Below are positions 1 through 64,000 of a DNA stretch of 64,000 bases, piece after piece. This DNA is from Clostridium sp. KNHs205 (lineage in GTDB: Bacteria > Bacillota > Clostridia > Lachnospirales > Lachnospiraceae). Position 1 is the first letter of the stretch. Each line of letters begins with the position of its first letter. The notes beneath the pieces are model-generated. The model did no database searches. It saw nothing but the letters and a program-made list of their open reading frames with translations, and was not told the origin of the DNA. The stretch covers positions 3,643,501 to 3,707,500 of the forward strand of contig NZ_JNLE01000003.1 in NCBI RefSeq assembly GCF_000702945.1, given 5' to 3'. The translations under genes and the position numbers were made by a program.

Positions 1-323
1 AATCACCGAAAGACTATAATCATATAAGGCAGCTGTTGAAGGTGAAAGAGGAGTATAATGCAGTTGAGTTCTATAAGTACTTAGATCATGCTATGGAACA
101 GGAGATTATAACCGGCAACGGGCTCAATGCTGCTTTGCATGTCTGGGGGTATTTTAAAGAATGTGCTGATGAAAAGGAAAAGATAGCTTTCGGAAAAAGA
201 TGCAGTAATTATAAAGCAGGAAAATTATCGTTGAATGGACTAAAGAAATATCTGTGGCAGTTATCCTGTAAATACCAGGAAGAATATCTCTTGAATTCCT
301 ATTATTTTTCAGAAGTTATGTAA
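1..323 (+). CDS. DUF1722 (YbgA-like) protein, C-terminal part
   Basis: The reading frame is open back to the first base of the window, so the gene begins outside it; the TTG at 36 is probably not the real start. The in-window part has the DUF1722 signature: an HVWGYFKE segment, a run of charged helices and the terminal motif EEYLLNSYYF. The family is often fused to or next to DUF523 in Firmicutes, and its function is not established. Nothing more can be said about the N-terminal portion. The family call is by pattern recognition. Confidence 0.7.
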   Translation, partial: SPKDYNHIRQLLKVKEEYNAVEFYKYLDHAMEQEIITGNGLNAALHVWGYFKECADEKEKIAFGKRCSNYKAGKLSLNGLKKYLWQLSCKYQEEYLLNSYYFSEVM

Positions 324-397
324 AGTTGTGGTGTTTGATTCGACATCATTGGTAGTATATGGTATATTATAGGCAGTAGATAATAATATTTATATTA

Positions 398-480
398 ACA
401 CATTTTCTAAGTGTGCATAAGCACACAGATAGAATATTTTAATTCACACATTTTCTAAGTGTGCTAAAGTACACAGATAG
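398..480 (+). repeat. Two direct copies of a 35-bp hairpin element before a start codon
   Basis: Copies lie at 398-432 and 446-480, 48 bp apart. Each contains a 6-bp stem with a 4-nt loop: GTGTGC-ATAA-GCACAC at 411-426, and GTGTGC-TAAA-GTACAC at 459-474, where one pair becomes G-U but the stem is kept. Both are followed by ACAGATAG. In the second copy this runs into the Shine-Dalgarno GGAG of the gene at 490. Related elements precede the genes at 29233 and 49145. Confidence 0.75.
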
Positions 481-489
481 GAGCCGAAC

Positions 490-1008
490 ATGAAATTCTC
501 CGCAAGCTATATAGACGCTGTCAAGGATCAAACAAACAGAACCCTGTGGAGTCTTAATAATGTTATTGACAGTATTCCTGATGCCTACTGGGATAAGCTA
601 TATTGTGATATGCCCTTATGGAAGCATGTATATCATACGCTTCATTCACTGGATATGTGGTATATAAATCCTTTAAGTTATGAAGAACCAGAGTTTCATA
701 AGCCTGGTTTAAATGATTTGGATGCTGAGACCAAGGGGTATCTGTCAAGAGAGTTACTTAAGGATTATTATGGCAAGGTAAAAGTGAAAATAACCGCTTA
801 TCTTCAGACTTTAAATGATGTAAAGCTTCTGGAATACCCGGAAAAATGTCCTTATACAAGGTTTCATCTAATTCTTGCACAACACAGGCATCTGGATATG
901 CATATCGGCATGATTATGGGATATATCATAGCAGGTGAGAATCTTTGGCCTCGTATTCTGGGACTGCAATCAGAATTTCCGGAAGGAGAATATTCTTTGT
1001 ATTTTTAA
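490..1008 (+). CDS. DinB-like four-helix-bundle protein
   Basis: 172 residues, no signal peptide. The pattern is a DinB/DUF664-type helical bundle: an early helix with VYHTLHSLDMW (His in the second helix) and a C-terminal helix with AQHRHLDMHIG, giving the spaced histidines that form a divalent-metal site in this superfamily. Members are damage-inducible proteins or bacillithiol/mycothiol-type thiol transferases; the substrate cannot be assigned here. Start ATG at 490 follows AGGAG at 478-482, which directly abuts the hairpin repeat described at 398-480. It stands alone, with a cupin gene downstream after about 100 bp of repeats. Confidence 0.65.
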   Translation: MKFSASYIDAVKDQTNRTLWSLNNVIDSIPDAYWDKLYCDMPLWKHVYHTLHSLDMWYINPLSYEEPEFHKPGLNDLDAETKGYLSRELLKDYYGKVKVKITAYLQTLNDVKLLEYPEKCPYTRFHLILAQHRHLDMHIGMIMGYIIAGENLWPRILGLQSEFPEGEYSLYF

Positions 1009-1100
1009 CTATAACACAAGAGAATATTTATTTTATTTAAGCTATAACAGAAGAGTATTTTTATAACAGAAGAGTATTTTAATGAATTTTAACTATAACC
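1009..1100 (+). repeat. Tandem CTATAAC-nAAGAG repeats duplicating a ribosome-binding region
   Basis: A perfect 19-bp tandem repeat lies at 1043-1061 and 1062-1080. A related degenerate copy is at about 1009-1029. The Shine-Dalgarno of the cupin gene lies in a fourth related block (ACTATAACCTAAGGAGAG, about 1091-1108). The array looks like slippage-type duplication of leader sequence ending at the real ribosome site. Confidence 0.7.
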
Positions 1101-1115
1101 TAAGGAGAGTAGGCT

Positions 1116-1583
1116 ATGAGTGATATTATTCATATTAAAGCAGCGGAAGTAACACCAAAACACAAGAACGAGCATATTGGGTATGAGTACTTGAAACGAG
1201 AACTGGTGCCAAAGGGGTATGGGGAGCAAAGTGCCGTATCCCTCTATGAAATACCACCAGGTCAAGCTGCATATCCTTATCATTACCATACGAAAAATGA
1301 AGAATCCTTCTATATTATTAGCGGAATCGGATTACTGAAAACTCCTTTAGGAGAGAAGCTTGTATCTGCGGGAGATTTTTTGTTTTTTCCTGCTGATGAA
1401 AAGGGAGCTCACAAATTAACAAATGCATCAGATACAGAAGTATTGGTGTATATGGATTTTGATTCCTATAATGATGTGGATGTGGCAATATATCCTGATT
1501 CGGGAAAGATAGGAATATGGGGGAAAGGTATCGATAAAGTCTACCGTATTGCAGAGGAAGCAGATTATTATGACGGTGAATAA
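1116..1583 (+). CDS. Cupin-domain protein
   Basis: 155 residues, cytoplasmic. A single double-stranded beta-helix is evident: PYHYHTKNEESFYIISG matches cupin motif 1 (metal ligands H-x-H-x(4)-E), and GDFLFFPADEKGAHKLTN matches motif 2 with its His. Such proteins are metal-binding isomerases, dioxygenases or sugar/ligand sensors; the substrate is not evident. Start ATG 1116 has AAGGAGAG 9 bp upstream. It lies between a DinB-like gene and a membrane protein gene in the same direction, each separated by 60-110 bp, so co-transcription is possible but unproven. Confidence 0.8.
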   Translation: MSDIIHIKAAEVTPKHKNEHIGYEYLKRELVPKGYGEQSAVSLYEIPPGQAAYPYHYHTKNEESFYIISGIGLLKTPLGEKLVSAGDFLFFPADEKGAHKLTNASDTEVLVYMDFDSYNDVDVAIYPDSGKIGIWGKGIDKVYRIAEEADYYDGE

Positions 1584-1646
1584 TTACAGGCTTCATCTTT
1601 TTTGAAGCAGCACTTTAACCCTATGGGTTCAGGAGGAGGTTTCTAA

Positions 1647-2438
1647 GTGAGACGGTTTAGATTTCCTAAGGCTAAAGTTATTAAAACAGCCGCTATATTA
1701 TTGTGTTTATTTGGAATATTATTTGTTATTATTACTTCTACAGGTTTTTATCAGAGAATAATACTCCCAGATAGTGGAGATGTAAAGGTACTGTACCTGT
1801 CATTTGTTAAGGAGGGTACAGATAAAGGTAATGTTGAAGTTAATGATAAACAGGTTATTAGTAATATTCTTAAACTGCTGGCGGGGGCAAGAAAATCTTT
1901 ACAATCATCTGTACAGGATACCCCGTTAACAAAGAGCTATTTTAAAATAAATATAAAAATGCCTTCTGAAAACCAGATTATTTATCTATACAAATATAAG
2001 AATTCTTATTATCTGGAAGAACCCTACCTGGCCGTATATAGAATAGCAAAGGCAGATTATAAGAAGCTGTCCGCAACTTATATTTCATTAGCAGACCCTC
2101 TTACCCAAGCTGTAGAAACAAGGTATGAAATCAATAGAATGAAATACGGCAAAAATAATGAAACCAATGACGAATTATCAAAGGAAGAAATTGAGTTAGT
2201 CGAAGCAGTTATACTAAACGGACTGTTAAAATCGGCAGCTTGGCAAGGGGAAGATATAACTAAAATTGATGAATGTTATGCAATACATAAAGTGTTTACA
2301 GATATAGATATAAAAAATAGCTATTATGCTTACTTAATAGAAGATGATATAAGTGTTCTTCAGAACGGAAGTAACGGTTATTATAGTATATTGGACCGTA
2401 AGCTTTATGATAAGCTCACAGAGGCATTTGAAAAATAA
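1647..2438 (+). CDS. Membrane-anchored DUF5301-like protein
   Basis: 263 residues starting at GTG after AGGAGGAGG. Residues about 12-32 form one hydrophobic segment, so the rest is probably extracellular. The middle (about 45-145) resembles DUF5301: conserved pattern VNDKQVISNILKLL, then IIYLYKYKNSYYLEEPYLAVYRI and a following DYKKL. The last 100 residues (ELSKEEIELVEAVILNGL onwards) are a second domain that I do not recognise. Function unknown. Confidence 0.6.
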   Translation: MRRFRFPKAKVIKTAAILLCLFGILFVIITSTGFYQRIILPDSGDVKVLYLSFVKEGTDKGNVEVNDKQVISNILKLLAGARKSLQSSVQDTPLTKSYFKINIKMPSENQIIYLYKYKNSYYLEEPYLAVYRIAKADYKKLSATYISLADPLTQAVETRYEINRMKYGKNNETNDELSKEEIELVEAVILNGLLKSAAWQGEDITKIDECYAIHKVFTDIDIKNSYYAYLIEDDISVLQNGSNGYYSILDRKLYDKLTEAFEK

Positions 2439-2589
2439 GTATGATATTAGGGATCCTAATATTCTTTGAAAACTCCATAAAAGTAAAACAACAGATAATA
2501 AAAAAATCAGGTTGAAGAGTAAAAGCTTGTCTGGTAACTACGAGTTTAGGAACAAAAGATTGAAGTTCAGATATTTACGTGAGGTTAAG

Positions 2590-2844
2590 ATGGATAAAGT
2601 GAAATTAACAATAACAAAATCCTCCTGCAGAAGCGGTTATCATAAGCAGGGAGATGTATTCCTTGTAACAGATATATGTCCTCCCTTATGCCATGAGTTA
2701 TGGCATTTAATTTATCCTAATGTATATACACTGCTTAATGGTGGAGAGCTGGATTATGGTAATGAAAGAACTAAGTGCTTTGACAGTATCTGCCCTGATG
2801 GGGGAAGAGTGCATATTCATGGTGAAGTGTTAAAAGAGAACTGA
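2590..2844 (+). CDS. TIGR04076 family small protein
   Basis: 84 residues from ATG 2590, preceded by GTGAGG. The frame stays open upstream to 2512, but that part has no good ribosome site and is not family-like. Sequence features of TIGR04076: an N-terminal KVKLTITKSSCRSGYHKQGD, CPPLCHELWHLIYPNVYTLLNGG and a C-terminal CPDGGRVHIHGEV, with four conserved cysteines. The family is common in Clostridia and of unknown function; the cysteines suggest metal or redox chemistry, which is inference. Confidence 0.7.
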   Translation: MDKVKLTITKSSCRSGYHKQGDVFLVTDICPPLCHELWHLIYPNVYTLLNGGELDYGNERTKCFDSICPDGGRVHIHGEVLKEN

Positions 2845-2985
2845 AAATCTCTTGATATTTCAATTAATGATAATCGGTTATATATTTTATAGAAACTTAC
2901 TCAGGGAGCAGTGAGATATATTAGTAAAGTAAATCATTGTACTGACAAATGGTAATAGAAGAAGTAAAAATGAATCTGTATATAA

Positions 2986-3042
2986 TTTGACAAGTCAAAC
3001 TGTATTTAATACATGGAAATAAAACTTTTAACGGGATATAAT
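2986..3042 (+). promoter_or_regulatory. Candidate operator palindrome and promoter before lacZ
   Basis: A perfect 14-bp dyad TTTGAC-AA-GTCAAA lies at 2986-2999. It is followed by a TATAAT hexamer at 3037-3042 with a weak -35 (TGGAAA, 3014-3019, 17-bp spacing). The dyad is 14 bp upstream of that -35. It could bind a LacI- or AraC-type regulator, but no regulator gene is adjacent. Confidence 0.4.
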
Positions 3043-3122
3043 AGTAATGAATTATAGAAGCTGACCTTTGATTATTACCGTTATTGTGTATACCGATAAA
3101 GGAAGCAGAATGAGAGGAAATT

Positions 3123-6100
3123 ATGGAATTCGATTACAGTAAATTAAAAAATCCGGAATTCTTTGCGGAGAACCGTATTAGGGCACACTCCGACCATAAG
3201 TATTATGCATCTGAGGAGGAAGTTTTAGAAGGAGTGTCCAGTTATAAATATAATTTAAACGGACTCTGGAAGTTTCATTATGCCCAAAATCTTGAATTAT
3301 TTATCAAAGGCTTTGAAAAGGAAGAATATAATTGTAAGACCTGGGAGGATATCAAGGTTCCTGCACATATTCAGATGGAAGGCTACGACAGCCCTCAATA
3401 TGTAAATATTCAATATCCCTGGGATGGACACGAGGAAATAAAACCAGGCGAAATTCCGGTGGAGTTCAATCCAACAGCAAGTTATGTAAAATATTTTAAT
3501 GTACCGTCTAATATGAAGCAAAATCGTACTTTTATTTCTTTTCAAGGTGTTGAAAGCGGTTTCGCAGTCTGGCTTAATGGTAAATATATAGGCTACAGCG
3601 AGGATACCTTTACCCCTTCAGAATTTGAACTTACAGAAAATCTGAAAACAGGGGAAAATAAACTGGCGGTACAGGTATTTAAATGGACCAGCAGCAGCTG
3701 GCTGGAGGATCAGGATTTCTTCCGTTTCTCTGGTATATTCCGAGACGTATACCTGTATAGCATTCCTGAAATCCATGTGTCGGATTTGAAAGTTGAGACA
3801 CTGCTCAAAGATAATTATACCAATGCCGAGCTGGTAATCAGCCTTAAGATTACCGGTCAAACAGAAGGTACTGCAGAAATCAGCCTGTCAAGGGACGGCA
3901 CTCAGCTGGTAAACAGCAGAGAAACCATAAAAGAAGATATGCTCATTACCATACCAGTAAGAGAACCGAAGCTTTGGAGTGCAGAAAATCCGAATCTATA
4001 CGAGCTGCATTTAAATATAAAAGACAGCAATGGCAATATACAGGAAGTTATCGTTCAAAAAGTAGGTTTCAGACAGTTTGAAATGAAGAATTCCATCATG
4101 CATTTAAACGGAAAACGAATTGTTTTTAAAGGGGTGAACCGCCATGAATTCAGCTGCCGTTCCGGCAGGGTTGTATCAGAAGAGGAAATGCTCCTGGACA
4201 TTATTACGATGAAGCAGAATAATATCAATGCCATTCGAACCAGCCATTATCCTAACAGCTCAAGACTCTACGAACTCTGTGATGAATACGGTTTATACCT
4301 GATAGATGAGACCAATCTGGAGACCCATGGCACCTGGCAGTTGTATTTAAGTAACAGAGGTTCACTTGATACTATCATACCTGGAGACCATCCCGAATGG
4401 CTTGAAGTATTGCTTGACCGGGTAAATTCCGTCTATCAAAGAGACAAGAATCATCCGGCTATCCTCATTTGGTCCTGTGGCAATGAATCCTTCGGAGGAG
4501 TGAATATCTATAAGATGTCTGAGAAATTCCGAGCCCTTGATAGAACCAGACTGGTACACTATGAAGGAATCGTTAACGATCGCAGATATCCTGAGACCAG
4601 TGATATGGAAAGTCAGATGTACCCTTCCGTAGAAGCTATCAAAAAGTTCCTGGCAGAACACAGAGACAAGCCTTTTATCTGCTGTGAATATACACATGCT
4701 ATGGGAAACTCCTGTGGAGCCATGCATAAATACACAGATCTGACAGATACAGACCCCTTATATCAGGGAGGATTTATCTGGGATTATATCGATCAGAGTA
4801 TCTTAAAGAAAGACCGCTATGGTAAAGAGTTTCAGGCCTTTGGCGGTGATTTTGACGACAGGCCAAGTGACTATAATTTTAGTGGAAACGGAATCGTCTA
4901 TGGAGACAGAACACCTTCTCCTAAAATGCAGGAAGTTAAATTCAACTATCAGAATATCAGTATTCACGTAGAAAAAAATAAAGCAACCATAAAGAATAAG
5001 AGCTTATTTACAAATACCTCAGAATATAACTGTACAGTATCTCTCTTAAAAAACGGAAAACTAACAGAAGAAACAGTCATGCTAACAAACATAGAGCCTT
5101 TAACAGAAGCTGTATATGAGCTTCCGATAAAAGAATATGAGACCCCGGGGGAATATACTGTAACTGTAAGCTTTTGCTTAAAACAGGATACCAGGTGGGC
5201 ACAGACCGGGCATGAAGTAGCCTTTGGACAGAATGTTTATAAAATTAAAGAACAAGAACAACCTATCATAGGGACAATAAAGGTAATAAAGGGTATATCT
5301 AACATCGGTGTAAAAGGAGAGAACTTTGAGGTATTATTTTCCAGGGATATGGGACTATCCTCTTATAAATTTGCCGGAAGAGAAATGCTGAAGGATATTC
5401 CAAGACCAAATTTCTGGAGAGCTCCTACAGATAACGATAACGGCAGTAAGATGCCCTTCCGCTACAGACAGTGGAAGCTGGCAAGCCTCTATCAATCACT
5501 TCAGAATCCAGAGGGCAGCGTAAATACTGATAACCCTAAGCTTGAAGAAAAGAAGGATTCTGCAGTCGTAACCTATACCTATTACCTGCACACTATGCCC
5601 ATAACCTCCTGTAACCTTGGTTATGAGGTATTTTCTGACGGAACAATAGAGGTAACCTTATCGTATGATCCGGTTGTAGAACTAAAGGATATGCCGGAGT
5701 TTGGTGTAATCATGAAATTATCAGCCGATTATGATAACCTTGAGTGGTATGGAATGGGTCCTGAAGAAAATTATGCAGACCGCAAAAAAGGAGCACGTCT
5801 TGGAATCTATCAAAATAAAGTTCAGGATAACATGGCCAAATACCTGGTACCTCAGGAATGCGGAAACAAAACCGGTGTAAGATATGCTAACATCACAGAC
5901 CATACCGGAAAAGGACTAATAATCAGCGGAGACAATATTGAATTTTCGGCACTCCCTTATACACCGCATGAACTGGAAAATGCAAGACATGCCTATGAAC
6001 TTCCCCAGGTACATTATACAGTCCTTCGGATGTCAAAAATGCAGATGGGTATAGCAGGTGATGACAGCTGGGGCTCCAAAACCCATGATGAGTATTTGCT

Positions 6101-6152
6101 GGATGTAACCAAAAAACTGGAGTTTAAATTCAGAATGAAGGGGATCGTATAG
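3123..6152 (+). CDS. lacZ: Beta-galactosidase, GH2 (LacZ type)
   Basis: 1009 residues with no signal peptide, so it hydrolyses lactose or other beta-galactosides in the cytoplasm. Domain order is as in E. coli LacZ: jelly-roll sugar-binding domain (about 40-220), Ig-like domain, TIM barrel (about 330-620), a second Ig-like domain and a C-terminal beta-gal small-chain domain. The acid/base Glu455 lies in IWSCGNESFGG and the nucleophile Glu522 in FICCEYTHAMGNS. NRHEFSCRSGRVV marks the start of the barrel. ATG 3123 follows GAGAGGAAATT. No permease or other sugar gene adjoins it, so it appears to be a monocistronic scavenging enzyme. Confidence 0.95.
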   Translation: MEFDYSKLKNPEFFAENRIRAHSDHKYYASEEEVLEGVSSYKYNLNGLWKFHYAQNLELFIKGFEKEEYNCKTWEDIKVPAHIQMEGYDSPQYVNIQYPWDGHEEIKPGEIPVEFNPTASYVKYFNVPSNMKQNRTFISFQGVESGFAVWLNGKYIGYSEDTFTPSEFELTENLKTGENKLAVQVFKWTSSSWLEDQDFFRFSGIFRDVYLYSIPEIHVSDLKVETLLKDNYTNAELVISLKITGQTEGTAEISLSRDGTQLVNSRETIKEDMLITIPVREPKLWSAENPNLYELHLNIKDSNGNIQEVIVQKVGFRQFEMKNSIMHLNGKRIVFKGVNRHEFSCRSGRVVSEEEMLLDIITMKQNNINAIRTSHYPNSSRLYELCDEYGLYLIDETNLETHGTWQLYLSNRGSLDTIIPGDHPEWLEVLLDRVNSVYQRDKNHPAILIWSCGNESFGGVNIYKMSEKFRALDRTRLVHYEGIVNDRRYPETSDMESQMYPSVEAIKKFLAEHRDKPFICCEYTHAMGNSCGAMHKYTDLTDTDPLYQGGFIWDYIDQSILKKDRYGKEFQAFGGDFDDRPSDYNFSGNGIVYGDRTPSPKMQEVKFNYQNISIHVEKNKATIKNKSLFTNTSEYNCTVSLLKNGKLTEETVMLTNIEPLTEAVYELPIKEYETPGEYTVTVSFCLKQDTRWAQTGHEVAFGQNVYKIKEQEQPIIGTIKVIKGISNIGVKGENFEVLFSRDMGLSSYKFAGREMLKDIPRPNFWRAPTDNDNGSKMPFRYRQWKLASLYQSLQNPEGSVNTDNPKLEEKKDSAVVTYTYYLHTMPITSCNLGYEVFSDGTIEVTLSYDPVVELKDMPEFGVIMKLSADYDNLEWYGMGPEENYADRKKGARLGIYQNKVQDNMAKYLVPQECGNKTGVRYANITDHTGKGLIISGDNIEFSALPYTPHELENARHAYELPQVHYTVLRMSKMQMGIAGDDSWGSKTHDEYLLDVTKKLEFKFRMKGIV

Positions 6153-6197
6153 CATTATAGGATTTGGGAGTCGAAAGTAAGTTTATTACAAGGGGAC

Positions 6198-6409
6198 GGC
6201 AAAATACACACCTCAGAAAGACGAATGCTTCGATTACAAGGTATAAGAAGTCCTAATTCACTGAAGTTTTTGTGCTGGACATATTATAAAACAGATAACT
6301 CGCTTGCGCTCAAACAATCTGTTTTAATATAGCACAAAAGCTTCAGTGAAAAGGACTTCTAATACCTTTCCATAGGCGCATTCGTTCTTTCTGAGGTGTG
6401 TATTTTGCC
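6198..6409. repeat. Long imperfect inverted repeat, about 79-bp arms
   Basis: The left arm from 6198 (GGCAAAATACACACCTCAGAAAG) matches the reverse complement of the right arm ending at 6409, with the first 23 bases identical. Further matched blocks follow: ACGAATGC, AGAAGTCCT, TTCACTGAAG and TTTTGTGCT. A second stem ATAAAACAGAT/ATCTGTTTTA lies near the tip. The whole 212 bp would fold into one hairpin. It begins 45 bp after the lacZ stop codon. No transposase is encoded; a MITE-like element or a processed RNA are possible. Confidence 0.8.
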
Positions 6410-6742
6410 TGCGTACTTATATTATATTAAAACATGGCTCTCGATTCGAGGCATAAATCATTCTATTATTAAGAAATATTAATCCGCAAATTGATATAAC
6501 AAGTTATACTAATAAGGTTGGCGATTAAATCATAACACAGATACATCCAATAATGTTTATTTAGTTTAATTTCAGTTTACAAAGGGCTTAAATTATTAGT
6601 CAAAGAAGGAATAAAGATAATATAGTATAAGAAAAAATCTATCTGGAATATCAAAAGAATACTTGATAATGACCGATACCGATAATGAGTTAATATCAGT
6701 CCTGTTTATTGGCCCAGTTTATAGTAATTTAGCAGATACACA

Positions 6743-6974
6743 GATGATTAGGCGGGCTGTTTAGGCGTTTTGCATTGAGAGGTTCCTTATGACACTTAAG
6801 CGCCAGAAACTGTGAATAGGATATACAGTGCCACTGTTTGAGCTTGGCAGCTATACCCTGCCATAAAGTTACAGCGAGTTTGGCACTGTATAGCCTGCCA
6901 AGAACAGTTTTTGGCGCTTTAGTGGAATAAGGGTTCTCGAACAGCAAAATGAATAAACAGCCCGCCTAATCATC
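6743..6974. repeat. Second long imperfect inverted repeat, about 110-bp arms
   Basis: Arms match from GATGATTAGGCGGGCTGTTTA at 6743 to its exact complement ending at 6974. Further matched blocks follow inward (TAAGCGCCAGAAACTG, ATACAGTGCCA) to an inner stem TGGCAG (6845-6850) / CTGCCA (6858-6863). Its end sequences differ from the repeat at 6198-6409, so they are separate families. Apparent open frames inside it follow from the palindrome and are not taken as genes. Confidence 0.8.
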
Positions 6975-7015
6975 GTCCGTTGCCACAACACCCCCTAATA
7001 TTCCAAATTCAAACC

Positions 7016-7044
7016 TTGACTTGTACCCCCGTTTCCATTATAAT
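7016..7044 (+). promoter_or_regulatory. Sigma-A-type promoter for yicC-remA-rpoZ
   Basis: TTGACT (7016-7021), 17-bp spacer, TATAAT (7039-7044). This is the best housekeeping promoter match in this part of the window. It lies between the second inverted repeat and yicC, so the operon is probably transcribed from here. Confidence 0.8.
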
Positions 7045-7103
7045 TAGTTGTAATGCCTTAAAAAGGCAATAATGAAAAATGAATAATGAAAGAACGTGAA
7101 AAC

Positions 7104-7982
7104 ATGTTAAAGAGTATGACTGGCTTCGGGCGTTGTGAAAAGGCAGATGCAGAACGCAAAGTAGTTGTAGAGATGAAAGCAGTTAACCACAGGTACCTGG
7201 ATATTAATGTCAAGATACCGAAAAAACTGAGCTTTTATGAGGCTGGGATTCGAAGTATTTTAAAGAAATACATTAGCCGCGGTAAGGCTGACGTGTTTAT
7301 TAGTTTTGAAGAGCTGAAAAGTAACAATGTCTGTGTGAAATACAATGAAGCTATTGCCAAAGAGTATTATGACAGTCTTAAGAAAATGGCAGAGACCTTT
7401 GAGGTGAAAGATGATATTTCGGTTTCCTTGTTATCGAATTATCCGGAAGTCTTAACCTTAGAGGAAGAGGAATCCGATGAACAGGAATTGTGGCACCTTA
7501 TTGAAGAGGCAGTAACCGGAGCAAGTATTCAATTAGTGGAATCCCGCAGTCAGGAAGGTGAGAACCTAAGCCGTGACCTGTGTGATAAGCTGAATGCCAT
7601 GTTACAGGTTGTTCACACCATAGAAGGCATGTCACCGCAGATTCTTAATGAATATCGTGATAAGCTGAGAAATAAGGTAGAAGAGCTTTTAGGTGATACC
7701 AAGATAGATGAGAGCATTCTTGCTACTGAAGTTACTATTTTTGCAGATAAAATCTGTGTGGATGAAGAAACTGTGAGACTGAAAAGTCATATTGAAAATA
7801 TGCTTTCCTGTTTAAAGCAGGGAGAAGAAGTCGGCAGAAGACTGGATTTCATAGCACAGGAAATGAACAGAGAAGCGAATACTATCTTATCAAAGGCCAA
7901 TAATATTGATATTACCAATATGGCCATTGATTTAAAGACAGAAATAGAGAAAATCAGAGAACAGATTCAAAATATAGAGTAA
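7104..7982 (+). CDS. yicC: YicC/YloC-family endoribonuclease
   Basis: 292 residues from ATG 7104. An in-frame ATG at 7086 would add six residues, but the family classically begins MIKSMTGFGR and here M-LKSMTGFGR begins at 7104; neither has a strong ribosome site. N-terminal YicC domain: VEMKAVNHRYLDINVKIP. C-terminal DUF1732: GRRLDFIAQEMNREANTI and KTEIEKIREQIQNIE. E. coli YicC is an endoribonuclease affecting sRNA turnover. It heads the conserved Firmicute cluster with remA and rpoZ. Confidence 0.93.
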   Translation: MLKSMTGFGRCEKADAERKVVVEMKAVNHRYLDINVKIPKKLSFYEAGIRSILKKYISRGKADVFISFEELKSNNVCVKYNEAIAKEYYDSLKKMAETFEVKDDISVSLLSNYPEVLTLEEEESDEQELWHLIEEAVTGASIQLVESRSQEGENLSRDLCDKLNAMLQVVHTIEGMSPQILNEYRDKLRNKVEELLGDTKIDESILATEVTIFADKICVDEETVRLKSHIENMLSCLKQGEEVGRRLDFIAQEMNREANTILSKANNIDITNMAIDLKTEIEKIREQIQNIE

Positions 7983-8000
7983 TTATAGTGGGGAAGGAAA

Positions 8001-8255
8001 ATGAATCGATTAATTAATATTGGTTTTGGAAATGTGGTAAACTCTAATAAAATAGTCGGTATTATCAGTCCTGAAGCAGCCCCTATAAAGAGATTGGTGC
8101 AAAATGCAAAAGATACAGGCAATGCTATTGATGCAACCTGCGGAAGAAAGACCAAAGCCGTGCTGGTAATGGACAGCGGTCATTTGATATTATCCTCTCT
8201 GCTTCCCGATACCATAGCAAATCGAATAAATTCCAGGGAAGAAAATAATGATTAA
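8001..8255 (+). CDS. remA: RemA-like regulator (DUF370)
   Basis: 84 residues. Almost the whole protein matches RemA/DUF370: LINIGFGNVVNSNKIVGIIS, PEAAPIKRLVQ, IDATCGRKTKAVLVMDSGH and LILSSLLPDTIANRI. In Bacillus subtilis RemA is a DNA-binding activator of matrix and osmoprotection genes. ATG follows GGGGAAGGAAA, 18 bp after yicC. In most Clostridia the next gene is gmk; here rpoZ follows after only 39 bp. Confidence 0.93.
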   Translation: MNRLINIGFGNVVNSNKIVGIISPEAAPIKRLVQNAKDTGNAIDATCGRKTKAVLVMDSGHLILSSLLPDTIANRINSREENND

Positions 8256-8294
8256 GTATAAAGCATAACTACAAATTGAAAGGCGGAAATAAAA

Positions 8295-8552
8295 ATGTTA
8301 CATCCATCTTATACCGATTTAATGAAAGTAGTAAACAGTGACGTAGAACCAGGCGAACAGCCGGTTGTAAACAGCCGTTATTCCATCGTACTTGCAACAG
8401 CAAAAAGAGCAAGACAGTTAATCAGCGGCTCCGATGCCATGGTTCGTACAGCAACCTCTAAGCCCTTATCCATTGCTGTGGAAGAAATGTATCAGTCAAA
8501 AGTAAAAATACTGAATGATGAAGACGCGGGAAAGGAAAGCAAATCCGAATAA
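8295..8552 (+). CDS. rpoZ: RNA polymerase omega subunit
   Basis: 85 residues. The omega core is visible: MLHPSYTDLMKVV, NSRYSIVLATAKRARQLI and KPLSIAVEEM. It helps assemble RNA polymerase by chaperoning the beta-prime subunit. AAAGGCGG lies 10 bp before ATG 8295. It is the last member of the yicC-remA-rpoZ cluster; the usual downstream coaBC/priA genes are absent and signal peptidase genes follow. Confidence 0.93.
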   Translation: MLHPSYTDLMKVVNSDVEPGEQPVVNSRYSIVLATAKRARQLISGSDAMVRTATSKPLSIAVEEMYQSKVKILNDEDAGKESKSE

Positions 8553-8653
8553 ATCATATGAGCATTCTCGTTTTTTTTCTCATGTCCGGTTATAATACTA
8601 GGCATACAGGAAGAAAAGCGGGAGTGTTTTTATTTACGGGAGCTGTTAAAAAA

Positions 8654-9352
8654 ATGGATGAAGAATTAAAATACGACAGGAATGAAACTGCAGCTGCATT
8701 AACTGCAGATGAAATAGAGAACGAAACAGACGTAAGTTCAAATGATAAAGTAAAGGAAGAACTTGATACAGATAATAAGAGGGAAGGTAAAAAATCAGCA
8801 ACCAATGGTGAGAAATCTTCCTATGGCAAGGATATCCGGGATATGCTCATATATTTTGCCATAATCATTGCAGCTGTATTATTGGTACATAATTTTGTCG
8901 GTCAGCAGATTGAAGTAAGTGGGAGCTCAATGGAAGGAACCCTCCATAATGAAGATCATCTCATTCTGGAGAAGATATCCTATGAAACCGGCGATCCACA
9001 GAGATATGATATTGTAGTCTTCAGACCATATACGGAAGAAAAGAACACTTTTTACATAAAGCGAATAATTGGTCTGCCTGGTGAGACTGTTCAGATCATA
9101 GGCAGTGATATTTATATTAACAATGAAATATTAACCGAGGATTATGGGAATGCTCTCATTGAAGAGGCTGGTATTGCAGCGGAGCCTATTACACTTAATG
9201 CGGATGAGTATTTTGTATTAGGTGATAATCGAAATAACAGCAAAGACAGCAGAAATCCTGTTGTAGGTGTAGTTCATAGAAATAGTATTTTAGGCAGGGC
9301 CTGGGTCAGAATATGGCCCCTTGATGATTTCGGTGTGCTAAGACACCAGTAG
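8654..9352 (+). CDS. lepB: Signal peptidase I (first of two)
   Basis: 232 residues from ATG 8654 (GGGAG 11 bp upstream). The frame is open to 8558, but that extension crosses an intergenic region and is not family-like. An acidic cytoplasmic tail of about 60 residues precedes one membrane segment (about 66-85). Catalytic Ser92 is in SGSSMEGTL and Lys136 in FYIKRIIGLPGE; GDNRNNSKDSR is the conserved box E. It cleaves Sec/Tat signal peptides on the outer face of the membrane. It stands 27 bp before a paralogue. Confidence 0.92.
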   Translation: MDEELKYDRNETAAALTADEIENETDVSSNDKVKEELDTDNKREGKKSATNGEKSSYGKDIRDMLIYFAIIIAAVLLVHNFVGQQIEVSGSSMEGTLHNEDHLILEKISYETGDPQRYDIVVFRPYTEEKNTFYIKRIIGLPGETVQIIGSDIYINNEILTEDYGNALIEEAGIAAEPITLNADEYFVLGDNRNNSKDSRNPVVGVVHRNSILGRAWVRIWPLDDFGVLRHQ

Positions 9353-9379
9353 AATCAATGGGATGGAAGGAATACTGAT

Positions 9380-10006
9380 ATGAAGGAAGAGAAATACGAA
9401 GATAAAGATGTTTCCGTAAAAGGAAAGGAAGAATCGGATAATAACCTCCAGGAAGAAAATAAGAAAGAAAAGAAGTCTTCTAAGACAACAATTATTAAAG
9501 ATTTTATTTTTTATGCACTCTTATTCATCTTCTGCCTGTATGTCATACCTACATTTATTATACAGAAAACCATTGTAGACGGTCCTTCCATGGAAGATAC
9601 CCTGCAGGACAGAGATCAGCTTATGGTAGAGAAGATAAGTTACCACTTCGATAACTTAAAAAGGTTTGATATCGTTGTATTCTATCCATACGGCAGAGAA
9701 GAGAAAGAGTATTATATAAAACGTATTATTGGGCTTCCCGGTGAGACAGTCCAGATTAAGGGCAAGGATATCTATATCAATGGAGAGATACTGAAAGAGA
9801 ATTATGGTAAAGATCCAATAACGAAAGCTGGTATGGCAGCTAACCCAATTACCTTGGCAGATGATGAATATTTCGTTATGGGTGATAACAGGAAAGTCAG
9901 CTTTGACAGCCGATATGAAGAGGTAGGGCCTGTTCATAAGAAAGATATTGGCGGCAAGGCTATCCTTCGTGTATGGCCGTTGAATAAATTCGGGCTTCTG
10001 GAATAG
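9380..10006 (+). CDS. lepB: Signal peptidase I (second of two)
   Basis: 208 residues with a highly charged Lys/Glu N-terminal tail, one membrane segment (about 42-62), Ser70 in DGPSMEDTL and Lys114 in YYIKRIIGLPGE. GDNRKVSFDSR completes the type I signal peptidase signature. It is clearly a tandem duplicate of the gene at 8654; the two share most of the catalytic domain, while the tails differ. Tandem type I peptidases are common in Firmicutes and may divide substrates. GGAAGGA precedes the ATG. Confidence 0.92.
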   Translation: MKEEKYEDKDVSVKGKEESDNNLQEENKKEKKSSKTTIIKDFIFYALLFIFCLYVIPTFIIQKTIVDGPSMEDTLQDRDQLMVEKISYHFDNLKRFDIVVFYPYGREEKEYYIKRIIGLPGETVQIKGKDIYINGEILKENYGKDPITKAGMAANPITLADDEYFVMGDNRKVSFDSRYEEVGPVHKKDIGGKAILRVWPLNKFGLLE

Positions 10007-10036
10007 TATATAGTAAAAAGCGAAAAGGAATGAAAG

Positions 10037-10606
10037 ATGAAGAAGCTTTTCCTTCGCTTGTTTCGTTTTCAGGGACCTGTCTCAATTATTTATTATATAG
10101 CTTTTGCAGCGTTGCTCTGGTATTTGATAATACCACATACTTCCATTTTTTATAGAACAAATCTTTTCGATCCTTTTAATGCACGTTTGAATATTGAAGA
10201 CATCACCTTAAGAAAAGGTGATGAATTCAGCCTCTACACTTACAGACTGAATACCAGAGTCTCGTATTCCTCCACAGATATTAAGGTTGCTGATGTCAGT
10301 CTTTTTGGTACAGTAACCGCTTACAGGCCGGGTACAACGATAATAAGAGTAAGGTATAGTGATAAAGAACTTAAATGTCGTGTTAAAGTAGTGGCTATGA
10401 GCAAGACCAGACTAACACTTACAAAAGGCAGGTCAGCAAGACTTTATATAAAAGGTCCAAACGGCAAGGTAAAATGGTACAGCGGCAATAAAAAGATTGC
10501 CACAGTTAGCAGATTTGGCAAAATTACTGCCAAATCAAAAGGCAGGGTTATAATCTACGCTAAGGTTGATGGTAAAGTCTTAACCTGTCAGGTTAGAATA
10601 AAATAA
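10037..10606 (+). CDS. Membrane-anchored protein with two Ig-like (BIG2) repeats
   Basis: 189 residues. A signal-anchor at about 16-34 is followed by two BIG2-like repeats: the first has LRKGDEFSL, VSYSSTDIKVADVSLFGTVTA and GTTIIRV; the second has LTKGRSARLYI, VKWYSGNKKIATVSRFGKITA and KGRVIIYAK. BIG2 domains bear on cell-surface adhesion or protein presentation. Its position 30 bp after the signal peptidases, in the same direction, suggests one operon. The exact role is unknown. Confidence 0.8.
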   Translation: MKKLFLRLFRFQGPVSIIYYIAFAALLWYLIIPHTSIFYRTNLFDPFNARLNIEDITLRKGDEFSLYTYRLNTRVSYSSTDIKVADVSLFGTVTAYRPGTTIIRVRYSDKELKCRVKVVAMSKTRLTLTKGRSARLYIKGPNGKVKWYSGNKKIATVSRFGKITAKSKGRVIIYAKVDGKVLTCQVRIK

Positions 10607-10615
10607 AAAGAATGT

Positions 10616-10698
10616 AAATAGGAGCATTATACTGCAATTATCCCTAATGGTTGATAAAAGCATACCTTTTGGGTAATTTCAGTATAAGCTCCTATTTT
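10616..10698 (+). terminator. Intrinsic terminator after the lepB operon
   Basis: A long stem pairs AAATAGGAGC-ATTATACTG-CAATTATCCC with GGGTAATTTCAGTATAAGCTCCTATTTT, with few mismatches, ending in a short T run at 10695-10698. Confidence 0.7.
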
Positions 10699-10767
10699 GA
10701 CAATCAGGCAAGTTAATTCTGGGAATTATTCTAGCTTAATTGCTTGTTATATACCTCTGGAGTGTTA

Positions 10768-10985
10768 TTACATCCAGGATTCAACCTCGGAATTTAATAT
10801 TTTTTTATCTACTCCATTAATATCAAATTCATACTCCAGACCATTATGGATAAAGCTGATCTCGTAGATATATTGATCGGCATTGCTGTCATTATACTCA
10901 GAATCTTCATTAGTACTTCTATTTTTAATTTCTTGGTTATTACTCTATTTAAATCTTTTTCATCTTCAACAACTAAAACTCGCAT
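10768..10985 (-). pseudogene. Relic: response-regulator start joined out of frame to a PepSY-protein end
   Basis: From ATG 10985, with an intact AAGGAGG site upstream, the frame reads MRVLVVEDEKDLNRVITKKL, the first strand and helix of a receiver domain. It then loses similarity. The other frame of the same strand continues as SEYNDSNADQYIYEISFIHN, then GLEYEFDINGVDKKIL to a stop at 10768, which is the typical end of a PepSY domain. The two frames are offset, so no single protein is made. A deletion spanning the rest of the regulator and any intervening genes is the simplest explanation. It is divergent from the exporter operon at 11348. Confidence 0.75.
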
Positions 10986-11347
10986 ATCATACCTCCTTGA
11001 TTCATGTAGTAACACTTATTTATATATTAATTTTACACATTCTCTTCTAAAAATCCCTGCAAGGACGAAACCTGCTGCCAATAAAGCATCATGAAAGTAT
11101 ATAAAAAAATTCAACCTATATAGTAGCAAGGAAAAGTGAAAATAATATTAAAATTTTAAGATACCAAAGGATCACTGGATTTATTTTCTTAATTATTTAC
11201 GTTTTTATTACAGTAAGCTTTCAAAATTCTTAATTTATCCTTAAAAAATTCACCGTTTCTTCACAGAAAAATCACTGTTTGTTTTTAGAATTAGAGTGTA
11301 TTTTACTGATTGATACTATTTAAGTTGAATGAAAAAGGAGACATCCA
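10986..11347. other. Divergent AT-rich intergenic region
   Basis: About 360 bp between the response-regulator relic and the SLH gene. No gene, tRNA or strong promoter pair was recognised. It presumably carries the promoter of the 11.3-17.1 kb operon. Confidence 0.4.
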
Positions 11348-13213
11348 ATGCATCGAAAACTACTTATGGTTATACTTATTGCTGCAATACTGGCAGCAAC
11401 GGCTTACCCTGCAGTATCTGTTAAGGCGGACAGCAGTAATGCACAGAAAGTCATTAATGAACTTGGAATTATGAAAACGGATAAAGGCAGCAGTAATGCT
11501 TTAACGGCGAAAGTATCAAGAGCAGAGTTTGCTCAAATGCTGATAAATTTATCCGCTAAAAAAGATTACATAACAGCTGAAGCAAATGTATCTCTCTTCA
11601 GTGACGTGAAAAAAAGTCACTGGGCTGCCGGTTACATACAAGCTGTAATTGAACAGGGCTATATGTCCGGTTACATAAACGGTTCCTTTAAACCGTCTCA
11701 ATCAGTTACCTTAAAAGAAGCTGTATATGGGGTAGTAAAATTACTGGGCTACACTAATACAGATTTTACAGGGAATGTCTATACAGGAATGCTGAAATTA
11801 TATACCAGCAAAGGAATGAATGAAAATATTGCAAAAACTGCCGCTCAAGCGTTAACAAGAAATGACTGCAGTAACCTTTTTTACAATGTGTTAACCACTA
11901 CAAACAAAGAGGGAAAAGTATATGGAAGTTCATTGGGCTATACCGTGGATTCAAGCGGTGAAATTAATTATCTTACACTGGTAAGCTCTGCCTTAAAGGG
12001 ACCTGTTATTGTAAAAGATGACTGGAAAGCTCAGATTCCTTTCTCTTTAGCACAGGCGAAATTTTATAAGAACGATAAGACCTCCAGCTTAACTGCCATT
12101 GATCAGTATGACGTTGTTTATTACTCTCAAAGCCAGAAAACCCTTTGGGTCTATGACACGAAAGTAACCGGTTCAATACAGTCTGTAGGTACAAATTCAC
12201 TGGTGCCGGATTCGGTAACCGTAGCCGGTACACAATATACTCTAAGTACATCAGCTGCCAAAGAACAGTTAGCCTCAGGCGGCACCTTTAAAACCGGTGA
12301 TACGGTAACCCTTTTACTCGGAAACGACAATACAGTGGTATATGTTCTGGGCCTGGATGAACTTAATGTGGATGTAACCGGCCTGGTAATATCAACCGGA
12401 CGTCATTCTGTAACAAATACAAAAGGAGAGTATGTTAACACCGCGTATATGACAGTGGTAGATGCAAGTGGTGGTACCTTTGAACAGGATTATGACAGTT
12501 CCAGTATAAGTTACACAACCGGACAGCTGGTTCGAATAACTTATACCGGCGGAGTTTCCACAGCTGCTTCCTATACACCTGTGATTGCCTTGCCTTCCAG
12601 TGTATCCTTTTCAGCAGACGGAACTTCGCTGGGTGACTACAAACTGTCCTCCGGTGTTAAGATATTAGATTATAAGAATGGTTCCTATAACTCTCTGTAT
12701 TCCAATCGTCTTGCAGGTGCGATGATATCCTCCGGTAATGTAATCTATTACAAATTAAATACCAGAAACGAAATTACGGAGCTTATACTTAACAATGCCA
12801 GCGGAGATCTCTATGAATACGGTATAAATCTTGGACTTAAGAGTGGTTCCGGTTCTACCTTTACCTATCAATATCTGCTGAACGGTAAATCCGGTACAGC
12901 TTCTTCTTCTGACTTTATCCCAGTGGATTCAGGTCCTTTAGGCTTCTTATTGAACGGAACAGAAATTTCCTCAACTATGAATCTGGTATCTACGGTTGTT
13001 AAGTCTGTAGGAACCACTTATATTCAGGATTCATCCGCTAAGTACCTTCTGTCTGAGAAATTACAGGTTTATTTTTATGATGGAGCAGATTACTCTCAGA
13101 CAACATTAAGCAAGGTGTCCAACTTAACAAAATATAAATTGACTGCTTATTATGATAAGAGCACAGCCCTGGGAGGACGTGTGCGAGTAATTATTGCCCA
13201 AAACGCAGAATAA
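11348..13213 (+). CDS. Exported SLH-domain protein
   Basis: 621 residues with a signal peptide (hydrophobic 5-22, probable cleavage after VKA). S-layer-homology repeats follow: ALTAKVSRAEFAQMLINLS, then SLFSDVKKSHWAAGYIQAVI, EQGYMSGYINGSFKPSQSVT and LKEAVYGVVKLLGY. The remainder (about 180-621) is a long beta-rich, Ser/Thr/Gly-rich region that I cannot assign. SLH domains bind pyruvylated secondary wall polymers, so the protein should sit on the cell surface. It lies only 26 bp before the MacA-like gene, so it is the first gene of the exporter operon and may be its cell-wall partner. Confidence 0.85.
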   Translation: MHRKLLMVILIAAILAATAYPAVSVKADSSNAQKVINELGIMKTDKGSSNALTAKVSRAEFAQMLINLSAKKDYITAEANVSLFSDVKKSHWAAGYIQAVIEQGYMSGYINGSFKPSQSVTLKEAVYGVVKLLGYTNTDFTGNVYTGMLKLYTSKGMNENIAKTAAQALTRNDCSNLFYNVLTTTNKEGKVYGSSLGYTVDSSGEINYLTLVSSALKGPVIVKDDWKAQIPFSLAQAKFYKNDKTSSLTAIDQYDVVYYSQSQKTLWVYDTKVTGSIQSVGTNSLVPDSVTVAGTQYTLSTSAAKEQLASGGTFKTGDTVTLLLGNDNTVVYVLGLDELNVDVTGLVISTGRHSVTNTKGEYVNTAYMTVVDASGGTFEQDYDSSSISYTTGQLVRITYTGGVSTAASYTPVIALPSSVSFSADGTSLGDYKLSSGVKILDYKNGSYNSLYSNRLAGAMISSGNVIYYKLNTRNEITELILNNASGDLYEYGINLGLKSGSGSTFTYQYLLNGKSGTASSSDFIPVDSGPLGFLLNGTEISSTMNLVSTVVKSVGTTYIQDSSAKYLLSEKLQVYFYDGADYSQTTLSKVSNLTKYKLTAYYDKSTALGGRVRVIIAQNAE

Positions 13214-13239
13214 CTGACACCGGTTTAGGAGGATAGAAG

Positions 13240-15171
13240 ATGAGCCTGTTTAAGAAAGTAAAAACAGAACAAGGAAACAGTTTAACCAACAGAAAGAAAA
13301 ATAGAAGAAAAAAACTGATTAAGATAATAATTATTTTAATTATAGTTGCTGTAGTTGTAATAATTGGATACCAGAAATTCATTGCCGGTAAGGTTAGAAA
13401 GTCTGATTCTGAGAATACGGTTCAAACCGCAAAGGTTGAGACCAGAGATATTCAGAATGTATTAACTTCCTCTGGTACGATTCAACCGCTTAATACATAT
13501 GACGTTAAAACGCTGGTTGAAGGTGAAGTGATATCTGCAGAATTTGAAGAAGGGGAGGAAGTAAAGGAAGGGCAGGTACTATACCAGATCACAACTGATA
13601 CGCTGGATAAAAAAATTGAAACTGCCAGGACTTCTGTTACCAGAGCTGAAAAAAATTACGATAAAGCAGTTGATAATTACGATAAAGCAAAAGCAAGTTA
13701 TGAAGAAGCACAAAGTGATTATAAGGAAGCAGCAGCGAAATATAAGGATTTAAGCCTTACCTCTGCTGCCGGTGGCATCATAACGGAGCTTATGGTAAAA
13801 GAAGGTGATACCGTACAAAAAGGCAGTCAGCTTGCAAAAATCTATGATAACAGCTATATGCTCCTTGATATTTATTTTAACTCTTCCGACGTTACCTCAT
13901 CCTTGGTAGGAAAGAGTGCTTCCATTAGTATAGAAGACAGTACGGAAAATTTAAAGGGTACTGTAACAAAGATCAGCAGTGTGGAAGAGGTCTTAAGCGG
14001 AAACCGTCTTGTGAAGAAAGTTACCATTAAAGTAAAGAATCCGGGCGGTATTACTACAACAACTATGGCTGCAGCAACCATTGGCAGTCTTTCCTCCAGT
14101 GAAGAAGGTACTTTTAAGGTTTTAGAAGACAGTGTAATCACAGCGGATAAAGCCGGTGAGATTTCAAAGCTTCTGGTCAAAGAAGGAGATAAGGTCACAG
14201 AGGGCGAAACCATAGGTGTATTGGATAAAGAAACCTATAGTGACCAATTAGAATCCTATGAAAAAGCTGTTGAGAATGCCAAAGACTCTATGGAAAATAT
14301 GGCTGACTCCGTTGAAAGTGCAAAAGAAAGCATTGAAGATGCTGAAAGTTCTCTGGAGGAAGTAATAGATACCAAAACCGATTACAGCATAACCGCTCCA
14401 ATTTCCGGTAAGGTTATCCGAAAGGATGCACTGGAAGGTGATACGATTAATTCACAAAGCAGTCTTTGTGTAATATATGATCTTTCTTCCGTTACATTTG
14501 AGATGTATGTAGATGAGCTGGATGTAAAATCCGTCGCTGTTAACCAGGAGGTCAATATTACAGCCGATGCTCTGGAAAATACTGAAATACATGGAGTTGT
14601 AACTAACATCAGCCTTGAGAGTACGACTAGCGGCGGTGTAACCCAATATCCCGTTACCGTAAGAATTGATGAGGTAGGTGAACTGCTTCCTGGAATGAAT
14701 GTAACCGGTGAGATTGTTATTGAAAAAGCAGAAGGAGTACTTGCAATACCTGCTGATGCTTTAATGCGCGGAGATGTTGTATATGTAAAAGACGCTACAG
14801 CGGCAGCCACCGGTAATACAAAAGCAGAAGACGCTGAAGAGGCAGACCAATCATCAAAAGAAAACCTATTTGCAAGCAATATACCGGATGGCTTTAAGGC
14901 TGTTCAGGTCGAAACCGGGCTTACAGATGGAGATTATATTGAGATTAAGAGCGGCCTTACTGCAAATGATGAGGTCTATGTTCAGAGAAACAGCTCCGGT
15001 GAGACACAGACTATGATGCCCGGTATGTTTAATATTGAAGGTGGCCAAGGGATGCCTGGCGGTGGTCAAGGCGGCAATTGGCAGGGTGGAACCAGCGGCG
15101 GAAGCGGCAGAGGAAGTCAGGGTGGTCAAGGCAGCATTGGTGGCGGCTCATTTGGCGGAGGCGGCAGATAA
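13240..15171 (+). CDS. MacA/YknX-type periplasmic adaptor (HlyD family)
   Basis: 643 residues. A Lys-rich N-terminus precedes one membrane anchor (about 28-46). Then come a biotinyl/lipoyl-like half (GEVISAEFEEGEEVKEGQVL), a coiled coil (about 125-170), a second lipoyl-like unit (GEISKLLVKEGDKVTEGETI), a second coiled coil (about 340-380) and beta-barrel segments. So the lipoyl/hairpin unit appears duplicated. The last about 50 residues are a Gly-rich tail (GGGQGGNWQGGTSGG), unusual for this family. AGGAGG precedes the ATG. Together with the next two genes it forms a MacAB-like export complex. Confidence 0.85.
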   Translation: MSLFKKVKTEQGNSLTNRKKNRRKKLIKIIIILIIVAVVVIIGYQKFIAGKVRKSDSENTVQTAKVETRDIQNVLTSSGTIQPLNTYDVKTLVEGEVISAEFEEGEEVKEGQVLYQITTDTLDKKIETARTSVTRAEKNYDKAVDNYDKAKASYEEAQSDYKEAAAKYKDLSLTSAAGGIITELMVKEGDTVQKGSQLAKIYDNSYMLLDIYFNSSDVTSSLVGKSASISIEDSTENLKGTVTKISSVEEVLSGNRLVKKVTIKVKNPGGITTTTMAAATIGSLSSSEEGTFKVLEDSVITADKAGEISKLLVKEGDKVTEGETIGVLDKETYSDQLESYEKAVENAKDSMENMADSVESAKESIEDAESSLEEVIDTKTDYSITAPISGKVIRKDALEGDTINSQSSLCVIYDLSSVTFEMYVDELDVKSVAVNQEVNITADALENTEIHGVVTNISLESTTSGGVTQYPVTVRIDEVGELLPGMNVTGEIVIEKAEGVLAIPADALMRGDVVYVKDATAAATGNTKAEDAEEADQSSKENLFASNIPDGFKAVQVETGLTDGDYIEIKSGLTANDEVYVQRNSSGETQTMMPGMFNIEGGQGMPGGGQGGNWQGGTSGGSGRGSQGGQGSIGGGSFGGGGR

Positions 15172-15185
15172 GGAGGTATTGCCCT

Positions 15186-15896
15186 ATGAACGATCCATTA
15201 ATAAAACTGATAGATATTTATAAAATATATGAAATGGGCAATACGGAAGTAAGAGCCAATGATGGTATCAACTTAACGATATTCAGTGGTGAGTTTGTTG
15301 CCATCGTCGGTAAATCCGGCAGTGGCAAATCTACCATAATGAATATTATCGGAGCTTTGGATGTACCAACAAAAGGCCAGTATATTTTAAACGGAGAGGA
15401 TGTCAGTACTTTAAGAGGTGACGAACTGGCAGAAATCAGAAATAAAACCATTGGTTTTATATTTCAGCAATATAATCTTCTTGCCAGACAAACCTTACTG
15501 GAAAATGTAGAACTCCCGCTGTTATATGCGGGAGTCTCCAGAAAGCAGAGGAAAGAACTGGCCCTTGGGGCATTGGAGAGAGTTGGGATAAGGGATAAAT
15601 GGAAGAATTATCCCAATCAGCTCTCCGGAGGCCAGCAGCAAAGAGGCTCTATAGCAAGGGCACTGGTTGGAAATCCTTCTTTGATACTTGCCGATGAACC
15701 TACGGGAGCTCTGGATTCCAAAACCAGCAGAGAAGTCCTTGACTTCTTAAAACAGCTTAATCAAGAAGGTAATACCATAGTGCTGATAACCCATGACCAG
15801 TCTATTGCCCTGGAAGCGAACAGAGTAGTAACCTTAAAGGATGGGAAAATCGATTTTGATGGCAGTACCGAGGACTACAGGAGGAATCATACATGA
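15186..15896 (+). CDS. MacB/LolD-type ABC transporter ATPase
   Basis: 236 residues from ATG 15186 after AAGGAGG at 15171-15177; the longer frame from 15078 overlaps the adaptor's Gly-rich tail and is rejected. Walker A is GKSGSGKST, the Q-loop FQQYNLL, the signature LSGGQQQR, Walker B LILADEPTGALD and the H-loop ITHD. It energises the permease encoded next, whose start overlaps its stop (ATGA at 15893), showing translational coupling. Confidence 0.95.
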   Translation: MNDPLIKLIDIYKIYEMGNTEVRANDGINLTIFSGEFVAIVGKSGSGKSTIMNIIGALDVPTKGQYILNGEDVSTLRGDELAEIRNKTIGFIFQQYNLLARQTLLENVELPLLYAGVSRKQRKELALGALERVGIRDKWKNYPNQLSGGQQQRGSIARALVGNPSLILADEPTGALDSKTSREVLDFLKQLNQEGNTIVLITHDQSIALEANRVVTLKDGKIDFDGSTEDYRRNHT

Positions 15897-17062
15897 GTAT
15901 ATTTCAGACTTTTAAGCTTGCCATCAGAAGTATTGTGGGGAATAAACTGCGTTCATTTCTGACAATGCTTGGTATGATTATCGGTGTTACCTCAGTTATT
16001 ACTCTTATGGGTTTAATGAACGGTGTAACCAATTATGTGCTTTCCACCTTTTCCGGCATGGGAACCAATATGCTGACAGTAACCGTAACCAATACAGATA
16101 CCAGATATGTGGAGGTTGACGAAGTTTATGACTTTGTAAAGGAAAACAACAGTTATTTTAAAGGGGTAACACCTACAGTAACAGGACGGTATACCTTAAA
16201 AAACGGAACCACCTCTATAACCTCAACCGTTACAGGAATAGGTGAGGATTATGCAGATTTAAATGACTTTAAAATGTCCTCCGGAAGATTTATCAGTTAT
16301 GCAGATATAAAAAACAGATATAAAGGAGCCGTTATCGGAACCTATATAGCCAACGAGCTCTTTGACGGTTCAGTAAAAACCGGAGATAATATCCGTATCA
16401 ACGGTTCTGTTTATACAATAGTAGGTATAAAAGAAGAGGAAGCGGATTCGGAAGAGGGATCTGCAGATGACTGTGTGTATATTCCTTACTCAAACGCTGT
16501 AAGAATGGGCAGTACCGGTATTTCCAGCTATTCCTTTGCGGCTGCCTCTGATGATAAAGTAAATGAATGCAAAGAACTGCTTGATAATTATCTTTATGAT
16601 ATCATGAAAGATGAGGATCTTTATACCATTTCTACCATGGCTCAACTTCTTGAGACTGTTACGGATATGACGAATATGTTAGGCTCCATACTGGGAGGTA
16701 TTGCGGGTATTTCTTTGCTGGTTGCCGGTATCGGTATTATGAATATTATGCTTGTATCCGTCGTGGAAAGAACAAAAGAAATTGGTATCAGAAAATCTCT
16801 GGGAGCTAAGAAAAAAGATATTCTCTTACAGTTTGTCATGGAAGCAGCAACCATTAGTATACTGGGAGGTACAATGGGGATTCTGCTTGGCTGGGTTGCA
16901 ACCACTAACATTGGAACTGCTTTCGGGCTGGAAGCATATCCATCAAAAAGTGCCATAATACTGGCATTTTCCGTATCCGCAGCAATTGGTGTGGGTTTCG
17001 GGTTTATGCCTGCCAATAAAGCTGCAAAACTAAACCCCATAGATGCCCTTAGAAGTGAATAA
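15893..17062 (+). CDS. MacB/YknZ-type ABC transporter permease
   Basis: 389 residues. One N-terminal membrane helix (about 15-40, after KLAIRSIVGNKLRSFLTMLG) is followed by an extracellular MacB periplasmic core domain (about 45-250) and a C-terminal FtsX domain with three helices (about 265-380) containing GIGIMNIMLVSVVERTKEIG and KSLGAKKKDI. With the ATPase it forms a mechanotransmission-type exporter for peptides, antibiotics or lipoproteins. It ends the operon begun by the SLH protein. Confidence 0.93.
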   Translation: MSIFQTFKLAIRSIVGNKLRSFLTMLGMIIGVTSVITLMGLMNGVTNYVLSTFSGMGTNMLTVTVTNTDTRYVEVDEVYDFVKENNSYFKGVTPTVTGRYTLKNGTTSITSTVTGIGEDYADLNDFKMSSGRFISYADIKNRYKGAVIGTYIANELFDGSVKTGDNIRINGSVYTIVGIKEEEADSEEGSADDCVYIPYSNAVRMGSTGISSYSFAAASDDKVNECKELLDNYLYDIMKDEDLYTISTMAQLLETVTDMTNMLGSILGGIAGISLLVAGIGIMNIMLVSVVERTKEIGIRKSLGAKKKDILLQFVMEAATISILGGTMGILLGWVATTNIGTAFGLEAYPSKSAIILAFSVSAAIGVGFGFMPANKAAKLNPIDALRSE

Positions 17063-17215
17063 AGTTGGTCTAAAAATAAGAGTTTCATACTAATAATATA
17101 CAAATAGGATATGGACTAGAGAAATTATATAAGTTGAAGAACGTTTTTTCCTTTGTCAGCTGAAAGCAGATATTTAAGCAAAGAAAAGGAAAAACAGGAT
17201 TCAGCTTGTATAAAT

Positions 17216-17309
17216 GTGTGTCAAGTCACACAGTCAGGCATTAGTTGAAAAAGATAAGGCGATTTTTTCAACTACGTATTCAGTAATATCAAATTCAAGA
17301 TTTGATATT
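17216..17309 (+). promoter_or_regulatory. Three-hairpin leader before a D,D-carboxypeptidase gene
   Basis: Successive stems: GTGTG/CACAC (17216-17231), AGTTGAAAAA/TTTTTTCAACT (17243-17273) and a perfect 10-bp AATATCAAAT/ATTTGATATT with loop TCAAG (17285-17309), followed by CACGAAAGGAG and the ATG at 17326. The last two stems and the flanks recur before the VanXY-like gene at 38481 on the other strand. Confidence 0.65.
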
Positions 17310-17325
17310 CACGAAAGGAGTTAGT

Positions 17326-18678
17326 ATGAAACTTTTCTTTAATTTATCCCCTGGAGCTGGTAAAAGGTCCAAATTATATACAAGGCTCATTTGCTTTGTA
17401 TTGATTACTGTACTTCTCTTCTCTTATGGGCAGGGATTAAATACTTATGCAGAGACCTCACAGGATACGCAAAAGAGTCAGGAGGCACAGAATAATCAGG
17501 ATACAGAAAATAATCAGGAACAGAAAAGTGATCAAAACACACAGAATAACCAGAATACAAGTAATCAGAATGCCGCGGCAACGGCAGATGCAGCCGCTCT
17601 TGATATTTCCTCTGAATCTGCAGTTCTTATCGAAGGCTCAACTGGAACAATCATTTATGAGAAGAACAAAGATCAAAAAAGAAATCCGGCCAGTATCACT
17701 AAGATAATGACCTTACTGCTTATATTCGAAGCATTGGCATCTGGTAAGATTAAATTAGAGGACCAGGTTTCCGTCAGTGAATATGCAGCCTCAATGGGGG
17801 GATCTCAGGTTTATCTGGAACCATTTGAAACCCAGGACGTAAACACGATGATAAAATGCATCAGTATAGCCAGTGCCAATGATGCTTCGGTAGCAATGGC
17901 AGAGTACATAGCAGGCTCGGAAGAATCCTTTGTAAATATGATGAATGCCAAAGCAAAGGAACTTGGTATGAACAATACCAACTTTGTTAACAGCTGCGGT
18001 CTGGATGTCGATAATCATTATTCTACTGCCTATGATGTTGCCTTAATGTCCAGAGAATTGATAACCAAATATCCGCAAATCAGTGAGTATTCTACAGTCT
18101 GGATGGATACCATAACTCATACCACTAAAAAAGGTCAGAGCGAGTTCGGACTTACCAATACAAATAAACTGATTAAGAGTTATAATGGAATCACAGGCCT
18201 TAAAACCGGTTCTACCAGTCTGGCCAAGTACTGTTTTTCAGCAACTGCCAAAAGAGATGGAATGGATATGATAGCAGTAGTAATGGCTGCACCGGAAACA
18301 AAGGTGCGTTTTAGAGAAGCGGCTAAGATGATGGATTATGGCTTCGCGAACTGCAGTATTTATTCCGATGAGAATACGGATCTGGCTGTCACACCCATAC
18401 CTGTTAAAAAAGGTGTGGCAGACACTTTGAATTACCGCGTAAATGATAAGTTTTCATATCTGTGTCTGAAAGGAACAAATCCTGCCGAAATCACGAAAAC
18501 AGTAACTATAAATGAAAGTGTTTCAGCACCTGTTAAAGAGAATGACAAAGTGGGAGAGGTTACGTATCAGTTGGATGGCAAGACCCTTGGAAAAGTTGAT
18601 ATCGTAGCAGCTGAAAACATTGCTGAAGCAAAATTTAAAGATTATTTTAAAGCTGCTTTTAAGAAATTATTACTATAA
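17326..18678 (+). CDS. dacF: D-alanyl-D-alanine carboxypeptidase (DacF/PBP5 type)
   Basis: 450 residues from ATG 17326 (AAAGGAG 5 bp upstream; the in-frame ATG at 17302 lies inside the leader hairpin). Signal peptide, then a Gln/Asn-rich low-complexity spacer (about 42-90). The S11 peptidase domain follows, with the Ser123-x-x-Lys126 pair in NPASITKIM, Ser183-Ala-Asn185 and the Lys293-Thr-Gly motif. A PBP5 C-terminal domain and a short amphipathic end follow. It trims the terminal D-Ala of peptidoglycan peptides outside the membrane. The dacF label is by similarity; a sporulation role is not proven. Confidence 0.9.
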   Translation: MKLFFNLSPGAGKRSKLYTRLICFVLITVLLFSYGQGLNTYAETSQDTQKSQEAQNNQDTENNQEQKSDQNTQNNQNTSNQNAAATADAAALDISSESAVLIEGSTGTIIYEKNKDQKRNPASITKIMTLLLIFEALASGKIKLEDQVSVSEYAASMGGSQVYLEPFETQDVNTMIKCISIASANDASVAMAEYIAGSEESFVNMMNAKAKELGMNNTNFVNSCGLDVDNHYSTAYDVALMSRELITKYPQISEYSTVWMDTITHTTKKGQSEFGLTNTNKLIKSYNGITGLKTGSTSLAKYCFSATAKRDGMDMIAVVMAAPETKVRFREAAKMMDYGFANCSIYSDENTDLAVTPIPVKKGVADTLNYRVNDKFSYLCLKGTNPAEITKTVTINESVSAPVKENDKVGEVTYQLDGKTLGKVDIVAAENIAEAKFKDYFKAAFKKLLL

Positions 18679-18735
18679 GAAAAAACCGTTATATATAATC
18701 CGACAAAATGAGTACAGCTACAGGTTTTTTAAACT

Positions 18736-18798
18736 ATAGACCGCAGAGGAAGTCTGTGTTATAATTGATAACAGGCTTTCTGGCGGTCTATCCTTTTT
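18736..18798 (+). terminator. Intrinsic terminator after dacF
   Basis: ATAGACCGC-AGAGGAAG pairs with CTTTCTGGCGGTCTAT and is followed by CCTTTTTA. It separates the carboxypeptidase from the phosphoesterase gene. Confidence 0.7.
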
Positions 18799-18890
18799 AT
18801 GGAAAACCAAAGAAAGGCTTAATGAATGTAAGACAGTAAATATAGACTTAAAGTTCGTAAATATATATAATGAATGAAATGAGGGTTTGA

Positions 18891-19769
18891 ATGCTTAAAA
18901 TAATTGGAGTCATAATTCTACTCCTTTTACTGATTGAATACCTGAGGAATCTAAGACCTGAAATCACAGAAGAAATAATAAGTTCAGATAAAATACCCGT
19001 TTCCTTTGACGGCTGCCGGATCGTTATTATAGCAGATTTACATAACTACAGTTATGGTAAGAACAATGAGATATTAAAAAAGCAGATAGACCAGGTCAAA
19101 CCGGACTTCATACTGGTTGCCGGAGATATGCTGGTACGAAAAGCAAAAAATAAATACGAAACAGCATACTCACTGCTTAAAAGTCTATCAAAGAAATATC
19201 CAATCTATTATGGGATGGGGAATCATGAGCAAAGTCTTGCTTCCCAGCAGGAGGAATATGCAAAGCTATACAGGGAATATGAAAAGAACTTAAAAAAAGA
19301 AGGCATTATGTTTCTTGATAATGAGAAAATAACCTTAAGAAGAAAAGGTGAAGATATCAGGATTACAGGTTTATCCATTGGAAAACCCTACTATGGTAAA
19401 TACAAAAAAGTTATAATGCCGGAAGATTATATTGAAAAATCAGTAGGAAAATGTGACAGGCAATGTTATAATATATTGATTGCCCATAATCCAATGTATT
19501 TTACTGATTATGTTGCATATGGAGCGGATCTGGTTATTTCAGGGCATGTTCATGGTGGTATTATAAGGCTTCCTTTTTTAGGAGGAATGCTGTCTCCCCA
19601 ATACAGGTTCTTTCCGAAATACGATGCCGGACGATTTGAAACTGGTGATTGTACCATGCTGATATCCAGAGGTCTGGGACTTCATACCTTAAAATTCCGT
19701 ATTGGTAACAGACCGGAATTAATGACTGTAATACTAAAAGTAAAACAAAATATAGAACAAAATAAGTAA
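18891..19769 (+). CDS. Membrane-anchored metallophosphoesterase (YkuE-like)
   Basis: 292 residues. An N-terminal membrane segment (4-18) is followed by a calcineurin-like phosphoesterase core with ADLHN, GDMLV, GMGNHEQ, IAHNP and SGHVHGGIIRLP, covering the five metal-binding blocks. The active site should face outside if the N-terminal segment is a signal anchor. Substrates of the YkuE group are not well settled. ATG 18891 lies after GAGGGTTTGA. Confidence 0.88.
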   Translation: MLKIIGVIILLLLLIEYLRNLRPEITEEIISSDKIPVSFDGCRIVIIADLHNYSYGKNNEILKKQIDQVKPDFILVAGDMLVRKAKNKYETAYSLLKSLSKKYPIYYGMGNHEQSLASQQEEYAKLYREYEKNLKKEGIMFLDNEKITLRRKGEDIRITGLSIGKPYYGKYKKVIMPEDYIEKSVGKCDRQCYNILIAHNPMYFTDYVAYGADLVISGHVHGGIIRLPFLGGMLSPQYRFFPKYDAGRFETGDCTMLISRGLGLHTLKFRIGNRPELMTVILKVKQNIEQNK

Positions 19770-19897
19770 ATTTACTTATATCTCCCAGGCTTTAAAGTAC
19801 TGAATATTCATTCTTGTCTTATGCAGTTAAGGGAAACGAAATCAACTTATATAGAAACATCTATGGTAAAATGCAAAAAGCAGGAGGAAATACATTT

Positions 19898-20542
19898 ATG
19901 AGAATTGAGTTAATAAGGCTTTTGGCTTCTTTTATAGCAGGTTGTGTCGTAATGATACTTCATGAGTTTCCGAAAGCCTTATTATATAACAGATTAAATC
20001 CCAATCAGGATCCTAAAAAAAAGAGAAATATATATAAAATATATCAATATATTGATCCCATAGGTATGCTATTCTGTTTCACCAACCAGATTGGTTTTTC
20101 TAAGCCCTATATGTACAGGCTTAAGAACAGAAAGAGTAATCTGATGCTTGGAATCTGCGGATTCTCCAGTCTGTTCCTTGTATTTGCAGCAAGTATGATT
20201 TACCTCTATCTTTCAGGTGATTTTACGGCACAGCTCACCATTAATTCAAATGACAGTATACCCACGCTGTTATATCAGATGAGTGTAATATATACTGCAC
20301 TTATCAGTTTTAGCATGCTGCTGATTAATTTATTTCCTGTATCGACCTTTGATATGGGTTTATGTATAGCTGCGAAATCACCCTCAAGATATTTTACAAT
20401 TATTAAAAATGATTATTTTATTAAGGTATTATTGATATTTACTATTATCTTTGGATTTCTGTACGATGTATCTATCAGCATTATATTATTTATTCTGCAA
20501 ATTGCGGACAACCTTAGTAAGGGTTTGCTGCTGATATTTTAG
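19898..20542 (+). CDS. Degenerate site-2-protease-like membrane protein
   Basis: 214 residues from ATG 19898 (AGGAGG at 19881; an upstream in-frame ATG at 19814 has no ribosome site). It has several membrane segments. The layout is that of the M50/FtsYP-type protein usually encoded before scpA: a helix with a His-Glu pair, YIDPIGMLFCF, IGFSKPYMYRLKNRK and a late LINLFPVSTFDMG. However, the zinc motif HExxH is HEFPK and the late Asp motif is altered, so proteolysis seems unlikely. It lies 57 bp before scpA, supporting the family call. Confidence 0.6.
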   Translation: MRIELIRLLASFIAGCVVMILHEFPKALLYNRLNPNQDPKKKRNIYKIYQYIDPIGMLFCFTNQIGFSKPYMYRLKNRKSNLMLGICGFSSLFLVFAASMIYLYLSGDFTAQLTINSNDSIPTLLYQMSVIYTALISFSMLLINLFPVSTFDMGLCIAAKSPSRYFTIIKNDYFIKVLLIFTIIFGFLYDVSISIILFILQIADNLSKGLLLIF

Positions 20543-20599
20543 TGTATTAGATTTGTATTATTATTTAATTCGTATTTAATTCTGCCACGAGAGGTATAT

Positions 20600-21352
20600 A
20601 TGGATATTTCATTTAAGCTGGAAGTCTTTGAAGGTCCACTGGATCTGTTATTACATCTTATTGAAAAAAATAAGGTGAACATTCATGACATTCCGATTGC
20701 TCTTATAACGGAACAGTATCTGGATTATGTAAATCATATGGAAACAAAGGACTTGAATGTCATGAGCGAGTTTTTGGTTATGGCAGCTACCCTTTTGAAC
20801 ATAAAATCAAAAATGCTTCTGCCAAAGGATGAAAAACTTGGAAAAGAAGAAGAGGATCCGAGACAGGAACTGGTTGAAAGACTTTTGGAATATAAGATGT
20901 ATAAATATATTTCTTTGGAACTAAAAGACCGTGAACTGGATGCAGGACGAGCATTCTATAAGAATCCAAGTATTCCGGAGGAAATTAAGAGTTATGAGGA
21001 GAAAGTGGATGTTTCACTTCTTCTTTCAGACTTAACCCTTGCCAAGCTGCATCGTATTTTTGAAACTGTTATAAAGCGGCAGGTGGATAAGATTGACCCT
21101 ATTCGTAGTAAATTCGGACGTATTGAAAAAGAAGAAGGTAATCTCTCTGATAAAATGGATGAAATTCAAAAGTATGCCAGATTGCATAAGACTTTTTCCT
21201 TTTATCAGCTGCTCATGGGGCAGAGGGATAAGATTGAAATCATTGTTACGTTCCTTGGAATACTTGAACTTATGAAGACAGGTGAGATCCATATTCAGCA
21301 AGACAATCTATTTGATGATATTATGATTACATATAAAGAAGTGGTAGTGTGA
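20600..21352 (+). CDS. scpA: Segregation and condensation protein A
   Basis: 250 residues. The kleisin signature is present: FKLEVFEGPLDLLLHLIEKN at the start, KVNIHDIPIALITEQYLDY, FLVMAATLLNIKSKMLLP and a C-terminal winged helix ending LELMKTGEIHIQQDNLFDDI. ScpA bridges the Smc heads and recruits ScpB in the chromosome-organising condensin. The next gene, scpB, starts 41 bp later. Confidence 0.97.
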   Translation: MDISFKLEVFEGPLDLLLHLIEKNKVNIHDIPIALITEQYLDYVNHMETKDLNVMSEFLVMAATLLNIKSKMLLPKDEKLGKEEEDPRQELVERLLEYKMYKYISLELKDRELDAGRAFYKNPSIPEEIKSYEEKVDVSLLLSDLTLAKLHRIFETVIKRQVDKIDPIRSKFGRIEKEEGNLSDKMDEIQKYARLHKTFSFYQLLMGQRDKIEIIVTFLGILELMKTGEIHIQQDNLFDDIMITYKEVVV

Positions 21353-21393
21353 GGTAGCCGGTACCAGGCCGGATACACAGAAAAGAGGTTATA

Positions 21394-21963
21394 ATGGAAA
21401 TTAATCAGGTGAAGGCAGCTATAGAAGCCATTCTGTTTACCATGGGCGAGGCTGTGGAACTGGATAGGTTATCTGCAGCTTTAGGGCATGATAAAGATAC
21501 CATTCGTAAAATTGTGCATTCCATGATGGATGAATATAGCGCTGAAGAGAGAGGTATTCAAATTATTGAATTAGACGATTCTTTTCAGTTATGTACCAAA
21601 ACTCAGCTTTATGATTATCTGATAAAGATTACACATGTGCCGAAGAAGCACATTCTGACAGATGTTTTGTTAGAAACCTTATCTATCATCGCCTACAAGC
21701 AGCCTATAACAAAACTGGAGATTGAAGCAATAAGAGGAGTAAAGTCCGATCATGCTGTTAATAAACTCATTGAGTATAGTCTGGTGGGTGAAGTAGGCAG
21801 AATGGATGCACCGGGACGCCCAATTCTCTTTGGTACAACAGAGGAATTCTTAAGAAGTTTTGGAATTCATTCCTTAGAGGATCTGCCGGTTATTGCTACA
21901 GATAAGGTGGAAGACTTTAAGCTGGAAGCCGAGGAAGAGGTTCAGCTAAAACTTGATATATAA
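21394..21963 (+). CDS. scpB: Segregation and condensation protein B
   Basis: 189 residues with two winged-helix units. Signatures: KAAIEAILFTMGEAVELDRL, GIQIIELDDSFQLCTK, TLSIIAYKQPITKLEIEAIRG and GRPILFGTTEEFLRSFGI. ScpB dimers cap the ScpA-Smc complex. AAGAGG precedes the ATG. A strong intrinsic terminator follows. Confidence 0.97.
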   Translation: MEINQVKAAIEAILFTMGEAVELDRLSAALGHDKDTIRKIVHSMMDEYSAEERGIQIIELDDSFQLCTKTQLYDYLIKITHVPKKHILTDVLLETLSIIAYKQPITKLEIEAIRGVKSDHAVNKLIEYSLVGEVGRMDAPGRPILFGTTEEFLRSFGIHSLEDLPVIATDKVEDFKLEAEEEVQLKLDI

Positions 21964-22053
21964 TATATAAAAGTACCTTATAAGAAGGAAAGAGGCTGGT
22001 TTTATAAACCCGGCACATGTATCCTTCAAACACACTCAGGTGCTAACTTGCAG

Positions 22054-22112
22054 AAGCTGCAGGATTTTCTCAAAGTAATTGACTTTGAAAATCCGACAGC
22101 TTTTTTATTTTT
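22054..22112 (+). terminator. Intrinsic terminator after scpB
   Basis: AAGCTGCAGGATTTTCTCAAAGT pairs with ACTTTGAAAATCCGACAGCTT (loop AATTG, small internal mismatch), followed by TTTTTATTTTT. Confidence 0.9.
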
Positions 22113-22136
22113 GACTTCAGCAAATTAATGACCTTC

Positions 22137-22166
22137 TGAGTAATCAGCGTATCTTTGGATATAATA
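22137..22166 (+). promoter_or_regulatory. Candidate promoter of the germination operon
   Basis: TGAGTA (22137-22142), 17-bp spacer, TATAATA (22160-22166). The boxes resemble both a sigma-A -10 and the sigma-G pattern (TGAATA / CATACTA). A forespore sigma would fit ger genes, but the match is partial. Confidence 0.35.
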
Positions 22167-22205
22167 CCAGATATATGAAAATGATGAAAACCTAAGGAGG
22201 CATAA

Positions 22206-23750
22206 ATGACCCTTTTGCATGACGATTATAACCGCATAACGGCACTTTTTTCCAAGAAACTGGATGAAAATATAGATACCCTCTGCGCATTGTTCGAGGA
22301 CTGTGCCGATGTGGTAAAGAGAAAACTGAGTGTGGGTTCCGTTAATATGGTGGATATATATGTTATCTATGTTGACAACATGATTGACAAAGAATTACTT
22401 GAAATGAATACTCTTCAGCAGATATTCAGGGATTTGGAGGATATGCCTGCCACAGGGCAATTTGAATATATCAAGGAAAAGGGTATTCAGACAGTAGATC
22501 TAACCGAAGTATCTACAATTCCAGAGATAGTAGGGCAGATACTTTCGGGTGATACTATTATACTGGTAGACGGCTATGATAAGGCACTTAAAGTATCTGT
22601 AAGAAAAATGCCCAACCGTGGTGTTCCCACCAGTGAAAACGAAGTTGCTGTGAGAGGCTCCAAAGAAAGTTTTAGTGAAGCTTTCTTTATAAACCGGGTG
22701 TTGTTAAGAAGAAGAATAAAAGATACAAATCTTAAGATAAAACAGACGAAAGTGGGTACAAGAACTGCTACTGATGTAGCTATCTGCTATCTGGAAGGAG
22801 TAGCAAGACCGGAAGTAGTAGCAGAAATTGAACGCAGATTAAAGAAATATACAATTGACGGTATATTTGACAGCGGAATGTTGGAACAGCTTACTGAACG
22901 CAATACCTATTCTCCCTTTCCGGAATTCCAATCCACAGAAAGGCCTGATAAAGCAGCCTCCGCTATTTTGGAAGGCAGAGTCGTTCTAATCGTGGATAAT
23001 TCACCTATTGTACTGTTGCTGCCCACCACCTTAAATTCCTTTTTCCAGGCTTCTGACGATGCCTATACCAGATGGGAAGTAGCTACCTTTTTAAGGCTTC
23101 TCCGTTATATAGGTGCATTTATAACCATTGCCTTACCCGGACTTTATGTGGCAGTAATTAACTTTAATGCAGAACTTTTATCCCCTGCCATGGCCTTGTC
23201 CTTTGCAGCTGCCAGAGGTGGTGTTCCTTTTTCGGTGCTGGTGGAAGTAATTATTATGGAAATCAGTTTTCAGATGTTATTGGAAGCCGGTATCAGATTG
23301 CCCGGGCCTATGGGCGGAACTCTTGGTATCGTTGGTGGCTTGATTATCGGTGATGCAGCAGTAAATGCCAATATTGTCAGCCCAATTGTCGTTATTGTAA
23401 TTGCCTTAACAGCAATCTCTGCATTTACGGTTCCCAATGAGCCTTTTGCTTCTGCCTTTCGAATAGTTCGGTATTTTATTTTGATCTTATCATCTTTCCT
23501 GGGGCTTTTCGGATTTATCATGGGAGTTATTTTGTTACTGATACATCTGGGCGGATTAAAAAGCTTTGGCATTCCTTATCTGGTTCCTTTTGCTGCTTCA
23601 GGAATCAATCAGGGCTCCGATACAAAGGATGGAATGGTGCGGTTCCCTTTTCGAAACCTTAAGAGACGCCCCTTATTTGCCATGAAAGACGAAAGAACCC
23701 GGCTGGTTACCAATGAAAACGATGATAATAAGGAGAAGGGAGCGGAGTAA
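22206..23750 (+). CDS. gerAA: Spore germination protein, GerAA family
   Basis: 514 residues. A soluble N-terminal domain (about 1-240; VNMVDIYVIYVDNMIDKELL, GDTIILVDGYDKALKVSVR) precedes the membrane region (about 260-460) with ILEGRVVLIVDNSPIVLLLP, EAGIRLPGPMGGTLGIVGGL and a Lys/Arg-rich tail. GerAA is the ion-channel subunit of a germinant receptor in the spore inner membrane. AAGGAGG precedes the ATG, and the partner gene starts 2 bp after its stop. Confidence 0.93.
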   Translation: MTLLHDDYNRITALFSKKLDENIDTLCALFEDCADVVKRKLSVGSVNMVDIYVIYVDNMIDKELLEMNTLQQIFRDLEDMPATGQFEYIKEKGIQTVDLTEVSTIPEIVGQILSGDTIILVDGYDKALKVSVRKMPNRGVPTSENEVAVRGSKESFSEAFFINRVLLRRRIKDTNLKIKQTKVGTRTATDVAICYLEGVARPEVVAEIERRLKKYTIDGIFDSGMLEQLTERNTYSPFPEFQSTERPDKAASAILEGRVVLIVDNSPIVLLLPTTLNSFFQASDDAYTRWEVATFLRLLRYIGAFITIALPGLYVAVINFNAELLSPAMALSFAAARGGVPFSVLVEVIIMEISFQMLLEAGIRLPGPMGGTLGIVGGLIIGDAAVNANIVSPIVVIVIALTAISAFTVPNEPFASAFRIVRYFILILSSFLGLFGFIMGVILLLIHLGGLKSFGIPYLVPFAASGINQGSDTKDGMVRFPFRNLKRRPLFAMKDERTRLVTNENDDNKEKGAE

Positions 23751-23752
23751 TA

Positions 23753-25978
23753 ATGTTTGCAGAAAACGATAAGATATCTTTAAGACAGTTTAACAGGCTT
23801 CTTATATTTGAACTTTTCAGCGTATCCGGAATAGTGATACCTAATATTGCGGCAGGTGCGGCGGGAAGGGATGGTTTGCTCTCAATTTGCCTGGGAACAC
23901 TATATGCTTTTCTTTATGGTTATGTAATTCTTTATCTATGCAGACAGACAGGTGGACGTTATCTTAATTTCTGTGATGATAATTTTGGAAGGTTCGTGAC
24001 CTTTTTTGTAGGTATACCATACATTATTAAGCTCTTTTTCTGCCTTGTATTCTCTGCACGGCTGTTCGGGCAGATTATTAACCAGACCTTATTGGCTGAT
24101 ACCGATAACAGAATTATCATTTTGTTTCTTTTAATCGTTTCTGCCTATGCCGCTTCAAAAGGGTTAGAAGTAAGAGCAAGGATTACAGAAGTAATTTTCT
24201 TTCTGGTAATTGTACCAATCTTCCTCTTTTTGCTTTTAGGACTGCGTAAAGTTGATCCGGGTAATCTTACACCTCTTTTCACGGAGAGTTTTGAAGATAT
24301 AGGGTTTGGCAGTTATCAAATCCTTATCGCTTATAGTGCTTTGGAATTGATGATATTTTCCATACCTTTGATACACTTTAGACAAGGAGATATTAAGAGA
24401 GGGAAGAAGCTCTACAGTTATGTTGCAAAAGCACTTACAATAACCGGAATATTAAATATCCTTATGTATATAGTTACAATGGGTATGTTAGGCAGAATCG
24501 AAACAGGCGGCAAACTGTGGTCAGCAATTTATACTTTCCAGATGGTAAGGCTGCCCGGTGGCTTTCTGCAGAGACAGGATGCGTTTATACTTTCTTTATG
24601 GCTTCTTGGAATCTTTACCTTAACCGGTGGGTTATTCTATTATTTAAGTTATATTACCGGACATATTACGAAACTATCCAACCGCAACTATTTATTGGTG
24701 CCATTTATACTACTAGTCTTTGGAGCCTCCGTCATACCAATTGAAACAGAACAGTTTTTTATGTATTTTAAGAAATATATGATGTACATTGGGATGCCTC
24801 AATCCATCATAATACCCTTACTGGTGGCAGGTACTGGTAAGTTGAAGAAATTTATCAATAGAAAAGTTGTTGCCAATACGATCTTAGTTTTATTTATATC
24901 CCTTACCGGCTTTACCTTAACAGGCTGCAGTGATATGACAGAAATAGAAGACAGGAACTTTATACAGGCTGTTGGAATTGATATACTGGGTGAGGATATG
25001 TTAGAGGTTTATTATATCCTTCCGGATTTAAAAGCACTTACAGAGCAGGGTGCGGAAGACCCAAAGAAACTAACCTTGAATTTTAAGAACAAAGATTTCT
25101 CCGAAATAGAAGAAGATTATGGGAGAGAAAATAATAAACGACTTGATTTCAGCCAGCTTAAAACGATAATACTTGGAGAAAGCATAACAAAAAACCAAGA
25201 GATTATGTCATCCTTTCTCTCCTATGTAGAGAATAAGTATGAAATCGGACGCAATACATTAGTATTTCTCTCAGATAGTACCGCGAAGAGCATTATTGAG
25301 CTAAATGGTGATGTTGAAGGAGGAATTGGTGATTATCTGTCCCAGTTAAGCAGAGTTAATTTAAGAAACAACGGTATTAAAGAAATAGATATAGGCGATT
25401 TGATTCTGGCAAGAAATGAAGGTGATTTAAGCGTAATTATTCCGGTGCTTAAAAATGCTGACAAGAAGGTAGTTGTATCCGGCCTTGGAATCTTCTCAGA
25501 GGGATCAATCAACTATCTTGCAAATGAAAAAGAAAGTGATTTCATTTATTATGCCAGCGGTTTTGGTAAAAATAAAATCCTGTATCTGCCGCCGGATGAA
25601 AAAGACGGACCTCCTAAGTATGTTATAAAAATAAACAGGCTTATACGTACTATGGAATTTTACGAAGAAGCAGGAAAACCTTACCTGTCCATGTTGGTAG
25701 AAGGATATGCGTCTATTCAGAAAGGTGCACAACAGCAACAGGATGAAAGTAAGAGTGACACTATTGAGAGAATTGAAGAGGAATGCAATTCCTATGTCAG
25801 AGATAATATCGGAACCACAATAAAAGCAATAAGTCTGGGCAATGGTATTGATTTCATTAATTTATACCGAATGACAGGTTACCGGGATCGAAGTATCTGG
25901 TTAAATTACCGCGATAAGCAAAAGGAATTCTTAAAAGAGCTGACAGTAAATCTTACAGTAGATTTCCATATACAATAA
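23753..25978 (+). CDS. GerAB-GerAC fusion protein
   Basis: 741 residues in one uninterrupted frame. Residues 1 to about 370 are a GerAB permease with about ten helices (ISLRQFNRLLIFELFSVSG at the start, PLLVAGTGKLKKF at its end). Without a stop it runs into a complete GerAC: a hydrophobic stretch (374-390), lipobox LTGC with Cys392, the family start SDMTEIEDRNFIQAVGIDI and the three-domain C-terminal body ending VNLTVDFHIQ. Normally these are two genes. A TTG about 30 codons before Cys392 could be an internal start but has a poor ribosome site. If Cys392 is lipidated and cut, the two parts would separate after translation. Confidence 0.9.
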   Translation: MFAENDKISLRQFNRLLIFELFSVSGIVIPNIAAGAAGRDGLLSICLGTLYAFLYGYVILYLCRQTGGRYLNFCDDNFGRFVTFFVGIPYIIKLFFCLVFSARLFGQIINQTLLADTDNRIIILFLLIVSAYAASKGLEVRARITEVIFFLVIVPIFLFLLLGLRKVDPGNLTPLFTESFEDIGFGSYQILIAYSALELMIFSIPLIHFRQGDIKRGKKLYSYVAKALTITGILNILMYIVTMGMLGRIETGGKLWSAIYTFQMVRLPGGFLQRQDAFILSLWLLGIFTLTGGLFYYLSYITGHITKLSNRNYLLVPFILLVFGASVIPIETEQFFMYFKKYMMYIGMPQSIIIPLLVAGTGKLKKFINRKVVANTILVLFISLTGFTLTGCSDMTEIEDRNFIQAVGIDILGEDMLEVYYILPDLKALTEQGAEDPKKLTLNFKNKDFSEIEEDYGRENNKRLDFSQLKTIILGESITKNQEIMSSFLSYVENKYEIGRNTLVFLSDSTAKSIIELNGDVEGGIGDYLSQLSRVNLRNNGIKEIDIGDLILARNEGDLSVIIPVLKNADKKVVVSGLGIFSEGSINYLANEKESDFIYYASGFGKNKILYLPPDEKDGPPKYVIKINRLIRTMEFYEEAGKPYLSMLVEGYASIQKGAQQQQDESKSDTIERIEEECNSYVRDNIGTTIKAISLGNGIDFINLYRMTGYRDRSIWLNYRDKQKEFLKELTVNLTVDFHIQ

Positions 25979-26052
25979 ATTGCGTGAAGTAACTTTCACA
26001 GTCAATACGGTCCGAAGACACTTGGTGTGTTATTTGCAGAAAAAGTGCCGTT

Positions 26053-27714
26053 TCAGTGAAACCATGTATTTTCAATTATCTTGCTGGTAACGGGTTTACT
26101 GTAGTAATAGCCCTGCCCGAAATCGCATAGAAGATTTGCGAGGTATTGCCTTTGATTGGAGGTTTCAATACCTTCCGCTGTAATCTTTAAATCCAGATCA
26201 TGGGCAAGACGTATGATTGTTTCTACTATAATATCAGTATGCTCCTGGTTGGTAATCTCATTTACAAAGGAACGATCAAGCTTTACTATATCAATGGGGA
26301 GCTTTTTCAGATAAGTAAGGGAAGAGTACCCTATTCCAAAATCATCCAGTGCTATTCTAACACCCATATCACGAAGAGACTTCAATAATTCGACAGAGGT
26401 ATCCATGTCTTCAATAAGGGAAGTCTCTGTAACTTCAAAGAGAACTTCACTTGGCTTTACCCCTGTAATGTTCAGTTGGTGCCGTATCTCTCCGGCGAGT
26501 CCTTTCCATCGCAGGCTATGACCGGAGATATTAATAGAAATTTTAATGGGAGGATACCCACTGTCCTCCCATATTTTTTTCTGCTTCAATGCCTCACTTA
26601 GTACCCATTTATCAATTTCCGTAATCAAACCGCTTTCTTCTGCAAGAGGTATAAAATCCGACGGCGGGATAAAACCGCTAACAGGATGATTCCAACGAAT
26701 TAGTGCCTCCACGCCACAGATGGTATCAGTGGTCAAAGTGGTAATAGGCTGGTATAAAAGGCTGAATTCTTTATTGATAACTGCCATTCGCAAGGAATTG
26801 ATCATTGCAATTCGCTTGCGATTAGCAGTTTCAATTTCATAGCTATAATAAGAATAATTATCCTTGGAGGTTTCCTTCACAGAGTACATAGCCAGATCAG
26901 CATTCTGTAATAATTTTATAGTAGTTATACCGTCTCTTGGAAATACCGTCAGACCTACGCTGAAAGTAATAAAAAACTCATGTTCATTAATAACCCAGAT
27001 ACGCCTTAATTTAGCAGCAAGTTCATTAAGAATATCCTCTGTTTTGCTTTTATTGCCATCTAATTGCAGCAGTACGGCGAATTCATCACCACCGACTCTT
27101 GCAGAAATATCATAATCTGACAGACTTTCCGTAAGCTGTCGTCCAAATTCCACCAAGAAAAAATCCCCTGCATCATGTCCCACTGTATCATTGATATGTT
27201 TAAAATTATCAATGTCCAGATACAGGAACGCAAAGGAGGTTCCAGTTATCATATTCTCATCAATCAGCTGTTCCATCCTGTTTTCGAAGGCAAATTTATT
27301 TGGCATGGAAGTTAAGGTATCGGTACAGGCTAGTGTCTTTAATTCTTCCTTTAATCTGATAGTTTCCTTGTGAGATTCATTTAAATCCAGCAGATTCTCA
27401 TGAATCTTTACTTTTGCTTTCTCATAATTGGAAACACCATGATATATCAGAATCGAAATAACACCAGTGGATAAGATTACAAAGAAACTGCCTTTATAAA
27501 ATTCGAAATTCTTTATTATCCTTATATCATCTGATATCATGTAGATTATTCTACCAGAAAAAACAATCCATAAAATTCCAAAAATAAAATACAGCAAAGA
27601 TATTTTGATGGTTGTTGCAGAAGGGTTATACTTTATATGTGTAAGGTAATAGGTCTTTATGCGTTTAAAAGCAGAAGGCTTACCGTTATCTTGCTTGTTT
27701 GTTGTGTTTTCCAT
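26053..27714 (-). CDS. Membrane-bound GGDEF-EAL cyclic-di-GMP enzyme
   Basis: 553 residues. Two membrane helices (about 36-54 and 76-94) and a short coiled linker lead to a GGDEF domain (about 128-290; FLYLDIDNFKHINDTVGHDA, RVGGDEFAVLL) and an EAL domain (about 305-550; GVEALIRWNHP, EVTETSL, ALDDFGIGYSSL, KLDRSFV, AEGIET). Both active-site signatures are intact, so synthesis and breakdown of c-di-GMP are both possible. The RxxD inhibitory site before GGDEF is absent (SDYD). It is monocistronic and faces the ger operon convergently. Confidence 0.95.
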   Translation of the reverse strand: MENTTNKQDNGKPSAFKRIKTYYLTHIKYNPSATTIKISLLYFIFGILWIVFSGRIIYMISDDIRIIKNFEFYKGSFFVILSTGVISILIYHGVSNYEKAKVKIHENLLDLNESHKETIRLKEELKTLACTDTLTSMPNKFAFENRMEQLIDENMITGTSFAFLYLDIDNFKHINDTVGHDAGDFFLVEFGRQLTESLSDYDISARVGGDEFAVLLQLDGNKSKTEDILNELAAKLRRIWVINEHEFFITFSVGLTVFPRDGITTIKLLQNADLAMYSVKETSKDNYSYYSYEIETANRKRIAMINSLRMAVINKEFSLLYQPITTLTTDTICGVEALIRWNHPVSGFIPPSDFIPLAEESGLITEIDKWVLSEALKQKKIWEDSGYPPIKISINISGHSLRWKGLAGEIRHQLNITGVKPSEVLFEVTETSLIEDMDTSVELLKSLRDMGVRIALDDFGIGYSSLTYLKKLPIDIVKLDRSFVNEITNQEHTDIIVETIIRLAHDLDLKITAEGIETSNQRQYLANLLCDFGQGYYYSKPVTSKIIENTWFH

Positions 27715-27757
27715 AGGTCACCAGCTCTTTTGAATATTCGGTAAAAAGTTATGTTAT

Positions 27758-27786
27758 ATTATAACATCGGATCATGAAAAAGTCAT
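27758..27786 (-). promoter_or_regulatory. Promoter for the GGDEF-EAL gene
   Basis: On the minus strand ATGACT (27786-27781), 17-bp spacer, TATAAT (27763-27758), with TG just before the -10. Confidence 0.5.
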
Positions 27787-27867
27787 TGAATATATTCATA
27801 ATAATTCGTTCCTTTAAGCTGTATTTTTTACCACTTGTGATAGTTTTTAACCAAATGATAATTATTA

Positions 27868-28893
27868 TTACTTTTGTGAATACCATTGAATTTTTCCTGC
27901 TTCTAAGGCTTCTTTGAAAGTAGGAATAATGGGTTTTGCTCCGCCGTAATAGGTATACCAGTTGTTTGGATAGAGCGGGAGGGGATTATCAACTGCTTTT
28001 TGAATATCGACTGTAAGTGCTTCTTCAACCCTTAATTTTCTGGCAACAACAACAGTTCTGTAATTGTCCACCTCATAAGAACAGGTTACCAATGTCAGCA
28101 GTTCGTCCTTTTCATTTGCATCAACCGGAATATTATAGATAGATCTGATACGTAATTCATAGATATATTCAAGAAAATCAGCATCTCCGGTGAAGGAGGT
28201 TCTTATAAAGTTAAAGAAAGTATTATCAGTATCGGCATCTGCTTTTATTACAGCAATTATTTTCCACTGTCCTTTTTTATAGATACTGTCAAAGTTAATA
28301 TAGGGATGTTCTTTATAAAATGACAGTTTATCATACTTTAACAGCTGGTGGAACATATTATTTGTTGATTTCATATTGTGTCCATAGATTACAAGGTTCT
28401 TTGCATTTTCCTCCAGTACGGAGCCTGTATTAAGAAAGAGACTGCCTGCTTTATCATTCTCTCTGTTGATATTCCTATAAAGATAATATTCAGGGTCCTC
28501 TTTACCCGATTGAAGGACCGGATAGTCAATATTGGTTCCGCCAACAGTAAGCCATCCTTTCACATCTTCATTAAGGGCTAACAATTGAGTGAATTCAAGA
28601 AGTCTTCCTTGATTATCATATTGTTCTTCAGACGATGCATTTTCAGAGTTATTTGCAAGTGTATCCGCATCAGATGATAATGCAGGTGTTATCAGGCTTT
28701 CAGTTGTTGCTCCATCTGCCGCCATTGCATCTTCTTTACCAGCGGCATAGAGAGTTCTGGCTTCATTAACAGCCTTATTAGACAGATAGGGCTTTAGCAG
28801 TAACTCATTTCCAATATATAACAGGCACAGAACAAAAATAACTGCTGAAAAGAACCTTATGTAATTGTAGAATTTTTGCGGCCTTTTAATCAT
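27868..28893 (-). CDS. srtB: Class B sortase
   Basis: 341 residues. An N-terminal signal anchor (about 12-32) is followed by a spacer rich in Ala/Ser/Asn and the sortase fold with NIDYPVLQ, YLYRNINRENDKAGSLFLN, His172 in IYGHNM, Cys271 in TLVTCSYE and Arg279 in NYRTVVVARKL. This is the SrtB pattern (TLxTC, long insert after the His). The enzyme attaches substrate proteins to the wall outside the membrane. No substrate with a sorting signal was seen in the window. Confidence 0.9.
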   Translation of the reverse strand: MIKRPQKFYNYIRFFSAVIFVLCLLYIGNELLLKPYLSNKAVNEARTLYAAGKEDAMAADGATTESLITPALSSDADTLANNSENASSEEQYDNQGRLLEFTQLLALNEDVKGWLTVGGTNIDYPVLQSGKEDPEYYLYRNINRENDKAGSLFLNTGSVLEENAKNLVIYGHNMKSTNNMFHQLLKYDKLSFYKEHPYINFDSIYKKGQWKIIAVIKADADTDNTFFNFIRTSFTGDADFLEYIYELRIRSIYNIPVDANEKDELLTLVTCSYEVDNYRTVVVARKLRVEEALTVDIQKAVDNPLPLYPNNWYTYYGGAKPIIPTFKEALEAGKIQWYSQK

Positions 28894-29232
28894 AATTAAC
28901 TCCTGTTTTCGCTTATGGCTATCATCTGTTCCTTTGGAGGGGGTATCCAGATAAGAGAAGAGAGGATTTAGAAAATGCTTTGATTCTCATCCATAGCCAT
29001 CTACATCAAGTAAATTTGTCCTAAACAGTTATAGCTTTGCGTATTGCTATTATACTATATATTTTTCCTAATGGAAATGTACACTAAGTAAATTTAAGAA
29101 TTATTCTCACTTTATAGTATTGTTCTATCCAGTCTAGTACAGGTATTGCCATATAATAGAATTTGAGGTAAAATTACTATCATTATTATTTAAAAAATTC
29201 TTTAGTGCCTAAGTGCACAGATGGGAGTATAA
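28894..29232. other. Intergenic region with one leader hairpin element
   Basis: 339 bp between divergent genes. It holds a hairpin element at 29204-29228 (AGTGC-CTAAGT-GCAC, then AGATGGGAG) that includes the Shine-Dalgarno of the gene at 29233, and a TATAAT at 29152-29157 without a good -35. Nothing coding was seen. Confidence 0.5.
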
Positions 29233-29817
29233 ATGAAAAAGTTAATATTGGTCACTTCACCACCGGCTTGCGGTAAAACCTTTGTATCAAAGGAACTCAG
29301 CAAGGCCTTAAAGCATGTGGTCTATCTGGATAAAGATACTTTGATATTGCTTTCAAAACAAATATTTAAAGTAGCAGGAGAGGAATATAATAGAAGCTCT
29401 GATTTCTTTGAAGAAAATATACGGAATTACGAATATGAGACCATAGTGGCTTTAGCATTGGAGGCACTGGATTATGATGATATCGCGTTGATTAATGCAC
29501 CTTTTACCAGAGAAATCAGAGATAAAGCTTATATGAAAGACTTAAAAGAGAAACTGCGGGAGAAAAATGCAAGGTTAGTGGTCGTATGGGTTGAAACTAG
29601 TATTGAAGTCTGTAAACAACGTATGATCAGACGAAACTCAGACAGAGATACCTGGAAATTGGAACACTGGGATGAGTATATTGCAGGCTGTAATTTTAAT
29701 ATACCTACGGAATTAGATGATATTGAAACAGTCGATGATCTATTGATATTTAAAAATTCCTCTGATGAAGAGTTCACAAATTCCATGAGTGAATGTGTAA
29801 AGCAGCTGGAGGAATAA
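29233..29817 (+). CDS. P-loop kinase-like ATP-binding protein
   Basis: 194 residues. It starts with a Walker A motif, KLILVTSPPACGKTFVSKEL, followed by a conserved Asp (VVYLDKDTL), a possible Walker-B-like strand (DDIALINAPF) and a lid-type segment (VETSIEVCKQRMIRRNSDRD). This is the AAA_33/zeta-like small-molecule kinase pattern. Neighbours give no substrate hint. It is preceded by a hairpin element that includes its ribosome site (GGGAG at 29223). Confidence 0.75.
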   Translation: MKKLILVTSPPACGKTFVSKELSKALKHVVYLDKDTLILLSKQIFKVAGEEYNRSSDFFEENIRNYEYETIVALALEALDYDDIALINAPFTREIRDKAYMKDLKEKLREKNARLVVVWVETSIEVCKQRMIRRNSDRDTWKLEHWDEYIAGCNFNIPTELDDIETVDDLLIFKNSSDEEFTNSMSECVKQLEE

Positions 29818-30112
29818 ATATAATAAATAAAAGAGCTTTTGAGGATTAATAGAAAAAGAAAATGAAATATCCGGTAATTTAAGCCATGTAGTTGCAAATT
29901 TTACAATAAACGACTAAAATATATATAGATTACGTTGTAATAAGTAATTTTATCATTTCATAATGATTTATTAGTAAGGATTTGTATATCAAGAGAGGAA
30001 TAAGCTGGAATTCTACTCCTGTAGTGTTCGAAATGATTGGATTACATTACTGCTAATACCTGTTTTCTACACGTGTAGTGGCATGATATTAATGAGATTT
30101 GAGGACATATAA

Positions 30113-30925
30113 TTGATAATTGAGAACAGTAATTTTATATTAGAACACATAGCTTCCTCCGGTCAGTGTTTTCGAATGAACAGACTAAATGATTCTGAAT
30201 TTTCGCTGATTGCAGGAAACAGATATTTGCACCTAAAACAACTGGACATTAAACGAGTTGAACTATCCTGTGGTTCAGGAGAATATGAAGAATTCTGGAA
30301 AGAATACTTTGATTTGAACTATGATTATGAAGAGGTTGTAGGCACACTTTTTTCCGGTGAGGATGAATTCTTAAGAAAAGCAGCTGAGTACGGCTATGGT
30401 CTTAGAATTCTGAAACAGGAGCTTTTTGAAATACTTATAACCTTTATCATTTCTCAGAGAAAAAGTATACCTGCAATAAAACGCTGTGTAGAGGAACTAT
30501 CCCTGAAGTTTGGAGAGGAACGAAAGGATACTTCTACAGGCAATGTTTATTATACCTTCCCTACAGCAGAGGTATTATCAAAGGCAAGTAAAGAATCCTT
30601 AAGAGAAACTGGTTTAGGATACAGGGATGAATACGTGAGAGGAACAGCTATAGCTGTTATAAATGGAGACATTAATTTAAACAGCCTCCCAAATCTTAAC
30701 TTTGAGGAGGCTGTAAAAGAACTGATGAAATTGCCGGGAGTCGGCATCAAGGTTGCAAATTGTGTAGCCTTATACGGACTTCATCAAATTGATGCTTTTC
30801 CAATTGATGTCTGGATTGAACGGATCTTAAAGGATATATATGACAATCAATTTGAAACCGATAGATACAAAGGATATGCCGGCATTGTTCAGCAATATAT
30901 GTTTTATTACATACGATCACTGTAA
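30113..30925 (+). CDS. ogg: 8-oxoguanine DNA glycosylase/AP lyase (Ogg type)
   Basis: 270 residues from a TTG start, with GAGG about 10 bp upstream. An N-terminal OGG_N-like domain (FILEHIASSGQCFRM) precedes the helix-hairpin-helix region: LMKLPGVGIKVANCVALYGL, with the catalytic Lys in GIKVANC, then DAFPIDVWIERIL with the catalytic Asp. It excises oxidised guanine and nicks the abasic site. Its end overlaps the convergent gene by 19 bp. Confidence 0.9.
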   Translation: MIIENSNFILEHIASSGQCFRMNRLNDSEFSLIAGNRYLHLKQLDIKRVELSCGSGEYEEFWKEYFDLNYDYEEVVGTLFSGEDEFLRKAAEYGYGLRILKQELFEILITFIISQRKSIPAIKRCVEELSLKFGEERKDTSTGNVYYTFPTAEVLSKASKESLRETGLGYRDEYVRGTAIAVINGDINLNSLPNLNFEEAVKELMKLPGVGIKVANCVALYGLHQIDAFPIDVWIERILKDIYDNQFETDRYKGYAGIVQQYMFYYIRSL

Positions 30926-31923
30926 AGTGAAGAAAAATCAAGTTCCTCCCCTATAAAGGGGATGTTCTTGCTTATCAGCTTTTTGCGGTTCTTCATGTAA
31001 TTCGCTTCCCAAGGACCGGGATTATTCATATCGCAGCTTCTATAGACTACCACATATAACTCAAGTTCCCTTAATTTTAAAAAGTCCGGAAGTGTATCAA
31101 GCCAGAAATCCGCCAGTGCATTTTCTTTACGATATCCTTTTAGAAAGTTATTTAAGAAGTTATAGGAATGAGCTATTCGTTCCTTCACATCCTCTATATT
31201 AAGCATTGTATAAAACAGAGCAATAGCAATATCACTGATAAAATATTGGTAGGAACTGTCATCAAAATCAAAGACTGTAATCTTACCGTTATCTACAAAA
31301 AAGTTTCCGGAATGAACGTCTGTATGGATTAAACCATAACTGTCCTTATCTTTAGGCAGTTTTTTTATGCTTTCTGTCAATTGAAAGAGTTTATCAGCAA
31401 TAAAATAATCTTCCGGAAGAAGATAATCCTTTGCTTTATAAAAGACAGGGTCTTCATACCAGGAAGGCCTTAAGGGATAAGCTTTATCAGCTTCATAGGT
31501 TTTGGTAAGCCGATGAAGTTTACCGATACAACGACCCCATTCTTCATAAAGAGTATCTGTTTTATCTTGGGGTCTTACGTGATTACCAGGTGCTTTTTCA
31601 AATGCTGAGGTCAGGAAGTAATCATCCGATCCTGACGGTATTTTTTCAACTAAAAAGCCGTTTTTAGATGCTATAGGCTGACTGACATCAGCACCCATGA
31701 GGGACAGATAATTAACCCAGTGCAATTCAGCATTCATCATACCTATTGTTCTGTGAGAGCTATGAGTAATTCGAAGAATATACTCTTTGTCTTTTAAGCT
31801 ATAACCGTACACATAATTCTCAAAACCTCCGATTTTCTTTAGGCTTTCGTTGTCCATATCGTAGAGTCCGGCAGCTTTCTTAAGAATATCATCGTTAAAT
31901 ATATCGTGTATCTGTTTTTCCAT
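30907..31923 (-). CDS. APH-family phosphotransferase
   Basis: 338 residues from ATG 31923; an ATG four codons upstream would place the GGAGG ribosome site inside the gene. Kinase-like fold: a beta-rich N-lobe (GGFENYVYGYSLKDKEYILR), the catalytic loop LIHTDVHSGNFFV and the metal motif ITVFDFDDSSY, as in aminoglycoside, choline and homoserine kinases. It probably phosphorylates a small hydroxyl-bearing molecule; antibiotic resistance should not be assumed. Confidence 0.82.
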   Translation of the reverse strand: MEKQIHDIFNDDILKKAAGLYDMDNESLKKIGGFENYVYGYSLKDKEYILRITHSSHRTIGMMNAELHWVNYLSLMGADVSQPIASKNGFLVEKIPSGSDDYFLTSAFEKAPGNHVRPQDKTDTLYEEWGRCIGKLHRLTKTYEADKAYPLRPSWYEDPVFYKAKDYLLPEDYFIADKLFQLTESIKKLPKDKDSYGLIHTDVHSGNFFVDNGKITVFDFDDSSYQYFISDIAIALFYTMLNIEDVKERIAHSYNFLNNFLKGYRKENALADFWLDTLPDFLKLRELELYVVVYRSCDMNNPGPWEANYMKNRKKLISKNIPFIGEELDFSSLYSDRM

Positions 31924-31975
31924 GATTACCTCCATTCCATTGCATTTAACTTTTTACCTGAATAGCAGAAAGTAA

Positions 31976-32539
31976 TTAAACAGGCATGATAGTTTTCCCA
32001 AATTCTGCATTTATTATCTGTGCCATTGCATTGTAGATTGCAGAAAGTCCACAGAAGATTCCTACATAACCTGCTACTGTATGAATCGCTTCAGAACCTG
32101 TAAAATTAGCTGCACTTAAAAGGAAGAATAGTACAGTAAGTGAACCGAATACGATCTGTGTAATGCGGTTATGTTTTAAGGTTCCAATAAACATAAAGAG
32201 TGTAAATACACCCCATAAGCCCAGATAAAATCCCATACTGGTTTTATCTGCGGTATTTGTAAGGGACATAGGATTGGTCCAGATAAGGATCAATGACCAC
32301 CAGAAAAAGCCGTATGCCGTAAATGCAGTGGCACCAAAGGTGTTTCCCTTCTTAAATTCCATGATGCCTGCAATAATCTGTGCAGCGCCGCCCAATGCAA
32401 AGCCCATTGCAACAATAACAATGGATAAGGGAATAAAACCTGCATTATGTAGATTTAACAGACAGGTAGTCATACCAAATCCAAGAAGACCAAGGGGTCC
32501 CGGATTTGCAATGGAAGATTGTGTGGATTGTGTTGACAT
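31976..32539 (-). CDS. satP: Acetate/succinate transporter, GPR1/FUN34/YaaH family
   Basis: 187 residues with six membrane helices. The family signature is at the start, NPGPLGLLGFGMTTCLLNLH, followed by GGAAQIIAGIMEFKKGNTFG, ATAFTAYGFFWWSL and the late AGYVGIFCGLSAIYNAMAQI. It moves acetate (and in some members succinate) across the membrane, fitting a fermentative anaerobe. It is preceded on its strand by a sigma-A-like promoter at 32622-32650. Confidence 0.93.
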   Translation of the reverse strand: MSTQSTQSSIANPGPLGLLGFGMTTCLLNLHNAGFIPLSIVIVAMGFALGGAAQIIAGIMEFKKGNTFGATAFTAYGFFWWSLILIWTNPMSLTNTADKTSMGFYLGLWGVFTLFMFIGTLKHNRITQIVFGSLTVLFFLLSAANFTGSEAIHTVAGYVGIFCGLSAIYNAMAQIINAEFGKTIMPV

Positions 32540-32621
32540 TAATTGTTAACATCCTTTCATAAGTTCTGATTCAGTGACAGGTACAGCCATATCTAAAGGG
32601 CTGAAATGAGCACTCCGACAT

Positions 32622-32650
32622 ATGTTAACATTTATTTCGCGTGATTTCAA
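32622..32650 (-). promoter_or_regulatory. Promoter for satP, overlapping an ATGTTAACAT palindrome
   Basis: Minus strand TTGAAA (32650-32645), 17-bp spacer, TAACAT (32627-32622). The -10 lies in a perfect 10-bp palindrome (32622-32631), a possible operator. On the plus strand TTGTTT (32665-32670) and TATAAT (32688-32693), 17 bp apart, may serve the gene at 32792. Confidence 0.45.
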
Positions 32651-32791
32651 CAAAAATCTTTGTTTTGTTTTTTGAACCTAAAATGAGTATAATAGCCAAA
32701 AGTGGATATAATATTTAGCATAAAACAACCAACAAATAAATTTGTATCGAAACTGTGATTGTTTCATTGTGAGAAAGGCACGGGTGTTGAT

Positions 32792-33361
32792 ATGAAAATA
32801 TATAACAGGAATAAAAATAAAATCAGATTTTTGGTATTTGCACAGCTATTTATTTTAATTGTATTCATTACCAACGGTATTTTTCCATATACCGCAAAGT
32901 CTGCCGAGAAGAATGATAAAGCCGTTCTGAAAGAGGTCATAATACGTATCTTTGAACCGGACCAGAATATGATTCAAATGTACGATAACTGGCAGGCAAT
33001 GCAGGAGGCAATAACAGCCAGCAAGTGGAATGGAACACAGGCTTTTCCGGTGAAGGAAATGGAAGCTTTTAATGACTACTTCACTGTAGACGGATATGAT
33101 TCCTTTGTAAGGCAGCGTTTATCCATGACCTGCTTTGAAGCATTAAAATCCGGATGTAAGCTGTCTCTGAAAGATATTGAAATAAGCAAAGATAAAGATA
33201 GTACAGGGCATTATACCTTTCGTGTTTATATAGGCTTTACCGGTAAGAATCAGCATAACTCAAAATTATGTATAGAAGGAAAAGCTTATTTTGATGTAAC
33301 ATCTCAGAAAATCAGTTATATTCATATTGATAAAAGCAATATGTTAACAGCTCTTTACTAA
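32792..33361 (+). CDS. Exported protein of unknown function
   Basis: 189 residues from ATG 32792 (a TTG at 32759 would add 11 residues). A signal peptide covers about residues 1-34 with probable cleavage after AKSA. The mature part contains a conserved-looking helix with YDNWQAMQEAITASKWNGT, a middle DYFTVDGYDSFVRQRL and a beta-rich end (HYTFRVYIGF, GKAYFDVTSQKISYIHID), resembling a small cystatin-like fold. I do not recognise the family. No clear partner is adjacent. Confidence 0.6.
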   Translation: MKIYNRNKNKIRFLVFAQLFILIVFITNGIFPYTAKSAEKNDKAVLKEVIIRIFEPDQNMIQMYDNWQAMQEAITASKWNGTQAFPVKEMEAFNDYFTVDGYDSFVRQRLSMTCFEALKSGCKLSLKDIEISKDKDSTGHYTFRVYIGFTGKNQHNSKLCIEGKAYFDVTSQKISYIHIDKSNMLTALY

Positions 33362-33437
33362 AAAACCAGTAAGAATCTTATAATTATACAATCAGCAGCA
33401 TATTAATGATTGTAATAGATTTACTTAGAAATGAATG

Positions 33438-33532
33438 ACCTCCGAATTTCTGTTCATAATTATAGAAGACTTTATGTTAATAAAGTAAAAGCTGTTTTCA
33501 GGCGATAATTAGTGAACAGGAAATTCGGAGGT
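33438..33532 (+). promoter_or_regulatory. Hairpin sequestering the ribosome site of the activase-like gene
   Basis: The left arm ACCTCCGAATTTCTGTTCA (33438-33456) is complementary to TGAACAGGAAATTCGGAGGT (33513-33532) with a single bulged base. The right arm contains the GGAGG Shine-Dalgarno, and the left arm is a perfect anti-Shine-Dalgarno. The ATG follows at 33540. The roughly 55-nt loop has no recognised riboswitch aptamer. An RNA switch, RNA thermometer or cis-regulatory sRNA target are possible. Confidence 0.7.
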
Positions 33533-33539
33533 TATTTTC

Positions 33540-36500
33540 ATGAACAGAATATCAGATTATTACAGAATCGGATTGGATATAGGATCAACTACGATTAAGA
33601 TAGCAGTATTAGACGAAGAAAACCGTATTCTGTATAAAGAATACAAAAGACACCTGTCCGACCTAAAGAACACCATTCAATCGGTGGTTTCCCTTTGCAG
33701 AACCCACATGGGCGACATCCCCTGCAAGGTAATCATAACAGGCTCCGGCGGATTATCCATGTCCAGATGGCTTTCTCTGCCTTTTGAACAGGAGGTTATC
33801 GCCTGCACAAAGGCTGTTAAGACATATCTTCCCCAGACAGATACGGTAATAGAACTCGGAGGAGAAGATGCCAAAGTTACTTACTTAAAACCGGTTACTG
33901 AACAGCGCATGAATAACAGCTGTGCCGGTGGGACAGGTTCCTTTATTGATCAGATGGCGGCACTCTTTCATACAGATGCTGCAGGCTTAAATGAATATGC
34001 CGCCAAAGCCCATACCATCTATCCCATTGCCTCCAGATGCGGTGTATTTGCCAAAACAGATATTCAGCCACTGTTAAATGACGGAGCCAGAAAAGAAGAC
34101 ATTGCAGCCTCCATTTTTCAGGCGGTGGTTAATCAGACTACAACAGGTCTGTCCTGGGGTAAGCCTATTAAAGGGAAAATTGCCTTTCTTGGAGGTCCCC
34201 TTTATTTTTTGTCGGAGCTTAGAAAAAGATTTATAGAAACACTAAATCCCGAGGAGGTTTTTCTGCCTGCTGATGGATTATTCTTTCCCGCTATTGGCGG
34301 AGCTCTGCTCTTAAAGGAAAAGAAATTTGAAACCGAAGAAATTATTAACTTAAAGGATCTGGAAGAAAGATTACAAGCCTTAAAACAGAGCAAAGAAACC
34401 AACACCCTTGCACCATTATTCACCTCCTCTGAGGATTACGAGAAATTTCTTAAACGTCATGAAAAGTGTGATTGTAAACGAATGCCCCTTGCAGAATATA
34501 CGGGTAATGTATATCTTGGGATTGATGCAGGTTCTACCACACTAAAAGCAGTTCTTATTGGAAACGGCGGAGAACTGCTAAACGATTATTATACCAAATC
34601 TGCCGGGGACCCGGTTATAAAAACAGCTGCTTTATTAAAAGAGATTTATGACCAGTTACCTTTGGATGTAACTATCAGCGGTGGCTGTGTTACCGGATAC
34701 GGTGAAGAGCTTATAAAGCGTGCTTTTCATCTGGATATGAGTGAAATCGAAACTATCGCACATCTAAGAGGGGCGAGGCACTTTGAACCAAAAGCGGATT
34801 TTATTCTGGATATTGGCGGGCAGGATATGAAATGTTTAAGGCTAAAGGACGGGCGAGTAGACAATATCCTGCTGAATGAAGCCTGCTCCTCAGGCTGTGG
34901 GTCCTTCTTAGAGAGCTTTGCTCAGTCACTGAATCTTTCCATCAGCGAATTTGCAAGCCTTGGGTTGTATTCAAAGGAGCCAGTGGATCTTGGAACCAAG
35001 TGTACAGTATTCATGAATTCAAAGGTGAAGCAGGCGCAGAAGGAAGGAGCTGAAGTTTCAGACCTTTCTGCCGGACTCTCTTATTCTGTTATCAAGAATG
35101 CCCTCTATAAGGTTATTAAGCTAAGAGATGAAAAGGAACTGGGCAAACACATTGTGGTACAAGGCGGAACCTTTCTGAACGATTCTGTCCTCCGATGCTT
35201 TGAAGCGGTTACAGGAAGGGAAGTATTACGCCCCAAAATAGCAGGACTTATGGGTGCTTATGGTGCAGCTCTTCTTGCCAGGGATACTTATCAGGCAGGA
35301 CACAGAAGTACTTTAATAGGCAAAGAACAGCTCACCGACTTCCGTATACAGACCGATAACACCAGATGCCGGCATTGTAGCAATAATTGTCTATTAACCA
35401 TTAATCACCTTGGACAGGATCAGGTATACATTACCGGTAACCGCTGCGAAAAAGGCTTAGGAAAGATTAATGGTACGAAAGACAGGATTCCTAATCTCTA
35501 TGCTTATAAATACAAGAAACTCTTTGCTTATAAACCCCTTTCAAAAGAATCGGCGGTTAGAGGAACCCTTGGCATACCCAGAGCTCTTAATATGTATGAA
35601 AGCTATCCTTTCTGGTTTACTTTATTGTCCTTCTTAGGGTTTCGGGTAGTATTATCCTCCCCTTCCTCAAAGGAGATATATCAGAAAGGAATGGACAGTA
35701 TTCCAGCCGATTCTGTATGTTACCCTGCAAAGTTAACACATGGCCATATCATTGACCTGGTTGAAAAAGGAATCGATACCATTTTTTATCCCTCTGTGGT
35801 ATATGAAAAAAAAGAATATGAAGATGCAGATAACTGTTTTAATTGCCCTATTGTTATATCCTATGGAGAAGTACTTAAGAATAATATTGAAGCTGCCAAA
35901 GGTGTTACTTTCATCTCACCCTTTCTAAATATGAATGATGATAACCAGCTGGCTAAAAATATGTATGAAGTACTAAAGGAGGAATACCAGATACCTCTTA
36001 AGGAGGTAAAAGAAGCAGTAATGAGAGGAAGGAAAGAATTCGAAGCCTTTAAGGAGGATATCCGACGCAAAGGAGAAGAAGCCGTTGCTTATCTTTTGAA
36101 GAATGGTAAGCAGGGTATTGTTCTTTGTGGTAAACCTTATCATGTGGATCCGGAAATCCATCATGGTATTCCGGAGATGATAGAAAGCTATGGTCTTGGA
36201 GTGTTGACGGAGGACAGTATTTCCCATCTGGTTCCGTTGCGTTCCAAGCTTCGCGTAGTGGACCAATGGGCATTTAATTCAAGGCTTTACAGGGCAGCGG
36301 AAGCCTTGGGACAGATAGAAGGCCTTGAATTTGTTCAGCTGAATTCCTTTGGCTGCGGCCTGGATTCTGTTACTGCAGACCAGTTAATTGAAATCTTAAA
36401 TTCCATGGGAAAGCAATATACCCTGATTAAAATTGATGAAGGTGCCAATTTAGGCGCAGCCAGGATCCGTATCCGTTCGCTGATAGCAGCATCAGAAGAG

Positions 36501-37772
36501 CGGAAGAAAAGCAGCGTAATTACTGAAAGTTATAATTATGGATACCAGAAAAAGCCCTTTACCAAAGAAAACCGCAAAGCTCATACCATTCTTGCACCTC
36601 AAATGGCACCAATTCATTTTGAATTGATCAGAGAAGCCGCCCATGCCTCCGGATACCGGATGGAGGTACTTCCGGATAAAGACAATGGAGCCATAGAAGA
36701 AGGACTTCGTTATGTGAATAATGACGCCTGCTATCCGGCAGTGCTCATAATCGGTCAGATAGTCGGAGCATTAAAATCAGGTAAATATGACCTTGATAAC
36801 ACCTCAGTCATAGTCAGTCAGACAGGTGGAGGCTGCAGGGCTACGAATTATATGTCCTTCTTAAAGCTTGGATTAAGACAGGCAGGTTTTGAAAAGGTAC
36901 CTATCATTTCCTTAAACGTAGCCGGTTTGGATGAACAGCCTGGATTCCACCTTTCACCGGTATTTGTGAAAAGAATGATGATGGCAGTAATCTACGGTGA
37001 TTTGTTTATGAGACTGCTTTATGGCACCCGGCCATATGAAATAGATAAAGGAGCTTCGCAGACTGTCTTTGAATTATGGAAAGAAAGAGTTAAGATAAAT
37101 GTCAGAAACAGGAGTAAACTTCAATTTGATCAGAATGTAACTGACATTGTGAAAGCCTTTGAAGCAATTCCGGTAACAGATGCCCGCAAGCCAAAGGTTG
37201 CCATAGTGGGAGAAATACTTGCAAAATATCACCCAATGGCCAACGATGATATTATTAAGACCCTGGAGGAGGGTGGAGCAGAAGTGGTGCTTCCGGATTT
37301 CCTGGACTTCTTTTTCTATTCCCTCTATAATTCCAAATTCAAACACCGTTATCTCAGCGGCAAGAAAACCACGATGAATGCCTGTAGTCTTGGAATTCAA
37401 TATATATCCTATTACCGCAAGACTATTGTAAAAGAACTGAAAAAAAGCAGCCGTTTCCTGCCGCCGTCCTCCATTCAGGAGTTAGCAGGAAAGGCTGAGG
37501 AGTTTCTCTCCCTTGGTAACCAGACAGGGGAAGGGTGGCTGATAACCGCAGAGATGATACACAACCTGGAAAATGGAGTGCCCAATATTCTCTGTGTCCA
37601 GCCCCTTGCCTGCCTGCCAAACCATATTACCGGGAGAGGCATGTTTAAGGTATTAAAAGAGAAGTATCCGTCGGCAAATATTATGCCTATCGATTATGAT
37701 CCCGGAATTTCACAGGTCAATCAGATTAACAGGGTTAAATTATTACTTTCCGTTGCTTTGCAAACAGATTAA
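33540..37772 (+). CDS. Giant 2-hydroxyacyl-CoA dehydratase activase-like protein (BadF/BcrA + DUF2229)
   Basis: 1410 residues. There are two ASKHA ATPase domains of the BadF/BcrA type (about 10-260, GLDIGSTTIK and Cys128 in NSCAGGTGSF; about 325-590, GIDAGSTTLK and Cys449 in EACSSGCGSF). The Cys residues are the usual ligands of the bridging [4Fe-4S] cluster. A cysteine cluster C610-x2-C613-x3-C617 follows, then a DUF2229 region and a C-terminal HgdB/BcrC-like region. Small activases inject electrons into radical dehydratases; these large multidomain versions are widespread in Clostridia and their substrate is not established. No dehydratase gene is adjacent. Confidence 0.88.
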   Translation: MNRISDYYRIGLDIGSTTIKIAVLDEENRILYKEYKRHLSDLKNTIQSVVSLCRTHMGDIPCKVIITGSGGLSMSRWLSLPFEQEVIACTKAVKTYLPQTDTVIELGGEDAKVTYLKPVTEQRMNNSCAGGTGSFIDQMAALFHTDAAGLNEYAAKAHTIYPIASRCGVFAKTDIQPLLNDGARKEDIAASIFQAVVNQTTTGLSWGKPIKGKIAFLGGPLYFLSELRKRFIETLNPEEVFLPADGLFFPAIGGALLLKEKKFETEEIINLKDLEERLQALKQSKETNTLAPLFTSSEDYEKFLKRHEKCDCKRMPLAEYTGNVYLGIDAGSTTLKAVLIGNGGELLNDYYTKSAGDPVIKTAALLKEIYDQLPLDVTISGGCVTGYGEELIKRAFHLDMSEIETIAHLRGARHFEPKADFILDIGGQDMKCLRLKDGRVDNILLNEACSSGCGSFLESFAQSLNLSISEFASLGLYSKEPVDLGTKCTVFMNSKVKQAQKEGAEVSDLSAGLSYSVIKNALYKVIKLRDEKELGKHIVVQGGTFLNDSVLRCFEAVTGREVLRPKIAGLMGAYGAALLARDTYQAGHRSTLIGKEQLTDFRIQTDNTRCRHCSNNCLLTINHLGQDQVYITGNRCEKGLGKINGTKDRIPNLYAYKYKKLFAYKPLSKESAVRGTLGIPRALNMYESYPFWFTLLSFLGFRVVLSSPSSKEIYQKGMDSIPADSVCYPAKLTHGHIIDLVEKGIDTIFYPSVVYEKKEYEDADNCFNCPIVISYGEVLKNNIEAAKGVTFISPFLNMNDDNQLAKNMYEVLKEEYQIPLKEVKEAVMRGRKEFEAFKEDIRRKGEEAVAYLLKNGKQGIVLCGKPYHVDPEIHHGIPEMIESYGLGVLTEDSISHLVPLRSKLRVVDQWAFNSRLYRAAEALGQIEGLEFVQLNSFGCGLDSVTADQLIEILNSMGKQYTLIKIDEGANLGAARIRIRSLIAASEERKKSSVITESYNYGYQKKPFTKENRKAHTILAPQMAPIHFELIREAAHASGYRMEVLPDKDNGAIEEGLRYVNNDACYPAVLIIGQIVGALKSGKYDLDNTSVIVSQTGGGCRATNYMSFLKLGLRQAGFEKVPIISLNVAGLDEQPGFHLSPVFVKRMMMAVIYGDLFMRLLYGTRPYEIDKGASQTVFELWKERVKINVRNRSKLQFDQNVTDIVKAFEAIPVTDARKPKVAIVGEILAKYHPMANDDIIKTLEEGGAEVVLPDFLDFFFYSLYNSKFKHRYLSGKKTTMNACSLGIQYISYYRKTIVKELKKSSRFLPPSSIQELAGKAEEFLSLGNQTGEGWLITAEMIHNLENGVPNILCVQPLACLPNHITGRGMFKVLKEKYPSANIMPIDYDPGISQVNQINRVKLLLSVALQTD

Positions 37773-38481
37773 GGCTGACTCTTTTTTTTAGAGTCATTAT
37801 AAAGCCGTCAATGTTGTTTCCGCTAACGGTAAAAGGGATATTATCCGGCATTTCTACAACTGTAGATTCATTTGTATCTGCTTTTACTTTGTAGATTTCA
37901 TAGAGATTGTCTTTATCCCGATAGCTTAAAGTCTTATTATTAGAGGAATAATCTTCGATTACTTTCAGATATTCTTCCATGGTAATATCCAGCTCCTCCA
38001 TGATAATTGAATGGGGGTAGCCTACATAACGAAAGTGGCCGGGTTGGTATTCTACACCTGTAACATCCTCTTTGGCTTTCGGATAGCGTTCAATAAATCC
38101 ATGTTTTGAGGCAATATTTCGAAACTCCTTGCAGACTCCTTTCTTTGGAAAACCGGACATCATCGAGGTCTTATTAATAATATTTGCAGACAAGTCAACA
38201 GCAAGACCTGTACTGTGTTCACTATCCTTAATTGGATGAACGGATGCGGTGTTTTCATAACCTTTAACCGGTATGATATCATTGCCGCATTCTAATTCTG
38301 TTAAAAGGTGGGAGAGTTCTTTTGCAGCTACATAATCTAACAGTATATTCTGATTCCAGAAATCGATTCCAACCAGTGCAGTGTCATTGGCTGCATATTT
38401 TTCTTCTATAGGATGCTCCTCATTTACAAGAATGAGATTTCCTTTATGTATATTCTTATTCTCCAGTTTAATTTTCTTCAT
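37735..38481 (-). CDS. VanXY-like M15B peptidase with altered active site
   Basis: 248 residues without signal peptide. Its length plan and motifs fit the VanXY/VanY group: VKGYENTASV, the zinc motif SEHSTGLAVDLS (S-x-H-x3-G-x-A-x-D) and FIERYPKAKEDVTGVEYQPG followed by HFRYVGYPHS. In active members the last motif is EPWHFRYVG; here the catalytic Glu is Gln and the Trp is Gly. A C-terminal extension of about 55 residues is unassigned. It could act on D-Ala-D-Ala substrates in the cytoplasm or be a non-catalytic binder. Its 3' end overlaps the activase-like gene by 38 bp, convergently. Confidence 0.78.
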   Translation of the reverse strand: MKKIKLENKNIHKGNLILVNEEHPIEEKYAANDTALVGIDFWNQNILLDYVAAKELSHLLTELECGNDIIPVKGYENTASVHPIKDSEHSTGLAVDLSANIINKTSMMSGFPKKGVCKEFRNIASKHGFIERYPKAKEDVTGVEYQPGHFRYVGYPHSIIMEELDITMEEYLKVIEDYSSNNKTLSYRDKDNLYEIYKVKADTNESTVVEMPDNIPFTVSGNNIDGFIMTLKKRVSLNLFAKQRKVII

Positions 38482-38499
38482 AATATAACCTCTTTCGCG

Positions 38500-38563
38500 A
38501 ATATGAAATCTTCGATTTGATATTCCTGAATCAGTAGTTGAAAACAGTTCCTTGCTCTCAAAC
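38500..38563 (-). promoter_or_regulatory. Hairpin leader of the VanXY-like gene, homologous to the dacF leader
   Basis: On the minus strand AATATCAAAT-CGAAG-ATTTCATATT (38524-38500) is followed by CGCGAAAGAGG and the ATG at 38481. Just upstream, TTTTCAACTACTGATTCAGG matches TTTTCAACTACGTATTCAGT in the dacF leader. An imperfect stem precedes it, as in dacF. Confidence 0.6.
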
Positions 38564-39332
38564 TAACTATCATTTCGCACTTTAACACATCACACAAATA
38601 CAGTAGTTGCTTACTTCTAATACACTGGTTCTCATTACATGCTGCATCTGCTTGCAGATGTGGTACTGACACAAATCAGGGTTTTTAATTATCCTTTCAA
38701 TAATTTACATTACTCCATCTGTGCTATAATGCTCACATATAAATATAAAACAAATATAGATATGAATGGAATACAGACAGTGATAACTAATATGTAAGAT
38801 AGCCCTATATTTATTTTTGCATATATAAATTGAATGTCAGCTTCTCTGCTTCCTAATAAAAAGAAATAAACCTAATACATCTTAATTTACTCAAGCAAGG
38901 ATAAAGCTCCATACAACTTATGCTCCTATTATAGCAGATGGATATGCCCACGTGTTTTAAAGAGCTCTTATGAAACCTTAAGATTCTCTTATGAAATTAT
39001 TAGGTATACCTTGAATTATGTTTTTGGTGCAATTATATGGATTAAAATGGTATATACACGGCATATAATCATGGTCAAATATAATAACTTAGCATATTTT
39101 TAAATGATAGAAAGATAATAACCCTATATTTAATAGTATCATCCTTTTTAATGCTATTATTGGTCTTTTATTAAAAAGGTATCAATGAAGTATAACTGTT
39201 ACTTCTGTGGTATAAAAAGTTTTAGCTTAAGAATATGAGTATATCCTCTTTGAAATGTGACCATTTATGTGATCATTTCTTAACTCACCATGCATTTCTT
39301 AGATGCAGTTATATAAAACAGAAATTAATTAA
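38564..39332. other. Long AT-rich intergenic stretch without recognised genes
   Basis: About 770 bp. A short stem CATCTGC/GCAGATG lies at about 38645-38660 and a weak dyad near 39256-39281. No protein-coding frame with a ribosome site and family similarity, and no tRNA, was seen. Confidence 0.5.
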
Positions 39333-39361
39333 TTGCAAATCAATAACCCTTGGCATATAAT
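39333..39361 (+). promoter_or_regulatory. Promoter for the asparaginase gene
   Basis: TTGCAA (39333-39338), 17-bp spacer, TATAAT (39356-39361), 50 bp before the TTG start. Confidence 0.6.
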
Positions 39362-39410
39362 ACATTTTAAGTATTGAGTTATTAAATAAAGCAGAAGCGA
39401 GGGAAAGACC

Positions 39411-40448
39411 TTGAAAAGGGTACTTGTTCTAACAACAGGCGGAACCATATTAAGTTTTATGACAGCGGGGGGATTAAGCCCAAGCAGGGAAGATGTATCA
39501 GGACTTCTCTATGAAAAATTATTAAAGTTATCAGGTGAATATATCATAGACATTGAAGCAGTCTTTTATAAGGACAGCAGCAATATTGTGCCGGAGGACT
39601 GGTACATTGTGAAGGATTCCATAAAGAAAAGCATCGATAAGTATGACGGTATCGTAATACTGCATGGAACAGATACCATGTCTTACAGTGCTGCAATGCT
39701 TTCCTATTTATTTGCCGGAGTGGGTAAACCTATTGTACTGACCGGTTCCCAGATTCCATTATCTTATAAGGATAGTGATGGCGGCAAGAATCTCAGGGAT
39801 GCGGTTATAGTAGCCGGTGATGATAGATTAAAAGGTGTAGTTGTAGTATTCCATGACAAAGTGATAAATGGGACAAGAGCTTACAAGAGAAGTTCCCTCA
39901 ATAGAGATGCCTACATCAGCTGTAATTATCCATATGTTGGAATAATAAAGGATAATAAATTATTTATTACCCATGAATACACGGTGATGAAGGAAGCTGA
40001 GAAAATTGAAGATATAATAATACCGGACCGAAGGAATAAGCAAATCCCTAAAATATTTGTTCTGAAAATGGTTCCGGGGATTGATTCTTCACTAATAGAT
40101 TATATCATGCAGGGCGGATACCAGGGGGTTATTATTGAAGGCTATGGTCTTGGAGGTATGCCTGTAGACAATAAGGACTTGATGGCTAAGATCGATCAGC
40201 TCGTCAGCAAGAAAATACCTGTAATCATGGCTACCCAGTGTGTTTACGACGGTGTTAATCTGGATACCTATGAGGTAGGTATGACAGCTAAGAAAAATGG
40301 TATCCTATCAGCCTTTGATATGACTACAGAAGCTGTTTATACAAAGCTTATGTGGGCTATTGGCTGTACGGATAATTATGAGGAACTGGTCAAATTGTTA
40401 CAGGCTAATCTATGCGGAGAACTGGCTGTCAGATATCATTCGGAATAA
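39411..40448 (+). CDS. ansA: L-asparaginase (type I, cytoplasmic)
   Basis: 345 residues from a TTG start with GCGAGGGAAAG upstream. The N-terminal TTGGTI contains the nucleophilic Thr; ILHGTDTMSYSAAML carries the second Thr-Asp pair; VLTGSQIPLSYKDSDGG and NGTRAYKRSS are family blocks. The C-terminal domain has IIEGYGLGGMP. No signal peptide, so it hydrolyses asparagine to aspartate and ammonia in the cytoplasm. The next gene starts 13 bp later, suggesting a two-gene operon. Confidence 0.92.
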   Translation: MKRVLVLTTGGTILSFMTAGGLSPSREDVSGLLYEKLLKLSGEYIIDIEAVFYKDSSNIVPEDWYIVKDSIKKSIDKYDGIVILHGTDTMSYSAAMLSYLFAGVGKPIVLTGSQIPLSYKDSDGGKNLRDAVIVAGDDRLKGVVVVFHDKVINGTRAYKRSSLNRDAYISCNYPYVGIIKDNKLFITHEYTVMKEAEKIEDIIIPDRRNKQIPKIFVLKMVPGIDSSLIDYIMQGGYQGVIIEGYGLGGMPVDNKDLMAKIDQLVSKKIPVIMATQCVYDGVNLDTYEVGMTAKKNGILSAFDMTTEAVYTKLMWAIGCTDNYEELVKLLQANLCGELAVRYHSE

Positions 40449-40461
40449 GAGGAGGTAAGGG

Positions 40462-40803
40462 ATGCTAATTAAGAGTATATATATAGTATTTGTTACAATA
40501 TACAGTCTTTTGCTGATATTTGCTTCCTTAAAAAGTTCCGGGGATAAGGGGGCAAGTGTAACCAAGGAAAAAATACTAATGATAACAGGAGGTATATTAA
40601 CCCTTCTGTCATCCCTGGCAATTCTTAAGTTGTTCTTACCTTATGTAATCCTTTTAAGTTTAGGACTTATATTAATACATATAGCCTCCATATTAAATGG
40701 CTACAAACTCCACGGGAAACTTAATTTATCTCATCATATGGTTAAATTTATTATATCTGCGGTAATAATTTTCTTATTTTGCTTTATCAATTTATCAAAA
40801 TAA
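40462..40803 (+). CDS. Small membrane protein of unknown function
   Basis: 113 residues with GAGGAGG before the ATG. Four hydrophobic segments are visible (about 4-22, 38-56, 59-78, 92-110) separated by short Lys-rich loops. I do not recognise a family. Close spacing after the asparaginase gene suggests co-transcription, but a transport role is only a guess. Confidence 0.6.
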   Translation: MLIKSIYIVFVTIYSLLLIFASLKSSGDKGASVTKEKILMITGGILTLLSSLAILKLFLPYVILLSLGLILIHIASILNGYKLHGKLNLSHHMVKFIISAVIIFLFCFINLSK

Positions 40804-40907
40804 GAAAGTACTATTTGTGTATTCTTTATCTTTGAACAAACAGTAACAGCCTTGATTTATGGAATTGTCATAGGAATTTTAGATCTGCAGACCGGTTCGC
40901 TTTTGTG

Positions 40908-40935
40908 TTGAATACTGGGGCATGCTTTTTATAAT
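40908..40935 (+). promoter_or_regulatory. Promoter for the second D,D-carboxypeptidase gene
   Basis: TTGAAT (40908-40913), 16-bp spacer, TATAAT (40930-40935). It would give a leader of about 160 nt. Confidence 0.55.
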
Positions 40936-41099
40936 GCATTATCATTTTTATTGAAGTAATAAAACCAAAAACATAAATGCAACATAAAAGAAAGGTCATA
41001 AAAATAATCTCGTCCGGCTTATTTTCTTATAAAATATGGGATATCCTCGAAGTGCATGCAATAGAATAATGATAAGTACATCATAGGATGCTTTCCGAT

Positions 41100-42422
41100 A
41101 TGAAAAATCGTATTATAGGAATTGCTGCAGCGTTTATTGTAATCCTGGTATTTTCTGCAGCACAATATGAAAGCGTATTGCAGCAATTAACGGAAGACAG
41201 GGTTGTTTTAAAGGAAATAAATAATCAAAACAGCAAAAAGAATAAATCAGCAGATGACGGGTTAACTGCTCAGGAAATTGATAAAATCAAGCAGGAAAAT
41301 CAAGGAGAAACGGATAAATCAGAAACGGATTCTGTAACCGAGGAAGAAGGAATAAAGAAGTCCAGTCTCACTGCCAAAGCTGCCGCTCTGGTTGATGCCA
41401 GCAATGGCAGGGTTCTCTATGAAAAGAATGGTTACGAAGAACTTCCCATGGCCAGTACTACAAAAATAATGACCTGTATCATTGCATTAGAGAATGCTAA
41501 TCTTGACGATGTGGTTACTATTTCTAAATATGCTGCCAGTATGCCTGATGTACAATTAAATGCTGTGGCCGGTGAAAAATTTTATCTGAGGGATTTATTA
41601 TATTCTCTGATGCTTGAATCCCACAATGATGTGGCAGTTGCAATTGCAGAACATGTAGGTGGTTCGGTGGAATGTTTTGCAATGATGATGAATGCCAAAG
41701 CGAAAGAATTGGGTTGTGAGCACACAAATTTTGTAACTCCTAACGGGTTAGATGCCGTCGGTCATTATACGACTGCCGTAGAGCTGTCCAGAATTGCCAG
41801 CTATGCCATTGAAAATGAAACCTTCGTTAAGATTATTAATACCCCTTCCTGGCAATTCTCAGAAATAAACAAAGGAAGAGGGTTCTCAGTAAACAATAAA
41901 GACAGGTTCCTAACCATATATAATGGAGCTATTGGCATAAAGACCGGATTTACAGGAAAAGCTGGTTATTGCTTTGTAGGTGCAGTGCAAAGAAACGGGA
42001 AGACCTTTGTCTCTTCCGTATTAGGCTCCGGATGGCCTCCTCATAAAAATTATAAATGGGCAGATACCAAATCCTTAATGGATTATGGCGTAAATAATTA
42101 CGAAATACAGCAGGTATTCTATGCCGATAAGCAATTCGATCCGGTAGCAGTAGTAAAGGGAAAAGAAAAATATGCCAATCTTTATTATGAGGGAGACATT
42201 TCACTTCTCATGAGAGAGGGAGAAAAGGTCAAAATTGATTATACACTGCCAGCACTATTAAAAGCACCAATTATGTGTGACACGGAAGTCGGTACTGCAA
42301 AGTATTATATTGGCGATGATCTGATTGCCGAAATTCCTATACTAACGAAAAATACTGTTGAAGAGATTGATCTTACATATTGTATTGATAAGTTATACAG
42401 CTTATGGCAATGCATAAAATGA
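41100..42422 (+). CDS. D-alanyl-D-alanine carboxypeptidase (second, S11 family)
   Basis: 440 residues from ATG 41100 (AGGAT about 10 bp upstream; ATG 41088 overlaps that site). A membrane segment (about 5-20) acts as signal or anchor; a charged spacer of about 70 residues (Lys/Glu/Asp-rich) follows. The catalytic domain has Ser119-x-x-Lys122 in MASTTKIM, Ser174-His-Asn176 and Lys281-Thr-Gly283. A PBP5 C-terminal domain follows. It trims peptidoglycan stem peptides. It is a paralogue of the gene at 17326, with a different spacer and without the shared hairpin leader. Confidence 0.9.
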   Translation: MKNRIIGIAAAFIVILVFSAAQYESVLQQLTEDRVVLKEINNQNSKKNKSADDGLTAQEIDKIKQENQGETDKSETDSVTEEEGIKKSSLTAKAAALVDASNGRVLYEKNGYEELPMASTTKIMTCIIALENANLDDVVTISKYAASMPDVQLNAVAGEKFYLRDLLYSLMLESHNDVAVAIAEHVGGSVECFAMMMNAKAKELGCEHTNFVTPNGLDAVGHYTTAVELSRIASYAIENETFVKIINTPSWQFSEINKGRGFSVNNKDRFLTIYNGAIGIKTGFTGKAGYCFVGAVQRNGKTFVSSVLGSGWPPHKNYKWADTKSLMDYGVNNYEIQQVFYADKQFDPVAVVKGKEKYANLYYEGDISLLMREGEKVKIDYTLPALLKAPIMCDTEVGTAKYYIGDDLIAEIPILTKNTVEEIDLTYCIDKLYSLWQCIK

Positions 42423-42543
42423 TACTTTTTATTACCATTTTAAAAACTATGTCAAAAATATTTCATTTTTGTGACGAAATTCTGAAACTTTTTCTCCTTT
42501 TGCTTCGTCTAATATACATAGGAAAGCAAAAGGGGGAACTCGT

Positions 42544-42888
42544 GTGAAAAAACAAAAAGACGTTTTTCAACATCCTGATTTGTACGCATGCCAAGATACA
42601 CAGAATGAAGGAATTGCGAAAAGGCAAATCATGGCTCAAAAAGCCTGTAAATATCATACCTTAAAAATAGGCTTTCTATATGCTGTGCTGTCGTTGTTAT
42701 TTTTTGTATGGGAATTATATTATATAGTTATCGGAAGTGAAAAAGTAGGACTTATGCTGATACCATTCGTTGGTTTATTTGTTAGCCTGGCAAGGGGAAT
42801 TACTTTGATGTTAAAGGACAGACAACATGTTCTTGAGAACAGTACAAATAATAATACCATATCAGAATATTGTACGGAATCCTTTTAG
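42544..42888 (+). CDS. Small two-helix membrane protein, unknown
   Basis: 114 residues from GTG with AAGGGGGAAC upstream. An N-terminal charged region (about 1-38) is followed by two membrane segments (about 42-60 and 68-86) and a polar tail rich in Asn/Thr. The layout resembles DUF6442-type small proteins, but I am not certain of the family. Confidence 0.5.
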   Translation: MKKQKDVFQHPDLYACQDTQNEGIAKRQIMAQKACKYHTLKIGFLYAVLSLLFFVWELYYIVIGSEKVGLMLIPFVGLFVSLARGITLMLKDRQHVLENSTNNNTISEYCTESF

Positions 42889-42942
42889 TGGAAAATAAAG
42901 CTCTTTTTTTCGTTTTTTCTTTGGAATTTCAGCGGATAATAC

Positions 42943-42972
42943 TTAACAAAGTATTTTGTTATGTGTTATAAT
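42943..42972 (+). promoter_or_regulatory. Promoter for the SNF2 helicase gene
   Basis: TTAACA (42943-42948), 18-bp spacer, TATAAT (42967-42972), with an extended TGT before the -10; the ATG is at 43011. Confidence 0.65.
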
Positions 42973-43010
42973 ATAGGGATGCAAAGAATGGACAGAAGAA
43001 GGAGTCTGAA

Positions 43011-46000
43011 ATGATACGGTTATCCAGAATGGGAATCAGAAATTTGGCCGCCAGTGAAACGGTATATGCAAGAGGCTTGCAGGACTATAAACAGAACTGC
43101 ATTGTGAACGCGACCTGGTCAGCCCATAAAAATCAATATCGTATTACTGTTAAGGATACCTTTGAATATCAGGTTGTAATCCAGGTTTTCGAGGACGGGT
43201 CCTTTGATAATAAATGTAATTGTCCGGAACACATAAAAGATAACGGGGCTTGCCGCCATGTGGTTGCTGCCCTGTTTTTCGTGCTCAATTATGTGGAACG
43301 TTCCTTAATGGAGGAACCGGAAAGTCCGGAAGAGAAATTAGTATACCAGATACTTGGTTATTTCAATAATCAGGAAGATGCTATAACGAAAGGTGAGACC
43401 TTTCATATCAAGCCGACATTATCAATTCCGAATATTATAAGAAATGATATGAATGCCGCCATGTTATCCCTTCGAGTGGGAAATCATCATTATTACAAAG
43501 TCCAGACAGCAAAGAAATTCCTGTCTGATATGTACAACAAAGAAGCAATTATTATAGGTAAGGAATTTAAGTTCTTACCCGGTGAAAGTAAATTTGACAA
43601 GCAGTCACAGAAGATACTGGATTATATAATGGAAATCTATGAGATACAGGAAGGTATAGACAAGCTGTTCTACTCCAGGCTGTTTTCAAAGACCAATGTC
43701 ATGCTTACAAAAAATATGCTGCTCAGGCTCTTAAACCTTATGGAGGGAATGAAATTTACTCTGGATCTGTACGGAAAGACTTATGAGGATGTAGTATTTA
43801 CCCAGGACAATCCGGTTCTCAATTATGATTTATCCCTGATAGAAGATGGAATTGTTATGGATTATGCGGAAGGCAGCGGTGTTATCCCTGTAATGCAGTC
43901 TGGAGAATTGTTATTTTTTAAGGACTGTCTGTACAAACCAAGTAAGCGTTTCTTAAACAATTATCTTCCCTTTTACAACAACCTTGGTATAAATAAGGAA
44001 CCCTTGATGTTTAAGGGACAGAATAAGAATAAATTCTTAGAGTCTGTTTTGCCTCGAATTACTGAGACCTTGAAATTAAACGTACCAAAAGAAATTAAAG
44101 ACCGTTTTATCGTTGCGGATCTGGAACCTGTTGTTTATTTGGACAGGAATAAGAACAATGTCCATGCGGAGCTTAAATTCCGCTATGGTACCTACGAATT
44201 TAATGCCTTTGACAATGCACCCATAGACAATTTTATTATTGTAAGACAGCCTGCAAAAGAGGAGAACTGCATAGAATTCCTGGAGAAGCTTGGTTTTCAG
44301 CCGAAGCAGCATGGTTTTGTCATGAGAAACGATGATGAAATCTATCAGTTTCTAACCGGCTCCATCAAGGAACTGGCGGAGTTCTGTGAATTATATTATT
44401 CCGAAACTTTCAAAAAGATTGGTATTAAGACTCCAGGTAACATGAAAGCCGGTTTAAGAGTAAGCAATGGCTTGAATCTGCTGGAAATGGATCTGAATTA
44501 CGAGGAAATTCCCGGTGAAGAATTAAAGGACATGTTCCGCTCCTTCCGTTTAAAGAAGAAATATTACCGTTTAAAAGACGGAAGCTTTATCAATCTTGAG
44601 GATGAAAATATCTCCGGTATCTGGGAAATCCTTAATAACCTTGGCGTTGCCGGTGATATGAACGGGGAGACTGTCAATATTCCAAAGAGCTCTGCTATCT
44701 ATCTGAATAATGTTCTGAGTACCAGTAAATATCAGGTAGTTAAATCGGATAGCTTTAATCGTCTGGTAGAAGCGATTATTAATCCCAACAGTATTGAATA
44801 CGAAATACCGAAGGGAATACAAGCCGAGCTTAGGAGTTATCAGGTAATCGGTTATAAATGGCTTAGAACCCTCTCAAACAATCAGCTTGGCGGTATCTTA
44901 GCTGACGATATGGGTCTTGGTAAAACTTTGCAGACCATTGTCTTTATTGCTGCCATTAAAGAAATTGAACCTGAAAAGAAATTCCTTATAGTATGCCCCT
45001 CCTCTTTGACCTATAACTGGCAGGACGAAATAGAGAATTTTGCGCCGATGCTGCGTACTACAGTCGTAACCGGTAATCCGAAGGAAAGACAGGAAATGAT
45101 AGAAAATAATGAAGAGACGGATGTACTTATAACCTCTTATCCCTTAATCCGCAGGGACATTAATTTCTATCAAAAACATTGTTTCCATACAGTATTTATC
45201 GATGAGGCTCAGTATATTAAAAATGCTGATTCCCTTAATGCCAAATCAGTAAAATTACTAGAAGCGGAACACCGTTTTGCTTTAACCGGTACTCCCATAG
45301 AGAATTCCTTGTCAGAGTTGTGGTCAATCTTTGATTTCATAATGCCGGATTATTTATTCCATCATGCAAGATTTGTGAATCAATATGAAAAACCAATAAT
45401 GCGGGAAGAGGAAGGGGTATTAGAGGATTTAAATAAAAGAATCCTTCCCTTTATCCTAAGACGAATGAAAAAGGATGTACTTCTTGAACTGCCGGATAAG
45501 GTAGAGACCAAAATGCTTACGGATATGCTGGATGAGCAGAAAAAAATCTATATGGCATATGTTGAGAATGCTAAAAATGAGATTAATCTGGAAATACAGG
45601 AGAAAGGCCTGCAAAAGAGCAAGCTGAAAATCCTGGCGGCCCTTACCAGGCTGAGACAGATTTGCTGCCATCCCGGCACCTTTATTGAGAATTATTCCGG
45701 AGGCAGCGGTAAACTGGAGCTGCTGATGGAAATTATAACGGACTGTCTGGCCAACGGCCACCGAATTCTGGTATTCTCCCAGTTTACCTCCATGTTATCT
45801 CTCATAGAGAATGAACTTGAGAAAAGTAACATCAAAAGCTTCTACCTGGAAGGTTCAACAAAAGTTAAGGAACGCAATGAATTTGTCAAACGCTTTAATC
45901 AAGGAGAAGGAGAAGTATTCCTGATATCCTTAAAGGCCGGTGGTACGGGGCTTAATTTAACGGGAGCGGATACTGTAATTCATTATGACCCCTGGTGGAA

Positions 46001-46214
46001 TCCGGCAGTGGAAGACCAGGCAACTGACAGAGCCTACCGCATTGGGCAGATGAATTCAGTACATGTAATTAAACTGATAACCAAAGGTACGATAGAAGAG
46101 AAGATATATAAACTTCAGCTTAAGAAGAAAAACCTGTCTGATTCTGTAATACAGTCACAGGAGGTGTTTATTAATTCTCTTACGAAAGAAGAGCTGGAGG
46201 ATATTTTCAGCTAA
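43011..46214 (+). CDS. SWIM-domain SNF2-family helicase
   Basis: 1067 residues. The N-terminal SWIM zinc motif (Cys69-x-Cys71 ... Cys81-x-His83, CNCPEH and ACRHVV) is followed by a long SNF2-associated region (about 150-580). The two-lobed motor then has Walker A DDMGLGKT with Lys638, DEAQ at 731-734, TGTPIENSLSELWSI, and the C-lobe motifs LVFSQFTSMLSLIE, LISLKAGGTGLNLTGAD and DRAYRIGQ. Such proteins are ATP-driven DNA translocases; bacterial members are linked to recycling RNA polymerase (RapA-like) or DNA repair. It is monocistronic. Confidence 0.93.
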   Translation: MIRLSRMGIRNLAASETVYARGLQDYKQNCIVNATWSAHKNQYRITVKDTFEYQVVIQVFEDGSFDNKCNCPEHIKDNGACRHVVAALFFVLNYVERSLMEEPESPEEKLVYQILGYFNNQEDAITKGETFHIKPTLSIPNIIRNDMNAAMLSLRVGNHHYYKVQTAKKFLSDMYNKEAIIIGKEFKFLPGESKFDKQSQKILDYIMEIYEIQEGIDKLFYSRLFSKTNVMLTKNMLLRLLNLMEGMKFTLDLYGKTYEDVVFTQDNPVLNYDLSLIEDGIVMDYAEGSGVIPVMQSGELLFFKDCLYKPSKRFLNNYLPFYNNLGINKEPLMFKGQNKNKFLESVLPRITETLKLNVPKEIKDRFIVADLEPVVYLDRNKNNVHAELKFRYGTYEFNAFDNAPIDNFIIVRQPAKEENCIEFLEKLGFQPKQHGFVMRNDDEIYQFLTGSIKELAEFCELYYSETFKKIGIKTPGNMKAGLRVSNGLNLLEMDLNYEEIPGEELKDMFRSFRLKKKYYRLKDGSFINLEDENISGIWEILNNLGVAGDMNGETVNIPKSSAIYLNNVLSTSKYQVVKSDSFNRLVEAIINPNSIEYEIPKGIQAELRSYQVIGYKWLRTLSNNQLGGILADDMGLGKTLQTIVFIAAIKEIEPEKKFLIVCPSSLTYNWQDEIENFAPMLRTTVVTGNPKERQEMIENNEETDVLITSYPLIRRDINFYQKHCFHTVFIDEAQYIKNADSLNAKSVKLLEAEHRFALTGTPIENSLSELWSIFDFIMPDYLFHHARFVNQYEKPIMREEEGVLEDLNKRILPFILRRMKKDVLLELPDKVETKMLTDMLDEQKKIYMAYVENAKNEINLEIQEKGLQKSKLKILAALTRLRQICCHPGTFIENYSGGSGKLELLMEIITDCLANGHRILVFSQFTSMLSLIENELEKSNIKSFYLEGSTKVKERNEFVKRFNQGEGEVFLISLKAGGTGLNLTGADTVIHYDPWWNPAVEDQATDRAYRIGQMNSVHVIKLITKGTIEEKIYKLQLKKKNLSDSVIQSQEVFINSLTKEELEDIFS

Positions 46215-46325
46215 TATTATTTAAATAACCAATATCCAATCTGCAATTTTATATTAGTTAATATGCAGTTGCCATTAGCCAATTTAGTGATTACAGGGAA
46301 TCTTAGAGCTCCTAAAGACAAAGGA

Positions 46326-46364
46326 AGAGGGTATAACAAGTTTTATATGCTTGTTATACCCTCT
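46326..46364 (-). terminator. Terminator hairpin after the zinc-ribbon gene
   Basis: A perfect 15-bp stem, AGAGGGTATAACAAG (46326-46340) / CTTGTTATACCCTCT (46350-46364), with a 9-nt loop. It lies just past the minus-strand stop at 46377; on that strand it is followed by TCCTTTGTCTTT. It may also stop transcripts from the convergent helicase gene. Confidence 0.75.
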
Positions 46365-46376
46365 GATTACTACTGT

Positions 46377-47366
46377 TTATTCTTCATTAACTGCTTCATC
46401 AAAATGATCGTTATAGTATTCTTCCATTAATCTGTCCAGATACTTATCATCCATTTCTCCGAATTGTGTCACAACAAGAGCTTTCATTTTCTCAAGCTTC
46501 TGAAGGAATTGAACTTCTGCAGCAGCAGAACTGTTAGCAAAACTATTAACCTTTTCTTCTGTGACATTGGAATCTAACCAGTCAATAATTGCATCTGTCA
46601 AGTTATTTTCTTGACTGATTTCTTTTTCTACCTTTTTGCTCTTACTATAGGTAGTTATACCGATAATAAAGAAAGCAATAAACACAGCGCTCATAACCAG
46701 GTAAGACAACAGACCTGATATGATTGTAATTACACCCAGAGCATTTAATACAACACCAACCAGACCAAGTACAGATACTACCAGGAAAGTAACGGCAGAA
46801 GAGCTTAAATCTCTGTATTGTTCTTCTTTTTTTACATAAGTAGCAGATTCTGCAACGGCAGGTCTTGCACTTTCAAAAATTCCCTGAACTTCCTCCTGTG
46901 CGAAGAGTTCTTCTGGTATATCCTCCTCTGAGTCTTCTAAATCCTCATAAATTTCCTCAGACTCATCACCGGTAATATCATCGTAAGCAGTTTCAGTTTC
47001 CTTGATCTCGGAAGACTCCTCATTATCTGCAGTTTCTCTGACATCTTTCATTGCTGCGGCTTTTAAAGTTTTTTCCGCTTCGACAGCATAGAAAGCGTCA
47101 TACAATTTCTTAACCTGTTTCTGATCCTTTTTAAGAATCATTATAGCATAGGAAGCTTCTTCCTCTTTGTATTGATATGAAGCATTTTTAATGTTGGAGT
47201 ATTCCAGAAACTGAATAAATTTCTTTGCAAAGGATTCCTTTTTCGTATCCAGGAATTCTATGGTTTCTTCTGTCTCCTCAAGGTTGTCAACAAGTGGCAC
47301 ACCACAGGTATTGCAGGTGGTGAAGCCGTCAATATATTCTGATTTGCATTCAGGACACCAGGGCAT
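46377..47366 (-). CDS. Zinc-ribbon membrane protein of unknown function
   Basis: 329 residues. The N-terminus MPWCPECKSEYIDGFTTCNT with the next Cys gives a four-Cys zinc ribbon. A DUF2007-like segment (about 45-100) follows, then a strongly acidic linker (about 108-165), two membrane helices (about 188-208 and 214-236) and a C-terminal soluble helical region with LDSNVTEEKVNSF. It begins 30 bp after tyrS on the same strand with GGAGGTAACG before the ATG, so it is probably co-transcribed with it. The reason for that link is not evident. Confidence 0.7.
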   Translation of the reverse strand: MPWCPECKSEYIDGFTTCNTCGVPLVDNLEETEETIEFLDTKKESFAKKFIQFLEYSNIKNASYQYKEEEASYAIMILKKDQKQVKKLYDAFYAVEAEKTLKAAAMKDVRETADNEESSEIKETETAYDDITGDESEEIYEDLEDSEEDIPEELFAQEEVQGIFESARPAVAESATYVKKEEQYRDLSSSAVTFLVVSVLGLVGVVLNALGVITIISGLLSYLVMSAVFIAFFIIGITTYSKSKKVEKEISQENNLTDAIIDWLDSNVTEEKVNSFANSSAAAEVQFLQKLEKMKALVVTQFGEMDDKYLDRLMEEYYNDHFDEAVNEE

Positions 47367-47396
47367 AGACGTTACCTCCTAAGGGATAGATATTTT

Positions 47397-48632
47397 TTAT
47401 GCTTCAATTTTAAATGCATGGTATGCTTTTTTACCTTTTCTGATAAGCAGCATTCCATCGGAATCAAGGTCGTTAGCAGTAAACACTTTGTCAAATTCAA
47501 TTACTTTCTCGTCATTAACAGTTACGCCACCCTGCTGGATATTTCTTCTTGCATCAGAACGGGAGGAGGCTAATTTACCGTCTACCATAAGCGTGATTAA
47601 ATCAATACCCTGGGCAAACTGATCTTCTTTATAGAAGGTTGTAGGAATATCATCAGATTTTAATCCACCGCCAAATAATGCTTTTGAGGCTTCTCTGGCT
47701 TTAACAGCTTCTTCTTCGCCATGAACCAATTTCGTAATTTCATAAGCCAGAACATCTTTCGCATGGTTGATTTCTGCATCCTTAAGAGCACCAAGTCGGC
47801 GTACTTCATCCATAGGAAGGAAAGTAAGAAGTCCTAAGCATTCCTCAACCTTTACATCCTCAATGTTTCTCCAGTATTGATAGAACTCATAAGGGGAGGT
47901 CTTGGCAGGATCTAACCAAACGGCACCTTTCATGGTTTTACCCATTTTGATACCTTCGCTGGTGGTTAAGAGTTTAAAGGTAAGACCGAAAGCAGGCTTT
48001 TGTTCTTTTCTGCGGATTAAGTCTACACCGCCTAAGATATTGGACCACTGGTCATTACCACCAAGCTGTAGCGTACAGTTATACATTTGATTTAGCTTTA
48101 AGAAGTCGTAAGACTGCATAATCATGTAGTTGAATTCGAAGAAGGTAAGACCTTTCTCCATTCTCTGCTTATAGCATTCTGCTGTTAGCATCTTATTAAC
48201 GGAGAAGTGTACACCAACCTCTCTTAAGAATTCTACATAGTTAAGATTTAACAGCCAGTCCGCATTATTTGCAAGGATTGCATTGTCGTTATCGAAATCG
48301 ATAAATTGTGAAAGCTGTTTATAGAAGCAATCCGCGTTATGCTGAATAGTTTCTTTGGTCATAATGGAACGCATGTCGGATTTACCGGATGGGTCACCGA
48401 TCATTGTGGTTCCGCCGCCTAATAAAGCAATAGGTTTGTGTCCGGCACGCTGCATATGCATCATAGCCATTACGGTTAAAAAGTGTCCTGCTGTTAAACT
48501 GTCTGCCGTTGCATCAAAGCCTATATAAAAGGTTACTTTTTCCTTCCCTAATAATTCTCTTATTTCCTGTTCGTGGGTAGTTTGTTCGATAAACCCACGC
48601 TCCAATAAAATATCATAAACATTCTCTGACAT
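47397..48632 (-). CDS. tyrS: Tyrosyl-tRNA synthetase
   Basis: 411 residues. Class I signature: [16 protein letters not shown] (HIGH-type) and [12 protein letters not shown] (KMSKS-type). Tyrosine pocket residues lie in [17 protein letters not shown] and [16 protein letters not shown]-terminal S4 RNA-binding domain is present ([20 protein letters not shown]). It charges tRNA-Tyr. Unlike leuS, no T-box was found in its leader; a plain promoter (48693-48665) lies 30-60 bp upstream. Confidence 0.97.
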
Positions 48633-48664
48633 TTTATATATTCCTCCTTTAAGTAATTAGTAAC

Positions 48665-48693
48665 ATTATATATGAAAAGAAGGAGATTTTCAA
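48665..48693 (-). promoter_or_regulatory. Promoter for tyrS
   Basis: Minus strand TTGAAA (48693-48688), 17-bp spacer, TATAAT (48670-48665). Confidence 0.75.
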
Positions 48694-48908
48694 TTGTTTC
48701 AAGGCTTGTATTAAGATAAATTCACAAATTGCCTTATAATTATGCTCCTGCATGTACATATAAGCAGCAGGTTTTCATGATTATCAAACAATTTAATAAA
48801 ACGCTGAATCAAGATTTTATCCCCTTTCAACTGTAGGAACGCCTTATATCCAAGCTTTTTTTCCTGCTAAATGAAAACTAACAGTCAGCATATATAGTAT
48901 ATTTTGTA

Positions 48909-49139
48909 TTGACTTTGCCGCTGAATTTGTTATAGTTTATTTATATGTAAAGTATTTTAGACATAACGGCATTTGTTTGAAACATTAGAAAAGCTAAAGC
49001 CAGATATACAACAGGTTTGTAATCCGGTATTATTAGTAAAGCAAAAGCCGGATTTAAAATTGGATGTTAACAAAAGCAGATAGATGGAAATAGAATAATT
49101 TCCACTTCTGATTTGAGTGCGCAAAGGTGCGATTGGAGG
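48909..49139 (+). promoter_or_regulatory. Promoter and structured leader of the GH43 gene
   Basis: TTGACT (48909-48914), 16-bp spacer, TATAGT (48931-48936). The roughly 200-nt leader holds stems AATCCGG/CCGGATT (about 49020-49055), TGGAAAT/ATTTCCA (about 49085-49104) and a fourth copy of the hairpin element, AGTGCGCAAAGGTGCG (49116-49131), running into the Shine-Dalgarno TTGGAGG. Confidence 0.55.
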
Positions 49140-49144
49140 ATAAA

Positions 49145-50956
49145 ATGGAAAAGGCATACAAAGGCTACCTGTTTGTTCATTTTACAGGAGAGCATGAGAA
49201 TGGGGAACAGATATATTTTTCTGTCAGTGAAGACGGTTTACACTGGAAAGATTTGAATAGGAACAGACCGGTACTTACTTCAAATGCAGGTGAAAAAGGG
49301 GCAAGGGATCCTTTTATTATTCGTTCTGCAGAGGGAGATAAATATTATATCATCGCTACAGACCTTAGAATAGCAAACGGTAAGGGCTGGGAAGTTGCAC
49401 AGTATTCCGGCAGCAGAAACATTCTAATATGGGAATCCGAAGACCTTGTTAACTGGGCCGAGCCGCGTATGGTGGAGGTAGGGTTACCGGAAGCCGGCTG
49501 TGTATGGGCACCGGAAGCAATATATAATGATAAGACCGGAGAATATCTGGTATTCTGGGCTTCCATGGTAAGAGAAGCAGGAGAAGCTAAGGCAAAACAA
49601 AGAATATACTGTTCCTTAACAAAGGATTTTATAACCTTTACAAAAGCAGTGAAATACATTGAAAAAGACAATCATGTAATCGATACCACAATCATCAAAG
49701 ACAAAGAGTATTATTACCGTATATCAAAAGATGAGACTACCAAGAACATAACCATGGACAAGTGTCCGGATCTGATCGATGGTCCTTTTACCCCGGTTGC
49801 TTCCGAAGCACTTGATAATATCTTTGGTGTGGAAGGTCCCGCAGCTTTTCCTATTAACGGCTCAGATGAGTGGTGCCTGATGGTTGATCAGTTTGCTACC
49901 AATGGCGGTTATATGCCTTTATTTACCAAGGACTTTGCAAGGGGAGACTTCAGGACTTTAAAGACAGAAGAATACCATATGGGAGCTAACAAGAAAAGGC
50001 ATGGTTCTATCCTTAATCTGACAGCAGAAGAGTATGAACAGCTTATAAAGACCTATGATTGTGCTAACCCGGTATTAGATGGGTTATACGCTGATCCTGA
50101 TATGCTTAAAGCCGGTGACAGGTATTATCTTTATCCTACCAGCGACGGTTTTACCGGATGGTCAGGGACAAAATTCAAAGTATTTTCATCCATAGATAAG
50201 GTCAACTGGACGGACGAAGGTGTAATTATAGATGTAGCCTCAGAGCAGGTTCCCTGGTCTGTAGGAAGTGCCTGGGCACCTGCCATTGCAGAAAGAAACG
50301 GAAAATACTATTATTACTTCTGTGCCAAAAGAACAGACAATGTATCCTGTATCGGCGTTGCGGTAGCAAGTCATCCTGCCGGACCTTTTACTGCACAGTC
50401 AGAGCCTTTGATTACACCAGAAGTCTTGGCAGCGGAAGATATTTCAATTAGTCAGACTATTGATCCTTCTATTTTTACAGAGGAGGATGGCAGTGCATAT
50501 ATTCTATTAGGGAATGGCGGCGCTGTTATTGCGCAGCTGGGTGAAGACATGATAAGCCTGGTACCTGGAACTATAAAGGAACTGGAAGGTGCCTATGATT
50601 TCAGAGAAGCTATTATGGCAGTTAAAAGAGACGGAATTTATCATTTCACCTGGTCCTGTGACGATACCGGAAGTGAAAACTATCATGTAAATTATGGTAT
50701 AGCTTCGAGCATTTATGGTCCTATTGAATACAAATATCCAATTCTTACAAAGGATGCAGATAAGGGTATTCTGGGAACCGGTCATCATATCATCTTTAAG
50801 GAACCGGACAAGGATGAGTACCTTATTGCTTATCACAGATTCTGCACACCACTTGGACAGCATCCCGGAGAAGAGGGATATAATCGTGAGACCTGCCTTG
50901 ACAGACTGGAGTTCAGTGAAGAGGGATTTATAAAGCCGGTAAAAGTTACGAAATAA
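49145..50956 (+). CDS. Double GH43 glycoside hydrolase
   Basis: 603 residues from ATG 49145 (TTGGAGGA upstream; the longer frame from 49127 overlaps that site). No signal peptide. Two five-bladed beta-propeller units of the GH43 type lie in tandem: the first (about 1-300) has GARDPFIIRS and GCVWAPEAIYN; the second (about 305-600) has LDGLYADPDML, GSAWAPAIAERNGKYYYYF, a conserved TIDPSIF segment and LGTGHHIIFK. GH43 enzymes remove arabinose or xylose from plant polysaccharides; this one should act on imported oligosaccharides. Both units keep an early Asp; full catalytic competence of each was not verified. Confidence 0.85.
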   Translation: MEKAYKGYLFVHFTGEHENGEQIYFSVSEDGLHWKDLNRNRPVLTSNAGEKGARDPFIIRSAEGDKYYIIATDLRIANGKGWEVAQYSGSRNILIWESEDLVNWAEPRMVEVGLPEAGCVWAPEAIYNDKTGEYLVFWASMVREAGEAKAKQRIYCSLTKDFITFTKAVKYIEKDNHVIDTTIIKDKEYYYRISKDETTKNITMDKCPDLIDGPFTPVASEALDNIFGVEGPAAFPINGSDEWCLMVDQFATNGGYMPLFTKDFARGDFRTLKTEEYHMGANKKRHGSILNLTAEEYEQLIKTYDCANPVLDGLYADPDMLKAGDRYYLYPTSDGFTGWSGTKFKVFSSIDKVNWTDEGVIIDVASEQVPWSVGSAWAPAIAERNGKYYYYFCAKRTDNVSCIGVAVASHPAGPFTAQSEPLITPEVLAAEDISISQTIDPSIFTEEDGSAYILLGNGGAVIAQLGEDMISLVPGTIKELEGAYDFREAIMAVKRDGIYHFTWSCDDTGSENYHVNYGIASSIYGPIEYKYPILTKDADKGILGTGHHIIFKEPDKDEYLIAYHRFCTPLGQHPGEEGYNRETCLDRLEFSEEGFIKPVKVTK

Positions 50957-50989
50957 GGGTAGAAAAAAGGCTATATAATAAATATATTA

Positions 50990-51031
50990 AAGACCGCGTC
51001 AGCCATATATGGTTTTCGCGGTCTTATTTTT
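50990..51031 (+). terminator. Intrinsic terminator after the GH43 gene; intron target
   Basis: AAGACCGCG (50990-50998) pairs with CGCGGTCTT (51017-51025), followed by ATTTTT. The group II intron begins immediately after it. Confidence 0.92.
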
Positions 51032-52885
51032 GTGTGCCCGCCATGGGCGGGCTCTTAAGGGTGCAAGTCCCTAGCACACCCAGATAGTGGGAAGTGTATA
51101 GTTGAACAGCAAGGGTGTAAACCGTGAGGTTTAATCTGAAAGAAGCTGTAGACAAACCTCTGGTCTGACGAACAGAAATCGCATAAAAGGCTGGGTTCCG
51201 AGAGATAAGCTTGCAAAATGAAGCAAAGTCTAATAACTATCACATTTGTAGGAACAAAGTAAATGCGGCAGATATATGGAGGGAAAGAGTTCGTACCTTA
51301 CGCGGGGAGGTCTCACAGCGGTTTCATCAGCCGAGTAACAACGAACTGTGAGAAGTCAGCATAGCCCATAGTAGTGAAGAAGTCTCTGTAATGGGGATGG
51401 AGCGAAGGGGTGAACAATTAATCAGTTGAAGTAGGTTCCGACTTGTAGCCAAAAGCAACATCTGTCGATAACGTCAAAGATGGCAGAGGCAAACGGGACA
51501 GAAAGGAAACAACGCATGGACACAAGTAGTCTAATGGAGCAGATATTAAGCAAAGATAATCTTAATACAGCATATCTGCAAGTCGTACGAAACAAAGGTG
51601 CCGCAGGAGTAGACGGAATGGAGTATACAGAACTGGGTGAGTACCTTTCGCAGAACGGCGAAATCATCAAGGAGCAGTTGCGGACGAGAAAATATAAACC
51701 GCAACCAGTAAGACGTGTGGAGATACCAAAACCAGAAGGAGGAGTCAGAAACCTAGGTGTACCAACGGTAACAGACAGATTTGTCCAGCAGGCAGTAACA
51801 CAGGTGCTCACTCCAATCTTTGAGAAACACTTTCACGACCACAGCTATGGTTTCAGACCCAATCGGTGTGCACAGCAAGCAGTCCTGACAGCATTAGAAA
51901 TGATGAATGAGGGACACAGCTGGATTGTCGATATTGACCTTGAAAAGTTCTTTGACACAGTAAATCATGACAAGCTGATGACGATTATCGGAAGAACAAT
52001 TGAGGATGGAGACGTTATTTCTATCATTCGAAAATTCTTAGTCAGCGGAGTCATGATTGATGATGAGTATGAGGACTCCATTATTGGAACACCACAAGGA
52101 GGAAATATATCACCGCTGTTGGCAAATATCATGCTTAATGAACTGGATAAGGAAATGGAACAAAGAAGTCTGGATTTTGTAAGATACGCTGATGATTGTA
52201 TTATCATGGTCGGAAGTGAACTGGCAGCAAACCGAGTAATGAAAAGCATTTCAAAATTTATAGAAAAAATACTTGGATTAAAAGTAAATGTCAGCAAGAG
52301 CAAGGTGGATAAGCCGAAAGGTATCAAGTATCTTGGATTTGGATTTTATTATGACTCATTTGCCAAGCAATATAAAGCCAAACCACACGCAAAGTCAGTA
52401 GCGAAGTTCAAGGCAAGAATGAAGCAGTTAACTTGTCGAAGTTGGGGAGTCGGTAACGATTATAAAGTGAAGAAACTGAATCAGCTTATTCGAGGATGGA
52501 TAAACTATTTCAAAATCGGGAGCATGAAGAAACTGTGTGGAATACTGGATAAGAGTATGAGATTTCGACTTCGTATGTGTATCTGGAAACACTGGAAAAC
52601 CCCACAGAACAGAGCGAAGAACCTTATTAAGCTCGGTATTAGTCGCGCATGGGCATTCTCAACAGCATACACAGGTGCTAGAATTGCGTTTGTATGTCAG
52701 AGAGGTGCAATGAATGTAGCGATAACAAAAGAGAGACTAACCCGATTTGGATTAGTCTCAATGTTAGATTACTATTCTGAAAAGTGTACTTGTTAAGTTG
52801 ATTGAACCGCCGCTTGCGGAACCGCATGAGCGGTGGTGTGAGAGGTCGAAAATTTCTCAACTAGAGAAATTTTCTCCTACTCGAT
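51032..52885 (+). mobile_element. Group II (IIC-type) intron
   Basis: The 5' end GTGTGCCCGCCATGGGCGGG fits the GUGYG consensus. About 480 nt of structured RNA precede the reverse-transcriptase gene. After it comes a domain V-like hairpin: GAACCGCCGCTTGCGG, then ACCGCATGAGCGGTGGTGTG, AGAGGTCG and an A-rich stem, ending CTCCTACTCGAT near 52885. Insertion right behind a terminator stem-loop, and a maturase without an endonuclease domain, are hallmarks of subgroup IIC. Exact ends are accurate to a few bases. Confidence 0.9.
51516..52796 (+). CDS. ltrA: Group II intron reverse transcriptase/maturase
   Basis: 426 residues from ATG 51516 (AGGAAAC upstream; the frame opens at 51480). Reverse-transcriptase blocks are intact: NKGAAGVDGMEY, GFRPNRCAQQAVLTAL, VDIDLEKFFDTVNHDKLM, GTPQGGNISPLLANIMLNEL and the catalytic FVRYADDCIIM. 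The maturase domain X follows (LIRGWINYFKIGSMKKL, LRMCIWKHWKTPQNRAKNL). No HNH endonuclease domain is present. The protein splices the intron RNA and copies it at new sites; the frame is undamaged, so the element may be active. Confidence 0.95.
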   Translation: MDTSSLMEQILSKDNLNTAYLQVVRNKGAAGVDGMEYTELGEYLSQNGEIIKEQLRTRKYKPQPVRRVEIPKPEGGVRNLGVPTVTDRFVQQAVTQVLTPIFEKHFHDHSYGFRPNRCAQQAVLTALEMMNEGHSWIVDIDLEKFFDTVNHDKLMTIIGRTIEDGDVISIIRKFLVSGVMIDDEYEDSIIGTPQGGNISPLLANIMLNELDKEMEQRSLDFVRYADDCIIMVGSELAANRVMKSISKFIEKILGLKVNVSKSKVDKPKGIKYLGFGFYYDSFAKQYKAKPHAKSVAKFKARMKQLTCRSWGVGNDYKVKKLNQLIRGWINYFKIGSMKKLCGILDKSMRFRLRMCIWKHWKTPQNRAKNLIKLGISRAWAFSTAYTGARIAFVCQRGAMNVAITKERLTRFGLVSMLDYYSEKCTC

Positions 52886-52910
52886 TATTAAATATTATTT
52901 TTATTAAATA

Positions 52911-53465
52911 TTATAGGCTTTCTTTTCGGTTGATCTTTAATAATGCCGGTAATCTTGTAAGTACAAAATAAAGCATAGCAACATCAATGGGGAGCATGAT
53001 GATACTCTTTAATGCTCTCATGGGTAAGAGCGCAAGGAATGCCTGACCGTAAAGGTCTGAGAGCCAATAAGTACTTAACAGGATATCAACACAAATTACA
53101 AGTATTACTTTGATGAATGCAATCCTCTTAATTGTGATCCTTTTACGGTAGAAACCAAAACCATAAATTAACCCGGTAATAATTGCATTAATGGTAAAAC
53201 CGGGATAAAAGGGTCCTTTCGGTGCCAGAATGTAATTGAGTATATCGCTTAACGCACCCAAAATGCTTCCTGCAACAGGGCCAAAGAGCATACTGCCTAA
53301 GGCTATGGGCAGATAATTGAAGCTGATACGTATAAACTGACCTAACATTACGGTACCTAAAAGTCCTAAAACAACACAAATAGCCAGCAATAAAGAGCAG
53401 GTTATCAGAGTATTCAGCTTCTTGAGTTCCTGTGAAGATTCTTTCAATGTCTTAAAAATGAACAT
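52911..53465 (-). CDS. folT: Folate-specific ECF transporter S component
   Basis: 184 residues from ATG 53465 with AAAGGAGGT just upstream; the ORF could extend to 53495 but that crosses the ribosome site. Six membrane helices. Family blocks: IRISFNYLPIALGSMLFGPV, GSILGALSDILNYILAPKGP, FYPGFTINAIITGLIYG and LLPMRALKSIIMLPIDVAML. With the shared ECF module it imports folates. It is controlled by the THF riboswitch upstream. Confidence 0.93.
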   Translation of the reverse strand: MFIFKTLKESSQELKKLNTLITCSLLLAICVVLGLLGTVMLGQFIRISFNYLPIALGSMLFGPVAGSILGALSDILNYILAPKGPFYPGFTINAIITGLIYGFGFYRKRITIKRIAFIKVILVICVDILLSTYWLSDLYGQAFLALLPMRALKSIIMLPIDVAMLYFVLTRLPALLKINRKESL

Positions 53466-53532
53466 AGTACTACCTCCTTTTCTTAATAGTCGCAAAAACT
53501 TATGCTACATTGAGAAGGCAGAACCTGTCATG

Positions 53533-53633
53533 TAGCAGCGGGATGCGAATTTCGTACCGCAAGTTTTACCTTTTCGTCCACCGGACAACTCCCCGTTCCG
53601 ATGACACTTAACGCACGAAATCCTACTCTGCTA
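53533..53633 (-). promoter_or_regulatory. THF (tetrahydrofolate) riboswitch
   Basis: Read on the minus strand: AGCAGAGTAGGATTTCGTGC, GTTAAGTG, CGGGGAGTTG, GGACGAAAAGG and a closing CGCATCCCGCTGCT, matching the THF riboswitch core (AGAGUAG, GCGUUAAGUG, GGGA, GACGAAAAG, CGC-UCCGCU). The promoter TTGCCT-17 bp-TATAGT lies at 53684-53656. Downstream, TGCTACAT/ATGTAGCA followed by AAGTTTTT forms a likely terminator whose left arm overlaps the 3' side of the aptamer's closing stem. Confidence 0.92.
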
Positions 53634-53655
53634 TATTTGTTTTTGACTTGAAGAT

Positions 53656-53684
53656 ACTATATCAGAAAAACCTATTGCAGGCAA
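53656..53684 (-). promoter_or_regulatory. Promoter of the riboswitch-folT transcript
   Basis: Minus strand TTGCCT (53684-53679), 17-bp spacer, TATAGT (53661-53656), about 22 bp before the aptamer's first base. Nothing recognisable lies between it and the gene at 53955. Confidence 0.65.
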
Positions 53685-53954
53685 TAGATAATATTCTAAA
53701 AATTCCAGGTTTACCGATAGAAGTTCTATGTAAAATAACGATTAGCAACAGTTATAATATAAGACACCAACCATAGTTATAAGCTAAAGCATATTTTTAA
53801 GGAAGTTAGATACTTTCTGTTCTAAGATAGTCACCATAAGGAATACAATGTTCTAGGCTGGATGAACTCTAGAAAGCGTTTATAAAAAAATGGACTAAAA
53901 CGCTGTACTAGCCCTAAACAGTGGTTTGGCATTCTTATAAGAAAGGATGAGGAT

Positions 53955-54344
53955 ATGGATAAACAGGAAGAATTTATGATCCCTAACAGAGCGGAGTACA
54001 TAAAATTAGCAAGAGAAAGTTGTTCAAGAAATCAATCTGGGAACTTAAATGGAAAAGTACATACGGCATATAAGAACAAGGAAAAGCTGATGCGGGAAGA
54101 ATTCTATCCGGCCGGAGTTGACGTACCAACCGACAGGCCCGGACAGACAGTTAATATGAAACTCTTCCTGGTTCGTCTGATTTGCGCATGTTTACTGTTT
54201 CTAACAGTAATTCTAATGGATCAGTTTGATTTTAGTATCAAGGAAGTAAATGTTAAGCAAATTGAAGAACTGGTTTCTGATAATGTTGGGGTGGAAGAGG
54301 CACAGAATTTCTTTGTCACTTTCCTGGATAAATTACGCCAGTAG
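53955..54344 (+). CDS. Single-pass membrane protein, unknown
   Basis: 129 residues with AAAGGATGAGG before the ATG. A polar, Lys/Arg-rich N-terminal half (about 1-70) is followed by one membrane segment (about 72-90, MKLFLVRLICACLLFLTVIL) and a C-terminal outside part with KQIEELVSDNVGVEEAQNF. The type recurs in Lachnospiraceae next to radical SAM TIGR03960 genes as far as I recall, but its function is unknown. A strong terminator follows. Confidence 0.65.
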   Translation: MDKQEEFMIPNRAEYIKLARESCSRNQSGNLNGKVHTAYKNKEKLMREEFYPAGVDVPTDRPGQTVNMKLFLVRLICACLLFLTVILMDQFDFSIKEVNVKQIEELVSDNVGVEEAQNFFVTFLDKLRQ

Positions 54345-54406
54345 ATTATTTCTAAAAATAAGTATTTTGCTATAATTAATATACTTTATTCAAGGCAAAA
54401 GTCAAA

Positions 54407-54449
54407 GGAAAGGCAGCTGTATATAGTCAGGTCTGCCTTCCCTTTTTTT
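54407..54449 (+). terminator. Intrinsic terminator
   Basis: GGAAAGGCAG pairs with CTGCCTTCC with one bulge, followed by a run of seven T. Confidence 0.85.
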
Positions 54450-54796
54450 ATTCATTTTCATTCAATGTTCCATTTTACCAGTGTTTAAAATAGATTGTAT
54501 TTTTACAAGTCATAGTCTATAATGGTTTGTAAGCTATAAACAGCACATTGATTCACATAATTATATTATGTAAACCAATGTGTTTTTCTAAGAAAAGAGT
54601 GAATGAAAATTTATTATTGAAAGGCTGCCATACTAAAATTCTTTCGCTCTTATTATTTATGGCAGTGTTGCTGGTATATCGGCGATATGCAGTAGGTGTA
54701 AGGTTGAAATATAATTTCAAACCGCATATTTGTGCCTGCGAAATCCCCAGCACAAATTCTGATGCACAAAATGCATGTAAAGGAATGGAGAATAAA

Positions 54797-56680
54797 ATGA
54801 AAAAACTGGCTTTATCAGATGAAATTCTAATGACCATAGACAAGCCTGCCAGATACATCGGCAATGAAACGAATATGGTCATAAAAGATACAAATGCAGT
54901 TGATATCAGATTCTGTATGTGTTTTCCCGATGTATATGAAATTGGAATGTCTCACTTGGGAATACAGATTCTATACGATATGTTTAACCGCAGGGAAGAT
55001 ACTTATTGCGAAAGAGTATACTCACCCTGGCCCGATCTGGACAAGATAATGAGAGAGAAGAAGATCCCTCTGTTTGCCTTGGAATCACAGGAGCCCATAA
55101 AGAAATTTGATTTTCTGGGTATAACTCTTCAATATGAAATGTGTTATACCAATGTTCTGCAGATTCTGGATCTGTCCGGTATACCTTTGCTGGCAAAAGA
55201 CAGAACCGAAGAGGATCCTTTTGTATTAGGCGGAGGCCCCTGCACTTATAATCCGGAGCCTCTAGCGGATTTCTTTGATTTCTTTTATATCGGTGAGGGT
55301 GAGACTGTTTATGACCAGCTCTTAGACCTTTACAAGGAGCACAAGCAACAGGGAGGAAGCCGTAAGGAGTACCTGGAGAAGGTTGCACAAATTGACGGAA
55401 TCTATGTCCCCTCCTTGTATGATGTAACTTACAAGGAAGACGGGACCATTGAAAGCTTTCGGAAAAATAATGACCATGCAAAAGATAAGATCAAAAAGCA
55501 GGTCGAAATGAAACTCGAGAACACCTATTATCCCAAGAAACCTTTGGTTCCCTATATCAGAGCTACCCAGGACAGGGTGGTACTGGAGATCCAAAGAGGT
55601 TGTATCAGAGGCTGCCGTTTCTGCCAGGCCGGTATGGTGTATCGTCCGGTTAGAGAACGAAGTATGGACTTCTTAAAAGAGTATGCAACGGAAATGCTCA
55701 AAGCTACCGGTCATGAAGAGATTTCCTTAAGTTCCTTAAGCTCCAGCGACTTTTCAGGCTTACAGGAACTGGTATATTTCCTGATTGAAGAATGTGGTAA
55801 ACAGAAAGTTAACATATCCTTGCCTTCTCTTCGTATTGATGCCTTTGCTTTGGATGTTATGAGCAAAGTCCAGGATGTTAAGAAAAGCTCTCTGACCTTT
55901 GCTCCGGAAGCCGGTTCCCAGAGACTTAGAGATGTTATCAATAAAGGACTTACAGAAGAAACCATACTAAATGGTGCAATGGAAGCCTTTAAAGGTGGCT
56001 GGAACAGAGTAAAGTTGTATTTTATGCTTGGCCTGCCCACGGAAAATGAAGAGGATATTGAAGGAATTGCTATTCTTTCCGATAAGATTGCAAGAGAATA
56101 CTACACCCTTCCAAAGGATCAGAGAAACGGAAAGATTGGCATTACTGCCAGTACTTCTTTCTTTGTGCCAAAACCCTTTACTCCCTTTCAGTGGTCAAGA
56201 ATGGATACTGCAAAGGAATACTTAAACAAACAGCATTTCCTCCGTTCCAAGTTCAATGAACAATTAAACAAGAAAAGTATCAAATATAATTGGCATGAAG
56301 CAGAATTAAGCGTTTTAGAAGGTGTATTTGCCAGAGGTGACAGAAGGGTCGGACAGGCTTTACTGGCAGCTTATAAGGAAGGCTGTCTCTTTGATTCCTG
56401 GTCAGAATTCTATGACAACGATAAATGGGAAAAAGCCATTGCTGCTACTGGTATTGACATAGATTTCTATACCTGCAGGGAAAGAGAAATAGATGAAATA
56501 CTGCCCTGGGATTTTATTGATGCCGGTATTACAAAGGCATTCCTCGCCAGAGAGTACAAACAGGCGAAAGAAGCAAAGCTTACTCCCAACTGTAAAATGG
56601 CTTGTTCCGCTTGCGGAGCTACAGTATTTGGCGGCGGTATCTGCTTTGAAACAAGAGAGCAGGAGGTAAGTGCAGAATGA
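54797..56680 (+). CDS. B12-binding radical SAM protein (TIGR03960)
   Basis: 627 residues from ATG 54797 (GGAG 7 bp upstream). The frame is open for 83 more codons upstream, but the family begins KLALSDEILMTIDKPARYIG, as here. A B12-binding-like N-terminal region (about 30-190; FPDVYEIGMSHLGIQILYDM) precedes the radical SAM core with the cluster motif GCIRGCRFCQAG (C-x3-C-x2-C) and LSSLSSSDFSGL. The C-terminus has a CxxC pair (ACSACG). The reaction is not established. The next gene overlaps by 4 bp, the usual TIGR03936 partner. Confidence 0.92.
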   Translation: MKKLALSDEILMTIDKPARYIGNETNMVIKDTNAVDIRFCMCFPDVYEIGMSHLGIQILYDMFNRREDTYCERVYSPWPDLDKIMREKKIPLFALESQEPIKKFDFLGITLQYEMCYTNVLQILDLSGIPLLAKDRTEEDPFVLGGGPCTYNPEPLADFFDFFYIGEGETVYDQLLDLYKEHKQQGGSRKEYLEKVAQIDGIYVPSLYDVTYKEDGTIESFRKNNDHAKDKIKKQVEMKLENTYYPKKPLVPYIRATQDRVVLEIQRGCIRGCRFCQAGMVYRPVRERSMDFLKEYATEMLKATGHEEISLSSLSSSDFSGLQELVYFLIEECGKQKVNISLPSLRIDAFALDVMSKVQDVKKSSLTFAPEAGSQRLRDVINKGLTEETILNGAMEAFKGGWNRVKLYFMLGLPTENEEDIEGIAILSDKIAREYYTLPKDQRNGKIGITASTSFFVPKPFTPFQWSRMDTAKEYLNKQHFLRSKFNEQLNKKSIKYNWHEAELSVLEGVFARGDRRVGQALLAAYKEGCLFDSWSEFYDNDKWEKAIAATGIDIDFYTCREREIDEILPWDFIDAGITKAFLAREYKQAKEAKLTPNCKMACSACGATVFGGGICFETREQEVSAE

Positions 56681-57429
56681 TGGTACGTATGAAATTTGTA
56701 AAGACAGGTCCCGTAAAATTCATCGGGCATCTGGATATCATGAGATTTTTTCAAAAAGCTGTAAGAAGAGCAGAACTTGATGTTGAATATTCACAGGGCT
56801 TTAATCCTCATCAGATTATGTCCTTTGCTTCTCCTCTTGGAGTAGGACTGACCAGCCAGTCAGAGTACGTAGATGTATCCTTTAATACTCTTGAGGAGAA
56901 ATCCGTGGTATTGGACAAATTAAATGCAGCCATGAACGAGTTTATTAAAGTAACAGATATGGTTATGCTGCCGGAAGGCTTTAAAAATGCAATGGCAAGT
57001 GTTGCAGCTGCAGATTATCTGGTATCCTTAAAGGACGGTTATGATTTCCTGTCAGCGGAAGAATTCAGGCAGAAATTCACAGAGTTCATGGCAAAAGAAG
57101 AAATCGTAATACTCAAAAAAACAAAGAAAAGTGAAATTGAAACGGATATAAGACCTTTTATTTATTCCTATAGTTATACCCCTCAGGAATTCTTTGTAAA
57201 TCATTCTGATACTAATGATCTGGCGGAAAGTTATGATAACGGTATTAAGGTATATCTTAAACTATCCTCCGGCAGTGTTAATAACCTTAAACCGGAACTG
57301 ATTTTTGAAGCCTTTGCAGCCTTTGCCGGAATTGAATTCAATGAATATGCTTTCCAGATTCACCGTTATGAATTGTACCAGGAAAGTGCTTCAGAAGAAA
57401 AATCCTTCGTACCCTTATCAGAGGTGTAA
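56677..57429 (+). CDS. TIGR03936/DUF2344 radical-SAM-linked protein
   Basis: 250 residues; the start overlaps the previous stop (ATGA). Family start: RMKFVKTGPVKFIGHLDIMR, FFQKAVRRAELDVEYSQGFN, PHQIMSFASPLGVGL. It is almost always encoded after the TIGR03960 protein, and the two probably act together. RNase E/G begins 1 bp after its stop, a common arrangement in Clostridia that hints at an RNA-modification or processing role. Confidence 0.92.
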   Translation: MMVRMKFVKTGPVKFIGHLDIMRFFQKAVRRAELDVEYSQGFNPHQIMSFASPLGVGLTSQSEYVDVSFNTLEEKSVVLDKLNAAMNEFIKVTDMVMLPEGFKNAMASVAAADYLVSLKDGYDFLSAEEFRQKFTEFMAKEEIVILKKTKKSEIETDIRPFIYSYSYTPQEFFVNHSDTNDLAESYDNGIKVYLKLSSGSVNNLKPELIFEAFAAFAGIEFNEYAFQIHRYELYQESASEEKSFVPLSEV

Positions 57430-57430
57430 A

Positions 57431-58621
57431 ATGAAACATAAACTTATAATTACCAAGGATGCGGACAGGATTCTCTCTAGTTTACACAATGAGAAAGAGA
57501 TGATTCAGGTTAATGCCTTCAGCATAAAAGAAGACAATATTCTCGGAAACATCTATATTGGTAAGGTGAAGAACATTGTAGCTAATATCGCAGCTGCTTT
57601 TGTAGAGTATGAAAAAGGCAAAATGTGCTACCTTTCATTAGCTGAACTTAAAAATCCTGTATTTATCAATCCGAAGAAAAACAATAAGCTGGTAGTTGAT
57701 GATGAAGTACTGGTTCAAATATCAAAGGCAGATGTAAAGACGAAAGCACCGGTGGCAATTACAAACCTGAACTTTACAGGAAAATATCTGGTACTGACCC
57801 ACGGCAACAATCTTATCGGAATCTCCGGTAAGATTGTTGATGAAAGTGAAAGAAAACGTTTAAAAGCTCTGATGGAAGACTTCAGGCACGAGGAATATGG
57901 CTTTATTATAAGAACAAATGCCGTAAACATTGACGATGAAGTCTTAAGACTGGAGGCTCAGACACTTATTAAGCTCTATGGTGAAACCTTAGAGCATGCC
58001 AGATATAAGACTCCTTTCTCTTTGATCCATAAGACCTTACCCGGTTATCTTTGTGATATACGGGACGGATTATCAGAAACTCTGACAGAGATTATTACCG
58101 ATGATAAGAATCTATATGAGGAAATATCCGGTTATCTGAAGCATTATCAGAAAGAAGACAGCTCAAAGCTTAAGTTTTATGAGGATCCCCTGTTATCTTT
58201 AAAGAAGCTATACAGTATTGATTCAGGGCTTGAGAATGCCCTGAAGAAAAAGGTATGGTTAAAATCCGGGGGTACAATAATTATTGAGCCTACAGAAGCT
58301 TTAACCGTCATAGATGTAAATACAGGGAAAGCAATTTATGGTAAAAGGCAGGTACAGGAAACCTTTTTGAAATTGAACCTGGAAGCAGCGGAGGAAATTG
58401 CAAAACAGATCAGGCTCCGTAATCTTTCAGGAATTATCATAGTGGACTTTATTGATATGGAGGATAAAAGTGCTAAGAGTAATTTAATGCATGCTTTTGC
58501 CGAATATCTGAAGAAAGATCCGGTAAAAACTGTGTTAGTCGACATGACAGCTCTTAATCTGGTGGAAGTGACAAGAAAGAAGGTGCGCAAACCTCTTTAT
58601 GAACAAATCAGGGAAGAATAA
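57431..58621 (+). CDS. rng: Ribonuclease E/G family protein, short form
   Basis: 396 residues from ATG 57431 (GAGGTGT upstream; the longer frame overlaps the previous gene). S1-like start NILGNIYIGKVKNIVANIAA, AAFVEYEKGKMCYLSLAE; the RNase core has KSGGTIIIEPTEALTVIDVN and IIIVDFIDMEDK with the two metal-binding Asp residues. It ends at VEVTRKKVRKPLYEQIREE, just where the family normally continues to the CPxC zinc-link, so that link is missing. It should process structured RNAs in the cytoplasm. The next gene overlaps by 23 bp. Confidence 0.9.
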   Translation: MKHKLIITKDADRILSSLHNEKEMIQVNAFSIKEDNILGNIYIGKVKNIVANIAAAFVEYEKGKMCYLSLAELKNPVFINPKKNNKLVVDDEVLVQISKADVKTKAPVAITNLNFTGKYLVLTHGNNLIGISGKIVDESERKRLKALMEDFRHEEYGFIIRTNAVNIDDEVLRLEAQTLIKLYGETLEHARYKTPFSLIHKTLPGYLCDIRDGLSETLTEIITDDKNLYEEISGYLKHYQKEDSSKLKFYEDPLLSLKKLYSIDSGLENALKKKVWLKSGGTIIIEPTEALTVIDVNTGKAIYGKRQVQETFLKLNLEAAEEIAKQIRLRNLSGIIIVDFIDMEDKSAKSNLMHAFAEYLKKDPVKTVLVDMTALNLVEVTRKKVRKPLYEQIREE

Positions 58622-59081
58622 AACAAATGCTGTAAGACTGTTAGAACAAGCCGGTATACCATATGAAACCTATGAATATAAGCCTGATGAGAATAATTTA
58701 TCCGGCGAACATGTAGCTGCCCAGCTGGGTGTTCCTCCGGAACAGGTCTTTAAGACTCTGGTGGCGAAGGGAAAAGCAGAGATATATGTATTCTGCATTC
58801 CGGTAAAAGAGGAACTTAATTTGAAAAAAGCTGCCCTTATAACCGGTGAGAAGAAGATAGAAATGGTCCCTCAAAAGGACCTTCTGGGATTGACCGGTTA
58901 TATAAGAGGCGGTTGTTCACCTGTTGGTATGAAGAAGAAATACCAGACCTTTATGGATGAAACCGCACAGCTATTCGATGCTGTGATTGTCAGTGCGGGA
59001 GTAAGAGGATGCCAGATGGTTGTAGAACCCTTTGTTTTGATGGAATTTATACAAGGAACTTTTGCAGATCTTACAGATTAA
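58599..59081 (+). CDS. ybaK: YbaK/EbsC-type Cys-tRNA(Pro) deacylase
   Basis: 160 residues; ATG 58599 lies inside the end of the RNase gene. Signature: VFKTLVAKGK with the catalytic Lys region, VFCIPVKEELNLKKAALITG, GYIRGGCSPVGMKKKY and GVRGCQMVVEPFVLMEFI. It hydrolyses Cys-tRNA(Pro) mischarged by ProRS. Overlap with rng indicates coupled translation at the end of a four-gene operon from 54797. Confidence 0.92.
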   Translation: MNKSGKNKTNAVRLLEQAGIPYETYEYKPDENNLSGEHVAAQLGVPPEQVFKTLVAKGKAEIYVFCIPVKEELNLKKAALITGEKKIEMVPQKDLLGLTGYIRGGCSPVGMKKKYQTFMDETAQLFDAVIVSAGVRGCQMVVEPFVLMEFIQGTFADLTD

Positions 59082-59186
59082 TACAGATAGGAACAGGAAT
59101 CTATACTTTAATGTATATATATGAATACATTAACCTTTGCTAAACTTTATAATAATATCTAAGATAATTTTGTTGTTTCTTTTTTG

Positions 59187-59226
59187 CAGGTGTAATAATG
59201 CTCATATAAGTGCATTTTTACACCTG
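59187..59226. repeat. Inverted repeat after ybaK
   Basis: CAGGTGTAATAATGC pairs with GCATTTTTACACCTG with one mismatch. No T run follows, so it is not a typical intrinsic terminator; it may still stabilise a 3' end. Confidence 0.5.
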
Positions 59227-59287
59227 TAAACGGTTAAGAAACTAATTTCAACTTATAATTTCTATTTGTTTATCAGGAAAGGTGCAT

Positions 59288-59551
59288 ATGAATAAGAATC
59301 CAGGTATAATAATAATGTATATAGCTTTTTTCTTATTAATTATTTGCATAATTTATATGATATTCCGTTTACGATATTTCTATCTTCATGAACATTTTAA
59401 GTGTCCGGTTTGCTATCATGAATTCAAGCCATCTTTACTGAAAATGCTCCTATCTCAGAATGCTGTAGAGGGTAAGATCATAAGGTGTCCTAATTGCAAA
59501 AAAGTAAAATATATGGAGCCTCAAAAAGACTTTAAGGGTAAAATATTTTAA
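59288..59551 (+). CDS. Small membrane zinc-ribbon protein
   Basis: 87 residues from ATG 59288, AGGAAAGG 5 bp upstream (a GTG at 59282 is inside that site). One membrane helix (about 8-26) is followed by a cytoplasmic C-terminal CPVC ... CPNC zinc ribbon with EFKPSLLKMLL between. No family recognised. Confidence 0.65.
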   Translation: MNKNPGIIIMYIAFFLLIICIIYMIFRLRYFYLHEHFKCPVCYHEFKPSLLKMLLSQNAVEGKIIRCPNCKKVKYMEPQKDFKGKIF

Positions 59552-59606
59552 TTACCAGTGGCTGGGGCTGCATTGTCATAATAAATATATCAAAGGAGCA
59601 TGTAAT

Positions 59607-60959
59607 ATGTCTTATCATCCTAAGAAACTGCTGCTGTCATCATTCATACTAATATTTATATTATTATCTCTTATGGGTACTGCCTGTAGCAGTAACAGGC
59701 CAATCCCCATCGAATCAGGTACGGACCTCTCCATGTATATAACTACTGATATTCATTACATAGCAGATTCGGTACATGATAACGGCAGTGCCTTTCAGAA
59801 ATACTGGAAGACCGGAGATGGAAGACAATTAAATTACATAGACGAAATAGTCAGTGCCTTTGGAAGTGAAGTGGAAAAAGAAAAACCCGATATACTTATA
59901 GTAAGCGGGGATCTGACTACCAACGGTGAGAAGGAAAGTCATTTGGCACTTGCAGAGAAATTTAAGGAAATAGAAGAAGCTTCCGGAACAAGCATCTATG
60001 TAATACCCGGAAACCACGATATCTCAAATCCCTGGGCAAGAGGTTTTAGTGAAGATAAGAAATTTAAAGTACCTTCGGTGGATTCCTCGGAGTTCAAAGA
60101 CATCTATAAAGATTTCGGTTTCGGTGAGGCAATTTCAAGAGATAATTATTCACTTAGTTATCTCGCCGCCCCTTCGGAGGATGTATGGCTGCTGATGCTG
60201 GATACCTGTGAGTATTATCTGAATGATAAGACCAACACTCCCGTTACCAACGGAGAGCTGGGTGAAGATACCTTAAAGTGGATTGAAAAGTGCAGTAAGC
60301 TGGCAAAAGAGAAAAATGCACGTATTGTGACGGTTATGCATCATAATCTTTATAATCACAGTTCCAGAATACACTATGGATTTACCCTTGATAACCACAT
60401 AAATGTTGAAAATACCTTCAGAGATAATGGACTTAATCTGGTTTTTAGCGGACATTTACATATTCAGGATATTAAATTCAACGGGGAGGAAGAGAACAGG
60501 ATATATGATATTGCTTCCAGCTCTATGGTAATGTATCCATTTCAATACGGTGTTTTAAATTATTCACCGGAACGCGGTTTTGATTACAGAACGGATAGAG
60601 TTGATGTTGAGGGCTGGGCCAGGGAAAATGGAAAAACAGATGAAAATCTTCTTAATTTCTCTGCATACTCAGAAGACTTCTTTACCAATGCTTCTTTTAC
60701 GAAAGCCTATAATGTCGTAGCTGAGACCGGCTTGTATACAGTGATTGAAGCCGGATATATGGCGGAAACAATGAAATTATTAAATCTGAATTATTTCAGG
60801 GGAACCACAGGACTTATAAAGGAGCAGATTGAGAATTCCAGAGGATATAAATTGTGGATTGCTGCCGATCAGGTAGAAGCACTGGAAACCATGAGAGCAT
60901 ATATTCTTAGTATGATTCCTCACAATGATATTGATAATAATAAAATGCATATCAAATAG
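59607..60959 (+). CDS. Metallophosphoesterase lipoprotein
   Basis: 450 residues. A lipoprotein signal ends at Cys27 in LMGTACSSN. The calcineurin-like phosphoesterase core has TTDIHYIADS, VSGDLTTNGEKESH, VIPGNHDISNPWARG, MHHNLYNHSS and FSGHLHIQDI. A C-terminal helical domain (about 330-450) is unassigned. It should be tethered outside the membrane and release phosphate from an extracellular ester; the substrate is unknown. AAAGGAG precedes the ATG. Confidence 0.88.
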   Translation: MSYHPKKLLLSSFILIFILLSLMGTACSSNRPIPIESGTDLSMYITTDIHYIADSVHDNGSAFQKYWKTGDGRQLNYIDEIVSAFGSEVEKEKPDILIVSGDLTTNGEKESHLALAEKFKEIEEASGTSIYVIPGNHDISNPWARGFSEDKKFKVPSVDSSEFKDIYKDFGFGEAISRDNYSLSYLAAPSEDVWLLMLDTCEYYLNDKTNTPVTNGELGEDTLKWIEKCSKLAKEKNARIVTVMHHNLYNHSSRIHYGFTLDNHINVENTFRDNGLNLVFSGHLHIQDIKFNGEEENRIYDIASSSMVMYPFQYGVLNYSPERGFDYRTDRVDVEGWARENGKTDENLLNFSAYSEDFFTNASFTKAYNVVAETGLYTVIEAGYMAETMKLLNLNYFRGTTGLIKEQIENSRGYKLWIAADQVEALETMRAYILSMIPHNDIDNNKMHIK

Positions 60960-60962
60960 TAC

Positions 60963-60991
60963 TTGACCTTTCTAAGAACCAGTGTTATGAT
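60963..60991 (+). promoter_or_regulatory. Promoter of the leuS T-box transcript
   Basis: TTGACC (60963-60968), 17-bp spacer, TATGAT (60986-60991). Confidence 0.75.
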
Positions 60992-61009
60992 GTGTCAATA
61001 AAAAAGCAA

Positions 61010-61350
61010 ATACGTTGAGAAGGATTATTAACCATAGTATAATTACCAGAGACTTGTTGGAGGGTGCGAAACAAGAATTAGAGCATGGTGAACTCACCTT
61101 GGAGTAGCTGACTGAACGATTTAGTAGGTTAAGCCGGAAGCCCACCGTTAGAGGGGATAGATATAGAGCTTTATTGGTATCGATTATTAAGAGTGGTATA
61201 ACAGTTAACTTCTGTCTCTTTTTTGAGATAGAAGTTTTTTTATTTCTTAACCAATAAACCTGTATCAAATTGAGTGCATGCAGCTGCATGAATTAGAGTG
61301 GTACCGCGAAAGTCTCCCTTCGTCTCTGAAATGAGAAAGGGAGACTTTAT
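61010..61350 (+). promoter_or_regulatory. T-box leader, leucine-specific, upstream of leuS
   Basis: The conserved T-box AGAGTGGTACCGCG lies at 61295-61308 with the tRNA-end-pairing TGGT at 61299-61302. A terminator stem AGTCTCCCTT (61311-61320) / AAGGGAGACT (61337-61346) with a TTTATT tail follows. Stem I spans about 61013-61145; its loop has GAACTCA, giving the specifier CTC (Leu) at 61093-61095. Uncharged tRNA-Leu should open the terminator and allow leuS transcription. The leader also holds an extra terminator-like hairpin (61207-61241). Confidence 0.92.
61207..61241 (+). terminator. Extra intrinsic-terminator-like hairpin inside the T-box leader
   Basis: AACTTCTGTCTC (61207-61218) pairs with GAGATAGAAGTT (61225-61236) in a 12-bp stem with one G-U pair and a T6 loop, followed by TTTTTATTTCTT. 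It lies 50-90 nt before the T-box sequence. Confidence 0.75.
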
Positions 61351-61396
61351 TCATTTATAGGGAAAACCTGTGAATGCTTATAGAAAGGAGTTATAA

Positions 61397-63835
61397 ATGG
61401 GTATCGCTTACTCAAAAGAAACTGATGCCAAATGGCAAAGTAACTGGGAAACTTCCGGGTTATATAAATTTAATCCGGAATCTGAAAAGGAAAAATTATA
61501 TTTACTGGAAATGTTCTCATATCCCTCAGGAGCAAAACTTCATTTGGGGCATTGGTGGAACTTCGGCCTTTCTGATATTTGGGGCAGAATGAAACGAATG
61601 CAGGGGTATCAGGTCTTTCATCCCATGGGCTTTGATGCTTTTGGCCTGCCGGCAGAGAATTATGCCATTCAGACGGGAGTTCACCCTAAGATATCAACTG
61701 AAGCCAACATAAAGACCATGGAAAAGCAATTAAGAACCATTGGCGCTACTTATGATTGGGATTATGAAATTAAAACCTGTGAACCAGAGTATTATAAATG
61801 GACTCAATGGATATTTTTACAGCTCTATAAAAGAGGTCTTGCCTATCGCAAAGAGGCTCCGGTAAATTGGTGTCCTGGCTGTAATACTGTTCTGGCTAAT
61901 GAACAGGTTATTAATGGCTCGTGTGAACGTTGCAGCACTAAGGTAGAACAAAAAGAACTGACGCAATGGTTCTTTAAAATTACAGATTACGCAGATGAAC
62001 TCTTAGAGGGGTTGGATTCTCTTAACTGGCCTGCCAAAACAAAGGCTATTCAAAGAAACTGGATTGGCAGAAGCAGCGGAACGGAAGTGAAATTTGCAGT
62101 TGAAGGTTTTGCCGGTATCATCGAGGTGTATACAACCCGTGTAGAAACACTGATGGGAGTAACTTATCTGGTGCTTGCCCCGGAACATCCCCTTGTAAAT
62201 ACAATAACTACCCCCCAGCAGAAAAAGTCTGTAGAGGAATATCAGCAGAGGACAGCATTTTTAACAGAAATAGACAGGACCTCCTTAACAAAAGAGAAGA
62301 CAGGTGAATTTACCGGTGCATATTGTATTCATCCTATTACAGGAGAGAAGCTTCCGGTTTGGATCAGTGACTATGTTATGGGCTCATACGGAACAGGGGC
62401 TGTTATGGCTGTACCGGCTCATGATGAAAGGGATTATGAGTTTGCAGTTAAATATCAGCTGCCAGTTATAGAAGTAATAAAGAGTATTGATAAGGCTCAT
62501 ACTGTAGGGCTGCCCTTTACGGATAAAGGTGTTCTTATTAACAGTGGTGCCTATACCGGACAGGATTCTGATACAGCGAAAGAGGTAATTGCAGAGGAAC
62601 TAATTTCAACAGACAAAGGAAGACGTAAGAAAAATTATCGATTACGTGACTGGCTGGTGTCTAGACAACGGTACTGGGGAGCACCGATACCCATTATATA
62701 CTGCGAAAAATGTGGTATTGTACCGGTTCCTGAAAATGACCTTCCCGTTGAACTGCCTTTTGATGTTGATTTTGTACCAGGCGGCAAATCCCCGTTGGCA
62801 CAGCATGAAGAATTCAAGCATACCACCTGTCCTTGTTGCAAAGGTCCTGCTGTTCGTGAAACAGATACCCTTGACACCTTTGTTTGTTCTTCCTGGTATT
62901 ACTTAAGATATATTGATCCACATAATGTTCAAAACCCCTGGGATATGGGTAAAATGAAACAGCTCATGGCGGTAGATAAATATATAGGCGGAATAGAACA
63001 TGCTGCCATGCATTTACTGTATGCCAGATTTATATATAAAGCATTGAGAGACATGGGATATACAGAAGGGGATGAACCTTTTCTGAATTTGGTGCATCAG
63101 GGGATTATTCTGGGCAGTGATGGTCAGAAGATGAGCAAATCCAAAGGAAATACAGTATCTCCGGATGAATATATAGAACAGTACGGTGCAGATGTCTTCC
63201 GTACGTATCTGGCTTTTGGCTTCTCCTATCTGGAAGGCGGTCCCTGGAGTGATGCTGGAATAAAATCAATTGGAAGTTTCTTTGATAAAATGAACAGGAT
63301 AATTGAATGTTATCTGGAAACTGCCAAGTCAGACAAAGGGGAAGGGGAGTCTGAGCTTGATACTATCCGTCACAGAACAATCAAAGCTGTTACAGAGGAT
63401 GTGGAAAGATTTCAATTTAACACGGCAATAGCCCGTTTAATGGAATTTCGAAATGCCATAGCAGAATATCAAAGGAAAGAAAGCCGCAATACGGTCTTTG
63501 AACTTGATATCCTGACGGATTTCATAAGACTGATATCCCCTTTTGCACCTCATTATTCAGAGGAAATCTGGGAGATACTTGGTAATAAGACGTCAATTTT
63601 TGACAGCAGCTGGCCGGAATATAAAAGGGATAAATTGACCGGCAAGACAATAGAGCTCGTTATTCAGATTAATAGTAAGAACAGATGCAGAATACAGGTT
63701 GAAGCAGATGCTTCGGAAGAGACAATTAAGGATTTGGCACTGAAACGGAAAGAGATTGAACAGGAGATTAGAGATAAAAATATTCTTAAGACAATCTATG
63801 CCAAAGGAAGATTAATCAACTTTGTTGTCAGATAA
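61397..63835 (+). CDS. leuS: Leucyl-tRNA synthetase
   Basis: 812 residues, GAAAGGAG before the ATG. Class I signature PSGAKLHLGHWWNFG (HIGH-type) and GQKMSKSKGNTVSPDEY (KMSKS). A zinc-type insert with CPGCN ... CERC is near 155-180. The CP1 editing domain is present with the TTRVETLMGVTYLVLAPEHP block and PAHDERDYEFA. A C-terminal anticodon-binding and LeuRS-specific end follow. It charges tRNA-Leu and is controlled by the T-box upstream. Confidence 0.98.
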   Translation: MGIAYSKETDAKWQSNWETSGLYKFNPESEKEKLYLLEMFSYPSGAKLHLGHWWNFGLSDIWGRMKRMQGYQVFHPMGFDAFGLPAENYAIQTGVHPKISTEANIKTMEKQLRTIGATYDWDYEIKTCEPEYYKWTQWIFLQLYKRGLAYRKEAPVNWCPGCNTVLANEQVINGSCERCSTKVEQKELTQWFFKITDYADELLEGLDSLNWPAKTKAIQRNWIGRSSGTEVKFAVEGFAGIIEVYTTRVETLMGVTYLVLAPEHPLVNTITTPQQKKSVEEYQQRTAFLTEIDRTSLTKEKTGEFTGAYCIHPITGEKLPVWISDYVMGSYGTGAVMAVPAHDERDYEFAVKYQLPVIEVIKSIDKAHTVGLPFTDKGVLINSGAYTGQDSDTAKEVIAEELISTDKGRRKKNYRLRDWLVSRQRYWGAPIPIIYCEKCGIVPVPENDLPVELPFDVDFVPGGKSPLAQHEEFKHTTCPCCKGPAVRETDTLDTFVCSSWYYLRYIDPHNVQNPWDMGKMKQLMAVDKYIGGIEHAAMHLLYARFIYKALRDMGYTEGDEPFLNLVHQGIILGSDGQKMSKSKGNTVSPDEYIEQYGADVFRTYLAFGFSYLEGGPWSDAGIKSIGSFFDKMNRIIECYLETAKSDKGEGESELDTIRHRTIKAVTEDVERFQFNTAIARLMEFRNAIAEYQRKESRNTVFELDILTDFIRLISPFAPHYSEEIWEILGNKTSIFDSSWPEYKRDKLTGKTIELVIQINSKNRCRIQVEADASEETIKDLALKRKEIEQEIRDKNILKTIYAKGRLINFVVR

Positions 63836-63891
63836 ATAACTGGATAACGGGTGACGCATTTTTACAAAAGAATAAATCGAATATTTTATTA

Positions 63892-63924
63892 AGAATGGCG
63901 CAGTAAAACTGCGCTATTCTTTTA
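63892..63924 (+). terminator. Intrinsic terminator after leuS
   Basis: AGAATGGCGCAG pairs with CTGCGCTATTCT (one G-U pair), loop TAAAA, followed by TTTT. Confidence 0.85.
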
Positions 63925-64000
63925 AAAGGACTGTAGCGAAGGAGAATATTTGCTCATCTACATAAAAACTCCATATAACTTAATTATACTATTCTCAAAG

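Follow-up and report, generated by a model that had tools for sequence, protein, structure and literature searches.

The window, that is, the whole stretch of 64,000 nt of DNA analysed here, contains two genes for D-Ala-D-Ala peptidases whose leaders each end in a copy of one repeated element, which we call family 1. The corresponding features, with the evidence for each, are as follows.

17242..17325, + strand: family 1 element, copy A (covariance model R1, 94.9 bits, match 17242-17328 including the ATG; blastn)
17242..17274, + strand: hairpin P1 of copy A, 17242-17253 pairing with 17263-17274 (fold; pairs covary in the structure-fitted alignment)
17279..17315, + strand: hairpin P2 of copy A (sequence compared with the family structure; covariation)
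17315..17320, + strand: element-borne Shine-Dalgarno sequence (SD) of copy A, AAGGAG (sequence; conserved among copies)
17326..18678, + strand: host gene of copy A, a D-Ala-D-Ala carboxypeptidase (Pfam Peptidase_S11 and PBP5_C)
38481..38564, - strand: family 1 element, copy B (model R1, 76.7 bits; blastn E 4.5e-12)
38499..38525, - strand: hairpin P2 of copy B, GAATATCAAATC / GATTTCATATTC, with one mismatch (sequence; fold)
37735..38481, - strand: host gene of copy B, with a VanY (D-Ala-D-Ala carboxypeptidase) domain (Pfam PF02557)

Copy A terminates at ATG 17326 of the carboxypeptidase gene, and its hairpin P2 consists of a core (17285-17294 with 17300-17309) and an outer helix (UUC 17279-17281 with GAA 17313-17315), with an internal loop between them. 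Copy B terminates at the start of the VanY-domain gene (VanXY), the model match taking in the first base of the ATG. The start codon marks the end of the element, and with it the end of the similarity between the two copies. A preliminary description of this DNA had pointed to a common, hairpin-bearing leader on these two genes, and both the sharing and the hairpins proved real. With 17216-17326 as the query, blastn against the own genome recovered the VanXY leader (85% identity over 59 nt, E = 4.5e-12), and the only strong matches of the family 1 model in the window were 17242-17328 (+) and 38481-38564 (-), copies of a single element of about 85 nt. Each leader folds into two hairpins that few dinucleotide shuffles equalled or bettered (3/200 and 2/200; z -2.65 and -2.60). 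As had also been observed, the second S11 carboxypeptidase gene (41088) is without a copy when model R1 is run over the window.

The same description proposed that a shared cis-acting RNA coordinates the two D-Ala-D-Ala enzymes, and two wall peptidase genes 21 kb apart do carry family 1, as do the orthologs of both in genomes G012 and G014. However, the element is a dispersed repeat. The window's own genome (G000, 6.36 Mb) yielded 32 blastn matches below 1e-6 to 17216-17326. Thirty of these loci were fetched; seven are inner units of tandem arrays and 23 directly precede a start codon (ORF of at least 33 aa). The 21 start-adjacent copies beyond the two wall genes stand before other genes, including tlyA-like (FtsJ/S4), rlmN-like, rbfA, pgsA-like, cheB, response regulator, PTS IIBC, flavin reductase, radical SAM activase, lipoprotein and HxlR-like regulator genes, seven of them named by Pfam domain and the others by eye from the sequence. 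There is no cell-wall theme among these host genes. Moreover, the second S11 carboxypeptidase lacks the element, the sets of genes that carry it are lineage-specific, and orthologs are without it at four clean empty sites described below, all of which makes a wall-specific leader coordinating D-Ala-D-Ala peptidases exceedingly improbable. There is no support for a common wall signal, and that two D-Ala-D-Ala enzymes both have the element is most plausibly a coincidence.

The distribution of family 1 is narrow and uneven. Among 31 genomes searched with the covariance model at E up to 1e-3, matches numbered 54 in G010, 41 in G012, 34 in the own genome, 19 in G014, five in G006, three in G008 and one each in G001 and G009, and there were none in seven other genomes of the same genus or in 16 of other genera; copy number within the genus thus runs from 0 to 54. 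A search of 397 genomes from 334 genera, with the own genus represented by three, matched the own genome alone, under stricter settings that recovered 11 own copies vs. 26 with looser filters, so that weak copies may escape it. Among named genome contigs, an exact family 1 pattern occurred only in one Anaerocolumna MAG, in a search from which own or very near records may be left out. From these matches we infer that the genus of the carriers is probably Anaerocolumna. No copies were found in viral contigs (exact patterns) or in plasmids or phages (blastn). The 113 proteins encoded downstream of the element comprise 50 that fall into 22 shared clusters and 63 that are single, and the G010 gene set is nearly disjoint, with 36 of 38 downstream proteins partnerless in the other genomes read. 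Thus the host genes are neither related in function nor conserved as a set across species, as the targets of a cis-regulatory leader of one pathway would be.

What the copies have in common is their place. We read 123 copies in eight genomes, 23 from the own genome and 100 from seven others, among the matches listed; this set leaves aside about 11 tandem neighbours, the five weakest matches listed, seven inner array units of the own genome and 12 own matches without a locus. An ORF start (at least 25 aa) lies at the expected place in 113 of the 123. With a threshold of at least 60 aa, 105 of the 123 end within a 22-nt window of an ORF start, compared with 19.5% of random places, and with ATG alone 103 do so vs. 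11.5%. The random places were drawn from the same loci, coding sequence included. The covariance model contains the ATG and so favours copies at starts, but the blastn matches show the same placement. The 18 copies that miss include six before ORFs of 33-47 aa, five that lead into another unit or element and two whose start seems to lie slightly farther on (by eye); the remaining five fit none of these descriptions. Four half-copies in G010, encountered in a search for an autonomous copy, consist of P1 or P2 only, and none were paired around a gene; they also end at an SD and start codon (before a short ORF in one case, judged by eye). P2 is flanked by TATTCA repeats, and a deletion between these could account for the P1-only copies.

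The anatomy of the element was read from an alignment of the 23 own-genome copies. SD-like purines and TTAGG are followed by the 5' end NTGAAAAA, hairpin P1 (GTTGAAAAA/TTTTTCAAC), the linker ACTACGnATTCAG, hairpin P2 (GAATATCAAATC/GATTTGATATTC) with its outer UUC/GAA helix, CGAAAGGAG(G), TTA and the start codon. P1 is A/U-rich, and the linker and the internal loop of P2 are conserved in sequence, the loop being AG/AC in most copies and AC/AG or AT/AG in a G010 subfamily. These G010 loop variants (L099, L103, L105 and others) mostly have a CCAATC/GATTGG stem. By inspection of the aligned copies, the 5' TTAGGTTGAAAA and the 3' GAAAGGAGTTA are not mutually inverted; the element lacks terminal inverted repeats, and its hairpins are internal.

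Covariation was weak in the first own-genome alignment of 18 copies (five pairs, a value reached by 22/500 shuffles). In a structure-fitted alignment of 99 model-aligned matches, 18 of 22 pairs showed changes on both sides (82 cells), with 90.7% of cells paired and no shuffle of 500 reaching this; the alignment covers seven genomes (G014 is not among them) and has 97 distinct rows, and among its rows are the model sequences, a pair of overlapping loci and two matches on the reverse strand. For P2, 36 G010 copies, none of them in the model, were also aligned with MAFFT without fitting to the structure; covariation appeared at 7 of 15 pairs (6/500 shuffles), and 26 cells were double-changed where shuffles averaged 9.1 (0/500 shuffles). 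The stems of family 1 are therefore maintained, with independent support for P2 and, for P1, support in the fitted alignment only. The preliminary description had reasoned that hits before unrelated genes and free of covariation would speak against a shared RNA element; matches do precede unrelated genes, but covariation is present nonetheless. Rfam gave no match at gathering score at the family 1 element, where unrelated matches fell far below gathering at E up to 10, and none in seven loci of families 1 to 3 at E up to 1. The notion that the hairpins free the SD was not supported, as predicted SD accessibility was slightly lower with the real leader (0.57) than with a shuffled one (0.62; 110 copies).

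It could be argued that the old SD instead serves a short upstream ORF (TTG AAA ...) whose translation is coupled to that of the gene, since the 5' end resembles an SD followed by NTG and AAA and the frame is open in some tandem units (by eye). However, the start-like NTGAAA lies at the expected distance in 71 of 113 copies, the lengths of these are evenly spread modulo 3 (25/23/23), and 41 contain an internal stop. With stops inside the element and no preferred frame, family 1 is non-coding, and we rejected the upstream ORF as very improbable.

Comparison of orthologous leaders revealed sites from which the element is missing. For tlyA, the close relatives G000, G012 and G014 share 91-97% identity, followed by G010 at 82%. 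The site is empty in G012 (...GATGGGAGTTAAA followed by GTG), filled in G000 (...GATGGGAGTCAGG-TTGAAAAAC...CACGAAAGGGGTTAAA followed by GTG) and filled in G014 too; G010 and G009 are without an element, and G002 has no family 1 but does have a family 2 copy (see below). The plsX gene is filled in G010 only and has a short leader in twelve other genomes, e.g., GCAGATGGGAGCTGACT followed by ATG. The gene at L166 is empty in G000 and G014 (ACAGATTGGAGTTATATG), and in G012 the same leader holds an additional 80 nt after GGAGTT, ending in GAGGTT before ATATG. Lastly, the gene at L150 is filled in G012 and empty in G000. These are the clean empty sites, four in the 21 genes compared (orthologs were fetched for 18 of the 21 joined genes, and these yielded two of the sites), and in each the insertion lies between the native SD region and the start codon. 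In the other genes the relative is filled too (e.g., L169/L253, L175/L254 and L037/L263), the leader is too diverged, there are larger indels, or another element is present. Presence at orthologous sites is thus polymorphic, with empty sites, as is characteristic of a mobile repeat. No clean target-site duplication was seen; at the empty sites GGAGTT is accompanied by GAGGTT or GGGGTTA, and this imperfect repetition may be part of the element itself.

Copies also adjoin one another. The rlmN gene has at least seven tandem units in G000, at least two in G014, a P2-only remnant in G012 and none in G010, and the joints of tandem arrays sit at an SD. At L108 (G010, 300-560), a nest of family 1, family 3 and family 1 again precedes a response-regulator-like gene, every joint being at an SD. 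In one gene the family 1 loop variant of G010 (L100) differs from that of G008 (L182), an indication that the same start received two independent insertions. Three genes named by eye, ribF-like (L101/L292), DUF188-like (L093/L307) and rdgB-like (L097/L290), have family 1 in one species and family 2 in another. The starts of these three seem to be targeted repeatedly.

In our judgement, what the two wall genes share is a non-coding mobile element with two hairpins, which targets translation starts and supplies the SD by which translation is restored (probability about 0.8). The element, about 85 nt long and dispersed in part of Anaerocolumna, would insert in sense orientation between the native SD and the start codon. 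An ordinary insert at that position would move the SD away from the start and so prevent translation; here, the SD at the 3' end of the element, at the right spacing, would replace the one that has been separated. Because the element ends in a new SD, the gene would stay translatable and the insertion would survive, so that the restored SD is probably the reason that insertion is tolerated. The terminal SD would itself be a target, hence the head-to-tail arrays and the nests with other families, and array joints at an SD are what is expected if the SD of each unit is the next target. The element is presumably moved by an enzyme acting in trans, and the insertion site is presumably recognised through the SD/start region. 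Mobile elements normally damage their targets. Family 1 seems to strike the few bases where a gene is most sensitive and to bring a replacement part along, and can consequently spread through the leaders of housekeeping genes.

Searches for Y1_Tnp and, in G010, for an autonomous copy revealed neither a mobilising enzyme for family 1 nor such a copy. IS200/IS605 elements have hairpins at their ends, generate no clear duplication and insert 3' of a short motif. Family 1, with hairpins near both ends, no clear duplication and insertion 3' of a short motif, could accordingly be a palindrome-associated derivative of this family, which a Y1 transposase would move in single-stranded form and insert after a GGAG-like target, and G014, with 19 copies, has Y1_Tnp matches above the cut-off, albeit in pieces. 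However, PF01797 (Y1_Tnp) had no match at E up to 1e-3 in G010 or G012, which hold 54 and 41 copies, so the transposase that a PATE derived from IS200/IS605 would require in the same genome was not seen in either. In G000 there was one match, below the cut-off and with stops, and the clear PF01797 matches were in G009 and G002, which are poor in copies. We therefore regard an IS200/IS605 derivative as improbable.

A different possibility is that the element was transposed and then kept as a cis control, with a protein, sRNA or metabolite binding P2 or its internal loop and controlling many genes. The sequence-conserved linker and internal loop would suit such a role, the location is appropriate for translational control, and when orthologous leaders are compared, pairing survives 25 of the 36 double changes in paired columns. 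On the other hand, among single changes between orthologs, 97 broke or restored pairing and 43 left it intact, some of the ortholog pairs may be independent insertions that mimic compensation, gene sets vary by lineage, some orthologs are without family 1, and the functions of the host genes are unrelated. We consider general control of this kind rather doubtful. In the DacA leader there is a T-A pair in G014 vs. T.C in G000, and in the VanXY leader a G-C pair in G014 vs. C.C in G000 and G012, which hints at selection on the stem after insertion, although gene conversion or independent insertion could produce the same picture. Regulation in some of the host genes is possible, judging from the leaders compared. 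What stands of the proposed shared cis RNA is thus a structured element with covarying stems, and what falls is its link to the cell wall, as the copies precede unrelated genes. A common leader is no proof of common regulation, and family 1 has the look of an uncommon kind of genomic parasite, one that remodels the front ends of genes, and not of a wall control switch.

The comparison of orthologous leaders also exposed other families at the place of family 1, among them family 2, a pseudoknotted leader repeat of about 116 nt. Further downstream in the window, three such inserts are present.

54591..54702, + strand: family 2 copy (covariance model R2, 102.5 bits; one of 11 copies in the model)
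54703..54796, + strand: further insert between the family 2 copy and ATG 54797 (sequence; family 4-like by eye)
49085..49131, + strand: family 3 copy, followed by an SD and ATG 49145 (nhmmer E 9.9e-14; sequence)

In a G011 gene that looks the same as that at 54797 (L317), the ATG comes directly after family 2. Model R2 (E up to 1e-3) matched all 15 Anaerocolumna genomes, with 28 to 149 matches in 13 of them: G011 149, G009 126, G008 116, G006 105, G012 95, the own genome 86, G005 75, G014 63, G002 and G001 60 each, G007 50, G010 30 and G013 28, followed by G003 with 4 and G004 with 2. As 150 candidates were scored per genome, the highest counts may be lower bounds. Family 2 is bigger than family 1. 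Its structure comprises a pseudoknot (a x b) and a hairpin (c). In a fitted alignment of 36 matches, three of them on the reverse strand, 96.2% of cells are paired and 16 of 25 pairs changed on both sides, which no shuffle reaches, and a MAFFT alignment of the 11 seeds showed covariation at 13 of 25 pairs. Of 26 copies read from these 36 matches, 24 end at an ORF start (at least 60 aa), the model including the ATG. The rlmN gene is preceded by family 2 in G001 and not in G002 or G013. Family 2 was absent from viral contigs (exact patterns) and from plasmids and phages (blastn), and it had no Rfam match in the loci tested. Farther up the VanXY leader, at 38650-38700 (-) of the window, a decayed family 2-like hairpin can be seen by eye; model R2 does not report it.

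Family 3 (L269, L268, L099 and L083) has a GTGTGGAAAT..ATTTCCAC hairpin, the linker TTCTGATTTG and a second hairpin, followed by an SD and ATG or by a further element. Leaders resembling a fourth family (L128 and L263 in G014; 54703-54796 in the window) show a TTGAAA..TTTCAA hairpin, a second structured part (CGCAAGTTTGTGCTTGCG.. in G014), an SD and ATG. There are at least two families beyond families 1 and 2 at the same place, sometimes nested. Tentatively, all might belong to a new mobile class, a start-site leader element, comprising several structured RNA families with a common insertion site (between SD and start), a common architecture (a start-like NTGAAA at the 5' end and an SD at the 3' end) and probably one mobiliser. 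Were this so, a single dedicated mobiliser would probably recognise translation initiation regions, perhaps through RNA or the ribosome, and the leaders of a large number of Anaerocolumna genes would have been rewritten by such elements. If one mobiliser does seek translation starts, its choice of target would, to our knowledge, be unlike those of the mobilisers known.

Several known systems share features with family 1. Bacterial MITEs and REP/PATE elements of the IS200/IS605 kind are non-autonomous, palindromic and moved in trans, and family 1 resembles them in these respects, its non-autonomy and movement in trans being presumed. It differs in that no Y1 domain was found in G010 or G012 and that its ends, by inspection, are not inverted repeats of each other as in a MITE. 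The closest described repeats found in our literature search, going by the portions of the source available, are BOX, RUP and SPRITE of Streptococcus pneumoniae, short interspersed structured repeats confined to one species group, with 125 BOX and 110 RUP copies in one pneumococcal genome (PMC3049150). BOX is built of tandem modules, the repeats are inserted within each other, and those portions link them clearly to gene function in few cases (PMC3049150); family 1 is likewise a short, dispersed, structured repeat with tandem units and mutual insertion. However, terminal inverted repeats, which family 1 lacks, are present in BOX and RUP, as are target duplications, and the same portions do not describe BOX, RUP or SPRITE as lying between an SD and a start codon or as carrying an SD (PMC3049150), so that it is by description that family 1 is set apart. 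The twintrons formed by group II introns of Thermosynechococcus are mobile structured RNAs that insert into one another and create new targets, moved with the aid of an intron-encoded protein, according to the sections available of that report (PMC2882425). Family 1 is similarly RNA-structured, inserts into its own kind and makes new targets; unlike these introns as described there, it is about 85 nt long and non-coding. Among open-licence papers, we found no report of repeats inserting between an SD and a start codon or of Anaerocolumna repeats. Family 1 is most plausibly a self-repairing mobile leader element and one among several families landing at the translation start; it would offer natural experiments on the evolution of leaders and SDs as well as new leader RNAs. 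Finally, the window has Rfam matches of other kinds, namely, pieces of a group II intron at 51118-51410 (+), a THF riboswitch at 53534-53632 (-) and a T-box leader at 61006-61330 (+).
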